A stretch of DNA of 43,097 nt from a virus, in IMG/VR virus record IMGVR_UViG_3300005366_000008, positions 1 through 43,097 of that record; one strand, 5' to 3'. Position numbers and translations under genes: made by a program. Shown here piece by piece: positions 1 through 43,097 of the stretch. Under the pieces are notes generated by a model. It saw only the letters and a list, made by a program, of their open reading frames with translations. It ran no database searches and was not told the origin of the DNA. Each line of letters opens with the position of its first letter. Position 1 is the stretch's first letter.

Positions 1-432
1 CCCCACGCGATCGACCCTGGGCACCTGTATATGGTTCCCCACGTTGGTCACGACGACAGCAGTGGTTTCCAGTTCTTGAAGTTCCTCAAGCGCTCCGGTG
101 GGTCGGTCCAACACGAGAACGAACACGAAGGGACCAACGTGCAGTCGGTGCTGCGCGTCCTGATCGACCGCACCAAGTACCTCGACGGTCTGGTCCCTTG
201 CGTGGAGAACAAGGACGTGATCCACCATCTGCGCATGGCACTCCTGTCCTACGAGGGCCGGGCGTACCGTCGCAAGATCGACAAGGTGAACCGAGGCTCC
301 GTCGAGCACGAGTCGTTCCGTGAGCGCAACAAGGACCTCCCGTTCGACGAGGGCGGCTACAAGTTCGACCCTGCGATGCCTGGCATCGAGGAGCTCCCCG
401 TCGGCCCTGACGGCCACATCATCATTCCTTGA
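1..432 (+). CDS. Hypothetical protein, 5' end cut by the window
   Basis: The frame is open from base 1, so the visible 143 codons are probably the C-terminal part of a longer protein. An in-frame ATG at 31 has no ribosome binding site and is unlikely to be the start. The visible part is rich in His, Asp and Arg (for example VPHVGHDDSSGFQFL) and ends in GPDGHIIIP. I do not recognise the family. The stop lies just ahead of the ribosome binding site of the next gene. Confidence 0.6.
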   Translation, partial: PHAIDPGHLYMVPHVGHDDSSGFQFLKFLKRSGGSVQHENEHEGTNVQSVLRVLIDRTKYLDGLVPCVENKDVIHHLRMALLSYEGRAYRRKIDKVNRGSVEHESFRERNKDLPFDEGGYKFDPAMPGIEELPVGPDGHIIIP

Positions 433-442
433 GGAGAGGCTC

Positions 443-1786
443 ATGGTAGACATCATCAAACGCCTGATTGAACGCATGGCAACCAGGCTGTCGGCCGCGA
501 AGGTCGTCATGGATCAGTGGTCGGCTGTCTCGTCGGCTGCCGTGGCAGTCCCTGCCATGTCCGCGGCAGGTCATGCGCTGATGAACATTGCGACGGCCTC
601 CATCGACGAGGCCCTCAACCCTTACGCAGTGTTCATGCAGGACTTGCAGGATCGCCAAGGGCCCCGTCGTGTCATTCGTGAGGCCGCAGGATCCGACAAC
701 GATTCCGAGTACAGCCGGGTCAATTCGTACCCGCTGTTCATCAAGAGCAAACCCTTGCAGGTCCATCGACTCATGGACTTCATGCAGTCGCAAGGCCGGA
801 TCTGGAACACGGAGTACGTGGAAATCCATCCGGAAGACCCAGAGCTGGTCAACATGATGGCCAAGTGGCGAGCCAATCAGCTCGAGACCTTCCATTGGAT
901 CCCCGATGCAGGGTCCGCCGAGGTCACAGACGGCAATCACCCGGAGTGGAAGACGCAGGTTACGTTCTCGCTCTGCCCGTTGTTCGAGGAAGGTGCCTGC
1001 CGCGCGCGGATTGTCTTGCGCACCAAGGCCGGCAACGAGGCGACCACGTTGCTCAACTTCAGCTATGCGGAGCGGACGGACACGTGCATGTCGATTGGTC
1101 AGCACTACGGTGATCAAGCGTGGAACACACTGCGGGTCTGTATGTCTTCCCTGGCCAACATGGCGGTCTTGGTTGATCCTCAACTGTTCGCCACGGAGGT
1201 CACGGTCAGCAACGCTTACGAAGGACTGGTTCACCCTGGCTCGCTGGCCTACATGCCACACGCGATCGTCCGGCGTGGACTCGTCAAGTTCTTCGAAGCC
1301 AACGGCTGCGCCATCGAGGACTCTCCCGTAGGGTTCTACACAGGCCCAGGCAACCAGTACGAGCAGGTCACGAAGGTACTGACCTTCCTGGGTGAACCCG
1401 AGCTGACGGAGTCTGAGCGCAGCGGTCGTCACGCAGGTCTCGAAGAGTTCGAGTCGTGGGTCCGCTCTGACTCTCAGTGGCGTGACTACGTGGCTGATTA
1501 CTACGAGCAGGAACTGCTGGACGATCTCGAAGAGCACCTAGGGCGCATGATCCGCATCCGCCGGCTTTCCCACACCAGCGGTTCGTTCACAGCGACCATC
1601 GTGCTCAACGACGAGACCAAGACCGCCGAGATCAAAGTCTGGGACGTGTCTGCCAAGGTCTGGTACAAGCCGACCAACCGGACATGCTGGTACATCATCC
1701 AAGCGATGAAGGAACGTCGTGCCGCCTGGCTTGAAGAGCGTGAGGCGGCTGCACAACTGAAGGCAATGGAGGGTCCCGGTGCGTGA
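443..1786 (+). CDS. Hypothetical protein, 447 aa
   Basis: The ATG at 443 follows a strong ribosome binding site (GAGGAGAGG, 431-439). The open frame extends upstream to 320, but that stretch overlaps the previous gene and has no signal. The first 50 residues are Ala-rich and helical in character; the last 25 are charged and Glu-rich (EERREAAAQ-like). There is no transmembrane segment and no motif I recognise. It overlaps the next gene by 8 bases, which indicates a shared transcript. Function unknown. Confidence 0.75.
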   Translation: MVDIIKRLIERMATRLSAAKVVMDQWSAVSSAAVAVPAMSAAGHALMNIATASIDEALNPYAVFMQDLQDRQGPRRVIREAAGSDNDSEYSRVNSYPLFIKSKPLQVHRLMDFMQSQGRIWNTEYVEIHPEDPELVNMMAKWRANQLETFHWIPDAGSAEVTDGNHPEWKTQVTFSLCPLFEEGACRARIVLRTKAGNEATTLLNFSYAERTDTCMSIGQHYGDQAWNTLRVCMSSLANMAVLVDPQLFATEVTVSNAYEGLVHPGSLAYMPHAIVRRGLVKFFEANGCAIEDSPVGFYTGPGNQYEQVTKVLTFLGEPELTESERSGRHAGLEEFESWVRSDSQWRDYVADYYEQELLDDLEEHLGRMIRIRRLSHTSGSFTATIVLNDETKTAEIKVWDVSAKVWYKPTNRTCWYIIQAMKERRAAWLEEREAAAQLKAMEGPGA

Positions 1787-2303
1787 CTTCGGCATGTATG
1801 TGTTCAAGGACCTGGTCCTCCCACACGAGGAGTCAGGAGTCGTCCGTGGCAACATCGAAGTGCCACCCACGATCACCGAGATCGTCAACCTGATGGCCGA
1901 CAAGTGCTTCGTCCAGATGGAGAGCGATGACTTCTGCGACGAACTGGTGGACGTGCAGCCGGTTCCGCAACTCTTCGCGTCCATCGACTGGGTGCCGCAC
2001 GAACTGCTGGCCCTCATGGGACTCAGGGCGACTGACCAGGAGCATCTGGTGCTGACACCCGGCACGCTCGACCACGACGACGACATCTACCAGCTGAGCC
2101 TCATGTGGGTCTTGCGGGCCGATCCGGGGATGGCCTTTCGCCACACGCACCCTGACGGACCGTGGCTGTTCCACAGGCCAGGTGACTGGTATCTGTTCGA
2201 CGACCGGCTGTACCACGAGGTGTCGCCCCAGCAGGTCGACGGACGGGATCCTGCGTGGAACTCGATGTACGTGGCGTGGTGCATCAAGCTGGGGGCGCTA
2301 TGA
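1779..2303 (+). CDS. Hypothetical protein, possible double-stranded beta-helix (2OG/cupin-like) fold
   Basis: The start is GTG at 1779, with GGAGGG 6-11 bases upstream. The 174 aa protein is acidic. Its C-terminal half contains FRHTHPDGPW, then GDWYLFDDRLYHEV. Paired His/Asp residues followed by a distal His on a beta strand are the pattern of Fe(II)/2-oxoglutarate oxygenases and cupins. The match is by eye only and the full metal triad is not certain. It overlaps the preceding and following genes by a few bases. Confidence 0.7.
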   Translation: MRDFGMYVFKDLVLPHEESGVVRGNIEVPPTITEIVNLMADKCFVQMESDDFCDELVDVQPVPQLFASIDWVPHELLALMGLRATDQEHLVLTPGTLDHDDDIYQLSLMWVLRADPGMAFRHTHPDGPWLFHRPGDWYLFDDRLYHEVSPQQVDGRDPAWNSMYVAWCIKLGAL

Positions 2304-2515
2304 GCAACAGCCCCGCAGCTCTGTTCCGCCAGCTGGTCGTCAGAGCGCTCCGCGACGCGGTGCCGCTTCTGCTGATCCTCCTCGGCTACGTCTTCTTGGC
2401 CGTTGGCCTGCTGGTCTTGTCCATCAAGCTCAACGACTTCCGCCTCCTCTGGCTGCTTCTCCCGATCGTGCTCGCAGTCGGGATCGCAGTCGCAACCTAC
2501 CCGAGAACCAGATGA
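2300..2515 (+). CDS. Small two-helix membrane protein, 71 aa
   Basis: The ATG at 2300 overlaps the previous stop as ATGA, implying translational coupling. Two hydrophobic stretches, about residues 18-40 (PLLLILLGYVFLAVGLLVL) and 47-66, are joined by a short KLNDF turn, so a two-helix inner-membrane hairpin is expected. Size and topology would fit a holin or another small phage membrane protein, but no lysis gene lies nearby and I cannot assign a role. Confidence 0.7.
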   Translation: MSNSPAALFRQLVVRALRDAVPLLLILLGYVFLAVGLLVLSIKLNDFRLLWLLLPIVLAVGIAVATYPRTR

Positions 2516-2985
2516 AAGCATGGATCAGAACGTGCCAGTCCTGCGGCAACAAACAGCAGGACACGCAGCCTGAGTACGGAGGGCAGATGAGCACCGCCTA
2601 CAGGGAGCGCAAGTGCCGGAGCTGCAAGAGCAGCGACCTCGACTACGGATCCGAAAAGGACCTGGAGCCGAACGGTAAAGACGAAGCACAACACACAGGA
2701 GCGTCCATGTCGAAAAACAGCATCATGATCGCCGTCTCGGGACCTCCCGGGATCGGCAAGTCTGCCGTGTCCCAGCTGATCGCGCAGACCTTGCAGAACC
2801 ACGGGTTCGAGACCACGATGGTCGGAACCGTCTCCGTCCGCTCTCCGGAGAAGCTGACGACGGCCCTCCAGTCGGTGGCCAAGGTCGCCAGGGTCACGAT
2901 CGGTGAGCTACGCCAGCAACCGATCCTGGAAGCGACGACCAAGGTCATCGGCGCCGACTCCGGCGAAGGGGACGACAATGGCTGA
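2512..2985 (+). CDS. Zinc-ribbon plus P-loop protein, 157 aa
   Basis: The ATG at 2512 overlaps the upstream stop as ATGA. Residues 8-45 carry two CxxC pairs (CQSC and CRSC), a zinc ribbon. After a polar linker comes a Walker A motif, SGPPGIGKS, followed by a short helix-rich tail; the C-terminal part is only about 90 aa, short for a complete NTPase. An internal ATG at 2707 has its own AGGAG at 2697-2701, and the linker DNA resembles the phage promoter motif. The P-loop part may therefore also be made separately. Confidence 0.7.
   Translation: MKAWIRTCQSCGNKQQDTQPEYGGQMSTAYRERKCRSCKSSDLDYGSEKDLEPNGKDEAQHTGASMSKNSIMIAVSGPPGIGKSAVSQLIAQTLQNHGFETTMVGTVSVRSPEKLTTALQSVAKVARVTIGELRQQPILEATTKVIGADSGEGDDNG
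2671..2686 (+). promoter_or_regulatory. Variant of the AACTGTAAAG promoter-like motif, inside a gene
   Basis: AACGGTAAAGACGAAG differs at few positions from the intergenic copies AACTGTAAAGACCAAG at 11917 and 25446. It lies 21 bases before the internal ATG at 2707, which has its own ribosome binding site. It could drive the P-loop part of this reading frame alone. Because it is coding sequence, chance resemblance is possible. Confidence 0.35.
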
Positions 2986-3364
2986 TCCCCTGTACCTGCT
3001 GCTGAAGGCACGAGAGGCACTCTCGCTGATCGCAACCTGGCCGCGTGAACGCGAGGGCGATGCGGTGGGCGCTCGCATGCGTGAAGCTGCGTCTGATGCG
3101 CTCGAAGAGCTCCGCCAACGCGGTGCCCCTCCGCTCTACACGCCGTGGATGCCGTACCTGGTCGACCGCGCTGACGGCGTCAAGGGTCACTACTGCATCG
3201 GCCGATCCGACCTGCGCGGCACGCACTACTACTGGAACGCGAAGCTGAAGGACTGGGCTTCGTGTTGCGACAGCGTGATGTCGCTCGAGCAGGCGCTCGT
3301 GGTGCTCAAGTCGATGCAGCCGACGCTGCGAATCGACGTGGACGGCCTGTCCAAGCCGCTGTAA
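2978..3364 (+). CDS. Hypothetical protein, 128 aa
   Basis: The ATG at 2978 overlaps the previous gene by 8 bases and is preceded by GAAGGGG. The N-terminal half is helical and charged; the C-terminal half is aromatic (GTHYYWNAKLKDWASC) and ends in SKPL. No recognised domain. It belongs to the same run of overlapping genes as its neighbours. Confidence 0.75.
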   Translation: MADPLYLLLKAREALSLIATWPREREGDAVGARMREAASDALEELRQRGAPPLYTPWMPYLVDRADGVKGHYCIGRSDLRGTHYYWNAKLKDWASCCDSVMSLEQALVVLKSMQPTLRIDVDGLSKPL

Positions 3365-3385
3365 GATCAACGAGAGGAGACACTG

Positions 3386-3916
3386 ATGGTGATCAACACG
3401 CGCGAGCCCTCGTCGATCGAGATTGACCTGGGCTCGCTGAAGATGGCAGCGCGCTTCAACGGCAAGGCCCTCCAGTTCTCGTGGGACAACAAGGCCGAGG
3501 CGCAGTCCGGTTCGTTCCACGTGCGAGGGCTCGAAGCCGGCTATCTGATGCAGGCCATCCGCTTCATGGGCACGCCCGGCGGCCGGTGGATGCTCGACGG
3601 GACCGAGGACTGGCACAAGGGCAAGTACGACTTCCGCGACCGGTCTCAGCTTGCCATGGGCTATCTGTCCGACGACGAGCTGGCCAACGGTGCGTTCATG
3701 AACTACGACGTGCGACCGCGCGTCGAAGACCTGATCGCTGGTACGGCCTTCACAGGTCTCGTCTGGCTCACGGCCACCAAGGAGCGCATCCGCTGGCTCT
3801 CCCGACGATTGCAGGACTACGAGCGTCCGATGGACGAGCGTTCGGCCGACGAGCTGCGGGCTCTGATTGCCGAGGCCACGACTGAACTGCAACGCCGGGA
3901 GATGCTCAGTGATTGA
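3386..3916 (+). CDS. Hypothetical protein, 176 aa
   Basis: A strong ribosome binding site (GAGAGGAGA) precedes the ATG at 3386. The protein looks beta-rich in its first 60 residues and ends in a charged helix (RSADELRALIAEATTELQRR). There is no signal peptide, membrane segment or motif that I recognise. It overlaps the GTG start of the next gene by 8 bases. Confidence 0.75.
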   Translation: MVINTREPSSIEIDLGSLKMAARFNGKALQFSWDNKAEAQSGSFHVRGLEAGYLMQAIRFMGTPGGRWMLDGTEDWHKGKYDFRDRSQLAMGYLSDDELANGAFMNYDVRPRVEDLIAGTAFTGLVWLTATKERIRWLSRRLQDYERPMDERSADELRALIAEATTELQRREMLSD

Positions 3917-4259
3917 CATCGACGTAGAAGCCAAGGCCGGCGATGGCATCGAGTGTCCGCTCAGGATCTTGCAGACCTTGGGCGACAAGGAGTGGGTTCG
4001 TCAGAACGAGCAGGCCCTCAAGGACCTGTTCCCTGAGACGTGGACCCATGTGATGAACCTGAACCCGGTGGCCATCGGGTTCGGGCTCAAGTTGATCGGC
4101 GTCGACTACCGAACCGATGCCGAGTACTGCAAGGTCATCCAGTTCTTCGAGGACGTCGGGATCCTCATGCGCGACGGCTACCAGGTTCGTCGCTCCCACC
4201 TACCTGTCTTCGACGAGAAGGGGAATGCAATTGGACACAAGCGCAAGCGCTCTCAGTGA
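3909..4259 (+). CDS. Hypothetical protein, 116 aa
   Basis: I place the start at GTG 3909, seven bases after GGGAG. Extending upstream in frame would add a Cys/Arg-rich stretch that is clearly the shadow of the previous gene. The product is mixed alpha/beta, contains RILQTLGDKEWVRQNE, and ends in a basic tail (HKRKRSQ). Spacing of helices and strands loosely suggests a small winged helix, but this is weak. Function unknown. Confidence 0.7.
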   Translation: MIDIDVEAKAGDGIECPLRILQTLGDKEWVRQNEQALKDLFPETWTHVMNLNPVAIGFGLKLIGVDYRTDAEYCKVIQFFEDVGILMRDGYQVRRSHLPVFDEKGNAIGHKRKRSQ

Positions 4260-4821
4260 GCAGGCCATGTACGAGGTCGTGGCTGCCGACTTCGTAGGTG
4301 ATGGGTCCACCGAGGACTCGATCTACTGGGTCATTGGCACCCACGCCATGTGTGCCGAGGTGACGAGCGGCACAGGCGCCTCGTTCCTCAACATCGCGAT
4401 GAGCCCGAGGACGGCGCGGTCGGCGATCTCGCACGGCGATATCGACTTCCACCTCTACAAGCCGGAAGACTCAACGCGTCTGAAGCGCCTGCTGGTCCTT
4501 CACAAACGGATCGCCGACATGAAGGCCAAGGCGAAGGCCGAACCGGTCACTCCTCCGGACCTGGACCCGGTGCTGCACTGGGCTGTCTATCTGTCCGAAG
4601 AGGCGGCCCGTCGCAAGGACCCTGCTGATCCCGTGTTCAACGTGGCGGCGACGAAGAGCAAGATGGGCGCCATCGCCTGCCAGTTCCGGATCAAGCCGCT
4701 GATGTTCTGCTCGCTGACCGGCCGAGCCGAGCTGATCGACCAAGCCCACATCCGGTTCACGCTGCCTGATGACTTCGCGGCCCTGCGCGATGCTGTGCTT
4801 GCTGCACGAGGAGCAACCTGA
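4225..4821 (+). CDS. Hypothetical protein, 198 aa
   Basis: The ATG at 4225 has GAGAAGGGG upstream and overlaps the previous gene by 35 bases. A second candidate ATG at 4267 would avoid the overlap. The protein has an N-terminal alpha/beta region, a Lys/Ala-rich helix near residue 100 (MKAKAKAEPVTPP), and a C-terminal helical part. No family recognised. Confidence 0.7.
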   Translation: MQLDTSASALSEQAMYEVVAADFVGDGSTEDSIYWVIGTHAMCAEVTSGTGASFLNIAMSPRTARSAISHGDIDFHLYKPEDSTRLKRLLVLHKRIADMKAKAKAEPVTPPDLDPVLHWAVYLSEEAARRKDPADPVFNVAATKSKMGAIACQFRIKPLMFCSLTGRAELIDQAHIRFTLPDDFAALRDAVLAARGAT

Positions 4822-5054
4822 TGGCAAAGCGCATGGAAGACGGCGAACGCCGTGTGATCAAGCCGCCCCTCGGCAAGTACCGGTCGTCGACCGAGCAGTT
4901 CGAGGTCATCGCGTTCCGTGAGGACTGCGACACGCCCTACGTGATCCTCAAGAACCACAAGACCGGTGAAGAGCACCAGCTGACCGACAGCGGTGCCGAA
5001 GACCTGGCACAGCGGATCTACAAGGCCCTGTCCATCCTCCCTAGCTCCAAGTAA
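4821..5054 (+). CDS. Small hypothetical protein, 77 aa
   Basis: The ATG at 4821 overlaps the last base of the preceding gene and has GAGGAG upstream. The small, charged, probably soluble product contains FREDCDTPYVILKNHKTGEEHQ, which looks like a short beta hairpin domain, followed by a helix. It lies directly before the Nudix gene and is probably co-transcribed with it. Confidence 0.7.
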   Translation: MAKRMEDGERRVIKPPLGKYRSSTEQFEVIAFREDCDTPYVILKNHKTGEEHQLTDSGAEDLAQRIYKALSILPSSK

Positions 5055-5062
5055 GGATCACC

Positions 5063-5680
5063 ATGAAACACTTCAACCTGAAGACCGGCTTGACGGTCTC
5101 CGTGGCGCCCAAGGCCACCTCGGAAGAGATCGACTTCTACAAGCGCGTCTACAACGATACGATGGGCACGAGCGGCCACGCTCCGGACATCGAGAACCGG
5201 TTCTCGGTGGGCTACGCGATCGACCTGACGAACATGGAGGTCGCGCTGATCCGCAAGAACCGCGGACCGTCCTTCAACGTCGGCAAGTTCAACGGCGTCG
5301 GTGGTCACATCAAGGTCGGCGAAAGCCCAGTCGGTGGCATCCGTCGTGAAGCCGCCGAGGAGATGGGCATCTGGTTGCCTGGCCCCGGCCAGTGGCAACT
5401 GTTCCACCAGGAGCGACGGACTGCCGTGCGCGAAGGGACCACGCTGTACTTCTACTGCGCGTCGGTCCCTGGTCTGCGCGGGCTGGTCCGGACGATGACC
5501 GACGAAGAGGTCGTGATCGTCAACATCTGGGACTTCCTGGAGATCCTGGCGAAGCCTGGCCCGGACGGCCTGTTCGAGTTGGGTACTGAGAACTCGAACT
5601 TCGTCTACAACCTCGGCTACCTGCTGCCGATGGCTGTGACCTGGCTGCAGAACCCGCAGCACGCTTACACGGAGGGCTGA
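5063..5680 (+). CDS. Nudix hydrolase, 205 aa
   Basis: Residues 81-103 form a complete Nudix box, GX5EX7REUXEEXGU, with the metal-binding REAAEEMGI at 95-103. Nudix enzymes hydrolyse nucleoside diphosphates linked to another moiety, for example damaged dNTPs, NADH or capped RNA. Phage members often sanitise nucleotide pools, but the substrate cannot be told from the sequence. The N-terminal 50 residues precede the usual Nudix core. The ATG at 5063 follows AAGGATCACC, a modest ribosome binding site. Confidence 0.9.
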   Translation: MKHFNLKTGLTVSVAPKATSEEIDFYKRVYNDTMGTSGHAPDIENRFSVGYAIDLTNMEVALIRKNRGPSFNVGKFNGVGGHIKVGESPVGGIRREAAEEMGIWLPGPGQWQLFHQERRTAVREGTTLYFYCASVPGLRGLVRTMTDEEVVIVNIWDFLEILAKPGPDGLFELGTENSNFVYNLGYLLPMAVTWLQNPQHAYTEG

Positions 5681-5682
5681 TC

Positions 5683-5907
5683 ATGAGCCAGAGCCAAGTG
5701 GACCGCGACGCCTGGGAAGCGCAGCACTACGCGCAGATGCGTCGTGACAACCCGGACTTCGACAAGCCGAAGGCCGACCCGAGAGCGAAGCTCCGCAAGG
5801 AGCTGCGTGAGAACGATCCGACGTTGCCGGCCGTGGTTGGGAACAACAACCTGAGCGCTGGCCGGTTCAGCAGCCTTGCCGAAGATCATGGCAACGGTGG
5901 TCGCTGA
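5683..5907 (+). CDS. Small charged hypothetical protein, 74 aa
   Basis: GGAGGG precedes the ATG at 5683, two bases after the Nudix stop. The protein is strongly charged (DFDKPKADPRAKLRKELRE), probably largely helical or disordered, and ends in a Gly/Asn-rich tail. No recognised domain. Position suggests co-expression with the Nudix gene. Confidence 0.65.
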   Translation: MSQSQVDRDAWEAQHYAQMRRDNPDFDKPKADPRAKLRKELRENDPTLPAVVGNNNLSAGRFSSLAEDHGNGGR

Positions 5908-6106
5908 ACCAACAGCTCCGGAGCCCTCCGAACCAGAGGGGTTCCTGTTCGAGGGCCGGTCCGTATTCATCGTGACCGGCCCCTGCACGTTCTACGTGCA
6001 GAACCTGACCTCCGAGATTATCGAAAGGCCGATCTTGGAGAACCTGCCGAGGCTCAAGCCGAATGAGCCTTGGTACAACCGCCACAGACCAAAGGCAAAG
6101 CGATGA
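5888..6106 (+). CDS. Small hypothetical protein, 72 aa
   Basis: The ATG at 5888 overlaps the previous gene by 20 bases; an in-frame TTG at 5876 is an alternative. The N-terminus is Pro/Glu-rich (APEPSEPEG), followed by a short beta region and a basic tail (NRHRPKAKR). No transmembrane segment. Unrecognised. Its stop overlaps the next ATG as ATGA. Confidence 0.6.
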   Translation: MATVVAEPTAPEPSEPEGFLFEGRSVFIVTGPCTFYVQNLTSEIIERPILENLPRLKPNEPWYNRHRPKAKR

Positions 6107-6648
6107 AGCTCTACACAGAGATCACCGAGGAGCAGAAGGCGTTCTGTCAGGCCAACGGCTACTACTGGCCGCACCTGATCCGAGGACGCATCTGCGCAAT
6201 CCACCGGTTCTTCACGACCACTGGCGTCCTGTTCGGGATCGACCCTGACCCGCATGGTGTCATGTGCGAGCGCCGCTACTGCTTCGCCGAGCCGTCGGAC
6301 GCCATGCAGGCTCTCGACTACTGGGCTGAACACCCGAACATGCTGCATGCGACTGGCCCGTGGAAGAAGGTCAAGGGCATGATCCGTCGTGACCCCAACG
6401 ACAACGGGGCGCGCAACGAGATGGGACTCGACAACCGCCCGGCAGACCTCTGGCTGGCCATGCGCAACATGGCGGCCGTCACATCTGACATGGACGTGAT
6501 GGTCCGCATGGATCGGATCGTCCCTGTCCCGGAGAGCCTGGACGCCATGTGGGAGCAACACGATCAACCGGACTTCGAGTTCCCGCACTACGAAGCTCCG
6601 CTCAGCAACGAAATGGGAGCGTGCCCGCTCCTCTACCGAGGCTACTGA
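6103..6648 (+). CDS. Hypothetical protein, 181 aa
   Basis: ATGA overlap with the previous gene sets the start at 6103. Residues 1-60 are aromatic and Cys/His-containing (CQANGYYWPHLIRGRIC, then CERRYCF), which could bind metal, though spacing matches no finger I know. The C-terminal half has an acidic stretch and ends in LLYRGY. Function unknown. Confidence 0.7.
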   Translation: MKLYTEITEEQKAFCQANGYYWPHLIRGRICAIHRFFTTTGVLFGIDPDPHGVMCERRYCFAEPSDAMQALDYWAEHPNMLHATGPWKKVKGMIRRDPNDNGARNEMGLDNRPADLWLAMRNMAAVTSDMDVMVRMDRIVPVPESLDAMWEQHDQPDFEFPHYEAPLSNEMGACPLLYRGY

Positions 6649-6651
6649 ACC

Positions 6652-8382
6652 ATGAGTGAAACGACTGCAGACGCCGAAGGAACAGTTGTTCGCAAGGCCT
6701 TCTTCAAGGTCGACGGTGCATGGATCGCCGACTTCGCACTCCAGCGTGTCGATGAACGCGCATGGGACCGTGCGCTGACCTTCCTGACCGAGACCCTGGA
6801 TGGCATGTCCACCGATGACGCGATCTCGATCCTCAAGGGTGAGGCCACGCTGGCCGGTCGCTCCGATGGGCCGCGCGGGATCTATCTGCGCCGCCTGCCC
6901 AAGGACGGGCCTACGATGAAGGCGCGGCAGGCCCGCATGGACTTCATGTACGGCGACCTGTTCCGGTACGGCGACAAGATCTGGCAGCCCTACGCCATCG
7001 TGTCCGGCTGGTGCAAGGACGACTACCAGTGGGCGCTGACGCACCGCGGTCACTACAAGATCTTCAACGTGATCGACGACAAGCTGAACGGGGCGCTCCG
7101 CAGCCTCTACTACGCTGACAACCCGAGCCAGGACATGCTGGTCCGGATCCCTGTGCGCTGGGTCGGCGAGTTCCTGGTCGGTGACGTGCTCTGCCGACGC
7201 CTGGTCGATCCGCCGCCCTTCTGGATCCGTGTGAGCACCAACGACCCGGTGCAGTTCATCGAGCGGATGAACCTGTTCAAGCTTCGCCTCGTTGGTGCGA
7301 CCCTCGACAAGGTCGGCAACTCCTACGAGGTGCGTGACATGAAGGCCAAGGATGTCGAGACCTTGGAGACCGTGTCGCAAGTCTCCGAGGAGCTGGAGAA
7401 GGCACTGCCGGAGGAAGGGTTTGCCGACAAGGCAGAGCGCGACATGGTCATCCAGGAGCAGCAACGCCTCTGGGACACGCTGTTGAAGGCGACTGCGGAC
7501 TACCTGGAGAAGCCTGTCCCTGACGAGCACTACGCTGAGCTCCGCGACATGGAAAAGGCGTTCGAGAAGGGCGTCGACACGCTGCACCGCTACATCAGCG
7601 ACACGGAATGGAAGGAGGTCGACCGTCTGCGCTTTGCGTTCACGACGGCTGCCGAGAAGATCCTGGGCAACAAGGTCCGCGAACAGGCCGACAAGGTCGG
7701 AGGCTGGATCGAGATCCCGCTGATCACCGATGACGGCAAGCCCTGGGACAAGCAGAAGACGTTGCGCGTCCCTCGCAACCCGTTCCTTCGCTGGGCCATG
7801 CGCGACAACTTCAACTTCGAGGACTACGGGATCGACGTGCCGTGGGCGTGGGTCGCAGGCTCCGGCTGGAAGATGGCGAACGATGATCCGAACCACACGG
7901 ACTGGATGCTGGGCGCCGGGATCCCGCTCGAGGAGGCCTACGACCGCTCGCGTGCTGACAAGGAGGTCACGCTGGGGCAGATCGTGCGCAACAGTTCGAT
8001 CCATCACCGGCACGCGCTGGTCAAGGAGTACACAGCACGCGAGTTCACGGTACTGGCCGGCGATCCGAGGCGAACGACATGCTACGGGCCGGTGGTTCAC
8101 CCTGGTCCTGGCGAGCGCGTGCCGCCTGGCTCGATCGCCATTGTCCCCAACGCAGGGCCGGACTACCAGCTCGCAATGGAGACGGCCAACATGGAAACCC
8201 CGGACCACAAGCGCGGCCTCATCATCTGCGAGACGGGTGGCAAGCTGGCGCACCTGGCTGTCGTGGGCCGCGAGTACAAGTGCGTGGTCCTCATGCTGCC
8301 CAACGCGCTCAAGCTGTTCCAACCGCCGCGCGACGTTTGGGTCGACCTGCGCGAAGGCCGGATCGAACCGATCGTCTACTAG
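6652..8382 (+). CDS. Large protein with C-terminal PEP-utiliser (phosphohistidine swivel) domain, 576 aa
   Basis: The last 85 residues resemble the PEP-utilising enzyme mobile domain: GSIAIVPNAGPDY, then ETGGKLAHLAVVGRE with the expected phospho-carrier His at about residue 534, then NALKLF and VDLREGRIEPI. In PEP synthase, PPDK and rifampin phosphotransferase this His shuttles phosphate from an ATP-grasp domain. A C-terminal His domain is the rifampin phosphotransferase order. I do not recognise the first 480 residues as ATP-grasp; residues 230-330 are helical and charged. The donor and acceptor are unknown. Confidence 0.65.
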   Translation: MSETTADAEGTVVRKAFFKVDGAWIADFALQRVDERAWDRALTFLTETLDGMSTDDAISILKGEATLAGRSDGPRGIYLRRLPKDGPTMKARQARMDFMYGDLFRYGDKIWQPYAIVSGWCKDDYQWALTHRGHYKIFNVIDDKLNGALRSLYYADNPSQDMLVRIPVRWVGEFLVGDVLCRRLVDPPPFWIRVSTNDPVQFIERMNLFKLRLVGATLDKVGNSYEVRDMKAKDVETLETVSQVSEELEKALPEEGFADKAERDMVIQEQQRLWDTLLKATADYLEKPVPDEHYAELRDMEKAFEKGVDTLHRYISDTEWKEVDRLRFAFTTAAEKILGNKVREQADKVGGWIEIPLITDDGKPWDKQKTLRVPRNPFLRWAMRDNFNFEDYGIDVPWAWVAGSGWKMANDDPNHTDWMLGAGIPLEEAYDRSRADKEVTLGQIVRNSSIHHRHALVKEYTAREFTVLAGDPRRTTCYGPVVHPGPGERVPPGSIAIVPNAGPDYQLAMETANMETPDHKRGLIICETGGKLAHLAVVGREYKCVVLMLPNALKLFQPPRDVWVDLREGRIEPIVY

Positions 8383-8390
8383 GAGAGGCC

Positions 8391-8615
8391 ATGCCGAGGA
8401 AGAAGCCTGTGTTCCAGACCGACGCGCAAGGGCGTCGTTGCCGGGACGTGCAGATTGAAGCTGGTCATCAAGGGCTGGAGACCATGAACCTCCAGCTCAG
8501 CCGGTGTGCCGTCGGTACGCTCGTGACTGACAAGTCCGGCTTCCACAAGCCGGTCTTCGTCAGCGACGAGCTGCTGAACCATCTGAAAACCTTCGTGGCC
8601 GATGCGGCCAAGTGA
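8391..8615 (+). CDS. Small hypothetical protein, 74 aa
   Basis: AGGAGAGG lies directly ahead of the ATG at 8391. The open frame extends upstream into the preceding gene, but only this start has a ribosome binding site. The product is basic at its N-terminus (MPRKKPVFQ) and has a short alternating beta region followed by a C-terminal helix. Unrecognised. Probably co-transcribed with the swivel-domain gene. Confidence 0.65.
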   Translation: MPRKKPVFQTDAQGRRCRDVQIEAGHQGLETMNLQLSRCAVGTLVTDKSGFHKPVFVSDELLNHLKTFVADAAK

Positions 8616-8628
8616 CTAGGAGAGAAAC

Positions 8629-9174
8629 ATGAGTGAGAAGAAACAGTGGGAGCTCGTCTATGACGAGAAGGGTGAGAACCCGGTGGTCGCACGGGTCGAA
8701 GCGTACCGTGCGCTGATGATGCTGACTGGTTTCGACTACACGTCCGAGCACAAGCTGGTCAACGGGTACGTCAGTGACCGTGGCACCGGTAATCCGCAGT
8801 ACAGCCAGCCGTGGATGATGTTCATGACGACCTGGGGACCGGTCGTCGTCGGCTGGCGCAAGCGTGTCATCAACATCGAGTGGCACGACTCCAAGTACCC
8901 GAGCCTCGTGGTCGAGCCGCCGGACCTCTACATCACACACGGCCCTGGCTACATCCACTGCTACGGGTACGGAGAGGCCTTGGCTGCACTCGAGCGCCTC
9001 AAGTTCATGTTCGGTCGCAAGGACTACCTAGCGGCCTTGCCGGAAGGTGAACGGCAGGCCAATGTCGATCGGCTGGCGCAGGCGGAGGCCGAGGAACGCC
9101 TGGGCAAGGCTGAGCAACGCTGCGAGCTCGCACGGCGACACCTGGTGGCCGTCAAGGGCGAGAAGGAGGAATGA
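8629..9174 (+). CDS. Hypothetical protein, 181 aa
   Basis: AGGAGAG precedes the ATG at 8629. The middle part is rich in aromatic and Gly residues (GPGYIHCYGYGEALAALE), and the last 50 residues form a charged helix, possibly a coiled coil (AEAEERLGKAEQRCELARR). No recognised domain. The end of the gene supplies the ribosome binding site of the next one. Confidence 0.7.
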   Translation: MSEKKQWELVYDEKGENPVVARVEAYRALMMLTGFDYTSEHKLVNGYVSDRGTGNPQYSQPWMMFMTTWGPVVVGWRKRVINIEWHDSKYPSLVVEPPDLYITHGPGYIHCYGYGEALAALERLKFMFGRKDYLAALPEGERQANVDRLAQAEAEERLGKAEQRCELARRHLVAVKGEKEE

Positions 9175-9176
9175 AG

Positions 9177-9527
9177 ATGGCTTCAATGTCCTACTGGCCC
9201 ACGAGCGAGGAAGACAAGCCTCGTCTCAACATCGTGCAGCTCGAGATCCTGGTCTACTACTGGCATTCGCCGCGTACCAAGTACGTCGATCAACTCGAGT
9301 TCAACAGCATGAACAAGATCATGGGCAAGGAAGCGCAAGAAGCGCACCTGATGCTCCTGGAGAACGCGATGATCGAGTTCGCCGACGACACGAACGAGCT
9401 CGGCATGCAGAACGGCACGGCGATCTTTGAGCTCAGTCCACGGGGCAAAGAACACATCAAGCGCGTGCTCAAGATGCCGCTGCCTGTCGGCCGCGTCGTC
9501 TACACCCTTCCCGAGGAGGACAACTGA
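9177..9527 (+). CDS. Winged-helix-like small protein, 116 aa
   Basis: AAGGAGG at 9163-9169 fits a start at ATG 9177 (spacing 7) better than ATG 9171 (spacing 1). The layout is helix, helix (EAHLMLLENAMIE), a wing-like strand, then LSPRGKEHIKRVLKMPLP. The small protein at 10245 has the same order (ARNRLHELGLIE, then TERGEVHVDYL), so the two look like paralogues with a winged-helix fold. Such proteins may bind DNA or act as adaptors; no target is visible. Confidence 0.6.
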   Translation: MASMSYWPTSEEDKPRLNIVQLEILVYYWHSPRTKYVDQLEFNSMNKIMGKEAQEAHLMLLENAMIEFADDTNELGMQNGTAIFELSPRGKEHIKRVLKMPLPVGRVVYTLPEEDN

Positions 9528-10258
9528 TGGGCAACATGAAGACCAAGCTGGTCGTCCCGGACGAGCCTTACGCGTGCAACATGCTGATCGTCGGCGAGAT
9601 GCCGCATGAGCTGGACGCAGACTCGACGGCGTTCTCGCAGTCGAACCTGCACGGCCAGGACCTGGCCAAGCTGATCGACCGTGCGGGCCTCTACTGGCAC
9701 AAGATCGCGCGGACCAACGTGTTCTCGGAGAAGGCGTGGCCGACGTCGATCTCCGTCGAGGACTACTTCGACAGCGCGCTCGACCCTGCGGCAGTCAAGT
9801 CCATGGAGTTCGCACCCTTCGACTTCAACGGCCACTGCTGGTGGCCCAAGCCGCAGTTCGCGCCTGAGCTGCGCCGCCTGGCCTCCGAGGTCCACCTGGT
9901 CCAGCCGCGTTTCATCCTCGCGGTCGGCCGTACCGCGACCTGGGCGATCAACACGCTGTTCGCTCGCGAGGACGAGCGGCATGAGAAGCGCGAGATGCAC
10001 GAGTTCTTCGACTTCGTGCTGCAAAGTGCCCAGCACATGGTTCATGTGCTGCCGATCCCGCACCCCGCGTACTACCGGCACCTGGCGGCCGCGCTGAACA
10101 AGCACAGCCGCCTCAATCTCGCGTCGATCGAGCACGCGCACGCGCGCACGGTTGCCTGCATCAAGGGCCAGTTTCAGCTGGCGGAGCAACGCGCTGCGTC
10201 CGCCGCATGGAAACCGCCTGTCGAACCCACTGAAGGAGCTGAAGATGCCACGGACTGA
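9527..10258 (+). CDS. Uracil-DNA-glycosylase-fold protein, 243 aa
   Basis: Motifs appear in UDG-superfamily order: VGEMPHELDAD (residues 22-32, GExP-type motif 1), RTNVF (62-66), ILAVGRTA (130-137), and PIPHPAYYR (177-184) with the HP(A/S) motif at 179-181. Families 4 and 5 share this HPA loop and a 4Fe-4S cluster; I do not see the four Cys, so this is a cluster-less divergent member. It may excise uracil or a modified base, or may have lost activity. The ATG at 9527 follows GAGGAGG. Confidence 0.65.
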   Translation: MGNMKTKLVVPDEPYACNMLIVGEMPHELDADSTAFSQSNLHGQDLAKLIDRAGLYWHKIARTNVFSEKAWPTSISVEDYFDSALDPAAVKSMEFAPFDFNGHCWWPKPQFAPELRRLASEVHLVQPRFILAVGRTATWAINTLFAREDERHEKREMHEFFDFVLQSAQHMVHVLPIPHPAYYRHLAAALNKHSRLNLASIEHAHARTVACIKGQFQLAEQRAASAAWKPPVEPTEGAEDATD

Positions 10259-10493
10259 AGTCCTGTCCGACCTGGAGCTGATGCTCCTGCTGTACCACAA
10301 CAACGCTACGCTGACTGAACCGTCGCCAACCGAAGTCAGCCTGGCCCGCAACCGCCTGCACGAACTCGGGCTCATCGAAGCGCTGGACGACGATGACATC
10401 GAGGACGACATGGTGACCACGGAGCGCGGTGAGGTCCACGTGGACTACCTGCGCACCATCGACCTCCCCGAACGCCGCTGGGTGCACGAATGA
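10245..10493 (+). CDS. Winged-helix-like small protein, 82 aa
   Basis: The ATG at 10245 overlaps the UDG-like gene by 14 bases and has GAAGGAG upstream. It shares helix-turn-helix-wing order with the protein at 9177, including an acidic insert (DDDDIEDD) before the wing and ERGEVHVDYL after it, ending in ERRWVHE. Probable paralogue of 9177. Role unknown; a transcriptional or structural adaptor is possible. Confidence 0.6.
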   Translation: MPRTEVLSDLELMLLLYHNNATLTEPSPTEVSLARNRLHELGLIEALDDDDIEDDMVTTERGEVHVDYLRTIDLPERRWVHE

Positions 10494-10765
10494 GTTCACA
10501 AGAAACCAAAGAAGTCCTCGTCATCTACGAGGAGATCCCGGAGAAGGCCAACCTCTACGTGATTCCCAAGGATCACGAGGTCATGAGTGCTGTTCTCAAG
10601 ATGTCCAACAAGTTCGTCAACGGCGACGAGCTGACGGACGAACAGCAGGAGGCGTTCGACCGCTGGCTCGAGTTCCAGCAAGGACCCGAAGGCCAGGAGC
10701 ACAAGGTTGAGCCGCCACTGAAGCGCGACCTGATCGGTCTCGTCCGTTTCGGGTTCTTGCTGTGA
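10490..10765 (+). CDS. Hypothetical protein, 91 aa
   Basis: The ATG at 10490 overlaps the previous stop as ATGA. The product is acidic and soluble and contains VLVIYEEIPEKANLYVIPKD. I do not recognise it. It overlaps the GTG start of the next gene by 4 bases. Confidence 0.65.
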   Translation: MSSQETKEVLVIYEEIPEKANLYVIPKDHEVMSAVLKMSNKFVNGDELTDEQQEAFDRWLEFQQGPEGQEHKVEPPLKRDLIGLVRFGFLL

Positions 10766-11010
10766 TCCAACAGCTCATCGCATTCGGCGTGTCGTTCACG
10801 ACCATCGGAATGAAAATCGTTCAGCAGCAGAACGTGATCCACCGACGGCTCGTGGGAGCGGTGGTGTGCAGCTTCTGCATGGCTGCACTCGACGTCGGTC
10901 TCGTCGGCCTGGTCGTCAAGAACAGCTGGGCCATCTGCCTGCCGGTCGGTGCGGGTGGTGCCCTCGGCTGCGTCCTCGCCATCCGTTTCTACCCACGGAA
11001 ATCCAAATGA
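10762..11010 (+). CDS. Small two-helix membrane protein, 82 aa
   Basis: The start is GTG 10762, overlapping the previous stop (GTGA). Two hydrophobic segments, about residues 29-51 and 56-74 (AICLPVGAGGALGCVLAIRF), are linked by VKNS, followed by a basic tail (YPRKSK). A two-pass inner-membrane protein is predicted. Topology is compatible with a holin or antiholin, but no endolysin is adjacent. Confidence 0.65.
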   Translation: MIQQLIAFGVSFTTIGMKIVQQQNVIHRRLVGAVVCSFCMAALDVGLVGLVVKNSWAICLPVGAGGALGCVLAIRFYPRKSK

Positions 11011-11020
11011 AGGGTCACTC

Positions 11021-11284
11021 ATGCTTGTTCCGTTCCCCAACGTCACTGCCGAGCAGCTTCGCGACGAATGCGAGCTCGACCACGGCACCTTCGGCTTCAA
11101 CGCCGAGATCGAACTCGTCTTCTTCCAGTTCGTGGCCGATGGGCTCAACAAGTCCATCGACAGCCTCAACGAGAAGCTCCGGTGGCTCGGCGTCCTGGCT
11201 CCCAACGAAGGGCAGAAGCTTCTGACCAAGGAGCAGTTCGTTGCGCTCGCCCAAGCAATGAAAGACAGCCATGGTCGTCTCTAA
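11021..11284 (+). CDS. Small hypothetical protein, 87 aa
   Basis: GAAGGG lies 7 bases before the ATG at 11021. The acidic, helical product contains FQFVADGLNKSIDSLNEKL, followed by GVLAPNEGQKLLTKEQF. No recognised domain. It overlaps the next gene by 14 bases. Confidence 0.65.
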   Translation: MLVPFPNVTAEQLRDECELDHGTFGFNAEIELVFFQFVADGLNKSIDSLNEKLRWLGVLAPNEGQKLLTKEQFVALAQAMKDSHGRL

Positions 11285-11924
11285 ACCAACGCCGGAGGAG
11301 ATTCGGAAAGCGCTGGACTTCCTGGATCAGCAGGATGACTGGATTCGCCGCATGTGGGCCTCGATGCCGGGTTCTGGCGTCCAGTTCTACAACAGCGACG
11401 CCGGCGATCGCTACCACGTGTTCGACTGCGAGATCCGACCCAAGGAGCGCACCTGGCCGCTGCTCGGCGTTGACCTTGGCTACGAGCCGATGGTCAAGAC
11501 CATCGAGCAGCAACTGCGGGAGCACCTGGCTGTCGACGCAGAGCTCCTGAAGAACAATCGCGAGGGCTCGGCGCACGTCATGACGATCACGATGAAGGCC
11601 CTCGAGGAGTCGACCAAGTTCTACCTGGACTCGCTGACAGGGATGGCTCACTCGATGGTCTCTGCCTGGATCGTCGAGGACTACGTACTGGTCTACTTGC
11701 GAGGACAGCCGCACATCATCCTCTGCGGCTCTTCCACGTTCGGGACCTACACGGAAGACCTGCCGAAGCGATTCAGGAGCGCGCGGGCCGCACGCGTCTG
11801 GGCCAAGTCGCAGATCGGCCGCATGCAGGTCGACATGACGCTCCAACCAATAACCCCTTTCGTGTGGACCACCATCGAAGCCATCGAGTTCGACGAGTCC
11901 ACGCCACTTCACCGAGAACTGTAA
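11271..11924 (+). CDS. Hypothetical protein, 217 aa
   Basis: The ATG at 11271 lies inside the end of the previous gene; the ribosome binding site is weak (AATGAAAG). The protein is mixed alpha/beta with no signal peptide or recognised motif. Its stop codon TAA at 11922 falls inside the promoter-like AACTGTAAAG motif, so the motif closes this transcription block. Confidence 0.65.
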   Translation: MVVSKPTPEEIRKALDFLDQQDDWIRRMWASMPGSGVQFYNSDAGDRYHVFDCEIRPKERTWPLLGVDLGYEPMVKTIEQQLREHLAVDAELLKNNREGSAHVMTITMKALEESTKFYLDSLTGMAHSMVSAWIVEDYVLVYLRGQPHIILCGSSTFGTYTEDLPKRFRSARAARVWAKSQIGRMQVDMTLQPITPFVWTTIEAIEFDESTPLHREL

Positions 11925-11932
11925 AGACCAAG
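11917..11932 (+). promoter_or_regulatory. Promoter-like motif AACTGTAAAGACCAAG
   Basis: This 16-mer is identical to the one at 25446, and its first ten bases recur at 14945, 19584 and 23539. It lies 30 bases before the ATG at 11947. The core TGTAAAGA matches the T4 late promoter TATAAATA at six of eight positions. I infer a phage-specific -10-type promoter; no host-like -35 box is visible. Confidence 0.6.
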
Positions 11933-11946
11933 CACAGTAGGAGAGT

Positions 11947-12459
11947 ATGACAAACGAGATCAAGGCGCGGGCCCTTCTGACCCGCATGGTTGTCCCGCCA
12001 CACAAGATGGACCCGACGAAGCCAACAACGGTGCAGTGGCTGCTCAGCTACCTGCGGGGTCGCAATCTCCGGCATCCGGCCTACATCGAGGCCATGGAGC
12101 TGCTGATCGACATCGCCGTCGGCAACAACTGGATCAAGAAGAGCGAGCAGCGCAGCTTCGAGCACCACATCACGATGATGAAGACCGAAGGTGCCGATGC
12201 CGTCGAAGCCTTGGCCGCTCCGGCGAAGCCTCAGTATTCGACGGCCATCAAGGAGCACGCGTCCTCGACGATCAAGTTCGTTGAACCGAACGATGGGTAC
12301 GTACCGATGGCCAACGATCCGGTGATGACTGGCCACCGCCCGACGATGCACGGCAATCAGCCGCGCCCCAAGATCACGATCGCTCCTATCCGTGAGCGCA
12401 CGCTGGCCGAGCGGACTGCGCGCGCAATGGAGATCCTGCGAGCCGCAGCCCGGCAGTAG
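11947..12459 (+). CDS. Hypothetical protein, 170 aa
   Basis: AGGAGAG precedes the ATG at 11947. The N-terminal 75 residues look like a small helical bundle (PTTVQWLLSYLRGRNLRHP, then EAMELLIDIAVGN); the rest is polar and Pro-rich with a basic, helical C-terminus. First gene after the promoter-like motif at 11917. Not recognised. Confidence 0.7.
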   Translation: MTNEIKARALLTRMVVPPHKMDPTKPTTVQWLLSYLRGRNLRHPAYIEAMELLIDIAVGNNWIKKSEQRSFEHHITMMKTEGADAVEALAAPAKPQYSTAIKEHASSTIKFVEPNDGYVPMANDPVMTGHRPTMHGNQPRPKITIAPIRERTLAERTARAMEILRAAARQ

Positions 12460-12518
12460 TGGTTTCTAATTTCATAGCTCACCGCTCCCGTTTCACCACA
12501 CCACAGAGGTAACCTAGC

Positions 12519-13091
12519 ATGAAGAAGATCCTGGCTTTCATGTTCCTCCTGACCATGGCGATCGCCTGCAAGGCCGCTGCGGTTTGGGATCTGGAACTCC
12601 GCGGCACGTTCGAGGACCGTGCGCCGTTCGGCCTGTCCGGCACGTTCACCACGGACTCGTCGAACCTGACGAACCCGCAGTTGATCACGTCGTTCACCGG
12701 CACCTGGACCGACGGGCTGAACCACGCGCAACCGATCGAGTTGGTGCCCACCGGCGAAACGATCTGCGCGTCGTCCGACTGCGGCATGGTGTTCGACTAC
12801 AACAACCTGCTCTACGAGGTGCCAGGCGCCGGCTGGACCATCGACGACGCCTTCAACTACCAAGGCCTGATGCTGTTCGCGCCCACCAGCGGCTCGTACG
12901 TCAACATCTACAGCGGCCCGACCCTGCTGGCCTATGACTGCGACGGTCCGGGCCAGTGCCCGAACTCGCAGGTCACGGCCGTGACGGGCACGCTGACCTT
13001 GGAGACGGCCGCCGTGCCCGAGCCCCGGGGGTTCGCGCTTCTGCTCGCCGGCTTGGCACTCGTCGCGTGCCTCCGTCGCCGGCGCTTCTAG
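12519..13091 (+). CDS. Exported PEP-CTERM protein, 190 aa
   Basis: Residues 1-20 form a signal peptide (MKKILAFMFLLTMAIACKAA). The C-terminus has the full PEP-CTERM sorting signal: VPEP at 166-169, a hydrophobic helix, then LRRRRF at the very end. Exosortases cleave such signals in Gram-negative bacteria that make extracellular polysaccharide. The mature part is beta-rich (FGLSGTFTTDSSNL) with Cys pairs, as in secreted matrix proteins. No exosortase is encoded in the window, so the host enzyme would have to process it. The ATG at 12519 follows AGAGGTAACC. Confidence 0.85.
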   Translation: MKKILAFMFLLTMAIACKAAAVWDLELRGTFEDRAPFGLSGTFTTDSSNLTNPQLITSFTGTWTDGLNHAQPIELVPTGETICASSDCGMVFDYNNLLYEVPGAGWTIDDAFNYQGLMLFAPTSGSYVNIYSGPTLLAYDCDGPGQCPNSQVTAVTGTLTLETAAVPEPRGFALLLAGLALVACLRRRRF

Positions 13092-13117
13092 ACCTGTCCC
13101 GCAAGGGAGGAGGCACC

Positions 13118-13948
13118 ATGAAGAAATTCCTGTACGCGCTGACCATCCTGTGCCTCATGGGCACGATCAAGTCGGCGCACGCTGCGCACGACCCGTGTGC
13201 CTGGGACAACCCAGGGCATGACCCCTACCGTTCGCAGGCGGATCTGACGAAGGCCCTCAACACGCTGTCGTTCGATCCGGCAGACAAGGCGCTGATCCGT
13301 GCCTCCATGGACGCGCACGCGTTCACCGACGTGCTGATCATCACCAAGGACTCGGTCTATTCGGAACGCACAGGCCAGGCCTACTTCGGGCTTCGTGACA
13401 TGCACAGCGGACACAGCACCTGCCACGGTGACGTCCGCCGTGACGCGTGGCCCGCAGGGCACATCGAGCGAGCGATTGCCTACTGCGCCAACGGCGACAC
13501 CTGCGTGGTCGTCCCGCAGGTCTGCGACAACGTGAGCCTGATCAGCCGCTTCATGGCTACCAAGGATCCCGACGTGCCGGTCGTCGACAACAGCGAGCTC
13601 CTGTTCGAGCCACCTGCTGCCGGGCCGCTCGTCGTCGCCGACCTGGTTCCGGAGATCGTCGCGCCTTCGATGCCGTCCGATCCCGTCCCTGACTCCGGTG
13701 CGCCGCCCTCGACGGCCTACTACTCGCCACCCTTCGATGGAGGTGGTGGCGGTGGTGGCCCGATCTTTGGCCGGCCTCCGAAGCCCCCGGCGTCCGCGCC
13801 GAGCAGCCCGTGTGGCAGCTCATCGTGCGGGCCTGTTGGCCCGCCTGGACCGCCGGTCACGGTGGTGCCAGAGCCGCCGACGATCTCCATGATCGCGGCC
13901 GCCCTGGCGCTCATCGTGCTGCGAGTGCGCCGCCGCTTCAAGCGGTAG
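13118..13948 (+). CDS. Second exported PEP-CTERM protein, 276 aa
   Basis: A signal peptide (MKKFLYALTILCLMGTIKSA, cleavage after AHA) is followed by a Cys-containing domain at residues about 25-150 (DMHSGHSTCHGDVRRDAWPA; CANGDTC; PQVCDN). This may belong to the MHFG group of PEP-CTERM proteins, but I cannot confirm it. A long Pro/Gly linker with seven Gly in a row precedes VPEP at 250-253, a hydrophobic helix and RVRRRFKR. GGGAGGAGG precedes the ATG at 13118. It is paired with the first PEP-CTERM gene 26 bases upstream. Confidence 0.85.
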   Translation: MKKFLYALTILCLMGTIKSAHAAHDPCAWDNPGHDPYRSQADLTKALNTLSFDPADKALIRASMDAHAFTDVLIITKDSVYSERTGQAYFGLRDMHSGHSTCHGDVRRDAWPAGHIERAIAYCANGDTCVVVPQVCDNVSLISRFMATKDPDVPVVDNSELLFEPPAAGPLVVADLVPEIVAPSMPSDPVPDSGAPPSTAYYSPPFDGGGGGGGPIFGRPPKPPASAPSSPCGSSSCGPVGPPGPPVTVVPEPPTISMIAAALALIVLRVRRRFKR

Positions 13949-14024
13949 GCCTCGCGTTCGCTGCCCGCCCCAACCTGTTGGTCGGTCCGACCACCGCAAC
14001 CTCAACGTCCCGAGAGGACAGCCC

Positions 14025-14060
14025 ATGACCTGGCGATACGCGTAGCCGTTAGAAGCGGCC
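14025..14060 (+). promoter_or_regulatory. Mini-ORF MTWRYA plus conserved 15-mer, unit 1
   Basis: A ribosome binding site (GAGAGG) is followed by a six-codon ORF, ATG to TAG at 14025-14045, encoding MTWRYA. The stop is followed at once by CCGTTAGAAGCGGCC. The bases AAGCGG can pair with CCGCTT about 45 nt downstream. Unit 2 repeats the architecture exactly 100 bp later. It looks like a leader peptide for attenuation; the controlled gene is not known. Confidence 0.45.
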
Positions 14061-14124
14061 GACACCCAAGACTCTGCAGACTCTGATGAAGGCCATCTAA
14101 CCGCTTACGTGAGGGACGACGTTC

Positions 14125-14160
14125 ATGCACTGGACCTGTATCTAGCCGTTAGGAGCGGCC
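14125..14160 (+). promoter_or_regulatory. Mini-ORF MHWTCI plus conserved 15-mer, unit 2
   Basis: GAGGG is followed by a six-codon ORF, ATG to TAG at 14125-14145, encoding MHWTCI, then CCGTTAGGAGCGGCC, which differs from unit 1 at a single base. Trp is codon 3 in both units. Downstream, AGGAGCG can pair with CGCTCCT, while GCTCC can instead pair with GGAGC: two mutually exclusive hairpins, as in attenuators. Confidence 0.45.
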
Positions 14161-14522
14161 ATCCACTTCGCTCCTGACGGAGCCCCCTGACCCGCACACG
14201 GTGTTGCATAGTGGTCAGGCAAGCTACGAAGGTCCGCCTGTTCGGTGGGCCATGCGCATCGCAGTAGGTGCGGCGAGGAATAGGACGGATCGGCCGAGCC
14301 AGGCCCTGAAAACCCTACGGCCCTCGTCTAAAGCTGAAGCGGTGGCGCACGTGAACCTCGGTGCTCAGGCACCCAACAGCTTCGTTGAAAACAGCCCGGC
14401 CTATTAGACCGGTAAACGTCCCTCGGTGGATCTAGTCCCTGCAGCTTCACCTGGAGATCGCTTGCGGCCGCATGCGAGATCGTACTGGAGCCGATGGGAG
14501 TATGTCCAAAGGGAGTACGATC

Positions 14523-14714
14523 ATGGTTGACGTTTGGAAACCCGTTCATCAACCCACACGCCGTGAACTCGAGCAGCGCAAGGCTGCCGAGGAGGCGCGT
14601 AGAGCACAGCCTCGTCCTGTGGAGGGCAAGCCTGGCTTTTCGATCGACAAAGACGGACGGTGGTCTTACGACCCCGACAAGGATCCGCAGAAGAGAGCCT
14701 ACAAGGCACCCTGA
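14523..14714 (+). CDS. Small charged hypothetical protein, 63 aa
   Basis: The ATG at 14523 follows GGGAG. The product is highly charged (TRRELEQRKAAEEARRAQ) and ends in GRWSYDPDKDPQKRAYKAP, with a helical N-terminal half and a disordered tail. No recognised domain. It directly precedes the small membrane protein at 14746. Confidence 0.6.
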   Translation: MVDVWKPVHQPTRRELEQRKAAEEARRAQPRPVEGKPGFSIDKDGRWSYDPDKDPQKRAYKAP

Positions 14715-14745
14715 GTACGAGGAGGGCAACCCACTGGAGAACCCA

Positions 14746-14934
14746 ATGGCATTGTCTACGCTTCTGACCGTCCTGTTGATCCTCGTGATCATCGGCTTCG
14801 TACTCTGGCTCGTCCAGACGAAGGTGCCGATGGACCCGACGATCAAGATCATCATCTACTTCGTGGTGGTCATCGCGGTCATCCTGTGGTTGCTGAGCGT
14901 CTTCGGCGTCCACCTGAACCTCGTGCACCTGTAG
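14746..14934 (+). CDS. Thivi_2564-type small membrane protein, 62 aa
   Basis: Two transmembrane helices (STLLTVLLILVIIGFVLWLV and IKIIIYFVVVIAVILWLLSV) flank the short loop TKVPMDPT. This exact layout, including the MDPTIK turn, is that of a widespread family of about 60-residue proteobacterial membrane proteins of unknown role (Thivi_2564 family). GGAG lies 6-9 bases before the ATG at 14746. Family assignment is from memory of the pattern. Confidence 0.7.
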   Translation: MALSTLLTVLLILVIIGFVLWLVQTKVPMDPTIKIIIYFVVVIAVILWLLSVFGVHLNLVHL

Positions 14935-14944
14935 GTGCGCACAG

Positions 14945-14960
14945 AACTGTAAAGGAAGAG
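14945..14960 (+). promoter_or_regulatory. Promoter-like motif AACTGTAAAGGAAGAG
   Basis: This copy starts 11 bases after the stop of the membrane protein gene. It is closest to the copy at 19584 (both CAGAACTGTAAAG(G/A)AAGAG). It precedes a structured leader and then the gene at 15154. Inferred phage promoter. Confidence 0.55.
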
Positions 14961-14965
14961 CATAA

Positions 14966-15113
14966 GGGACGAAAGTCCCCCGAGTGTGTAGCAAGGATAG
15001 TCAGTGATGAAGCCTTCGGCAAGCTGGTGTGCGCTGTGTGAGCAGTGCGTGCTAGTTTTCGCGGCAGCGCAGGCGGACCGGAAAGCATTGGTCTGTGGAC
15101 GGCCCGCCTGCGT
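14966..15113 (+). ncRNA. Structured leader or small RNA before the gene at 15154
   Basis: Just after the promoter-like motif lies a GGGAC-GAAA-GTCCC hairpin (14966-14979). At 15067-15113 a 10-bp stem GCGCAGGCGG/CCGCCTGCGT closes a 27-nt loop containing ACC/GGT. The intervening 85 nt are GT-rich with smaller hairpins. This may be a 5' UTR element or an independent RNA; the gap of about 200 bases to the ATG is unusual in this compact genome. Confidence 0.4.
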
Positions 15114-15153
15114 GAACCCGTGAGCCTTCATCCATTGTCTAAGGAGTTACACC

Positions 15154-15561
15154 ATGAACGCAGTCCAACAAGCCCTCGAACTGACCGTCGTCGCCCCTGG
15201 TTTCCAGCCGACGTCGGTTACCTTGCAACCGGTTGCGGTCGAAACGCCCATCAAGGCAAAGAAGACCAAGCCGGTGATCGTGGAGACGTCGCTGCATCGC
15301 GTCAACCTGCGGGACTACCTGTTCCAGCAGGACGGCAAGATCGTCGGCATCACCTTCACGAAGCTGGACGGACAGACCCGGGTCATGACGGGCCGCATCG
15401 GCGTGCGCAAGCACCTGAAGGGCGGCCGCAACAACGTCGAGGCCGCGGACCGTCCGTACCTCACGATCTACGATCTGGAGGCCAAGGGCTATCGTACTGT
15501 GAGCCTGGACACCGTCACCGAGGTGCGCGCGGAACGCAAGCGCATCGCGATCGTCGGCTGA
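15154..15561 (+). CDS. SH3/Sm-like barrel protein (WYL_2/DUF2693-like), 135 aa
   Basis: The C-terminal 85 residues (VGITFTKLDGQTRVMTGRIG, then YLTIYDLEAKGYRTVSLDTV) match the pattern of small phage proteins with an Sm- or SH3-like beta barrel, called WYL_2 or DUF2693: a strand with TKxDG, a Gly/Lys loop, then a strand with KGYR. Such domains bind nucleotides or nucleic acid in related WYL proteins, but no ligand is established here. The N-terminal 45 residues look like a flexible leader. TAAGGAG precedes the ATG at 15154. Confidence 0.6.
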   Translation: MNAVQQALELTVVAPGFQPTSVTLQPVAVETPIKAKKTKPVIVETSLHRVNLRDYLFQQDGKIVGITFTKLDGQTRVMTGRIGVRKHLKGGRNNVEAADRPYLTIYDLEAKGYRTVSLDTVTEVRAERKRIAIVG

Positions 15562-15586
15562 CCCGCGCTCGCTCGTGTAGCGGCAA

Positions 15587-15720
15587 GCCGCCACGGCCTC
15601 ACAAGCTGTGGCGGCAGAGTCGCTAATCGGAATTCCCTGAGTTGATGTTCGCCGGTCCTCCCTCCGGCTGAGCTGATATCGCCAGGGTATAGGAGCAATA
15701 GCGAAAGCTCCGCCTATTCA
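15587..15720 (+). ncRNA. Hairpin and structured leader before the exported protein gene
   Basis: A strong hairpin GCCGCCAC/GTGGCGGC (15587-15615) follows the previous stop; it lacks a U-run and may be a weak terminator. Next, CCCTG/CAGGG (15635-15687) encloses GCCGG/CCGGC (15651-15668), then ATAGG/CCTAT (15689-15717) encloses AGC/GCT. The last stem ends 22 bases before the ATG at 15740. The nested layout resembles a regulatory leader; no known riboswitch consensus is recognised. Confidence 0.4.
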
Positions 15721-15739
15721 AAACTCGCAGAGGAGAACG

Positions 15740-16135
15740 ATGATGAAGAAGACACTGCTGGTCCACGCGCTGACTGCGCTGATCCTCGGAACGTGCGCCC
15801 TGGGCGCCCAAGCCACCGACTACGTGCATGGCATGCCTGATGGCCTGAAGGCCGAGCACGACGTTGCTGGCCCGACGTTCGAGGACACGGTGACGATCAA
15901 CGCGCACTACACCGGCGCCTACAAGTTCATCATCGTTCCGACCGACTCGCGACACGCCAAGGTCAAGACGCAGTTCACCGACGTCTGGCTGACCTCGAAG
16001 GTCGGCACCTGGCACATCGCCAACGAACCGGACGCGAAGTTCTGGTTCGAGCAGGGCAAGCCCTACGTGCTGCACCTGAAGGGTACGACCGGCGACCATG
16101 GCAGCTACGCGCTGATCGTCGAGGCCGTCGAATGA
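15740..16135 (+). CDS. Exported hypothetical protein, 131 aa
   Basis: A clear signal peptide (KKTLLVHALTALILG, then AQA before the mature TDYVHG) indicates Sec export to the periplasm or beyond. The mature 107 residues look all-beta (YTGAYKFIIVPTDSRHAKV; HGSYALIVEAVE). No lipobox, no sorting signal and no Cys pair in the mature part. Function unknown. GAGGAGAACG precedes the start; ATG 15743 is an alternative. Confidence 0.75.
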   Translation: MMKKTLLVHALTALILGTCALGAQATDYVHGMPDGLKAEHDVAGPTFEDTVTINAHYTGAYKFIIVPTDSRHAKVKTQFTDVWLTSKVGTWHIANEPDAKFWFEQGKPYVLHLKGTTGDHGSYALIVEAVE

Positions 16136-16293
16136 CCCCGGTCCTTCCGTTCAACAGCTGGACGATCACCCCGATCAAGCTGGAAGGGCGCGAACGTCTG
16201 CAAGACCTCCGGCGCCTCGACACGCACCACCGCACCACCTGTCCTCAGCGTGAGGCGGAGAAGGCGGAGCTCCGGCGCAAGCTGGGCCTCTAA
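16132..16293 (+). CDS. Small hypothetical protein, 53 aa
   Basis: The ATG at 16132 overlaps the previous stop (AATGA). The 53-residue product begins MTPVLPFNSWTITPIKLEG and continues as a basic helix rich in Arg and Glu (REAEKAELRRKLGL). Start overlap and codon use support translation. Unrecognised. Confidence 0.5.
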   Translation: MTPVLPFNSWTITPIKLEGRERLQDLRRLDTHHRTTCPQREAEKAELRRKLGL

Positions 16294-16321
16294 GTTTCCA
16301 CAACCAACGACTGACCACCAC

Positions 16322-16669
16322 ATGAAGATCATCCGACCCCGCAACGGCAACGTCGTCCTCAAGGAGAAGGACGCGGAGACCACCGCCTCCGGCATCATCA
16401 CCGGCACCAACACCAAGGACGAGAAGCAGTTCATCGTCGAAGCGGTGGGCGACGGCTATCTGACGGCCGAAGGCACGCGCATCCCGATCAACCTGAAGCC
16501 GGGCGACATCGTCTACGTGGCCGCCGGCGTCAACTACAGCGGCTTCGAAATGGAGGACGGCTCGCTGCGCCTGGTCCTCAACGAAGCGCAGATCCTGGGC
16601 GTCCAGGAAGACGACGGCGTGCCGATCGTCAGGGGCCTCGAGAAGGTCCAGCTGATGATGCCGAACTGA
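16322..16669 (+). CDS. GroES/gp31-like co-chaperonin, 115 aa
   Basis: Order and motifs fit the Cpn10 fold: a first strand (MKIIRPRNGNVVLKEKDAE), a mobile-loop region with SGIITGTNTKDEKQ, AVGDGYLT, LKPGDIVYVAAGVN (PGD turn), then EAQILGVQE, as in the DILAV strand of GroES. Residues after 100 are an extension. Phage co-chaperonins such as T4 gp31 cap host GroEL to fold the capsid protein. No GroEL is present in the window. No clear ribosome binding site precedes the ATG at 16322. Confidence 0.75.
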   Translation: MKIIRPRNGNVVLKEKDAETTASGIITGTNTKDEKQFIVEAVGDGYLTAEGTRIPINLKPGDIVYVAAGVNYSGFEMEDGSLRLVLNEAQILGVQEDDGVPIVRGLEKVQLMMPN

Positions 16670-16831
16670 TCAGCAAGCAAGAACATCGCGTTGCAGCGAT
16701 AGGGCGTGCTGACGTGCGTCCTGGTCGTGTCCAACTCTGCTGTCTCATGGGCTTTTGCCGGACGGAGGCAGTGGACGGGGAGCCGTACGGACTTCACAGG
16801 TCCAGCCGAAACCGAATCGGTACACGTTAGA

Positions 16832-16861
16832 GGCCCGGACGCTGGTGCACCAGATCCGGCC
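16832..16861 (+). promoter_or_regulatory. Long hairpin ahead of the gene at 16883
   Basis: GGCC-GGA pairs with TCCGGCC around an inner CTGG-TGCA-CCAG stem. The hairpin ends six bases after the last loop and 10 bases before GAGGAG. In the preceding 160 nt I see GGAC/GTCC (about 16789-16803) and little else. It may control translation or stabilise the mRNA 5' end. Confidence 0.4.
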
Positions 16862-16882
16862 ACCTATTCAGAGGAGACAGGC

Positions 16883-17173
16883 ATGTTTGCCTTTCTGTTC
16901 AAGATGTTTCCGTTCGGCACACCACGCAGGTTCGTGCCGGTCACGCAGAAGCCTGACACGCGTCTCTACAAGACGCTGAAGCACCTGCGTGACATGAAGG
17001 GCGGCATCCACGTGAACGGCGTCGATGTGCGCCGTGTGGCTACGATGGCCTACGCGGAAACGCCCGAGTACGCGCGTGCTGGCCTCGAGCTGATCGCGCG
17101 TGCGATCGAGCCAGGTGACATCAACATCGACGGTGTCGACCTGGGCAAGTTGGCCAGAGATGGTCTGAAGTGA
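16883..17173 (+). CDS. Hypothetical protein, 96 aa
   Basis: GAGGAGAC precedes the ATG at 16883; the longer upstream frame has no start signal and covers the hairpin region. The N-terminus is hydrophobic and basic (MFAFLFKMFPFG), and the rest has two short repeats: GGIHVNGVDVRRVATMAYAE and GDINIDGVDLGKLARDGL. The repeat suggests a small duplicated fold. Function unknown. It lies seven bases before tRNA-Thr. Confidence 0.65.
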   Translation: MFAFLFKMFPFGTPRRFVPVTQKPDTRLYKTLKHLRDMKGGIHVNGVDVRRVATMAYAETPEYARAGLELIARAIEPGDINIDGVDLGKLARDGLK

Positions 17174-17179
17174 TCTGAT

Positions 17180-17255
17180 GCCGGCTTGGCACAGTTGGTA
17201 GCGCATCCGCCTTGTAAGCGGGAGGTCAGGGGTTCGAGTCCTCTAGCCGGCACCA
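17180..17255 (+). tRNA. tRNA-Thr (anticodon UGU)
   Basis: A canonical 76-nt cloverleaf is present. The acceptor GCCGGCT pairs perfectly with AGCCGGC; the anticodon stem TCCGC/GCGGG holds the loop CTTGTAA with anticodon TGT; the variable loop is AGGTC; the T arm is AGGGG-TTCGAGT-CCTCT. ACCA is encoded. The D stem (GCAC/GCGC) has one A-C mismatch. It decodes ACA, a rare codon in GC-rich genomes, which could help phage translation. Confidence 0.95.
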
Positions 17256-17276
17256 TCGGTCACGCCAAGTTTCTGT

Positions 17277-17353
17277 CGGAGTGTAGCGCAGCCAGGTAGC
17301 GCATCTGCTTTGGGAGCAGAGGGTCGCAGGTTCGATTCCTGTCGCTCCGACCA
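17277..17353 (+). tRNA. tRNA-Pro (anticodon UGG)
   Basis: A canonical 77-nt cloverleaf is present. The acceptor CGGAGTG pairs with CGCTCCG, with the C1-G72 pair typical of bacterial tRNA-Pro; the D stem is GCGC/GCGC; the anticodon stem TCTGC/GCAGA holds the loop TTTGGGA; the T arm is GCAGG-TTCGATT-CCTGT; ACCA is encoded. It follows tRNA-Thr after 21 bases. Confidence 0.95.
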
Positions 17354-17835
17354 AGTTTTGCCGAGAAGCCTGTAAGTCAGGCGACTTTAGGACAGTCGAT
17401 AGTTGGTTATCGTCGCACAGCACCAGGTGACTGGTGACCGTCGGATGGTGTGACTTGGCGAGGGACAAGGCCCTCACGCTGTGAGCTTGAGCTAACGGGC
17501 GATTCAGCAGCCTCCAACAGACCATGTCCAGCCCCTGTGTTCCGGTATGGGTGCATGAGCCGAGGCGAGGAACCAAGGCAATAGGGCACTCGATGCACAG
17601 GGTCCACGCTGATCCACCTTGGTACTCAGGTTCCAAGACGTCGGCGGGAGTGAGCAGGATCTATCAATGTCGGCGTAGCGCCCGACCTCGGCACCCTTAG
17701 GCAAGGGAAGCCCAACGACTGACCGAAGAGCATGCCGAACGAGCCGAGTAGCCAACCTCCGCCTAGTAGGGTGACTTGTGTAGGACGACTGTTGGGCTTC
17801 CTGCGCCTTCCTTCTTTTTCAACCCGGAGAACCTG
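17354..17835 (+). ncRNA. 482-nt non-coding, densely structured region; candidate large ornate RNA
   Basis: No credible ORF is present. Helices visible by eye include GCCTG-TAAGT-CAGGC, CGATA/TATCG, CACCAG-GTGA-CTGGTG (17421-17436) inside GTCGCAC/GTGTGAC (17412-17454), GAGGG/CCCTC, GTGCAT/ATGCAC, CTTGG/CCAAG, CCCTT-AGGC-AAGGG, and a perfect 11-bp stem GGAAGCCCAAC/GTTGGGCTTCC (17706-17716 with 17791-17801). Position directly downstream of phage tRNAs and the size recall the GOLLD and ROOL classes of large phage RNAs; I cannot confirm membership. After the last stem a CTTCTTTTTC tract precedes the next gene. Confidence 0.5.
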
Positions 17836-18930
17836 ATGCTTCGACGACTCTCTGCGTTCCTGTTCGCTTCCGCGGCCGCTGTGGCTTTCGCAGGCCAGGT
17901 CTGCTCGCTGGACCCTGCAAGACCCGCTGGCCAGATCGGCAACGGCTTCTACGTGGCGAAGGCTTCGTCGGTGCACGGTGCGGCACCTGCCGCTTCCGGT
18001 GCGGTCGATCCGTACAAGCTGTTCGACCCGAGCGGCACCGAGTTCCGCATCCGTGGTGCCAATCGCAACCACTGGGACTCGTACGGAACCCCGAAGGGCT
18101 TTCCGCTCAGCGGCGCCAACACCGAGCGCATCGTCCTCAAGTTCGCGAACTCGGAAGCCTACAACTGGGGCATCGTCAAGACCCAGATGCTGGACAACGG
18201 GATCACGCCGATCCCAGGCTCGTGGCTCGGGACCTGCAAGGCCGACCCTGCAGTCCTCGTCGGGATCGTCGACACCTGGGTTGCCCAGGCGAAGACGTGG
18301 ACGCAGCTGAACGATGTCGGGCTCATCAACATCGCGAACGAATGGGGTCCTGCGAACAGCGCCGTGTGGCGCGATTCGTACCTGGCTGCCGTGGCTCGCA
18401 TGCGTGCCGCTGGCTACACCGGTACGCTCGTGATCGACAGCGGCGGCTGCGGCCAGGATGCGCAGGACATCGTCAAGTACGGCCAGGCCCTGCTCGATGC
18501 GGATCCGCAGCACAACCTGCTGTTCGACGTCCACGTGTACGGCTCCTTCCACTACCCGAAGGCGACTGCCACGTGGATGCAGGACTACACGACGGCACTG
18601 AACCAGCTGAAGGCCACCGGCCTGCCGATCGTCATCGGCGAGTTCGGACCTGGGCACAACATCGGCCCGAGCCCGACGATGCTGCCGCCCGAAGTGATCG
18701 TCGCCGACGCGGAGGCCAACGGCTGGGGCTGGATGCCGTGGTCCTGGGACGACAACAACCTGCAGGGCTGCCTCAGCGACGACAACGGCTTCTCGCTGAC
18801 CATCAAGTGCGGCACCTACACCGGCAGCCCCTTCGAGCTGACCAAGTTCGGGCAGACGATGGTCGCCCTGTGGGCGCAGTACAAGCCGCAGAAGGCACAG
18901 CTCAACTTCGTGCCCCTGACCACCCGATGA
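17836..18930 (+). CDS. Secreted GH5-type glycosidase (mannanase/cellulase-like), 364 aa
   Basis: A signal peptide (MLRRLSAFLFASAAAVAFAG) is followed by a TIM-barrel glycosidase with GH5 landmarks: FRIRGANRNHW (70-80), the acid/base in INIANEWG (E169), DVHVYGSFH (231-239), the nucleophile in IVIGEFGPG (E269), and GWMPWSWDDN near 320. The pattern is nearest to beta-mannanases such as subfamily 8. It would cut beta-1,4-linked polysaccharide outside the inner membrane. Unlike tail depolymerases it is a stand-alone secreted enzyme. GGAG lies 7-10 bases ahead of the ATG at 17836. Confidence 0.8.
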   Translation: MLRRLSAFLFASAAAVAFAGQVCSLDPARPAGQIGNGFYVAKASSVHGAAPAASGAVDPYKLFDPSGTEFRIRGANRNHWDSYGTPKGFPLSGANTERIVLKFANSEAYNWGIVKTQMLDNGITPIPGSWLGTCKADPAVLVGIVDTWVAQAKTWTQLNDVGLINIANEWGPANSAVWRDSYLAAVARMRAAGYTGTLVIDSGGCGQDAQDIVKYGQALLDADPQHNLLFDVHVYGSFHYPKATATWMQDYTTALNQLKATGLPIVIGEFGPGHNIGPSPTMLPPEVIVADAEANGWGWMPWSWDDNNLQGCLSDDNGFSLTIKCGTYTGSPFELTKFGQTMVALWAQYKPQKAQLNFVPLTTR

Positions 18931-18937
18931 ACCCTGA

Positions 18938-19027
18938 GCGGCCGTAGTTCAATGGCAGAACAGCGGACCAACCAGCAGGTAGCTCCTGCGACAGCAGACG
19001 CGGGTTCGATTCCCGTCAGCCGCTCCA
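18938..19027 (+). tRNA. tRNA-Gly-like body with an abnormal 38-nt anticodon region
   Basis: The acceptor GCGGCCG/CAGCCGC (one C-A mismatch), T8A9, D arm GTTC-AATGGCA-GAAC, T arm GCGGG-TTCGATT-CCCGT, and encoded TCCA match bacterial tRNA-Gly. Positions 26-48, normally 23 nt, are 38 nt here (18962-18999). No 5-bp stem with a 7-nt loop can be drawn; the best hairpins are GCAGG-TAGCT-CCTGC or CTGC-GACA-GCAG. A decoding anticodon is therefore not evident. It may be degenerate or a tRNA-like RNA with another job. Confidence 0.6.
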
Positions 19028-19047
19028 TAGAACAAGAAGGACCCTTC

Positions 19048-19452
19048 ATGTCCACGTACCTCTACGACGAAGACCGCAAGATGCTGTGCGACACGACGAC
19101 TCGTGCTCGCCTCATCCTCTGCATGGTCTCTCGCTGGCGCATGATCGCCGCCCAAGAACGGGCCACCCAGCGACAACACGACCTGGACGCCGCGACCGCC
19201 CTGGCAGTCGCCGAAGGTCAGAAGCTCGGATACGGCTACGGCGATGACTACGACCCGCTGCACGGTCTGGACTGCGTGCTGCCGCGCGCGTTCGAACTGG
19301 CCAACGTGGCCCTGCCGGAGACGTCCAAGATGACGGCTCACGAGGTAGAGGCCTACGGCATCAGCTTCACCTCTGCCAACGAGAACTACCCGCAGGCGCG
19401 CCTGTTCATCAAGGAGCGCGCCGCCGACAAGAAGTTGGTCTACGTCTCGTAG
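19048..19452 (+). CDS. Hypothetical protein, 134 aa
   Basis: AGAAGGA precedes the ATG at 19048, 20 bases after the tRNA-Gly-like element. The protein is mostly helical and soluble (ARLILCMVSRWRMIAAQERA), with YGYGDDYDPLHGLDC in the middle. No export signal. Unrecognised. It is flanked by structured RNAs on both sides. Confidence 0.65.
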   Translation: MSTYLYDEDRKMLCDTTTRARLILCMVSRWRMIAAQERATQRQHDLDAATALAVAEGQKLGYGYGDDYDPLHGLDCVLPRAFELANVALPETSKMTAHEVEAYGISFTSANENYPQARLFIKERAADKKLVYVS

Positions 19453-19461
19453 GCCGTCGAT

Positions 19462-19573
19462 TGCCATCCGACCTGAGGACACGCATTAGTGGGGATCCGC
19501 AAGGGTCTTCTGGGATACGCGTACACTTACGCTCTTGGGTCTCACAGACGAGGCGGCCGCTAGTCGGATGGCA
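19462..19573 (+). ncRNA. Multi-hairpin RNA A, closed by an 11-bp stem
   Basis: TGCCATCCGAC (19462-19472) pairs perfectly with GTCGGATGGCA (19563-19573). Inside are CAC/GTG, GGATCC-GCAA-GGGTCT (GNRA-type tetraloop) and GCGTA-CACT-TACGC inside a longer TCTG/CAGA stem, so a multi-branched junction is likely. RNA B at 20734 has the same plan and shares the GGATC-GCAA-GGTC hairpin and a CTGAG box. It is neither tRNA nor a known class to me. Confidence 0.55.
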
Positions 19574-19583
19574 TTCACCGCAG

Positions 19584-19599
19584 AACTGTAAAGAAAGAG
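19584..19599 (+). promoter_or_regulatory. Promoter-like motif AACTGTAAAGAAAGAG
   Basis: This copy starts 20 bases before the 5' end of the tRNA-like gene at 19604, the distance expected for a -10-type element and a short leader. It lies between RNA A and the tRNA-like RNA, far from any protein start, so a role in translation is excluded. It is the best single argument that the motif is a promoter. Confidence 0.6.
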
Positions 19600-19603
19600 T
19601 ATG

Positions 19604-19685
19604 GTTGCCTTAGCTCAGTGGTAGAGCACTCGCTGGCCTTCGGGCATGTGAGAGGTCGACGGTTCGATCCCGTCAGGCGGCCCCA
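19604..19685 (+). tRNA. tRNA-like gene with the anticodon loop replaced by a UUCG-capped hairpin
   Basis: The body is canonical: acceptor GTTGCCT/AGGCGGC, T8A9, D arm GCTC-AGTGGTA-GAGC, variable AGGTC, T arm GACGG-TTCGATC-CCGTC, discriminator C and CCA encoded. The anticodon stem CTCGC/GTGAG is intact, but the loop is 14 nt (19634-19647) and folds as GCC-TTCG-GGC with small flanks. No 7-nt loop with U33 exists, so normal decoding is not expected. The elbow and CCA end should still be recognised by tRNA-processing enzymes. Confidence 0.75.
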
Positions 19686-19887
19686 GGTTGTGCTTTTGTG
19701 TCGAACAAGGTGTGCAATGACGAAGCCCCACCGCGAGTGCGAAGTCGGAGCATGGTAGCCACGATCGAAACATAGTTCCACGTCGCAGCGACTCCCACAA
19801 AGGTCGGGGATGCAGGGCCCTGGTAACGACGTGATGTGGGTGGAGAATCGGGAATCCCACCGCAGAAGCACTCCCCGCAAATTCAAA
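19686..19887 (+). other. 202-nt non-coding stretch between tRNA-like elements
   Basis: No gene is present. I see short hairpins (GTCGC-A-GCGAC palindrome near 19787; GGTGG/CCACC enclosing GGGA/TCCC near 19838-19862; an imperfect CTTTTGT/ACAAGG near 19692). It may be a spacer or part of a longer transcript started at the promoter-like motif at 19584. Confidence 0.35.
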
Positions 19888-20004
19888 CGGGCTCTACCAC
19901 AGGGGTAGAACAAGTAGGGCGGCCAGTAGGTAAATAGGCGCTGAAGCGCTGTTCCCGACAGCTGCGGCCGAACGTCGGTACGTTCAACTCGTACAGTCCG
20001 ACCA
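19888..20004 (+). ncRNA. 117-nt tRNA-like element with T arm and ACCA end
   Basis: The 3' end has a T-arm pattern, GTACG-TTCAACT-CGTAC, followed by AGTCCG and ACCA. The 5' bases CGGGCT can pair with AGTCCG (six pairs, one G-U). Between them are an 8-bp hairpin GCTCTACC/GGTAGAAC (one mismatch), GCGC-TGAA-GCGC, and GGCC/GGCC, with no anticodon arm. At 117 nt it is too long for a normal tRNA. It may be a degenerate or atypical tRNA-like RNA, or chance resemblance of the T arm. Confidence 0.35.
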
Positions 20005-20032
20005 TTTCCCAACCACAGCCTAGGAGCTGACA

Positions 20033-20221
20033 ATGCAGAAGTCCCTGATCCTCGCGACCCTGATCGCTGCCTGTGCCGTCGCCACCTGTGCCGCCGCTGC
20101 CTCCAGCACCGCGGAGCCGATCCAGTCGCCGCAGCCCGAGGCCACGCCGGACGGCTGCATGCCGGGCAACGGCGGCTCGGCCCCCATCTGCACGCCGGGC
20201 ACGGGCCCTGGCGGCAAGTAA
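20033..20221 (+). CDS. Small exported Pro/Gly-rich protein, 62 aa
   Basis: The signal peptide (KSLILATLIAACAVATCAAA) is followed by a 40-residue mature part rich in Pro, Gly and Ser with two Cys (GCMPGNGGSAPICTPGTGPG). The signal contains VATC, but Thr before Cys argues against a lipobox. TAGGAG precedes the ATG at 20033. Fate after export is unknown; it resembles the low-complexity linkers of the nearby PEP-CTERM protein. Confidence 0.65.
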   Translation: MQKSLILATLIAACAVATCAAAASSTAEPIQSPQPEATPDGCMPGNGGSAPICTPGTGPGGK

Positions 20222-20344
20222 GGCCAGCTGAACGATCAACGCAGCGAGGGCGAAAGAAGAGTCACCCGCAGTTGCAATGAAGGCCGCCTCCCCAGGCCCG
20301 ACACCCGGCGCAAGCCGGAAGTCATACCATAGGGAACATGGTTG

Positions 20345-20700
20345 TGTGTCGGTCTTCGGATCGACGAGAGGTTGAAGTTGACGGGTTCGACACGCGGGTT
20401 CAAGTCCCGCCACCTCCACCTTAGACTCCACAAGTAGTGGCACGAGCCACCGTGGGAGCCGAACGCCTTTCTGTGGCCAGACAACGCCGGAAGCAAGACA
20501 GTCGTGGTACGGCTGACGGTGCGGGTGGTGTCTAAGGTGGGGGTGACATGGGATCGACCGAGCCGCTGATATAGAGACCAACAACTCGCGTACATCGCCT
20601 TGCCTAGCTCAGCGTTAGAGAGCCGACAGGGTACAAAACTAACTGCCAACGACGAGCAATTCGCTCAGGCCCTCGCGGCCTAAGCGCAGAACATCTCCGG
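20345..20700 (+). ncRNA. ssrA: Permuted (two-piece) tmRNA, tag ANDEQFAQALAA
   Basis: The 3' acceptor piece comes first: T arm GCGGG-TTCAAGT-CCCGC (20394-20410), then CACCTCC, A and CC (20411-20420). The 5' coding piece starts at 20539 with GGGGGTG, which pairs with CACCTCC and places a G3-U70 wobble, the alanine identity signal. GACATGGGATCGAC follows, as in tmRNA D-loops, and CGAGCC (20559) pairs with GGTTCG (20384) as helix 2. The spacer ends CCTTAGAC/GTCTAAGG pair and extend the acceptor. The tag frame is 20645-20683, GCC to TAA. The outer ends are approximate. It would rescue stalled ribosomes and mark peptides for proteolysis. Confidence 0.9.
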
Positions 20701-20733
20701 GTTCTACCTAGTTCGCTAGGTGTGTACGGAGAC

Positions 20734-20840
20734 GGGCCGGCGCACTGAGTAACCCTTGGTGCGTGTCTGAGTAAGCCGGGATCGCAAGGTCCAGGTTAGA
20801 GCACTGCGAGGTTTACCTCTACGTGCTCGAACGCCGGCCC
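20734..20840 (+). ncRNA. Multi-hairpin RNA B, closed by a 9-bp stem
   Basis: GGGCCGGCG (20734-20742) pairs perfectly with CGCCGGCCC (20832-20840). Inside are GCAC/GTGC, GGATC-GCAA-GGTCC, and a long hairpin GAGCAC/GTGCTC enclosing GAGG-TTTA-CCTC, giving a four-way, cloverleaf-like junction without a T loop. RNA A at 19462 shares the plan and the GCAA-capped hairpin. Upstream, CTCCG/CGGAG enclosing ACCTAG-TTCG-CTAGGT (20695-20731) ends the tmRNA region. Confidence 0.55.
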
Positions 20841-20870
20841 ACCCCTAACAACCTTGAAGAAGGAGGTGCC

Positions 20871-20885
20871 ATGTGTAGCAACTAA
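20871..20885 (+). promoter_or_regulatory. Four-codon leader ORF (MCSN) with a perfect ribosome binding site
   Basis: AAGGAGGTG, the best ribosome binding site in the region, sits just before ATG-TGT-AGC-AAC-TAA. The next real gene starts 11 bases after the stop. Such a short ORF may couple or modulate translation of the 58-residue protein, or attract initiating ribosomes. Confidence 0.4.
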
Positions 20886-20896
20886 CGGAGCAACAC

Positions 20897-21073
20897 ATGA
20901 ACCAACCGAAATCCCTCTACCGTCGCTACGCTGTCTTCGGACCTGGTGGTCTGAAGTGCGGGTGCTGCGGACCCGGCGCTGGGCCCTACAAGAAGTCCGA
21001 ACTGCGCCGGATGAAGAAGCGGGAGCGTCGCATGAGCTTCACGGAGCTGGTGCGCGAGTCCAACGAGGACTGA
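20897..21073 (+). CDS. Small basic protein with CGCC motif, 58 aa
   Basis: CGGAG precedes the ATG at 20897. The product begins MNQPKSLYRRYAVFGPGG, has LKCGCCGPGAGPYKK and then a strongly basic helix (KKSELRRMKKRERRM). Cys clustering next to basic residues suggests a small metal- or nucleic-acid-binding protein, but there are only three Cys. A terminator follows its stop by seven bases, so it ends the tmRNA-region transcript. Confidence 0.6.
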   Translation: MNQPKSLYRRYAVFGPGGLKCGCCGPGAGPYKKSELRRMKKRERRMSFTELVRESNED

Positions 21074-21080
21074 ACAGAAC

Positions 21081-21103
21081 GAGGGGCTACGGCCCCTCTT
21101 TCC
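21081..21103 (+). terminator. Rho-independent terminator
   Basis: GAGGGGC pairs with GCCCCTC around a TACG loop (7 bp), followed by a short T-rich run (TTTCC). It lies seven bases after the stop of the 58-residue gene. Confidence 0.75.
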
Positions 21104-21124
21104 ATTTCTGATCAGGAGAAGATC

Positions 21125-21763
21125 ATGCAGATGAGTCGCCGAGGCTTCCTCGGGTCTATGATGGCCGCTGCCGTTGCGCCCGCAGTGGTCAAGGCCGAGA
21201 GCCTCATGAAGATCGTGCAGCCCAAGATCGTGGCGCCTCGTGGCGTCACTCGCTCGATCTTCGTCGTCGACGAGCTTCCGTTCTACAGCATCGACGAGTA
21301 CAAATGGTGCGAGCCGGTGTCGAACCCGAACATGATCCACGGGTTGCGTCCTGGCGACATGGTGACCATCCACTCGCGTGAACACGACCCAACGTTCTCG
21401 GTGGACCACGCGTTCGGGAGCAAGCGCGAGTCGATCTACCGCATTGTCCGCGACGGCCGCGACATGCCTCTCTCGGAGGTCGATACCTACGCGTACCCGC
21501 GGGACCTCTACCCCGAGGAGTCCTTCGACTTCAGCGACATCCAGATCAAGCGTGTCGACGTCACGCAGGAGCTCGGCGAGAAGATTGCCGACCAGCTGTA
21601 CCTTACCGCGAACCGCGAAGGGTTCATGCGCAGGTACATGCGGCTCGCCGAGGCGGAGAAGCGACAGGCCGAGAAAGTGCGGTCGGTCGCGGCGAGCCGT
21701 GTGGAGGCCCCGCGAGTCCTCGGCAAGCCGATCACCGTTCGCTGGGAAGCCCTCGGCTTCTAA
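21125..21763 (+). CDS. Tat-leader protein 1, 212 aa
   Basis: The N-terminus MQMSRRGFLGSMMAAAVAPA has a twin-arginine motif (SRRGFLG), a hydrophobic stretch and a VKA cleavage-like site, so export by the Tat pathway is predicted. ESLMKIVQPKIVAP follows and is shared with the next gene. The mature part is mixed alpha/beta with a charged C-terminal helix (RLAEAEKRQAEKVRSVAASR). First of three tandem paralogues. AGGAGA precedes the ATG at 21125; ATG 21131 is an alternative. Confidence 0.75.
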   Translation: MQMSRRGFLGSMMAAAVAPAVVKAESLMKIVQPKIVAPRGVTRSIFVVDELPFYSIDEYKWCEPVSNPNMIHGLRPGDMVTIHSREHDPTFSVDHAFGSKRESIYRIVRDGRDMPLSEVDTYAYPRDLYPEESFDFSDIQIKRVDVTQELGEKIADQLYLTANREGFMRRYMRLAEAEKRQAEKVRSVAASRVEAPRVLGKPITVRWEALGF

Positions 21764-21776
21764 GCAACTCATCACT

Positions 21777-21809
21777 AGCCCTATCGGTTCACGCTGATGG
21801 GGCTTTTTT
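21777..21809 (+). terminator. Rho-independent terminator
   Basis: AGCCCTATC pairs with GATGGGGCT (9 bp including one G-U) around a 10-base loop and is followed by six T. It separates Tat-leader gene 1 from gene 2, although gene 2 follows closely, so read-through or a further promoter is needed. Confidence 0.9.
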
Positions 21810-21841
21810 GTACCCCTACCAAACCTGACAAGGAGATCGTA

Positions 21842-22426
21842 ATGAACCTCAGTCGCCGTGGTTTCCTCGGAGCCATCCTCGCAGCCGGTGCTGCGCCTGC
21901 CATCGTGAAGGCCGAGAGCCTCATGAAGATCGTGGTGCCGAAGCACGTCGCCGATGGTCAGTTCCTCGTCATGACCGGTTACCGGTTCGGTAACGGTGAT
22001 CGTGAGCAGATGGAAGGCCGGATCCAACGGGGCCACAAGTACGAGCACCTCTGGGTTGAAGATGATGGCCGGCCCTCCGGCTGGATCAGCACCGACACCG
22101 AGATCGAGTTCACGTGGCGCGACGGGCAGATCGTCGAGACCAGCATGGTCAACCCGGACGACGTGCGGCAGATCAAGAACCAGATGTACGATGCCTACAG
22201 CTCTGGCGAGACGTTCAACGACGTGGCGGCACGCGCGCGGTCCGGTGGCAAGAGCTGGGTTGCCTACGAGATCGACAAGTCCTCCGTGCTCGTCGGCCGG
22301 AAAGAAACGCAGCCGCTGTTCATCGCCGCTCGACGTGGCCCGCAGCAGGCCAAGCGCGTGCCTGTCCGCCCTAAGAGCACCATGGAGCAGTTCATGGATG
22401 CGATCAACATGAAGATCCGGAGCTGA
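21842..22426 (+). CDS. Tat-leader protein 2, 194 aa
   Basis: AAGGAG lies about nine bases before the ATG at 21842; a longer upstream frame would translate the terminator and is rejected. The leader MNLSRRGFLGAILAAGAAPA, then IVKAESLMKIVVPK, is nearly the same as in protein 1. The mature part differs and contains WISTDTEIEFTWRDGQIVET. It is probably exported, folded, to the periplasm. Function unknown. Confidence 0.75.
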   Translation: MNLSRRGFLGAILAAGAAPAIVKAESLMKIVVPKHVADGQFLVMTGYRFGNGDREQMEGRIQRGHKYEHLWVEDDGRPSGWISTDTEIEFTWRDGQIVETSMVNPDDVRQIKNQMYDAYSSGETFNDVAARARSGGKSWVAYEIDKSSVLVGRKETQPLFIAARRGPQQAKRVPVRPKSTMEQFMDAINMKIRS

Positions 22427-22428
22427 TC

Positions 22429-22980
22429 ATGGAAATCCGTCGTCGCTCTTTCCTCGCAGGCATCCTCGGTGCCTGCGTTGCCCCTTCGATCGTCCGCGCA
22501 TCGAGCCTGATGCCGTCGAAGATCGTCCTTCCAGGTACCTGCGCAGGCACGTTCAACAAGGTCACGGTCGATGCGTGTGGACGTATCTCGTCCAATCTGG
22601 CAGGCAAGATTCTGGAGATTCAGGAGGACGGGCAGCCAGCATGGGTCGACTGGAAGGTCAGTCAGACAGTCGAGTCGCAGATCACGACTGACAGGTGGTA
22701 CACGCCGCCCGAGCGCGTGATCCAGGCTCGTCCGTTCATCCCTGCCGACGAGCTGAACAAGCCGGTGGAGGACTTCTGGTCCTTCAAGGAGATCGGTGAT
22801 CCCGAGACCGCGCGCAAGTTCGAGGTCCTCGGGATCAACAAGTCGTTCATCAGCGGTGATCCGCAGTGGTCCTCCAGGGAACAGATGATGCACGAGTTCA
22901 ACCGCACGGCTCGTGAGATCCAGCGGGAGATCGACGCAGGTCGCATGCCTGCGTTCAAGCGTTGGTTGCAAGGAGCCTGA
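22429..22980 (+). CDS. Tat-leader protein 3, 183 aa
   Basis: It starts two bases after the previous stop. The leader MEIRRRSFLAGILGACVAPS, followed by IVRASSLMPSKIVLPG, has the same plan as the two upstream paralogues. The mature part contains CAGTFNKVTVDACG and a helical C-terminus. Three diverged mature domains behind one conserved leader suggest duplication with selection on the exported part. Confidence 0.75.
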   Translation: MEIRRRSFLAGILGACVAPSIVRASSLMPSKIVLPGTCAGTFNKVTVDACGRISSNLAGKILEIQEDGQPAWVDWKVSQTVESQITTDRWYTPPERVIQARPFIPADELNKPVEDFWSFKEIGDPETARKFEVLGINKSFISGDPQWSSREQMMHEFNRTAREIQREIDAGRMPAFKRWLQGA

Positions 22981-22981
22981 C

Positions 22982-23539
22982 ATGGAGATCGTGAAGATCA
23001 AGCATGGGATGGGCCCGAAGGGCCTGGCGGTCATGCGTGTCACGCAGGACGAGGCACGCACGCTGGGCAAGCAACTCATGGATGCCGCCGCTTGGGCAGC
23101 CGAGGGCAACAGCGGACTCTACATCGCCGCAGGTGAGGTCCAGTACGACGATCGGCCTGTGGCAGTTCGGGTTCTCTCGGACGGTGAAGAGCCAGGGTAC
23201 GACAACATGGTGATCGTCCAGACCTCGAAACGCCTTGACCTGGAGTTCCCGGAGCGCCCGCTCGACCAGTCGTCCGAGGATTACGTGATGGCCTGCGTCG
23301 AACAGATCGTCCGCAACAACCTCGGTTGCAGCGCCGTGGTATCCCTCACGTTTGCCATCGTCGGGCAGATGCACCAGCTCAGCCTCACGTTCCGGCTCCC
23401 GTCTGCCATCGGTGATGCTGGCATCAGCTGGTACCTCGAGGTCCTTCGCAAAGGACTGACGGACGACAGCGACCGCAACATCCATCGCCTCGACTCCAAG
23501 ACCGTCCTCAGCCACGTCATCGGCTACTCGATGCGCTGA
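22982..23539 (+). CDS. Hypothetical protein, 185 aa
   Basis: AAGGAG precedes the ATG at 22982. The mixed alpha/beta, soluble product contains ARTLGKQLMDAAAWAAEG, and SAVVSLTFAIVGQMHQLSLT as a long beta region. There is no leader, unlike its three upstream neighbours. Its stop touches the promoter-like motif at 23539. Unrecognised. Confidence 0.7.
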   Translation: MEIVKIKHGMGPKGLAVMRVTQDEARTLGKQLMDAAAWAAEGNSGLYIAAGEVQYDDRPVAVRVLSDGEEPGYDNMVIVQTSKRLDLEFPERPLDQSSEDYVMACVEQIVRNNLGCSAVVSLTFAIVGQMHQLSLTFRLPSAIGDAGISWYLEVLRKGLTDDSDRNIHRLDSKTVLSHVIGYSMR

Positions 23540-23554
23540 ACTGTAAAGACCTAC
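23539..23554 (+). promoter_or_regulatory. Promoter-like motif AACTGTAAAGACCTAC
   Basis: This copy begins at the last base of the preceding stop codon and lies 47 bases before the glycosyltransferase start at 23586. Thirteen of 16 bases match the copies at 11917 and 25446. It probably starts the 23.6-25.4 kb gene block. Confidence 0.6.
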
Positions 23555-23585
23555 TGTCACAACCCCAAACTCAACACAGACCACC

Positions 23586-24377
23586 ATGATCACCGCAGAC
23601 CAAGTCTCCGAGAACTACCCCTTGTCGAAGGCCGACCGTATCAACTACGCACTGCGCACGATGAGCAGCCGCGCCTTCTACTCGGTCGTCGCCACGGTGC
23701 TCCGTGACCGCGGCATCCTCAGCGTCGTCCGCATGGGCGACGGCGAGCGCCAGTTGTTCGTCGAGTCGATCCGTGCGCGGGCACTCAAGGAGTACGACTC
23801 CGTCGTCGGCCACTTCGAGCCCAAGTGGCACGAGCGCATGGGCACCGCCGGTATCACGTACCGGACGCTCCACGACCGCATGTCCCAGGCCATCATGAAG
23901 TGCGGCTACTTCGGGCCCAACGTCAACGGCCTCGACCAGGCTGGCTACAGCGTCTACCCCTGGTACAAGCTCCACGGCACCAACCAAGGCCTGGTCGACA
24001 ACTTCTTCGTGAACGACTGGACGCTGGAGCAGCGGACGGCCCTGCTGAAGTCGGCAAAGAACGTGCTGGTGCTCCATCGGAACCCGGTGACGGCCAATAC
24101 GTTCGCCAAGCGCGCACGCGCCTACCTGGACGTCGGCATCCGCCACATCCCGCTGTCGAACTGGGACCAGGCCGAGAAGGTCGTCGAGCAGTGCGCCGCC
24201 TGGGACTACCCGCTGGTGCTGGTCTCCGCTGGCCCGGCCACCAAGTGGATCATCCCGGAGATCGCCGCGCAAGGTCCCGGCCGCGTCGTCCTCGACTTGG
24301 GCAACGCGATGGACCACTGGCTGCTCCTCGAGCTCTACAAGGCCGACCCGACCAAGCTGGACGGGGCAGCCAAGTGA
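23586..24377 (+). CDS. GT-D-fold glycosyltransferase-like protein, 263 aa
   Basis: SVVRMGDGERQLF (46-58) carries the R-x-GDGE signature of GT-D fold enzymes (DUF1792 type), where the Asp-x-Glu pair binds metal and sugar nucleotide. The later order also fits: KNVLVLHRNP, PLVLVSAGPATKWIIPEIA, then RVVLDLGNAMDHW. Bacterial members add sugars to cell-surface glycans or glycoproteins; a phage one might modify host surface, virion or DNA. No clear ribosome binding site precedes the ATG at 23586. Confidence 0.7.
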   Translation: MITADQVSENYPLSKADRINYALRTMSSRAFYSVVATVLRDRGILSVVRMGDGERQLFVESIRARALKEYDSVVGHFEPKWHERMGTAGITYRTLHDRMSQAIMKCGYFGPNVNGLDQAGYSVYPWYKLHGTNQGLVDNFFVNDWTLEQRTALLKSAKNVLVLHRNPVTANTFAKRARAYLDVGIRHIPLSNWDQAEKVVEQCAAWDYPLVLVSAGPATKWIIPEIAAQGPGRVVLDLGNAMDHWLLLELYKADPTKLDGAAK

Positions 24378-24775
24378 CCACCGAGATCCAGCACACCAAC
24401 CTGTTCTGGGAGCGTGGCAATCGTGGACCTCATCCGTTCACGGACCTCTCCCAGCTCAAGGAGCTGCCGATTCTCCAGGCCTATTCGGCGATGCCGAAGT
24501 TCGTGGGCTTCGCCTTCGAGCACGACGCCGACAACGAAGTCTGGTGGACGATGGCGCTGTTCGACCGTGGCTTCGAGTGGTACGTGATCGGCCACACGGA
24601 CCAGAAGGTCGACGGCCTCCCGGAGTGGGACAAGGGTCGCTACCAGGTCAAGACGCCTGGCGGCGGCGTCCTGCTCGTCAACGGTGCAGACGTCGCCTCG
24701 TCGGTCGGCAACATCGTCGTCCTCAAGGACGGCCGTCAGTGCGTGAAGGTTCCCCGCAAGAAGGAAGAGCTATGA
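24374..24775 (+). CDS. Hypothetical protein, 133 aa
   Basis: The start is GTG 24374, overlapping the glycosyltransferase stop as GTGA. The protein looks beta-rich with many aromatic residues (NEVWWTMALFDRGFEWYVIG) and a Gly-rich turn (TPGGGVLLVNG). No recognised domain. Co-translated with the glycosyltransferase. Confidence 0.65.
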   Translation: MTTEIQHTNLFWERGNRGPHPFTDLSQLKELPILQAYSAMPKFVGFAFEHDADNEVWWTMALFDRGFEWYVIGHTDQKVDGLPEWDKGRYQVKTPGGGVLLVNGADVASSVGNIVVLKDGRQCVKVPRKKEEL

Positions 24776-25203
24776 GCGGCGTGCTCCATGTCCCGTACAA
24801 GGAGCCACCCGCACGGTTGACCGCAACGGCCCGCAGTCGCACCCTCGAAGCCCACTACCAGGGCTTCCTGGCGGTCAATCGCAGCAACGACCGCTACGAC
24901 GAGTACCCACTGGTCGAAGAGGAGACGGTCGCTGACCTCGTGCTCTACGTCGGTCTCCGAGAGACCCTCGCCTTCTGGGAACTCAAGCAGTGCGCGCGGC
25001 GTGTTCGCCGACTCACCAAGGGCGCCATCGGGTTCTCGCAGGCCATTGAGCTCCTGTCGAAGGCCCTGGGCTATCGCACCTACGCGGCGCTCTGCCATTT
25101 CAACCCTGCGAAGAAGATCGCACGCTCCTGCCGCACCGGACCTCCGGTCCAGTTCTCGATGGAGCTGATCACCAACCACGGACGACGAAAGGCCCGCGAA
25201 TGA
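24772..25203 (+). CDS. Hypothetical protein, 143 aa
   Basis: AAGGAAGAG precedes the ATG at 24772 with a 4-base overlap. The C-terminal part has IELLSKALGYRTYAALCHFN, a helix pattern common in small phage and plasmid proteins (ALGF/Y-x-x-W/Y-x-x-L). The rest is polar. The overlap with the next gene is also ATGA. Function unknown. Confidence 0.65.
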   Translation: MSGVLHVPYKEPPARLTATARSRTLEAHYQGFLAVNRSNDRYDEYPLVEEETVADLVLYVGLRETLAFWELKQCARRVRRLTKGAIGFSQAIELLSKALGYRTYAALCHFNPAKKIARSCRTGPPVQFSMELITNHGRRKARE

Positions 25204-25418
25204 GCGGCTTCAAGTACGAAGTGAACTACGGGTGCGGTACTGGCCCGATGCACGTGAACGACCAGGTGCCGAAGCTGACGCACAAGCTTCGCCACTGCGA
25301 TTACCACGGCGAACTCGTGGACCCCGGAGGTGGGATCCAGCGGACTGCTACGAAGTGGGCGTGCGCCAAGTGCTGGCGACTCCTGCGACAGGGCAGTCCG
25401 ATCAAGAAGGCCGCCTGA
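25200..25418 (+). CDS. Small Cys/His protein, probable zinc finger, 72 aa
   Basis: ATGA overlap sets the start at 25200. Metal ligands are spread as CG, HCDYHG, then WACAKCW: a CxxH or HCxxH pair followed by CxxC, consistent with one zinc site. It ends in a basic tail (GSPIKKAA). Size suggests a single small zinc-binding domain. Confidence 0.6.
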   Translation: MSGFKYEVNYGCGTGPMHVNDQVPKLTHKLRHCDYHGELVDPGGGIQRTATKWACAKCWRLLRQGSPIKKAA

Positions 25419-25445
25419 CCTCACGCCGAAACGGGCAAAACGGAA

Positions 25446-25461
25446 AACTGTAAAGACCAAG
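25446..25461 (+). promoter_or_regulatory. Promoter-like motif AACTGTAAAGACCAAG
   Basis: Identical over 16 bases to the copy at 11917. It lies 84 bases before the ATG at 25530, with a GCAGC/GCTGC hairpin inside GTGT/ACAC in between (about 25461-25495). Inferred promoter for the acidic protein gene at 25530. Confidence 0.6.
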
Positions 25462-25529
25462 TGTCCAGGCAGCCGCGAAGCTGCGCGGCACACTGACCAC
25501 CACAAACTCTTTTGACGAGGTTCAAAGAC

Positions 25530-26576
25530 ATGATCGACGCAGCAACGCTGGAGATGCTGGTTCCCGGTTCCATCTGGGTGCGCAAGACCAAGAACGGCGA
25601 GGTCCCGGTGACGGTCCTCCTGATCACCAACGAAGGGCTCCCCGAGCACGTGCTCGAAGACCACCCGCAGCAGGCCGTGTTCCTGACGCAGAGCCTGAAG
25701 GTCCAGTCGATGGACCTGGAGACCTTCCTGAAGAACCGTTCGTACGCGTCCATGGACACGGAGCGCGAGACCCTGCTGAAGGCCCTGACGTCCGAGATCG
25801 CCGACGCCGAAGACGAAGTGGACGTCGCCGACATCGACAACATCCAGCTGCCCGATGACCTGACCGCCGGCCACATCGGCGCCGACGACGAAACGGACGG
25901 CAAGGACTCGCAAGGCTCGGTCAGCGACGAAGTGATCAACCTGAACGCCGTGGGCGTCGGCACCGATCGCGACTACGGCATCGGCAGCGGCGACGACGGC
26001 AACGTCGTCAGCGACAACAAGTTCTACGAGTCGCCGGAAGCCTACGACGGCCCGACGTTCGAGATCGCGATCGACAACCCGCTGGCGGCCCAGCTGGCTG
26101 CCTCGTTCGTCAGCTACACCGAAGGCCCGGTCTTCGCCGGCCCGCTGGAAGGCGACACGCTGCTGACCCTGCGGTTCCTGCTGGGCGAGCGCCTGACTAT
26201 CGACAACCTGCGCGACGTGTTCGCCGTCGGCGGCGCCAACGAGATCTCGAGCTTCGCCATCAACTCGGACGTCGAGACGACGGACGTGCAGATCGACAAC
26301 TACGTCAACGTGAACCTCGAGGTCACGCACTTCGGCGGCAAGCGCCAGCAGTTCGGCCTGGTACAGGTCACGAGCCGTGGCAACCTGCGCCCGTCGGCGG
26401 TGTCGAACGAGGTCCAGCAGGTCCTGAAGCAGGAGCCGGTGGCCGAGGTCAAGGAAGAGCAGACCGTCGACCTGACGGCGCTGCCTGCCGAGGTGGCCAC
26501 GCCGGTCGAAGTGAAGGTCGAGACGCCTCCCGTCGCGCCTTCGCCGTCCAACACGCTGAACGTGACGACCGCCTGA
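25530..26576 (+). CDS. Acidic hypothetical protein, 348 aa
   Basis: I choose ATG 25530, after GACGAGG; a TTG 18 bases upstream is possible. Residues about 95-175 are Asp/Glu-rich with no long hydrophobic stretch (EDEVDVADIDNIQLPDD). Residues 185-300 look like a beta-sandwich domain. The C-terminus is Pro/Val/Glu-rich and probably disordered. It has its own promoter motif and terminator, so it is probably a separate, strongly made protein. No family recognised. Confidence 0.75.
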   Translation: MIDAATLEMLVPGSIWVRKTKNGEVPVTVLLITNEGLPEHVLEDHPQQAVFLTQSLKVQSMDLETFLKNRSYASMDTERETLLKALTSEIADAEDEVDVADIDNIQLPDDLTAGHIGADDETDGKDSQGSVSDEVINLNAVGVGTDRDYGIGSGDDGNVVSDNKFYESPEAYDGPTFEIAIDNPLAAQLAASFVSYTEGPVFAGPLEGDTLLTLRFLLGERLTIDNLRDVFAVGGANEISSFAINSDVETTDVQIDNYVNVNLEVTHFGGKRQQFGLVQVTSRGNLRPSAVSNEVQQVLKQEPVAEVKEEQTVDLTALPAEVATPVEVKVETPPVAPSPSNTLNVTTA

Positions 26577-26631
26577 CCTGATCTGCCTGGACACGAACCT
26601 GAAAGGCTACACCGCGTAGCCTGGTTCTCCC

Positions 26632-26659
26632 GAAGGGGCCCTACGGGGCCCCTTCTCGC
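26632..26659 (+). terminator. Rho-independent terminator
   Basis: GAAGGGGCCC pairs perfectly with GGGCCCCTTC around a short TACG loop, ending the monocistronic unit at 25530. A second hairpin, AGGCTAC/GTAGCCT (26603-26621), lies just upstream. The T-run is weak but the stem is very strong. Confidence 0.75.
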
Positions 26660-26694
26660 ATTTCCGCGCCAAATTCCGCCATCTGGGCCCCAAA

Positions 26695-27723
26695 ATGCCG
26701 ACCAAAAACGACTTCATCATCGGAAAGCTCCGCACAGCCGAGTCCTTCGACCTCTTCCTCGGCCGCGTCACGGCCGTCAACGCCGGGATCATCAGCGGCT
26801 ACAAGGAGAAGAACAGCCACCTGATCAAGCTCCGCCAGGAGTTCGAGATCCCGCTGAAGGACGTTCTGCTCGACCTGGGCCAGAACCCGCACCCGGGTGT
26901 GGTCCACAAGTTCGACGTGTCGCACCTCTACACCGGCCACAAGAAGACCCACGAGTTCTTCGGCGACATCTACTTCTTCTACAAGCCGTCTAAGGACGTG
27001 GGCAAGCTCCTGATGGACGCCTTCGACAAGGCCCAGCAGATCCTCGAACGGCTGAAGCTGCCGAGCCCGGCGGACTCCACGCTGTGGGAGGTCAACTGCA
27101 AGGAGGCCAAGGCCGGTGGCAAGTACAGCGGGTACTTCAAGCCGTCGAAGGATCTGGCGAAGATGCCCCACCAGTTCTCGATCAAGCCGGAGTCGATGCC
27201 GGCGACCCTGATGACGTTCGTCTACGTGATCATCCACGAGTACGCGCACTGGTTCCACCACGAGTTCATGCAAGGGCCCAAGGTCAACGCGCGGTGGATC
27301 AAGCTGTTCAACACGTCGATCAAGCCCATGACGATCGACAAGGGCCTGTCGAAGGCCATCCTGGAGCGGCTGCTGGGCGGCGAAGAGCGCCCGCAGGACT
27401 TCCGCAGCGGCCTCGACGAGGACGAGCGCAACGCCTTCAACTGGATCATCAGGACGATCCACCAGGAGCACGCGATTGGCCTGAAGGAGCTGAACACGCT
27501 GTTCGAGGCGGACCAGAAGGACGAGATCGAGGCGCTGTGGCCGAAGCGCAACCTGCTGAAGAAGGACCTGAAGCCGGTCGTCTCCGAGTACGCGTGCAAG
27601 AACTACCACGAGCTGTGGGCCGAGGCGTTCAGTCTCCACTACGCGAAGATCCAGAAGGTGCCGCAGGGCATCGTGGAGCTCATGGAGAAGACGATCCAGC
27701 ACGCGCTCCGCATGCAAGGTTAG
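26695..27723 (+). CDS. HExxH zinc metallopeptidase-like protein, 342 aa
   Basis: TFVYVIIHEYAHWFHHE carries HExxH at 181-185 (E182 catalytic). About 120 residues later, NYHELWAEAF supplies candidate third ligands (E306, E310), as in gluzincins. The N-terminal 150 residues are mixed and Lys-rich. No signal peptide, so it acts in the cytoplasm or virion. It might cleave host factors, process capsid, or be a toxin-like effector. Start choice is weak: no good ribosome binding site before ATG 26695. Confidence 0.7.
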   Translation: MPTKNDFIIGKLRTAESFDLFLGRVTAVNAGIISGYKEKNSHLIKLRQEFEIPLKDVLLDLGQNPHPGVVHKFDVSHLYTGHKKTHEFFGDIYFFYKPSKDVGKLLMDAFDKAQQILERLKLPSPADSTLWEVNCKEAKAGGKYSGYFKPSKDLAKMPHQFSIKPESMPATLMTFVYVIIHEYAHWFHHEFMQGPKVNARWIKLFNTSIKPMTIDKGLSKAILERLLGGEERPQDFRSGLDEDERNAFNWIIRTIHQEHAIGLKELNTLFEADQKDEIEALWPKRNLLKKDLKPVVSEYACKNYHELWAEAFSLHYAKIQKVPQGIVELMEKTIQHALRMQG

Positions 27724-27727
27724 CGTC

Positions 27728-27955
27728 ATGAGCGACAACTTTATGACGCCCACAGAGCGTGCGCTTCTCGTGAAGAGTGGCGAACTCTGGAATGACTTCT
27801 GCAGGCTCCCTGGTAGTGCACCGTCAGACGTGGATGATTTCTACTGCGCGCTCCATGCCCTCCAGAGGATCATTGCCATGCGCGGTGCACGAAGGGCCGC
27901 GCCTGAACTTTTCACTCAGCACGAGAAACCCCTGATTAGGGAGCAAGGCTCATGA
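27728..27955 (+). CDS. Small hypothetical protein, 75 aa
   Basis: The start is ATG 27728, four bases after the protease stop. The helical product contains ALHALQRIIAMRGARRAA and ends at the next ATG by overlap. Not recognised. The sequence CAACTTTATGA at 27736 inside it resembles the AATTTTATGG motif elsewhere, but this may be chance. Confidence 0.6.
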   Translation: MSDNFMTPTERALLVKSGELWNDFCRLPGSAPSDVDDFYCALHALQRIIAMRGARRAAPELFTQHEKPLIREQGS

Positions 27956-28386
27956 TGATCGCACTCTTCGACATCGACGGCTGCTGCGCTGACTCCAGCG
28001 AGCGCCACAAGCACCTCAAGACGGACGAGGATCTGTACTTCTCGCTCCACCACACCGACAAGCCGATCGAGCAGGGCGTCCTGATCTACGGGCTGCTCAT
28101 GGACGTCCCAAAGCTCCGCAAGGTCTTCATCACCGGTCGCGGTGCGGAACAGCGCGAGACCACCGAGCTCCTGCTGGCCGAGATGTTCCCTGACTGCGAG
28201 TACGAGCTGCTGATGCGAGCCACTGGCGATCGTCGACCTGCTGAGATCGTCAAGCGGGAGCTCATGGAGCTCAACGACATCGACCCGGACGACGTGCTGA
28301 TCGCGTTCGACGACGATGCCGACGTGATCGCCATGTATCGGTCGCTGGGCATCACGGCCTACCAGACCGCTGACCAGGGGTACTGA
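27952..28386 (+). CDS. HAD-family 3'-phosphatase, PNKP-like, 144 aa
   Basis: The HAD motifs are complete: FDIDGC (D7, D9), FITGRG (T61), K101 within RPAEIVKREL, and AFDDDADV (D120-D122). The stretch LLMRATGDRRPAEIVKREL closely follows the phosphatase domain of T4 polynucleotide kinase, which removes 3'-phosphates from nucleic-acid breaks. The kinase domain is absent. It could heal RNA or DNA ends, for example tRNAs cut by host nucleases. GGGAG precedes the ATG at 27952. Confidence 0.75.
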   Translation: MMIALFDIDGCCADSSERHKHLKTDEDLYFSLHHTDKPIEQGVLIYGLLMDVPKLRKVFITGRGAEQRETTELLLAEMFPDCEYELLMRATGDRRPAEIVKRELMELNDIDPDDVLIAFDDDADVIAMYRSLGITAYQTADQGY

Positions 28387-28388
28387 TC

Positions 28389-28805
28389 ATGATGAAGCTC
28401 GGTGAGCTGGTGCGCCGTAGCGAGCCGCTGCGGAAAATCAACTCGAAGCTGGTGCGCCTCGTCGGCTACAAGACCGGGGTCGACCGCAACGAGATCCCCA
28501 CCGTGGTCTGCAAGACCTGGACACCCCTCGAGTACATCATCGGGAACAAGATCAGGCGCTCGGCTGACCAGAACAAGTACACCTCGTCGATCAAGTTCCT
28601 CGACCGGAAGTACAACATCAAGTGCTCGTGCTCCTGCCCGGACTTCATGTACAGGTGGGAGTGGGCGAACAACCAGGTGGGCGCCGCCGACATCATCTTC
28701 GGCAACGGCGACCCGCCGGACATCCAGAACCCAGGGCATGTGCCTGGCATGTGCAAGCACCTGCTGCGGCTGCGTACCGAGATCAAGAGGAGGCACGGTG
28801 TATGA
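28389..28805 (+). CDS. SWIM-type zinc-finger protein, 138 aa
   Basis: CSCSCPDF (79-86) and MCKHLL (121-126) give the CxCx(n)CxH pattern of SWIM fingers with a 38-residue insert. SWIM domains bind DNA or protein in many nucleic-acid enzymes. The N-terminal half is basic. It starts two bases after the phosphatase stop, suggesting a related task. Confidence 0.65.
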   Translation: MMKLGELVRRSEPLRKINSKLVRLVGYKTGVDRNEIPTVVCKTWTPLEYIIGNKIRRSADQNKYTSSIKFLDRKYNIKCSCSCPDFMYRWEWANNQVGAADIIFGNGDPPDIQNPGHVPGMCKHLLRLRTEIKRRHGV

Positions 28806-29170
28806 GCCCGCTACGACCTGTCATCAACATCATCATGTGCCAGCGTGAGCAGGCGGCGCGAGCCTGCCGCTTCATCTACGCCGAGGACCTGGATAAGGTC
28901 AAGGTGTGGACGCCTGGTGGCATGAAGCTCGAGGAGTGGGTGGATCAGGTCGACAAGGAGATCCAGGTGCTGTCCAAGACCAACCTGGTCCACCGCGTCT
29001 TCATGACTGCCGGGCTCCAACGCGAGTTCCGACTTGCGAAGGTCCGCGATGCCGACAAGGAGTCATGGCTGCGGATCGCTCACACGGTCGTCGACGTGTC
29101 GGTCGACCACCAGTCCGTTCAGATCGACACGCTGTCCTCCATCCTCAACCGCCTGGGCTACGACTCATGA
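28802..29170 (+). CDS. Hypothetical protein, 122 aa
   Basis: AGGAGG precedes the ATG at 28802, which overlaps the SWIM gene. The helical, soluble product contains GGMKLEEWVDQVDKEIQVLS and ends SSILNRLGYDS. It overlaps the sigma-like gene as ATGA. Not recognised. Confidence 0.65.
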   Translation: MSPLRPVINIIMCQREQAARACRFIYAEDLDKVKVWTPGGMKLEEWVDQVDKEIQVLSKTNLVHRVFMTAGLQREFRLAKVRDADKESWLRIAHTVVDVSVDHQSVQIDTLSSILNRLGYDS

Positions 29171-30111
29171 CTGCCGCGTATCAACACTCCGAGGTCTTCG
29201 CGCGCCTCAAGAGCACGAAGGAAGTGCTGACCGAGAACTACACCACGTTCCAGCTGCTGACGGTCCTCGATCACTTCATCGAGAACGCGGTGGACCCGAT
29301 CGTCACGGCCTATGCCGACCTGACCGACGTGTACTTCGCGAAAGTCGTGGCCTACCAGTTCACGAACCCCAACACCAAGTGCAGCCGGGGCGACAAGGCT
29401 CAACTGCCGGTCCTCCTGTTCAACGCCGTGACGACCAACGGCCGTCGCAAGCGTGAGCACCAGAAGAAGATGCTGCTGAACCGCGGCCTCTTGTTCGGCC
29501 TGGTCTCGGTCTTCCTCAAGACTGTAAATACATACCGAAGGCTGCATGACCCATGCTTCGAGGTCCCGCGGTCCGCGCGCTTGCTCGGCCAGAAGCTCGC
29601 TGAGGAACGTGCAGGGTCGTCGCATCTCTACGGCGCGATCTCGCAAGCCGAGTACTTCCTGTCGAAGGCCCTGAAGTTCAAGGAGCTGATCGTCCAGAAG
29701 TACACGCGCATGAGCATCATGCAGGCCAAGCGCACGTACCAGGAGGTCGAGTACCAGAAGAACCTGGACGACATCGTGCAGACCTACATGATCTATCTGT
29801 CGAAGGCCATCGACCGCTGCGACAGCCGCAAAGGCGTCCTGACCCAGTACATCCAGTCCTGGTTCTACAGCGCCAAGTCAGAGATCATGAAGAGCGTGGC
29901 GCGTGACAGCCTTCACACGTCCTACGACCAGCTGCTGGAGCTGGGCATGGACGCCCAATCCGTCGGCCCGGACCACACCTACGAAGCCGAACAGTACCTG
30001 TGCGCTGTTGCGCGCAGGCTTGACCCGACCGGAGCTTTCCGGTTTGCCCTGCAGATCCCTGAGTCCTACTCGTCAAAGGACTTGAGGAAGCTGTCCCTTT
30101 TCACTAACTGA
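29167..30111 (+). CDS. Putative divergent sigma factor, 314 aa
   Basis: The protein is almost entirely helical. Around residues 214-240, AIDRCDSRKGVLTQYIQSWF followed by YSAKSEIMKS resembles sigma-70 region 2.3-2.4 (acidic, K/R-G-x-x-x-x-Y-x-x-x-W-x-x-x-x-I). Region 4 is not obvious, as in T4 gp55, which uses only region-2-like contacts. It precedes the SSB, RecA and packaging genes, a fitting place for a late-transcription factor. Alternative: another helical DNA-binding protein. Confidence 0.45.
   Translation: MTAAYQHSEVFARLKSTKEVLTENYTTFQLLTVLDHFIENAVDPIVTAYADLTDVYFAKVVAYQFTNPNTKCSRGDKAQLPVLLFNAVTTNGRRKREHQKKMLLNRGLLFGLVSVFLKTVNTYRRLHDPCFEVPRSARLLGQKLAEERAGSSHLYGAISQAEYFLSKALKFKELIVQKYTRMSIMQAKRTYQEVEYQKNLDDIVQTYMIYLSKAIDRCDSRKGVLTQYIQSWFYSAKSEIMKSVARDSLHTSYDQLLELGMDAQSVGPDHTYEAEQYLCAVARRLDPTGAFRFALQIPESYSSKDLRKLSLFTN
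29521..29530 (+). promoter_or_regulatory. ACTGTAAATA, promoter-like site inside the sigma-like gene
   Basis: TGTAAATA matches the T4 late promoter TATAAATA at seven of eight bases and shares ACTGTAAA with the intergenic motifs. It is coding sequence (Thr-Val-Asn-Thr), so chance is quite possible. If real, it would start transcripts for the downstream SSB gene. Confidence 0.3.
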
Positions 30112-30125
30112 AGAAAGAAGATCAC

Positions 30126-31715
30126 ATGGATCTCGACGACGCAAAGACCAGCGGTGGTTCCGACCGCGCACCGGACGTACCCGATCTGGTCGAGGTCTAC
30201 AAGCTGCCGCCCAAGAAGTGGGTGACCCTGCGGTTCCGCATGGGCATCTTCTCGACGGCCCGCTACTGGATCAAGACCCAGAACAAGCAGGGCAAGGGCA
30301 CGAAGTTCCCGACCGTCTGCCCGTCCTACAACATCGAGACGCAGGAGCGCGACGCCGACAAGTACGACCCGTGGCGTGACGTGCAGCGTGCCGAGTACGA
30401 CCGCGCGCAGGACGGCGAGGTCTCGAAGGAAGAAGCGCGCGAGCAAGCGCATGTCCAGTTCGAGCAGAAGTTCTGGATGCAGGCGATCGTGCGCGGCCTC
30501 CAGAAGACCGAGCCGGCCAAGAAGCCCAAGCACACGAAGAGCGAGCGCGAGACCGGCTTCAAGGACAAGGACAGCGACAGCTGGACGCCGCAGAAGGCCA
30601 TCCGCCTGGGCAAGTCGTTCGCCGACAAGATCAAGAAGCTCAAGGGCCTGAACGTGGTCGAGTCGAAGAGCGGCGCCACCAAGGCGTTCCCGGTCAACGA
30701 CGATCGCTTCGGCTGCGACATCCGCGTGATGTACGACCCGGACGCGGCGCCGGCCGACCAGTACCAGGTGCAGATCGGTGATCGCAAGCGCCTCACCGAG
30801 GAAGAACTCGAGTACCTGGGCCAGGACCTCGAGACCGCGTGCACCAAGGCCATGGAATGCGCCTCCGACAAGGAGATCAAGCGCGACTTCGACTCGTGGG
30901 CCTCGCGGAACAAGATCAAGATCAAGGGCGTGACCGACGCCGGCACTTCGAAGAACTCGAAGAAGAGCCGGGACGACGATGACGGTGACGACGACAACGG
31001 CGATGACGACGACACGCCGAAGAAGTCGAACAAGAAGCAGCCTCCGAAGTCCTCGGGCAAGAAGCGCCAGGACGACGATGACGGTGATGGCGACGACGAC
31101 AACTCGGACGACGGCGATGACTTCGGCGACGACGATGACGACGACACGCCGAAGAAGGGCAGCAAGAACTCGAAGAAGCAACCGCCGAAGTCGAACAAGC
31201 GCGGCCGCGACGACGATGATGGCGACGGGGACGACGACAACTCGGGTGACGACGACGGAGACGGCGACGACTTCGACGACGACGACACGCCGAAGAAGTC
31301 GAACAAGTCGAGCAAGAAGCCGGCCGGCAAGTCGTCGAAGAAGGACGATGACGACGGTGATGGCGACGACGGCGACGACTTCGGTGACGACGATGACGAC
31401 GACACCCCCAAGAAGTCGAACAAGAAGCCGGCCAGCAAGAAGTCCTCGAAGGACGACGACGGTGACGGTGACGACGACTTCGGTGACGACGATGACGACA
31501 AGCCGGCCCCGAAGAAGGGCGGCAAGAGCTCCTCGTCGAAGAAGTCCTCGAAGGACGACGATGACGGTGACGACTTCGACGACGACAACTCGGGCGACGA
31601 CGATGGCGACGGGGACGACGATCCGCCGCCGAAGAAGTCGAACAAGAGCTCGTCTTCCAAGGGCGGCAAGACCTCGTCGAAGCGTTCGTCCAAGGACGAT
31701 GACGACGACTTCTGA
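30126..31715 (+). CDS. gp32-like single-stranded DNA binding protein with a very long charge-alternating tail, 529 aa
   Basis: Residues 1-270 have the look of phage gp32-type SSBs: WVTLRFRMGIFSTARYWIKT near the N-terminus, CPSYN, and a helical C-terminal part. From about residue 275 to the end, roughly ten Asp-rich blocks (DDDDGDGDDDN-like) alternate with Lys/Ser/Pro-rich blocks (TPKKSNKKQPPKSS-like). The final residues DDDDDF resemble the acidic tip of SSB tails, which recruits partners. The tail is far longer than normal and must be disordered. A perfect terminator follows. The ribosome binding site is weak. Confidence 0.75.
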   Translation: MDLDDAKTSGGSDRAPDVPDLVEVYKLPPKKWVTLRFRMGIFSTARYWIKTQNKQGKGTKFPTVCPSYNIETQERDADKYDPWRDVQRAEYDRAQDGEVSKEEAREQAHVQFEQKFWMQAIVRGLQKTEPAKKPKHTKSERETGFKDKDSDSWTPQKAIRLGKSFADKIKKLKGLNVVESKSGATKAFPVNDDRFGCDIRVMYDPDAAPADQYQVQIGDRKRLTEEELEYLGQDLETACTKAMECASDKEIKRDFDSWASRNKIKIKGVTDAGTSKNSKKSRDDDDGDDDNGDDDDTPKKSNKKQPPKSSGKKRQDDDDGDGDDDNSDDGDDFGDDDDDDTPKKGSKNSKKQPPKSNKRGRDDDDGDGDDDNSGDDDGDGDDFDDDDTPKKSNKSSKKPAGKSSKKDDDDGDGDDGDDFGDDDDDDTPKKSNKKPASKKSSKDDDGDGDDDFGDDDDDKPAPKKGGKSSSSKKSSKDDDDGDDFDDDNSGDDDGDGDDDPPPKKSNKSSSSKGGKTSSKRSSKDDDDDF

Positions 31716-31735
31716 GCCACAGCAGCTCTGACGCA

Positions 31736-31769
31736 AGGGCCACGGGATCCAGGTCCCGTGGCCCTTTTT
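31736..31769 (+). terminator. Rho-independent terminator
   Basis: AGGGCCACGGGA pairs perfectly with TCCCGTGGCCCT (12 bp) around TCCAGG, followed by five T. It ends the SSB transcript 20 bases after the stop. Confidence 0.95.
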
Positions 31770-31792
31770 CGCTTTGCACCACAGGAAACTAC

Positions 31793-33382
31793 ATGGCCCC
31801 CAAGAAAGCTACCCCATCCGCGAAGAAGATCGCGGAGAAGGCGATCGCCAATGCGAAGGACAAGAACTTCGACAGGAAGGTCGCGAAGGACGTGAAGAAC
31901 ATCGAGACCCGGGTCAAGTCGACGCTGAAGAAGGTTGCGGCCGACTCGGACGACGAGAAATCCTCGAAGAGGCCCAAGCTGGACCTTCTCGCCCTCTACA
32001 GCGACACGATGGACGTGATCGCCAAGCGCCAGGGCTTCGAGGCTTCGTCGCTGGACGTCGCGCCTCCGATGAGCACGTCCCTGCTGTCCATCGACATGAT
32101 CCTCGGCGGCGGCGTCCGGGCTTGCATGCTGACCGGCGCAGGCAACGAGCAGTGCGCAAAGACCACGCTGGCTCTCGTCGGCATGGCTGCCGCCATCAAG
32201 GAGGAGATCCCGATCATCGCCTTCGTCGACTACGAGGGCTCCACCAAGAACTCCAAGCCCTACGTGGCGTCGATCCTCAAGGGCGCCGGCGTCAACATGA
32301 CGGTCGACCAGGTCTTCGGCAAGAAGGACAAGGCAACCGGCCGGTGGGTTGTCCCACCGCGCGTGCGCTATCGCTCGGAGACCATCCTCGAGCGCTTCTA
32401 CGAGTGGCTGGGCGCCCTGCTGCGCGAGCTGCCGGACAAGCGCTTCGTCGAGAACAAGTGGTGGCTGATCTTCGAGGACGACAAGAAGAAGGGCACGCGG
32501 CTCAAGCTGGGCGATCGCATCGACCAGAGCATGACGCGCAAGTACGGCAACGGCCTGTGGGTCGAAGCACCGAACGACAAGATGCAAGGCATCATCTTCC
32601 TCGACTCCTACACGGCGATGAACCCGGCCGTCAAGGACGAGGAGGACATCAGCAACCAGCTGTCCGTCAAGGCCTCGGCGTTCTCGAAGCAGCTGGAGCG
32701 CGTCAAGGGTCGCATGGCCGACAAGATGGTCACCATCTGGGGCCTGAACCACCTGCGCTCGAACCCGATGGCCATGTACGGCCCGAAGGAAGACGAGAAG
32801 GGCGGCAACGCGCTCAAGCAGTTCTCGGACGTGCGCCTCCGCCAGACCTCGCGTTCCCTGTCGGCCGCTCCTTTCTCCCCGAAGGCGGACAAGAACTACA
32901 ACTACAACGAGACGGAGCCGTCGGTCGAGTTCAAGGGAACGATGGACGTGTATCGCTACGTCCACGTCAAGGCCATCAAGAACAAGCTGTGGACCCCGAA
33001 CCGCGAGACGTTCATCCGCATCTGGGTCGAGGACGGCAACGGCAAGGCGCGTGGCATCTGCCCGGTGTTCGACACGATCCAGTTCCTCAAGGACACGGGC
33101 CAGCTGATCGGCAAGCGCACCGGCTTCAAGCTGAACCTCGGCGACCTGGGCGTGTCCAAGCCGATGACCTGGGGCGACATCAAGCTCTGGGTTCTCGGCG
33201 AGAAGGAGGACAAGATCGCCATGTCCAAGAAGGCCGGCTACGCGCCGATGGACCTGCGGAAATACTGCTTCAAGCAGATCAAGTCCGAGGTCGCCGAGGA
33301 CAAGTACGTGGCGGCGGCCAAGCAGCAGGACGCGAAGCGCGCCGAGCGTGAGATCGACAGCGATGGAGGTGACGACGAATGA
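31793..33382 (+). CDS. RecA/UvsX-like recombinase, 529 aa
   Basis: After a Lys-rich N-terminal extension (about 60 residues) the RecA core follows: SLLSIDMILGGGV (98-108), Walker A GAGNEQCAKTT (115-125, with Ala for the usual Gly before Lys), VDYEGS (144-149, catalytic Glu), Walker B IIFLDS (266-271), NHLRSN (318-323), and KGGNALKQFSDVRL (335-348) matching the RecA GGNALKFYASVRL region. It would form filaments on ssDNA for recombination-dependent replication and repair. CAGGA precedes the ATG at 31793. Confidence 0.9.
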   Translation: MAPKKATPSAKKIAEKAIANAKDKNFDRKVAKDVKNIETRVKSTLKKVAADSDDEKSSKRPKLDLLALYSDTMDVIAKRQGFEASSLDVAPPMSTSLLSIDMILGGGVRACMLTGAGNEQCAKTTLALVGMAAAIKEEIPIIAFVDYEGSTKNSKPYVASILKGAGVNMTVDQVFGKKDKATGRWVVPPRVRYRSETILERFYEWLGALLRELPDKRFVENKWWLIFEDDKKKGTRLKLGDRIDQSMTRKYGNGLWVEAPNDKMQGIIFLDSYTAMNPAVKDEEDISNQLSVKASAFSKQLERVKGRMADKMVTIWGLNHLRSNPMAMYGPKEDEKGGNALKQFSDVRLRQTSRSLSAAPFSPKADKNYNYNETEPSVEFKGTMDVYRYVHVKAIKNKLWTPNRETFIRIWVEDGNGKARGICPVFDTIQFLKDTGQLIGKRTGFKLNLGDLGVSKPMTWGDIKLWVLGEKEDKIAMSKKAGYAPMDLRKYCFKQIKSEVAEDKYVAAAKQQDAKRAEREIDSDGGDDE

Positions 33383-34068
33383 ACGACGAGGAGACGCCCA
33401 AGGAGACACCGGCAGGTGCTCCACAGGCTCTCCTGGACCAGGAGGATGAGTTCACCAAGAGCCTCCTCCAGGTTGCGTACACCGACCCGACGAGTCCCAA
33501 GGCAACAGCCAAGGGCTCCCGGTTCGGGAAGCGCAACTCGAAATTCTGGTTCCAGGTCGAGTCGATCGAGGAAGAAGTCAAGCGCCGCAAGGCGCAGTTC
33601 AAGCCCAAGGTGCTGGAACACGTGGACGAGGCGATCGAGAGTCGCCTCAAACCTTTCAAGGACGAATTTCCGAGGGAACTCCGCGCCAACATCAACGCTG
33701 TTCGCGAGTTCTTCCTGAAGGAGGTGGCACCGCTTACGGTCGCGGCGTCGGCTGGAACCTCGCAGGCGCGTGAAGTCGTCGAGCGCCTCATGAAGACGAA
33801 GGTCGACACGTCGGTGCTCTCGCGCTTCGAGAACATGGTGGGGCGTGCGGCGGTGATCAAGATGGGGCTCTACGTCCTAGAGTATTTTCATCTCCCGCCG
33901 GAACATCTTTCTGCCCTGTTCGGTGGGAACGTGCATCAACAAGACGGAGAGCTCCAGCAGGTGCTGAAGATGCTGGCCGAGATGCAGCGTGACATGAAGA
34001 AGCAGAAGATCACACCACAAGGTGAACTGAATGTCGTCCCGAAACGAAATCGAGCGCCGCGTCGCTGA
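33379..34068 (+). CDS. Hypothetical protein, 229 aa, between RecA and TerL
   Basis: GGAGGTGA, inside the end of recA, precedes the ATG at 33379. The product is helical and charged, with QVESIEEEVKRRKAQFKPK, and ends in a basic tail (PKRNRAPRR). It overlaps TerL by 38 bases. The position would suit a small terminase subunit, and helical content fits, but no DNA-binding motif is clear. Confidence 0.75.
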   Translation: MNDEETPKETPAGAPQALLDQEDEFTKSLLQVAYTDPTSPKATAKGSRFGKRNSKFWFQVESIEEEVKRRKAQFKPKVLEHVDEAIESRLKPFKDEFPRELRANINAVREFFLKEVAPLTVAASAGTSQAREVVERLMKTKVDTSVLSRFENMVGRAAVIKMGLYVLEYFHLPPEHLSALFGGNVHQQDGELQQVLKMLAEMQRDMKKQKITPQGELNVVPKRNRAPRR

Positions 34069-36169
34069 AATGTTCCCAGGGCTGATGCCCGCAGGCACGC
34101 CTGCACCCAAGGCTCGTCCTGGCGAACCTGCTCCTCACATCGCCGATGAGATCGTCACCGACTCGGGCATCGTCATGCCGTCCGGTCGCGTCATCGGCGG
34201 TGATCAGGAGCTGGACATCATCAAGCTGATGAACGAGTCGAAGGACCCGGACACTGGCTTGCTCCGTGACTTGAAGATCGACGATCGCGATCTCAGCAAC
34301 GCGGCCAACTACCTCGACTTCTCCTACCGCATCATCGGGAAGGACGCACATCCGCCGTGGATGATCCAGATGTGGATCGGCCTCATGCTGTTCGGCGAGG
34401 TCTGCCCTGTCTGCTCCAACAAGAAGTGGCTGAACCTGGAGTGGTTCGTCGACCACGTCCCGAAGGATCGTCCTTCGGAAGACATCGAGGAAGGCCTAGT
34501 CCTCCTCCGGCACGGGAAGTGCCCGAAGTGCAAGCGTCTCAAGTGGGACCTCATCGAGAACCACGGGCTCAACAACTACGTGGAGCTCGTGAACGTGCTG
34601 GGACAGCGGAGCGGCAAGAGCTCGAGCGCAGCCCACTACGGGACGTACCACGCCCATCGGATGCTCAAGTTCCCGCGCCTCGCGGACTTGACCAATGCGA
34701 TGCAGAAGTCCACCGAGCTGACCACCACGTTTGTCAGCCTGACGTACGCCAAGGCCATCGGCGTGCTGTGGACCCCATACCACCGCCTCATCATGGCGTC
34801 GTCCTGGTTCAAGCAGTATCGTGAGATGCTGGACTACTACTCCAAGAAGTACGGCATGGAGCTGTACCGGATCAAGGACGAGTACATCAAGTGGTATCAC
34901 AAGGGCCTGATGGCCTACCCCTCCGGACCGAAGTCGACCACCCTTCGCGGTGACACGCGTATCGCCGCGTTCATCGACGAGCTGGGTCTGTTCCCGCTGC
35001 CGACCGGCAACGACGAGGAAGACGAGCAGAGCGAACGCGCCAACGCGGACGAAGCGCACAAGTCGCTGACCAACAGCCTGGTCACGGTGCAGTCCATCCA
35101 ACTCGAACTGCTGAAGCAGGGCAAGAACTGCCCGCCGGCGGTCATGCTGGGCGTCTCGTCGCCGATCTCGATCCGCGACAAGGTCATGCGTCGCCTCGCC
35201 GACTCGCGCACTCCGGAAGGCAAACGCTTCATCCTCGGCGTGAATCTGCCGACGTGGGCCGTCAACCCCACGATCCACCGGGACACGCCCATCATCACGC
35301 TGGCCTACGCGTCGAACGCGGAGAAGGCGGAGCGTGACTTCGGCGCGAACCCGCCGCGTGTCCACCGGACCTTCATGGCCCACACGCAGGTCCCGCTCAA
35401 GATCTGGACGGGCAAGAACAGCCACAGCCTGACCTACCACTACGACCAGCCTGGCCTCCTCTACGGGAAGCTCCGTCAGTTCTACGCGCCGCGCTACCCG
35501 TCGCTGGTCACCATCGACGCCGGTCACTCCAACAACTCGTTCACGCTGACCGGAGCCCACTTCGACTTCGACAAGCAGCGCTCCAAGGTCTCGACGATCA
35601 TCGAGATCATGACGCACGACGAGCGGAAGATCGACTTCAACATGGTGTACGAGCACGTGATCCTGCCGATCCTCAAGCAGTTGAACGCCGTGGCGCTCGT
35701 GGCTGACCAGTGGCAATCGCTGGACATCCTGAGCCGCGCGCGTGCCGACATGGGGCAGGTCATGATCAACGGCAAGCTGAAGGATCGTTGCCTGACGACC
35801 CAGTACAGCCCGCGCCGCAAGGACTTCGACTCGCTGGTTGCCATGCTGGAGAACGGGTCGATGGAGCTGCCATTCATCAGCGAAGCCGATTACGAGGACG
35901 TGAAGTCCAACTACATCGACTTCAAGACGCTGCGCGACCAACCAGTGAAGCACCTGCTGCTCCAGATGCTGACCGTCACCGACCTCGGCGAAGGCAAGTG
36001 CCCCACCAAGGGTCCTGGCTTCACAGACGACATCTTCCGCGCGCTGGTTCTCCAGACGAAGATGCACGATCCGAAGGTGATGGAACGGCTGATCGAGGCC
36101 AACACGTCCTACGCTGCCGAGCGCCGGGCGATGCCGATGGGTCACTTCATCGGACGTTCCGGCTTCTGA
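34031..36169 (+). CDS. Terminase large subunit with zinc-ribbon insertion, 712 aa
   Basis: The packaging ATPase has Walker A GQRSGKSS (191-198) and Walker B AAFIDE (D316, E317). The C-terminal RNase H-like nuclease has SLVTIDAGHSNN (D496), VALVADQW (D559) and GFTDDIFRAL near residue 680. Between the N-terminus and Walker A are CPVC (125-128) and CPKC (164-167), a likely zinc ribbon not usual in TerL. It drives DNA into the prohead and cuts genome ends. AAGGTGA precedes the ATG at 34031. Confidence 0.9.
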   Translation: MSSRNEIERRVAEMFPGLMPAGTPAPKARPGEPAPHIADEIVTDSGIVMPSGRVIGGDQELDIIKLMNESKDPDTGLLRDLKIDDRDLSNAANYLDFSYRIIGKDAHPPWMIQMWIGLMLFGEVCPVCSNKKWLNLEWFVDHVPKDRPSEDIEEGLVLLRHGKCPKCKRLKWDLIENHGLNNYVELVNVLGQRSGKSSSAAHYGTYHAHRMLKFPRLADLTNAMQKSTELTTTFVSLTYAKAIGVLWTPYHRLIMASSWFKQYREMLDYYSKKYGMELYRIKDEYIKWYHKGLMAYPSGPKSTTLRGDTRIAAFIDELGLFPLPTGNDEEDEQSERANADEAHKSLTNSLVTVQSIQLELLKQGKNCPPAVMLGVSSPISIRDKVMRRLADSRTPEGKRFILGVNLPTWAVNPTIHRDTPIITLAYASNAEKAERDFGANPPRVHRTFMAHTQVPLKIWTGKNSHSLTYHYDQPGLLYGKLRQFYAPRYPSLVTIDAGHSNNSFTLTGAHFDFDKQRSKVSTIIEIMTHDERKIDFNMVYEHVILPILKQLNAVALVADQWQSLDILSRARADMGQVMINGKLKDRCLTTQYSPRRKDFDSLVAMLENGSMELPFISEADYEDVKSNYIDFKTLRDQPVKHLLLQMLTVTDLGEGKCPTKGPGFTDDIFRALVLQTKMHDPKVMERLIEANTSYAAERRAMPMGHFIGRSGF

Positions 36170-36186
36170 TTCCTGCGAGGCGACCG

Positions 36187-36197
36187 TAATTTTATGG
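36187..36197 (+). promoter_or_regulatory. TAATTTTATGG motif ahead of the RuvC-like gene
   Basis: This AT-rich island in GC-rich sequence lies 20 bases before the start at 36217. Only one base differs from CAATTTTATGG at 41465. GACC/GGTC flanks it, and GATAGGATAG follows. It may be a second phage promoter class or an RNA-level signal. Confidence 0.4.
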
Positions 36198-36216
36198 TCA
36201 CACGATAGGATAGACC

Positions 36217-36873
36217 ATGGCGAAGTCCAAGAAAAAGGCACCCAAGCCAAACACACCATACAGGATGCCGCGAGTTCTCGAGGGGTCTCCGGAGAAGCTC
36301 GTCCTCTCCATGGACCCTGGGTCTCGCAACTTCGGCATCGCGCTCGTCGGCCTCGAAGGAGGCAAGCCCAGGTGCTACATGAACTCGGTCATGATGCGTC
36401 CGGTGAACACGCTCGTCAACTTCGAGCGCGCGTCCCGGAACTTCGCGATCGAGATCGCCGGCTGGATGCAGCACAAGCCCAACGGCATGATCGCTGAACG
36501 ATTCCAGACGCGGGGCAACGGTGGCCCGCTCATCGAACAGGTGAGCTGCATGCTGGGCATCCTCCGAGGCACGTACCCGGACACGTCGATCAAGCTGACC
36601 ATCGCGTCGGCCTGGAAGAACTCGATGAACCGTCGGTTCGCTGACGAGTTCCGAGGACATGCCCTGTACGCCAACGAGAAAGGCGAGTTCGATCTTCGCC
36701 AGGTCTACGACCACATCGACGTTCAACCTCACCAGCTCGACGCTTCTCTGATCGGTATCTACGGTCTGGAGCAAGGGCTGGGTCTCGACATCGACTTCGA
36801 CTTGCACGAGTGGATCATGCAAGTCGAGGCGAGTTCCCTCATCGGTTTGCGAAAGCGCAGGAGCAGCAAATGA
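36217..36873 (+). CDS. RuvC-like Holliday-junction resolvase, 218 aa
   Basis: The RNase H-fold residues are in place: LSMDPGSRNFGIAL (D33), MIAERFQTRG (E94), and QPHQLDASLIGIYG (H172, D175). These are the three acidic positions plus the His typical of RuvC-type enzymes. Phages use them to resolve branched replicated DNA before packaging, which suits its place next to TerL. The basic N-terminus (AKSKKKAPK) may bind DNA. Confidence 0.85.
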   Translation: MAKSKKKAPKPNTPYRMPRVLEGSPEKLVLSMDPGSRNFGIALVGLEGGKPRCYMNSVMMRPVNTLVNFERASRNFAIEIAGWMQHKPNGMIAERFQTRGNGGPLIEQVSCMLGILRGTYPDTSIKLTIASAWKNSMNRRFADEFRGHALYANEKGEFDLRQVYDHIDVQPHQLDASLIGIYGLEQGLGLDIDFDLHEWIMQVEASSLIGLRKRRSSK

Positions 36874-38135
36874 AGTACCCTCAGGCATGGAACCAGGGCC
36901 GCCCGGTCGAACTCTCGGCTTTCAAGTCGGACCTCACGCCGCCGCCCAAGAAGGAAGAGCCGAAGCCGAAGCAGCTCGTGGCCGCGCCGACCAAGATTGA
37001 AGCCGACGGCGACGTCGCGCGCTGGTGGACCGAGCTCTCGGACGCCGGCAAGGCCGAGTACGTGGCCGAACACCCGAACTCCAAGTACGCGGACATGCAC
37101 CGCAAGTCCAAGGTGGACATGGGCGCTCCCGCTGGTGGCCACCCCAACGACAAGAAGGGTCCGGGTCAGCACAGCGCGCCGCCGGTGCTGAAGAACCACG
37201 ACACCGGTGAAGGCAAGAGCCTCAGCGGGCCGTCGGCGATGCCCGGCCAAGGTCACGAGAAGCCGAAGACCGAGCAGGAGAAGACCGACAGCATCCCGCA
37301 CCGTTCGCACGAGAACGAGGAGACCGAGAACCGCAAGTCGGAGCCCACCGGCCCCAAGCCTGGTCTGCGCGACTTCGTGCACCCGGACATGAAGGCCGGT
37401 TCGCCGAAGCGCAAGGCTGCGGTCGCTTTCCTCAAGAAGAAGAGCGGCCACATCCTGTCGCACCTCAAGAAGGACGCGCACGAGTGGAAGTCGGCGGGTG
37501 CTGCGCTGAAGAAGCTGGCGTCCCGGCAGCCTCTGACGCACGAAGACAAGCACGCCATGGGTGCGGTGGCTGCGGACCTCGCGGCTGTGACAGCCAGCGT
37601 GCTCATGACCGGCGGTGCCGCCCACGGTGTCGTGCTGTTCATGCAGCACTTCGGCACGCACCTGGCGACCGAGGCCATGCTGAAGTCGGCCGTCAAGGGC
37701 TCCGCGGGCCACGCTGTCCATCACGCGTCCGTCCTGACGACTGCCAGCGACGAAGACCAGATCATGCAGCACGCGCTGGAGTACATGATGGACGTCCTCG
37801 AGAACGGCGATCTCGAGGCGCTGATGAAGAAGTTCGAAGCCGAGGCCAAGAAGGAAGGCAAGGGCGACGAGGCCAAGAAGGACGTGCGCGAGGCTGCGCT
37901 CATGGCCTCGGGCTCCAAGCTGACGGCCAAGCTGGACATGAGCGCCGAGGTCGCTGGCAAGGGCATGTGCCCTGACTGCAAGCGTCCGATGATCGTCGCC
38001 ATGATCGGCAACGTGCCTTCCTGGTCGTGCGAGCACGATCGTATCTCTCTCCCACTCCCTGACGACCATGAATACTTCTCGACCGGTAACCAAGGACCGG
38101 GCAGCAACGACCTCCCGGTCCAGTTCGGGTACTAA
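36870..38135 (+). CDS. Hypothetical protein with C-terminal zinc motif, 421 aa
   Basis: GCAGGAGC precedes the ATG at 36870 with ATGA-type overlap. Residues 1-180 are polar, charged and probably disordered; 185-330 are helical with Ala-rich segments (GAVAADLAAVTASVLMTGGA); 335-365 form a charged helix. MCPDCKRPM and SWSCEHD near the end could hold zinc. It lies in the packaging/virion block and overlaps the next gene by 68 bases. It may be a virion or scaffold-type protein. Confidence 0.75.
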   Translation: MKYPQAWNQGRPVELSAFKSDLTPPPKKEEPKPKQLVAAPTKIEADGDVARWWTELSDAGKAEYVAEHPNSKYADMHRKSKVDMGAPAGGHPNDKKGPGQHSAPPVLKNHDTGEGKSLSGPSAMPGQGHEKPKTEQEKTDSIPHRSHENEETENRKSEPTGPKPGLRDFVHPDMKAGSPKRKAAVAFLKKKSGHILSHLKKDAHEWKSAGAALKKLASRQPLTHEDKHAMGAVAADLAAVTASVLMTGGAAHGVVLFMQHFGTHLATEAMLKSAVKGSAGHAVHHASVLTTASDEDQIMQHALEYMMDVLENGDLEALMKKFEAEAKKEGKGDEAKKDVREAALMASGSKLTAKLDMSAEVAGKGMCPDCKRPMIVAMIGNVPSWSCEHDRISLPLPDDHEYFSTGNQGPGSNDLPVQFGY

Positions 38136-38919
38136 AATCCTGGACATCAGTGGCGGCACTCGTGGCCGTCGCGAATCTCCCGGCGCCTTCGACGAGTTCG
38201 ACGACGACCGGCCGCAGAAGCGTCACGCGTCGGAGAAGCAGCGCGCGGAGGCGGTTCGCGCCAAGGAGCCGGTGAAACGGCAACGCGTGGACCGTCACAC
38301 GATCGACCGCATGGATCGCTCGTACCAGCACGAAGGGATCCAAGTGCCGAAGAAGCTGAAGGGCAAGCTCGAGGTCGCGCGTCATGTGCTGGCCGTCGAG
38401 CCCATGCCGTCGGTGCGCCAGATCTCCAAGCTGGACAAGGACAAGAACAAGTCCATCCTCGGCGACTCCGTCGAGGAGATCCACCAGCTCCTGGAGCGGA
38501 GTGCCAATGAGTCGGCGATCTCGCTGACGCAGCGCAAGCTCCTGCAGGTCGTGCTCGATGCCATCCCGATGGCCGAGAACACGATCCGCGAGACCAACGG
38601 CATGCGCGGCGTCTACCAGCTCAACTCGCTGATCACCAGCGTGCGCGAGCTGATGATCGACATGCAGGCCACGCAGGACAAGGCCGCGATCGCCGAGATG
38701 CTCATCGAGAAGATCCTGCGCCCGATCTGGCTGGACATCGCGATGCTGCTGGTCCAGGAGGATGCCCAGGTGACCAACGTGATCACTGCCAATTGCTCTC
38801 CAGAGCAGGCGCTGCGGATCAACAAGGCACGCTCCGAGTCGATGCGTACCATCTCCGGCTCCCTCCAACGCAAGTACGAGGACGCGAAGGAGCAGACCCG
38901 GGCGCATCTCTCCAACTAG
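38068..38919 (+). CDS. Hypothetical helical protein, 283 aa
   Basis: The ATG at 38068 lies 68 bases inside the previous gene; the next in-frame starts are well inside. The first 90 residues are basic and disordered; the rest is helical (AEMLIEKILRPIWLDIAMLL). Its place before the nuclease and portal genes suggests a packaging or head role. Not recognised. Confidence 0.75.
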   Translation: MNTSRPVTKDRAATTSRSSSGTKILDISGGTRGRRESPGAFDEFDDDRPQKRHASEKQRAEAVRAKEPVKRQRVDRHTIDRMDRSYQHEGIQVPKKLKGKLEVARHVLAVEPMPSVRQISKLDKDKNKSILGDSVEEIHQLLERSANESAISLTQRKLLQVVLDAIPMAENTIRETNGMRGVYQLNSLITSVRELMIDMQATQDKAAIAEMLIEKILRPIWLDIAMLLVQEDAQVTNVITANCSPEQALRINKARSESMRTISGSLQRKYEDAKEQTRAHLSN

Positions 38920-38927
38920 GAGCTCCT

Positions 38928-39431
38928 ATGGGACGTCGAGCCCGCATGCGCGCCCGCTCCTTGCAGGCGTTGCCGAAGGTCACGCCCAACACGTCAATCG
39001 CTGATGCGATCAAGGTACGAGTCGCCCGCTACTACGCTGCGAAGATGCGCATGTGCTTCTTCGAGCTCGGCTTGTGTAGCGGCGGGCGTCTCCGTGCCGA
39101 CGTGCTGGCGCTGGCCATGAACGGCTGGATCGTCATCGTCGAGGTCAAGAGTTCGGTCGCGGATTTCCGTGCCGACAAGAAGATGCACCTCTACGAGCAG
39201 TGGGCCAACCAGGCCTACGTGGCGATGCCCGAATCCGTGTACCTGAAAGTCAAGGAGAAGATCCTCCCCGATTGGGGTGTGTTCATCATGAGCGAGGACG
39301 GCTCCGTGCTCAAGAAAGTCCTGGGTGCCAAGTCGTACTCGATCGAAGAGGAAGACACGCGGAACATCTTGATCCGCGCCGCCTTCAGGTCTGCCGACAC
39401 AAACAAGACCAAGAACAAACAAGTCACCTAG
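38928..39431 (+). CDS. MmcB-family PD-(D/E)xK nuclease-like protein, 167 aa
   Basis: RADVLALAMNGWIVIVEVKS (D58, E72, K74) is a PD-(D/E)xK active site. SSVADFRADKKMHLYEQW follows and matches the MmcB DNA-repair family closely. The substrate is presumably DNA. TAGGAGCTCC precedes the ATG at 38928. The basic N- and C-termini may aid DNA binding. Confidence 0.8.
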   Translation: MGRRARMRARSLQALPKVTPNTSIADAIKVRVARYYAAKMRMCFFELGLCSGGRLRADVLALAMNGWIVIVEVKSSVADFRADKKMHLYEQWANQAYVAMPESVYLKVKEKILPDWGVFIMSEDGSVLKKVLGAKSYSIEEEDTRNILIRAAFRSADTNKTKNKQVT

Positions 39432-39442
39432 CCGAGGTGTTC

Positions 39443-39640
39443 ATGTTCACGTTCCATAACAAGCCCACCGCCGCTTTCAAGCAGGCTCGGGCTGCACGCC
39501 ACCACCGTCAACAAATCCTCTTCGCGGCACGACTGCGCGAGGAGGCTGCTGCGCTGCTTGAAGCGCAGCGAGAACCCAACGAGGAATACGCATGTTTCCA
39601 GCCAACCGTCTCACTGCTGTGGCCCGTAATGGCGAGATGA
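39443..39640 (+). CDS. Small hypothetical protein, 65 aa
   Basis: CGAGGTG precedes the ATG at 39443. The short product is Ala/Arg/Gln-rich and helical (RQQILFAARLREEAAALLEA). It overlaps the portal start by 49 bases, so it may mainly couple translation to the portal gene. Reality is plausible but not certain. Confidence 0.5.
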   Translation: MFTFHNKPTAAFKQARAARHHRQQILFAARLREEAAALLEAQREPNEEYACFQPTVSLLWPVMAR

Positions 39641-41463
39641 AACTCGAGGCGGCTCAGCAGCTTCGCGCCTCCGGTGTGGTGTCCGGCGTCGGCAAGACGA
39701 ACGTGCAAGTCGGCGTTCACATGCCGTCGAACTACAACTACTACATGAGTGGTCTGCTGCCGGCGACGCCAGACCTGCCGGACTCCACGTCCCTCATGTA
39801 CTTCTACCGCGACATCTACCTGCACGACAACACTGCAGGGTCCGCGGTGGACATCCAGTCGGTTTTCCCGTTCTCAGACTGGGAGCTGCGTGGCCTCCAG
39901 GAGCAGGAGACTGCGATCTTCGACACGGCACTCCAGCGCCTGAACCTGCAAGAGCTGCTGCCGCAGATGAGCATCGCCTACCTGACCGACGGCTTCTACG
40001 CTGGCTCGCTGATCTACGACGCGAAGGCCAAGAACTTCATGGACATTCTGACGCACGATGCACTCCAGTGCGGCGTCAGCCCATCCCCACTGAACAACGT
40101 CGACCCGACGATTCGCGTGTCCGTCAGCGGCCCGACGATGCGGTTCATGGACAGCGCCACCGACTTTGCCAAGGCCTACGTGCGGTCGATGCCACGCCAA
40201 TTCGTGGACCTCCTGCGCGAAGGCTCGTTCGTCCTCGACCAGCTGACCACGATCTTCCTGGGCCGTCGCGGCCTGACGGATCGCGCGTACCAGTCGTACC
40301 TGCATCGCATCCTCCCGATGTACATGATCGAGAAGACCATGTTCCGTGGGACCCTGATCGAAGCCCAGCGCCGTCAGCGTGCGATGAGCCACATCACGGC
40401 CGGTGACGACATCTGGACGCCGACGGGCGAAGAACTGGCCGCCCTGACCCAGCAGTTCTCGGACGCCGAGCGCGATCCGCTGGGTGGCTGGCTGTCGACG
40501 CGCAATGCCGTGCAGGTTCAGGACCTGCGCCCGGGTGGCGACTTCTGGAAGTGGACGGACATGACCGACGTCATGGTCGCCTACAAGCTCCGTGCGATGG
40601 GCATCAGCGAGGCTCTGCTGAGCGGCGATGCGTCCTACGCGGCTGCCGAGTCGGCCTACTCCACGTTCCTGGAGACGACCAACGCGTACCGGACGCACCT
40701 GACCAACGCCATCTTCTACAAGAAGCTGTTCCCGATGATCGCCATCATGAACGGCCTCTTCAAGGACAAGGCGAAGGCGAAGAACACGAACAGCCTGATC
40801 GACTTCCTCTACAACGCGTCGAACCGGCAGAACCTGAAGACGCCGATCCTCCACTGGCACAAGGACCTGACCGCCAAGGCCGAGGACAACATGATGGACA
40901 TGCTCGAGAAGGTCGAGCAACACGGCGTACCGGTCCCGATGAAGATGTGGCTGGCGGCCGCCGGTGTCGACAAGGACACGCTGATCCGCGATGCCCGCGA
41001 GGACAAGGAGATCAAGGCGGAGCTGTCCAAGTACATCAAGATCCCCGAGAACGTGGCGAACCAGGGCATGGGCGGTGACGACGATGCTGCCGAGTTCGAC
41101 GGTGACAACGGCGACGGCCCTGGTGGTGCTGGTGTCGGCGACAGCCTGGCGCCCACGCAACAGCAGAAAGCGGATGCGACGAACCTGACGACGGCGTCCA
41201 CCAAGTTCGGCCTGGGTGGCTTCCGTACCAAGGGCATCCTCGCCCGCGAGTTCTCCGGCGAGCAGTTCACGCAGACGATCACGGGTCGCCAGAAGCACGT
41301 CTACAGCGCGCAGCAACCGCGCATGAAGGCGCGCGATGCCAACTGGCGCATCGCCAAGATCGCTGCCGAGATGGAGAAGGATCCGGTCTACCGTGAGCAG
41401 GTGCGCCGCGACAACATCCAGAAGGGTGGGCGCGACAAACTGCTCGGGTTCGGGGTTCGTTGA
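39592..41463 (+). CDS. Portal protein, 623 aa
   Basis: Two regions are typical of phage portals: MYFYRDIYLHDNTAGSAVDI (69-88), the N-terminal helix with the non-redundant vertex strand, and MGISEALLSGDASYAAAESA near 345, which leads into the stem helices. It forms the ring through which TerL packs DNA. The C-terminal 140 residues are acidic then basic and probably flexible. GAGGAATACGC precedes the ATG at 39592. Confidence 0.85.
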   Translation: MFPANRLTAVARNGEMKLEAAQQLRASGVVSGVGKTNVQVGVHMPSNYNYYMSGLLPATPDLPDSTSLMYFYRDIYLHDNTAGSAVDIQSVFPFSDWELRGLQEQETAIFDTALQRLNLQELLPQMSIAYLTDGFYAGSLIYDAKAKNFMDILTHDALQCGVSPSPLNNVDPTIRVSVSGPTMRFMDSATDFAKAYVRSMPRQFVDLLREGSFVLDQLTTIFLGRRGLTDRAYQSYLHRILPMYMIEKTMFRGTLIEAQRRQRAMSHITAGDDIWTPTGEELAALTQQFSDAERDPLGGWLSTRNAVQVQDLRPGGDFWKWTDMTDVMVAYKLRAMGISEALLSGDASYAAAESAYSTFLETTNAYRTHLTNAIFYKKLFPMIAIMNGLFKDKAKAKNTNSLIDFLYNASNRQNLKTPILHWHKDLTAKAEDNMMDMLEKVEQHGVPVPMKMWLAAAGVDKDTLIRDAREDKEIKAELSKYIKIPENVANQGMGGDDDAAEFDGDNGDGPGGAGVGDSLAPTQQQKADATNLTTASTKFGLGGFRTKGILAREFSGEQFTQTITGRQKHVYSAQQPRMKARDANWRIAKIAAEMEKDPVYREQVRRDNIQKGGRDKLLGFGVR

Positions 41464-41464
41464 G

Positions 41465-41510
41465 CAATTTTATGGGACTACGGTGGGCTCCAACCCACCT
41501 GTTCCATAAA
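41465..41510 (+). promoter_or_regulatory. CAATTTTATGG motif within a two-tier hairpin
   Basis: TTTATGG (41469-41475) pairs with CCATAAA (41504-41510), and GGTGGG pairs with CCCACC inside. The stem ends at the base before GGAG, the ribosome binding site of the gene at 41522. The same TTTTATGG core precedes the RuvC-like gene. It could be a promoter, an mRNA 5'-end stabiliser, or a translation switch. Confidence 0.45.
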
Positions 41511-41521
41511 GGAGTACACGC

Positions 41522-41776
41522 ATGCAACAGCTGAAGCTCAACGCCAAGGCCCGGCTGCTCGCCGAGGACTCCGCAGGGCACGTCCAAAGAGAGCAACTCG
41601 ATCACCAGATCGAGAACAAGGAAGGGCAGGTCAAGAACCTGAAGAAGTCCATGCCCTCTCGTGAAAACCGGATGCAGGTCTCGCCTGACCAACGGCATCG
41701 TACGGAGCGCCAGATCCACCAGACGGAGATGGGCATCGACGACCTGCGCCTCCGCAAGTCCAAGATCGGGGACTGA
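41522..41776 (+). CDS. Small coiled-coil protein, 84 aa
   Basis: GGAG at 41511 precedes the ATG at 41522. The whole protein is charged and helical with heptad-like spacing (REQLDHQIENKEGQVKNLKK; ERQIHQTEMGIDDLRLRKSK). It lies just after the portal, behind a hairpin leader. Possibly a minor head or assembly protein. Confidence 0.65.
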   Translation: MQQLKLNAKARLLAEDSAGHVQREQLDHQIENKEGQVKNLKKSMPSRENRMQVSPDQRHRTERQIHQTEMGIDDLRLRKSKIGD

Positions 41777-41780
41777 ATCC

Positions 41781-42038
41781 ATGTACGCATTCCTCCTCAA
41801 GTCTGCTGTCCTGCCTGAAGCTGCCTACGACTTCTTCGTCTACGAAGGCGCGAAGCCGGTGGTGGTCAACTTCCGCGGGAAGCCCATCGAGATCAAGAAG
41901 GGCACGCGCTTCGGCGTCCGCCCTTCGACGAACGGCAAGCACGTTCGGCTGATCTTCCCGTCGGACCCCACGCGTGTCATCACGATCGACACGCCGACGG
42001 CCGACAAGCTCGCGCAAGGCATCAAGGAGCCAGCATGA
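41781..42038 (+). CDS. Small hypothetical protein, 85 aa
   Basis: The ATG at 41781 follows the previous stop by four bases. The small beta-rich protein contains VVVNFRGKPIEIKKGTRFGV, a hairpin typical of small barrel folds. The next gene overlaps it by 4 bases. Not recognised. Confidence 0.65.
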   Translation: MYAFLLKSAVLPEAAYDFFVYEGAKPVVVNFRGKPIEIKKGTRFGVRPSTNGKHVRLIFPSDPTRVITIDTPTADKLAQGIKEPA

Positions 42039-42457
42039 GCAACGTCGTCGGCATCATCTACGACAGGATGACCGACCAGGTGGAGCTCCAGATCTGCCGC
42101 GACCTCATGCTGCTCAAGGGCGAGTTTCCCGATCTGAGCGTGCATGATCCGGCCGGCAAGATGGACGAAGCCATGTTGAGCGCTGTCGGCGTCCCTGCGA
42201 CGCTCGACGAAGCGCAGACGGTCATCGTCTACAAGACCGGCCCTGACTGGCCGGAAGTCGATCCGAACATCGACGTGATCGAACGGGACCTGTGTCCCGG
42301 TGACGGAGCACCCAAGCTGGACGGCGACGAACGTCCTGGGTACTACCTCCGTCCTCAAGGCCGCGACGGTGCCAACCTCACCGACGTGTACCTCAACCGT
42401 AGCTACCCTCGTGGCAACGGCGTTACTGATCCGCTCGTCATCCTGCTGTGGAGCTAA
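42035..42457 (+). CDS. Hypothetical protein, 140 aa
   Basis: AAGGAGCC precedes the ATG at 42035 with ATGA overlap. The acidic protein has mixed structure, including PDWPEVDPNIDVIERDLCPG and a C-terminal strand LVILLWS. It sits in the virion block. Not recognised. Confidence 0.65.
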   Translation: MSNVVGIIYDRMTDQVELQICRDLMLLKGEFPDLSVHDPAGKMDEAMLSAVGVPATLDEAQTVIVYKTGPDWPEVDPNIDVIERDLCPGDGAPKLDGDERPGYYLRPQGRDGANLTDVYLNRSYPRGNGVTDPLVILLWS

Positions 42458-42481
42458 GGCGACCTCGTTCGAGGCGCCTTC
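42457..42481 (+). terminator. Strong hairpin, possible terminator
   Basis: GGCG and CCTCG pair with CGAGG and CGCC around a TT loop with one bulged A, directly after the stop of the previous gene. Only TTCC follows, so termination may be partial. The 90 bases after it hold nothing else I can see. Confidence 0.55.
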
Positions 42482-42569
42482 CACACGCATCCCAACACCT
42501 GGCGATTGGCTGTCGACCAAGGCACTCCCTCCACAGCCGCTCCCCAGCTCCACTTCGTGAGCACCTCCA

Positions 42570-43097
42570 ATGAGTTCCCTCTCTGACTTCATGGGCAACG
42601 CCTCGTCCTCGCTGAAGGGCTCGGCGACCCGCACGATTGGCGATGCGGCCTCGCAAGGGGCCCAAGGCAACGTCAGCGGTGCCGTGTCCACGCTCCTCAA
42701 CGGTCCACAATCTGCGCTCTCCTCGATCGGCGCGCAGGGTGGGGCGACTATGGGCGACGACTTCGCCGGTCTCCAGAAGCGTGGCGATGCCGTGCAGAAC
42801 TGGTGCTGGTACGCAGTCATGCCGGACGTGTCGAACCCGAACGCAGTCTCCGGCGGGACACTGCAAGCCCTCGGTCAGTCCGTCGGTGTGGGCCAGCCGG
42901 TGGTCAGCCTTCCCTGGTACTACGTGCAGACGGCGAACGTGCCTGACCGTGAGTTTCAGGTCGAGTCGATCAAGCGCAACGGGCACGAGGTTCACTTCCC
43001 GAGCTCCTACAGCGTTGGCTCGCTGACCCTTGGCCTGTTCATGGACGATCGCTCGGTTGCCGAGATGTACTGCAAGGCCTGGGCCGCGCAAGTCATG
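42570..43097 (+). CDS. Tail-tube or baseplate-tube-like protein, 3' end cut by the window
   Basis: The 176 visible residues continue past the window end. An Ala/Ser-rich N-terminal region of about 65 residues precedes a domain with NWCWYAVMPDVSN, SLPWYYVQTANVPDREFQVE and SYSVGSLTLGLFMDDRSVAE. Aromatic N-terminal strand, a VPDREF-type loop and GSLTLGLFMDD are the pattern of gp19/gp54-type tail-tube proteins of contractile phages. The ribosome binding site is weak (GTGAGC). Confidence 0.6.
   Translation, partial: MSSLSDFMGNASSSLKGSATRTIGDAASQGAQGNVSGAVSTLLNGPQSALSSIGAQGGATMGDDFAGLQKRGDAVQNWCWYAVMPDVSNPNAVSGGTLQALGQSVGVGQPVVSLPWYYVQTANVPDREFQVESIKRNGHEVHFPSSYSVGSLTLGLFMDDRSVAEMYCKAWAAQVM

What the first reader, a model, noticed from the sequence alone, without database searches (positions are those of the whole stretch)
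20345..20700. Phage-encoded permuted two-piece tmRNA with tag ANDEQFAQALAA
Seen: the 3' acceptor half precedes the 5' half. The seven acceptor pairs are complete with G3-U70. The T arm is canonical, helix 2 can form, spacer ends pair to extend the acceptor, and a 12-codon tag starting GCC and ending ALAA plus TAA is present. Known: permuted tmRNAs occur in alphaproteobacteria, cyanobacteria and some betaproteobacteria; phage tmRNAs are known but uncommon. A phage copy could replace host rescue during takeover or mark host proteins with its own tag.
Basis: partly seen in the sequence, partly recalled or inferred. Interest (0 to 1): 0.9.

Follow-up and report, generated by a model that had tools for sequence, protein, structure and literature searches.

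The report
Phage-encoded two-piece tmRNA
A large bacterial virus carries its own split version of tmRNA, the RNA that frees stuck ribosomes and tags the unfinished protein for destruction; this is a real, conserved gene of a known kind, with an unusually elaborate extra RNA domain at the end of its coding half.

Summary
ARAGORN and Rfam RF04321, tmRNA_permuted (68.3 bits, cut-off 47, E 3e-11), find a circularly permuted tmRNA with tag ANDEQFAQALAA in this 43-kb phage fragment. Its nearest annotated relatives are the Burkholderia phages BcepSauron and BcepSaruman and Achromobacter phage Motura.

Three uncultured relatives also carry it. One has the same tag, in a syntenic place. Acceptor stem, T stem and helix 2 pair in all four, with eight pairs changed on both sides and G3-U70 invariant. 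The four lie in one supported terminase clade; 28 relatives outside that clade lack it.

A branched domain (20734-20840) follows the second pseudoknot, is supported by compensatory changes, and seems to enlarge the terminal hairpin of betaproteobacterial permuted tmRNAs. The window copy encodes CCU, not CCA.

Permuted phage tmRNAs are already published (PMC9004378), and 38 more viral contigs passed the Rfam cut-off here. The find is therefore a new variant of a known kind, of moderate interest. Function (ribosome rescue with host SmpB) is inferred, not shown.

The parts
20329..20850 (+). whole permuted tmRNA gene: acceptor piece, spacer, coding piece (both outer ends approximate)
   Evidence: ARAGORN 20329-20774, RF04321 20370-20683, conservation with G001 to about 20854
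20348..20365 (+). hairpin near the 5' end of the acceptor piece (GTCGGTC-TTCG-GATCGAC)
   Evidence: kept in G001 with one one-sided change; two pairs fall in an alignment gap
20384..20389 (+). helix 2, 3' strand (GGTTCG), pairs with 20559-20564
   Evidence: three double-sided changes, all four phages pair
20394..20410 (+). T arm, 5-bp stem and 7-nt loop
   Evidence: sequence; pairs kept in four phages
20411..20421 (+). acceptor 3' strand CACCTCC, discriminator A (20418), then CCT where CCA is usual
   Evidence: sequence; the three relatives encode ACCA
20422..20538 (+). spacer removed in maturation; its ends extend the acceptor helix
   Evidence: paired ends in all four phages, length from A73 to -1 is 121, 36, 113 and 76 nt
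20539..20545 (+). acceptor 5' strand GGGGGTG; predicted RNase P cut before 20539
   Evidence: 7 of 7 pairs with G3-U70, three pairs with double-sided changes over four phages
20559..20564 (+). helix 2, 5' strand (CGAGCC)
20566..20644 (+). region of PK1 and resume signal (TAACT before GCC); PK1 pairing not resolved
   Evidence: RF00023 partial match 20601-20732, 14.6 bits, below cut-off; candidate helices lack covariation
20645..20683 (+). tag frame ANDEQFAQALAA + TAA
   Evidence: ARAGORN; identical in G001, within a 75-nt identical stretch 20619-20693
20688..20732 (+). PK2: stem 1 20688-20692/20701-20705, stem 2 20694-20699/20727-20732, inserted hairpin 20706-20721
   Evidence: stem 2 has two double-sided changes; stem 1 and hairpin invariant
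20734..20840 (+). extra 3' domain: P1 20734-20740/20834-20840 closing P2 20742-20762, P3 20774-20797, P4 20799-20828
   Evidence: MFE z -4.05; six double-sided changes in P2 and P4; closing helix at the same place in G042 and G060

Best explanation
This is a working, phage-encoded two-piece tmRNA (ssrA). One precursor is transcribed in the order acceptor piece, spacer, coding piece. Spacer ends and acceptor strands form a long extended acceptor helix. Host RNase P cuts before G1 (20539); the 3' side is trimmed and completed to CCA by host tRNA nucleotidyltransferase. The pieces stay joined by the acceptor stem and helix 2. Host AlaRS charges the RNA through G3-U70 and host SmpB carries it to stalled ribosomes. 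Translation resumes at GCC and adds (A)ANDEQFAQALAA, a degradation tag ending in ALAA. The likely benefit is to keep ribosomes free while infection leaves many truncated mRNAs. Shown: gene order, structure by covariation, conserved tag and locus. Inferred: transcription, processing, charging, SmpB use, benefit.
For: ARAGORN and RF04321. All 18 pairs of acceptor, T stem and helix 2 kept in four phages with eight double-sided pairs; G3-U70 invariant. 14 double-sided changes in the window/G001 pair. Identical tag and resume region in G001. Syntenic locus. Four carriers in one supported clade of six. Spacer-end pairing kept in all four despite spacer lengths of 36-121 nt; the U at position 76 of the window is matched by a compensating A at -4.
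Against: No expression or processing data. The window copy encodes CCU and has the lowest RF04321 score of the four (68.3 against 75.5-87.5). No SmpB in the carriers' contigs, which are fragments, so the partner must come from the host. PK1 is not resolved. The host is unknown.
Confidence: 0.85

Rival explanations
1. The window copy is decaying: its tRNA-like end has lost the CCA and it scores lowest of the four, so it is a remnant and not a working tmRNA.
For: ACCT at 20418-20421 while the four tRNA-like genes of the window encode CCA; lowest RF04321 score.
Against: No pair of the tRNA-like domain is broken; tag frame intact and identical to G001; the change at 76 is compensated at -4 in the precursor helix; several other viral permuted tmRNAs also lack encoded CCA (ATTA, ATCC, ACTT).
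Confidence: 0.06
2. It acts as a competitor: the phage RNA binds host SmpB or ribosomes and changes or blunts host trans-translation instead of supporting it.
For: A tmRNA consisting of little more than the tRNA-like domain exists in mycobacteriophage DS6A, and a similar molecule inhibits tmRNA, perhaps by titrating SmpB (PMC4131195).
Against: Tag frame and resume region are the best conserved part, which a competitor would not need.
Confidence: 0.05
3. A separate, fourth origin of permutation: the gene derives from a one-piece tmRNA, and the extra domain is what remains of PK3 and PK4.
For: Coding piece of G060 matches the one-piece model RF00023 best of its clan, 45.6 bits, just below the cut-off of 47; the coding-piece middle of the window also prefers RF00023, weakly (14.6 bits); all four stay below the beta_tmRNA cut-off.
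Against: Over the whole gene RF01850 is the best clan match in all four (39.3-68.9 bits) and the coding piece of G042 prefers RF01850. The beta_tmRNA model also has a terminal hairpin directly after PK2, a simpler source of the domain. The nearest cultured relatives infect Burkholderiales.
Confidence: 0.1
4. The 3' domain 20734-20840 is a separate small RNA downstream of an ordinary two-piece tmRNA.
For: No transcript data; other viral permuted tmRNAs end soon after PK2.
Against: Only one nucleotide separates PK2 stem 2 from P1 in window and G001, and a closing helix follows PK2 at once in G042 and G060; RF01850 has its terminal hairpin at the same place.
Confidence: 0.2
5. The region is protein-coding DNA on the minus strand and the tmRNA match is accidental.
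For: Long minus-strand ORFs overlap it (20236-20649, 19883-20584), as GC-rich DNA often gives.
Against: Spacer length differs by 85 nt between window and G001 and one-base indels occur elsewhere; changes follow RNA pairing.
Confidence: 0.01

Closest known systems
Betaproteobacterial permuted tmRNA (Rfam RF01850) and viral contigs that carry it (L009, L031, L040, L057, L095, L109)
   Same: Permuted order, G3-U70 acceptor, helix 2, paired spacer ends, tag of the ANDE-xFA-LAA kind (several viral ones are ANDEQFALAA), PK2 followed by a terminal helix.
   Different: Below the RF01850 cut-off (39.3 against 84 bits); two extra tag residues (QA); PK2 has an inserted hairpin; the short terminal hairpin is replaced by a branched domain of 107 nt; CCU instead of CCA.
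Two-piece tmRNA of Methylophilales phage Melnitz and other marine phages (PMC9004378)
   Same: Complete permuted tmRNA in a lytic-type tailed phage; same proposed roles.
   Different: Melnitz ssrA is of the alphaproteobacterial (SAR11) kind and under a glutamine riboswitch. Here Rfam shows no riboswitch in the window, and the gene belongs to a large-phage clade related to BcepSauron.
One-piece phage tmRNAs (mycobacteriophage Bxz1 group, Bacillus phage G; PMC4131195)
   Same: Phage-borne tmRNA in phages with large genomes.
   Different: Not permuted (as I recall for these; the paper lists them without giving the form).

Membership tests
Permuted (two-piece) tmRNA, Rfam RF04321 | Score over the curated cut-off of 47 bits | tested here: met
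   68.3 bits, full model length; relatives 75.5-87.5
Permuted (two-piece) tmRNA, Rfam RF04321 | Acceptor 3' half encoded upstream of the 5' half, joined by the acceptor stem | tested here: met
   20411-20417 upstream of 20539-20545, 7 of 7 pairs, covarying
Permuted (two-piece) tmRNA, Rfam RF04321 | Alanine identity pair G3-U70 | tested here: met
   20541/20415; invariant in four phages
Permuted (two-piece) tmRNA, Rfam RF04321 | Tag frame with Ala resume codon and small hydrophobic end, then stop | tested here: met
   GCC...ALAA TAA 20645-20683, identical in G001
Permuted (two-piece) tmRNA, Rfam RF04321 | Helix 2 joining the pieces; PK1 and PK2 around the tag | tested here: inconclusive
   Helix 2 and PK2 stem 2 supported by covariation; PK1 not resolved
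Permuted (two-piece) tmRNA, Rfam RF04321 | Processing into two RNA molecules and tagging activity with SmpB | not testable with these tools
   needs RNA and protein experiments; no SmpB gene in the contigs
Betaproteobacterial permuted tmRNA, Rfam RF01850 | Score over the curated cut-off of 84 bits | tested here: not met
   39.3 bits; relatives 49.9-68.9
One-piece tmRNA, Rfam RF00023 | Score over the curated cut-off of 47 bits in standard order | tested here: not met
   28.3 bits at best in the window

The most novel reading that the evidence does not exclude
The tmRNA of this phage lineage is a separate, fourth origin of circular permutation, made from a one-piece tmRNA, with the branched domain 20734-20840 as what is left of PK3 and PK4. 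The coding piece of relative G060 matches the one-piece model best of its clan (RF00023, 45.6 bits, just below the cut-off). Against it, the coding piece of G042 matches beta_tmRNA best, as do the whole genes of all four.
Probability: 0.1. Interest if true: 0.65.

Novelty: new variant of a known kind. Interest (0 to 1): 0.35.

Why it matters
A clade of large phages keeps a complete two-piece tmRNA, and compensatory changes show selection on the RNA. That makes it a clean case for asking why phages bring their own ribosome rescue. The extra domain shows that the coding piece of a two-piece tmRNA can gain structure after PK2, although such RNAs are usually described as reduced. The clade-specific model RF01850 misses it at its cut-off, so phage tmRNAs are probably under-annotated.

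Tried and rejected
DNA similarity to known phages: none for the whole gene; a 47-base hit in a Stenotrophomonas phage (E 0.6) is chance. None in plasmids.

The IMG/VR pattern AGGGTACNAAACTAACTGC hit a second contig (L139), but that is protein-coding and a chance match.

Tag pattern in genome contigs: 3 hits (Bacteroidetes, Lysinibacillus), none with a tmRNA by ARAGORN. So no host gene with this tag was found, and the hosts' own permuted tmRNAs could not be fetched for comparison.

My own regex sorting of the 120 pattern loci missed many loci that ARAGORN calls; RF04321 was used instead.

RF00023 hits in BcepSauron and in G050, G053 and G071 are below the cut-off and, from their lengths of about 77-118 nt, are probably tRNAs (not checked).

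PK1 pairing: several candidates, none with double-sided covariation. Relaxed Rfam search of the 3' domain: no match.

One other viral locus (L125) also has a strong fold downstream of its tag (z -13.6), near a contig end. It was not followed up and is not counted as the same domain.

Full report
CHECK OF THE OBSERVATION. ARAGORN calls a permuted tmRNA at 20329-20774 with tag ANDEQFAQALAA. Rfam RF04321, the merged model for permuted tmRNAs (PMC11915505), matches 20370-20683 with 68.3 bits against a cut-off of 47, E 3.3e-11, over its full length. The acceptor stem is complete (20539-20545 with 20411-20417) and holds G3-U70. T arm, helix 2, the paired spacer ends and the 12-codon frame are present.

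WHERE IT LIES. The window is a linear IMG/VR virus record. It encodes terminase, portal, SSB, UvsX-like recombinase and a Holliday junction resolvase by PHROGs. Among annotated phages the terminase is nearest to BcepSauron/BcepSaruman (48%) and Achromobacter phage Motura (44%), whose genomes are 221-264 kb. The whole records of BcepSauron and Motura, and of the more distant PaBG and NCTB, have no permuted tmRNA over the cut-off, no one-piece tmRNA over the cut-off and no SmpB. A betaproteobacterial host is therefore likely, but this is inference.

RELATIVES. A terminase search found G001 (91 kb, 71% identical). It has a permuted tmRNA at 87.5 bits with the identical tag, about 13.5 kb upstream of the terminase as in the window, within a collinear stretch. 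A profile search gave 53 terminase relatives. Of 32 of these searched further, two more, G042 and G060, carry permuted tmRNAs (83.4 and 75.5 bits), with ARAGORN tags ANDAQFLQAANA and AANDSSFDQRLAA. In a terminase tree the four carriers belong to one starred clade of six (100/99), whose other two members are fragments. The 28 relatives searched outside that clade, including several contigs of 190-231 kb, have none. The tree does not by itself prove a single gain, since the label needs 2-3 changes if the two fragments are scored as lacking it.

SELECTION ON THE RNA. Between window and G001, 76 proposed pairs show 99.3% pairing and 14 double-sided changes. Shuffling gives 7.1 on average with 0 of 500 as high, and slid partners give 0-2. 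Over four phages, all 18 pairs of acceptor stem, T stem and helix 2 are kept in every sequence, and 8 have changes on both sides. G3-U70 never varies. The stretch 20619-20693, which holds the resume site and the tag, is identical in window and G001, although the tRNA-like parts and the spacer differ much. The distance from A73 to -1 varies from 36 to 121 nt, but the flanks pair in all four. In the window, position 76 is U instead of A and its partner at -4 is A instead of U, so the precursor helix is kept while the encoded CCA is lost. The four tRNA-like genes in the window do encode CCA. Other viral permuted tmRNAs without encoded CCA were seen.

THE EXTRA DOMAIN. Published accounts say that the coding piece of two-piece tmRNA typically has only PK1 and PK2 (PMC3985003) and that two-piece tmRNAs have fewer pseudoknots (PMC3968760). 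Here PK2 (20688-20732) contains an inserted hairpin and is followed after one nucleotide by a domain closed by GGGCCGG/CCGGCCC with three hairpins (20734-20840). The stretch folds better than 199 of 200 shuffles (z -4.05). P2 and P4 hold six double-sided changes and P3 two one-sided ones. G042 and G060 have a closing helix at the same place with different sequence and smaller contents. Of 25 other viral permuted tmRNAs scanned the same way, only L125 had a comparably strong fold, not followed up. No Rfam family matches the domain. The beta_tmRNA model also ends in a short GC-rich hairpin directly after PK2, so the domain is most simply an enlarged form of that hairpin. That it belongs to the mature RNA is inferred.

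MECHANISM. Established knowledge of tmRNA gives the steps: extended acceptor helix, RNase P cut before G1, 3' trimming and CCA repair, alanylation through G3-U70, SmpB-dependent entry into stalled ribosomes, resumption at GCC, release with a C-terminal tag ending in ALAA. No SmpB was found in the carriers' contigs, so host SmpB is assumed. Ribosome rescue during infection is the most likely use. Competition with host tmRNA (compare DS6A, PMC4131195) is less likely because the tag frame is conserved.

COMPARISON AND NOVELTY. Phage two-piece tmRNAs are known: Melnitz, and 53 of 133 unique phage tmRNA structures in one survey (PMC9004378); 79 bacteriophage sequences of any form are in the tmRNA database (PMC11915505). 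The window and its relatives stay below the beta_tmRNA cut-off (39.3-68.9 against 84). It is therefore a member of the permuted tmRNA family, not of RF01850 as curated, and a structural variant through its 3' domain. A separate origin of permutation is possible but weakly supported: the G060 coding piece prefers RF00023, the G042 coding piece prefers RF01850.

Noticed in passing
window 18938-19027 and 19604-19688: Two tRNA-like genes with abnormal anticodon arms. The first (RF00005, 44 bits, not called by ARAGORN) has a Gly-like body and about 38 nt in place of a normal anticodon arm. The second has a 14-nt anticodon loop that could form its own GCC-TTCG-GGC hairpin; ARAGORN reads a four-base anticodon.
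   Followed up: partly
L132 5654-5743 (relative G001): ARAGORN calls a 90-nt tRNA-Thr(tgt), but the gene has a long variable arm and looks Leu/Ser-like in body.
   Followed up: no
window 12519-13091 and 13127-13948: Two phage ORFs end in PEP-CTERM-like signals; the second matches the MHFG family PEP-CTERM protein over the NCBIfam cut-off (104.3 against 100) and Pfam PEP-CTERM. Substrates of a host exosortase in a phage would be unusual and hint at the host.
   Followed up: partly
window 21125-22980: Three tandem ORFs directly downstream of the tmRNA begin with similar twin-arginine-like signals (SRRGFLG, SRRGFLG, RRRSFLA); no Pfam or curated NCBIfam match.
   Followed up: partly
window 17776-18930: A GH5 cellulase-like ORF (Pfam, E 1e-15) among the tRNA genes; in relative G001 its homologue (54%) lies at 59.6-60.8 kb on the other strand, so it has moved.
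   Followed up: partly
window 16274-16669: A GroES-like (Cpn10) ORF; Motura also has one.
   Followed up: no
window 20033-20221: A 62-aa ORF just upstream of the tmRNA; its homologue in G001 is 93% identical over 27 residues, far above most neighbouring genes, and lies at the same place.
   Followed up: no
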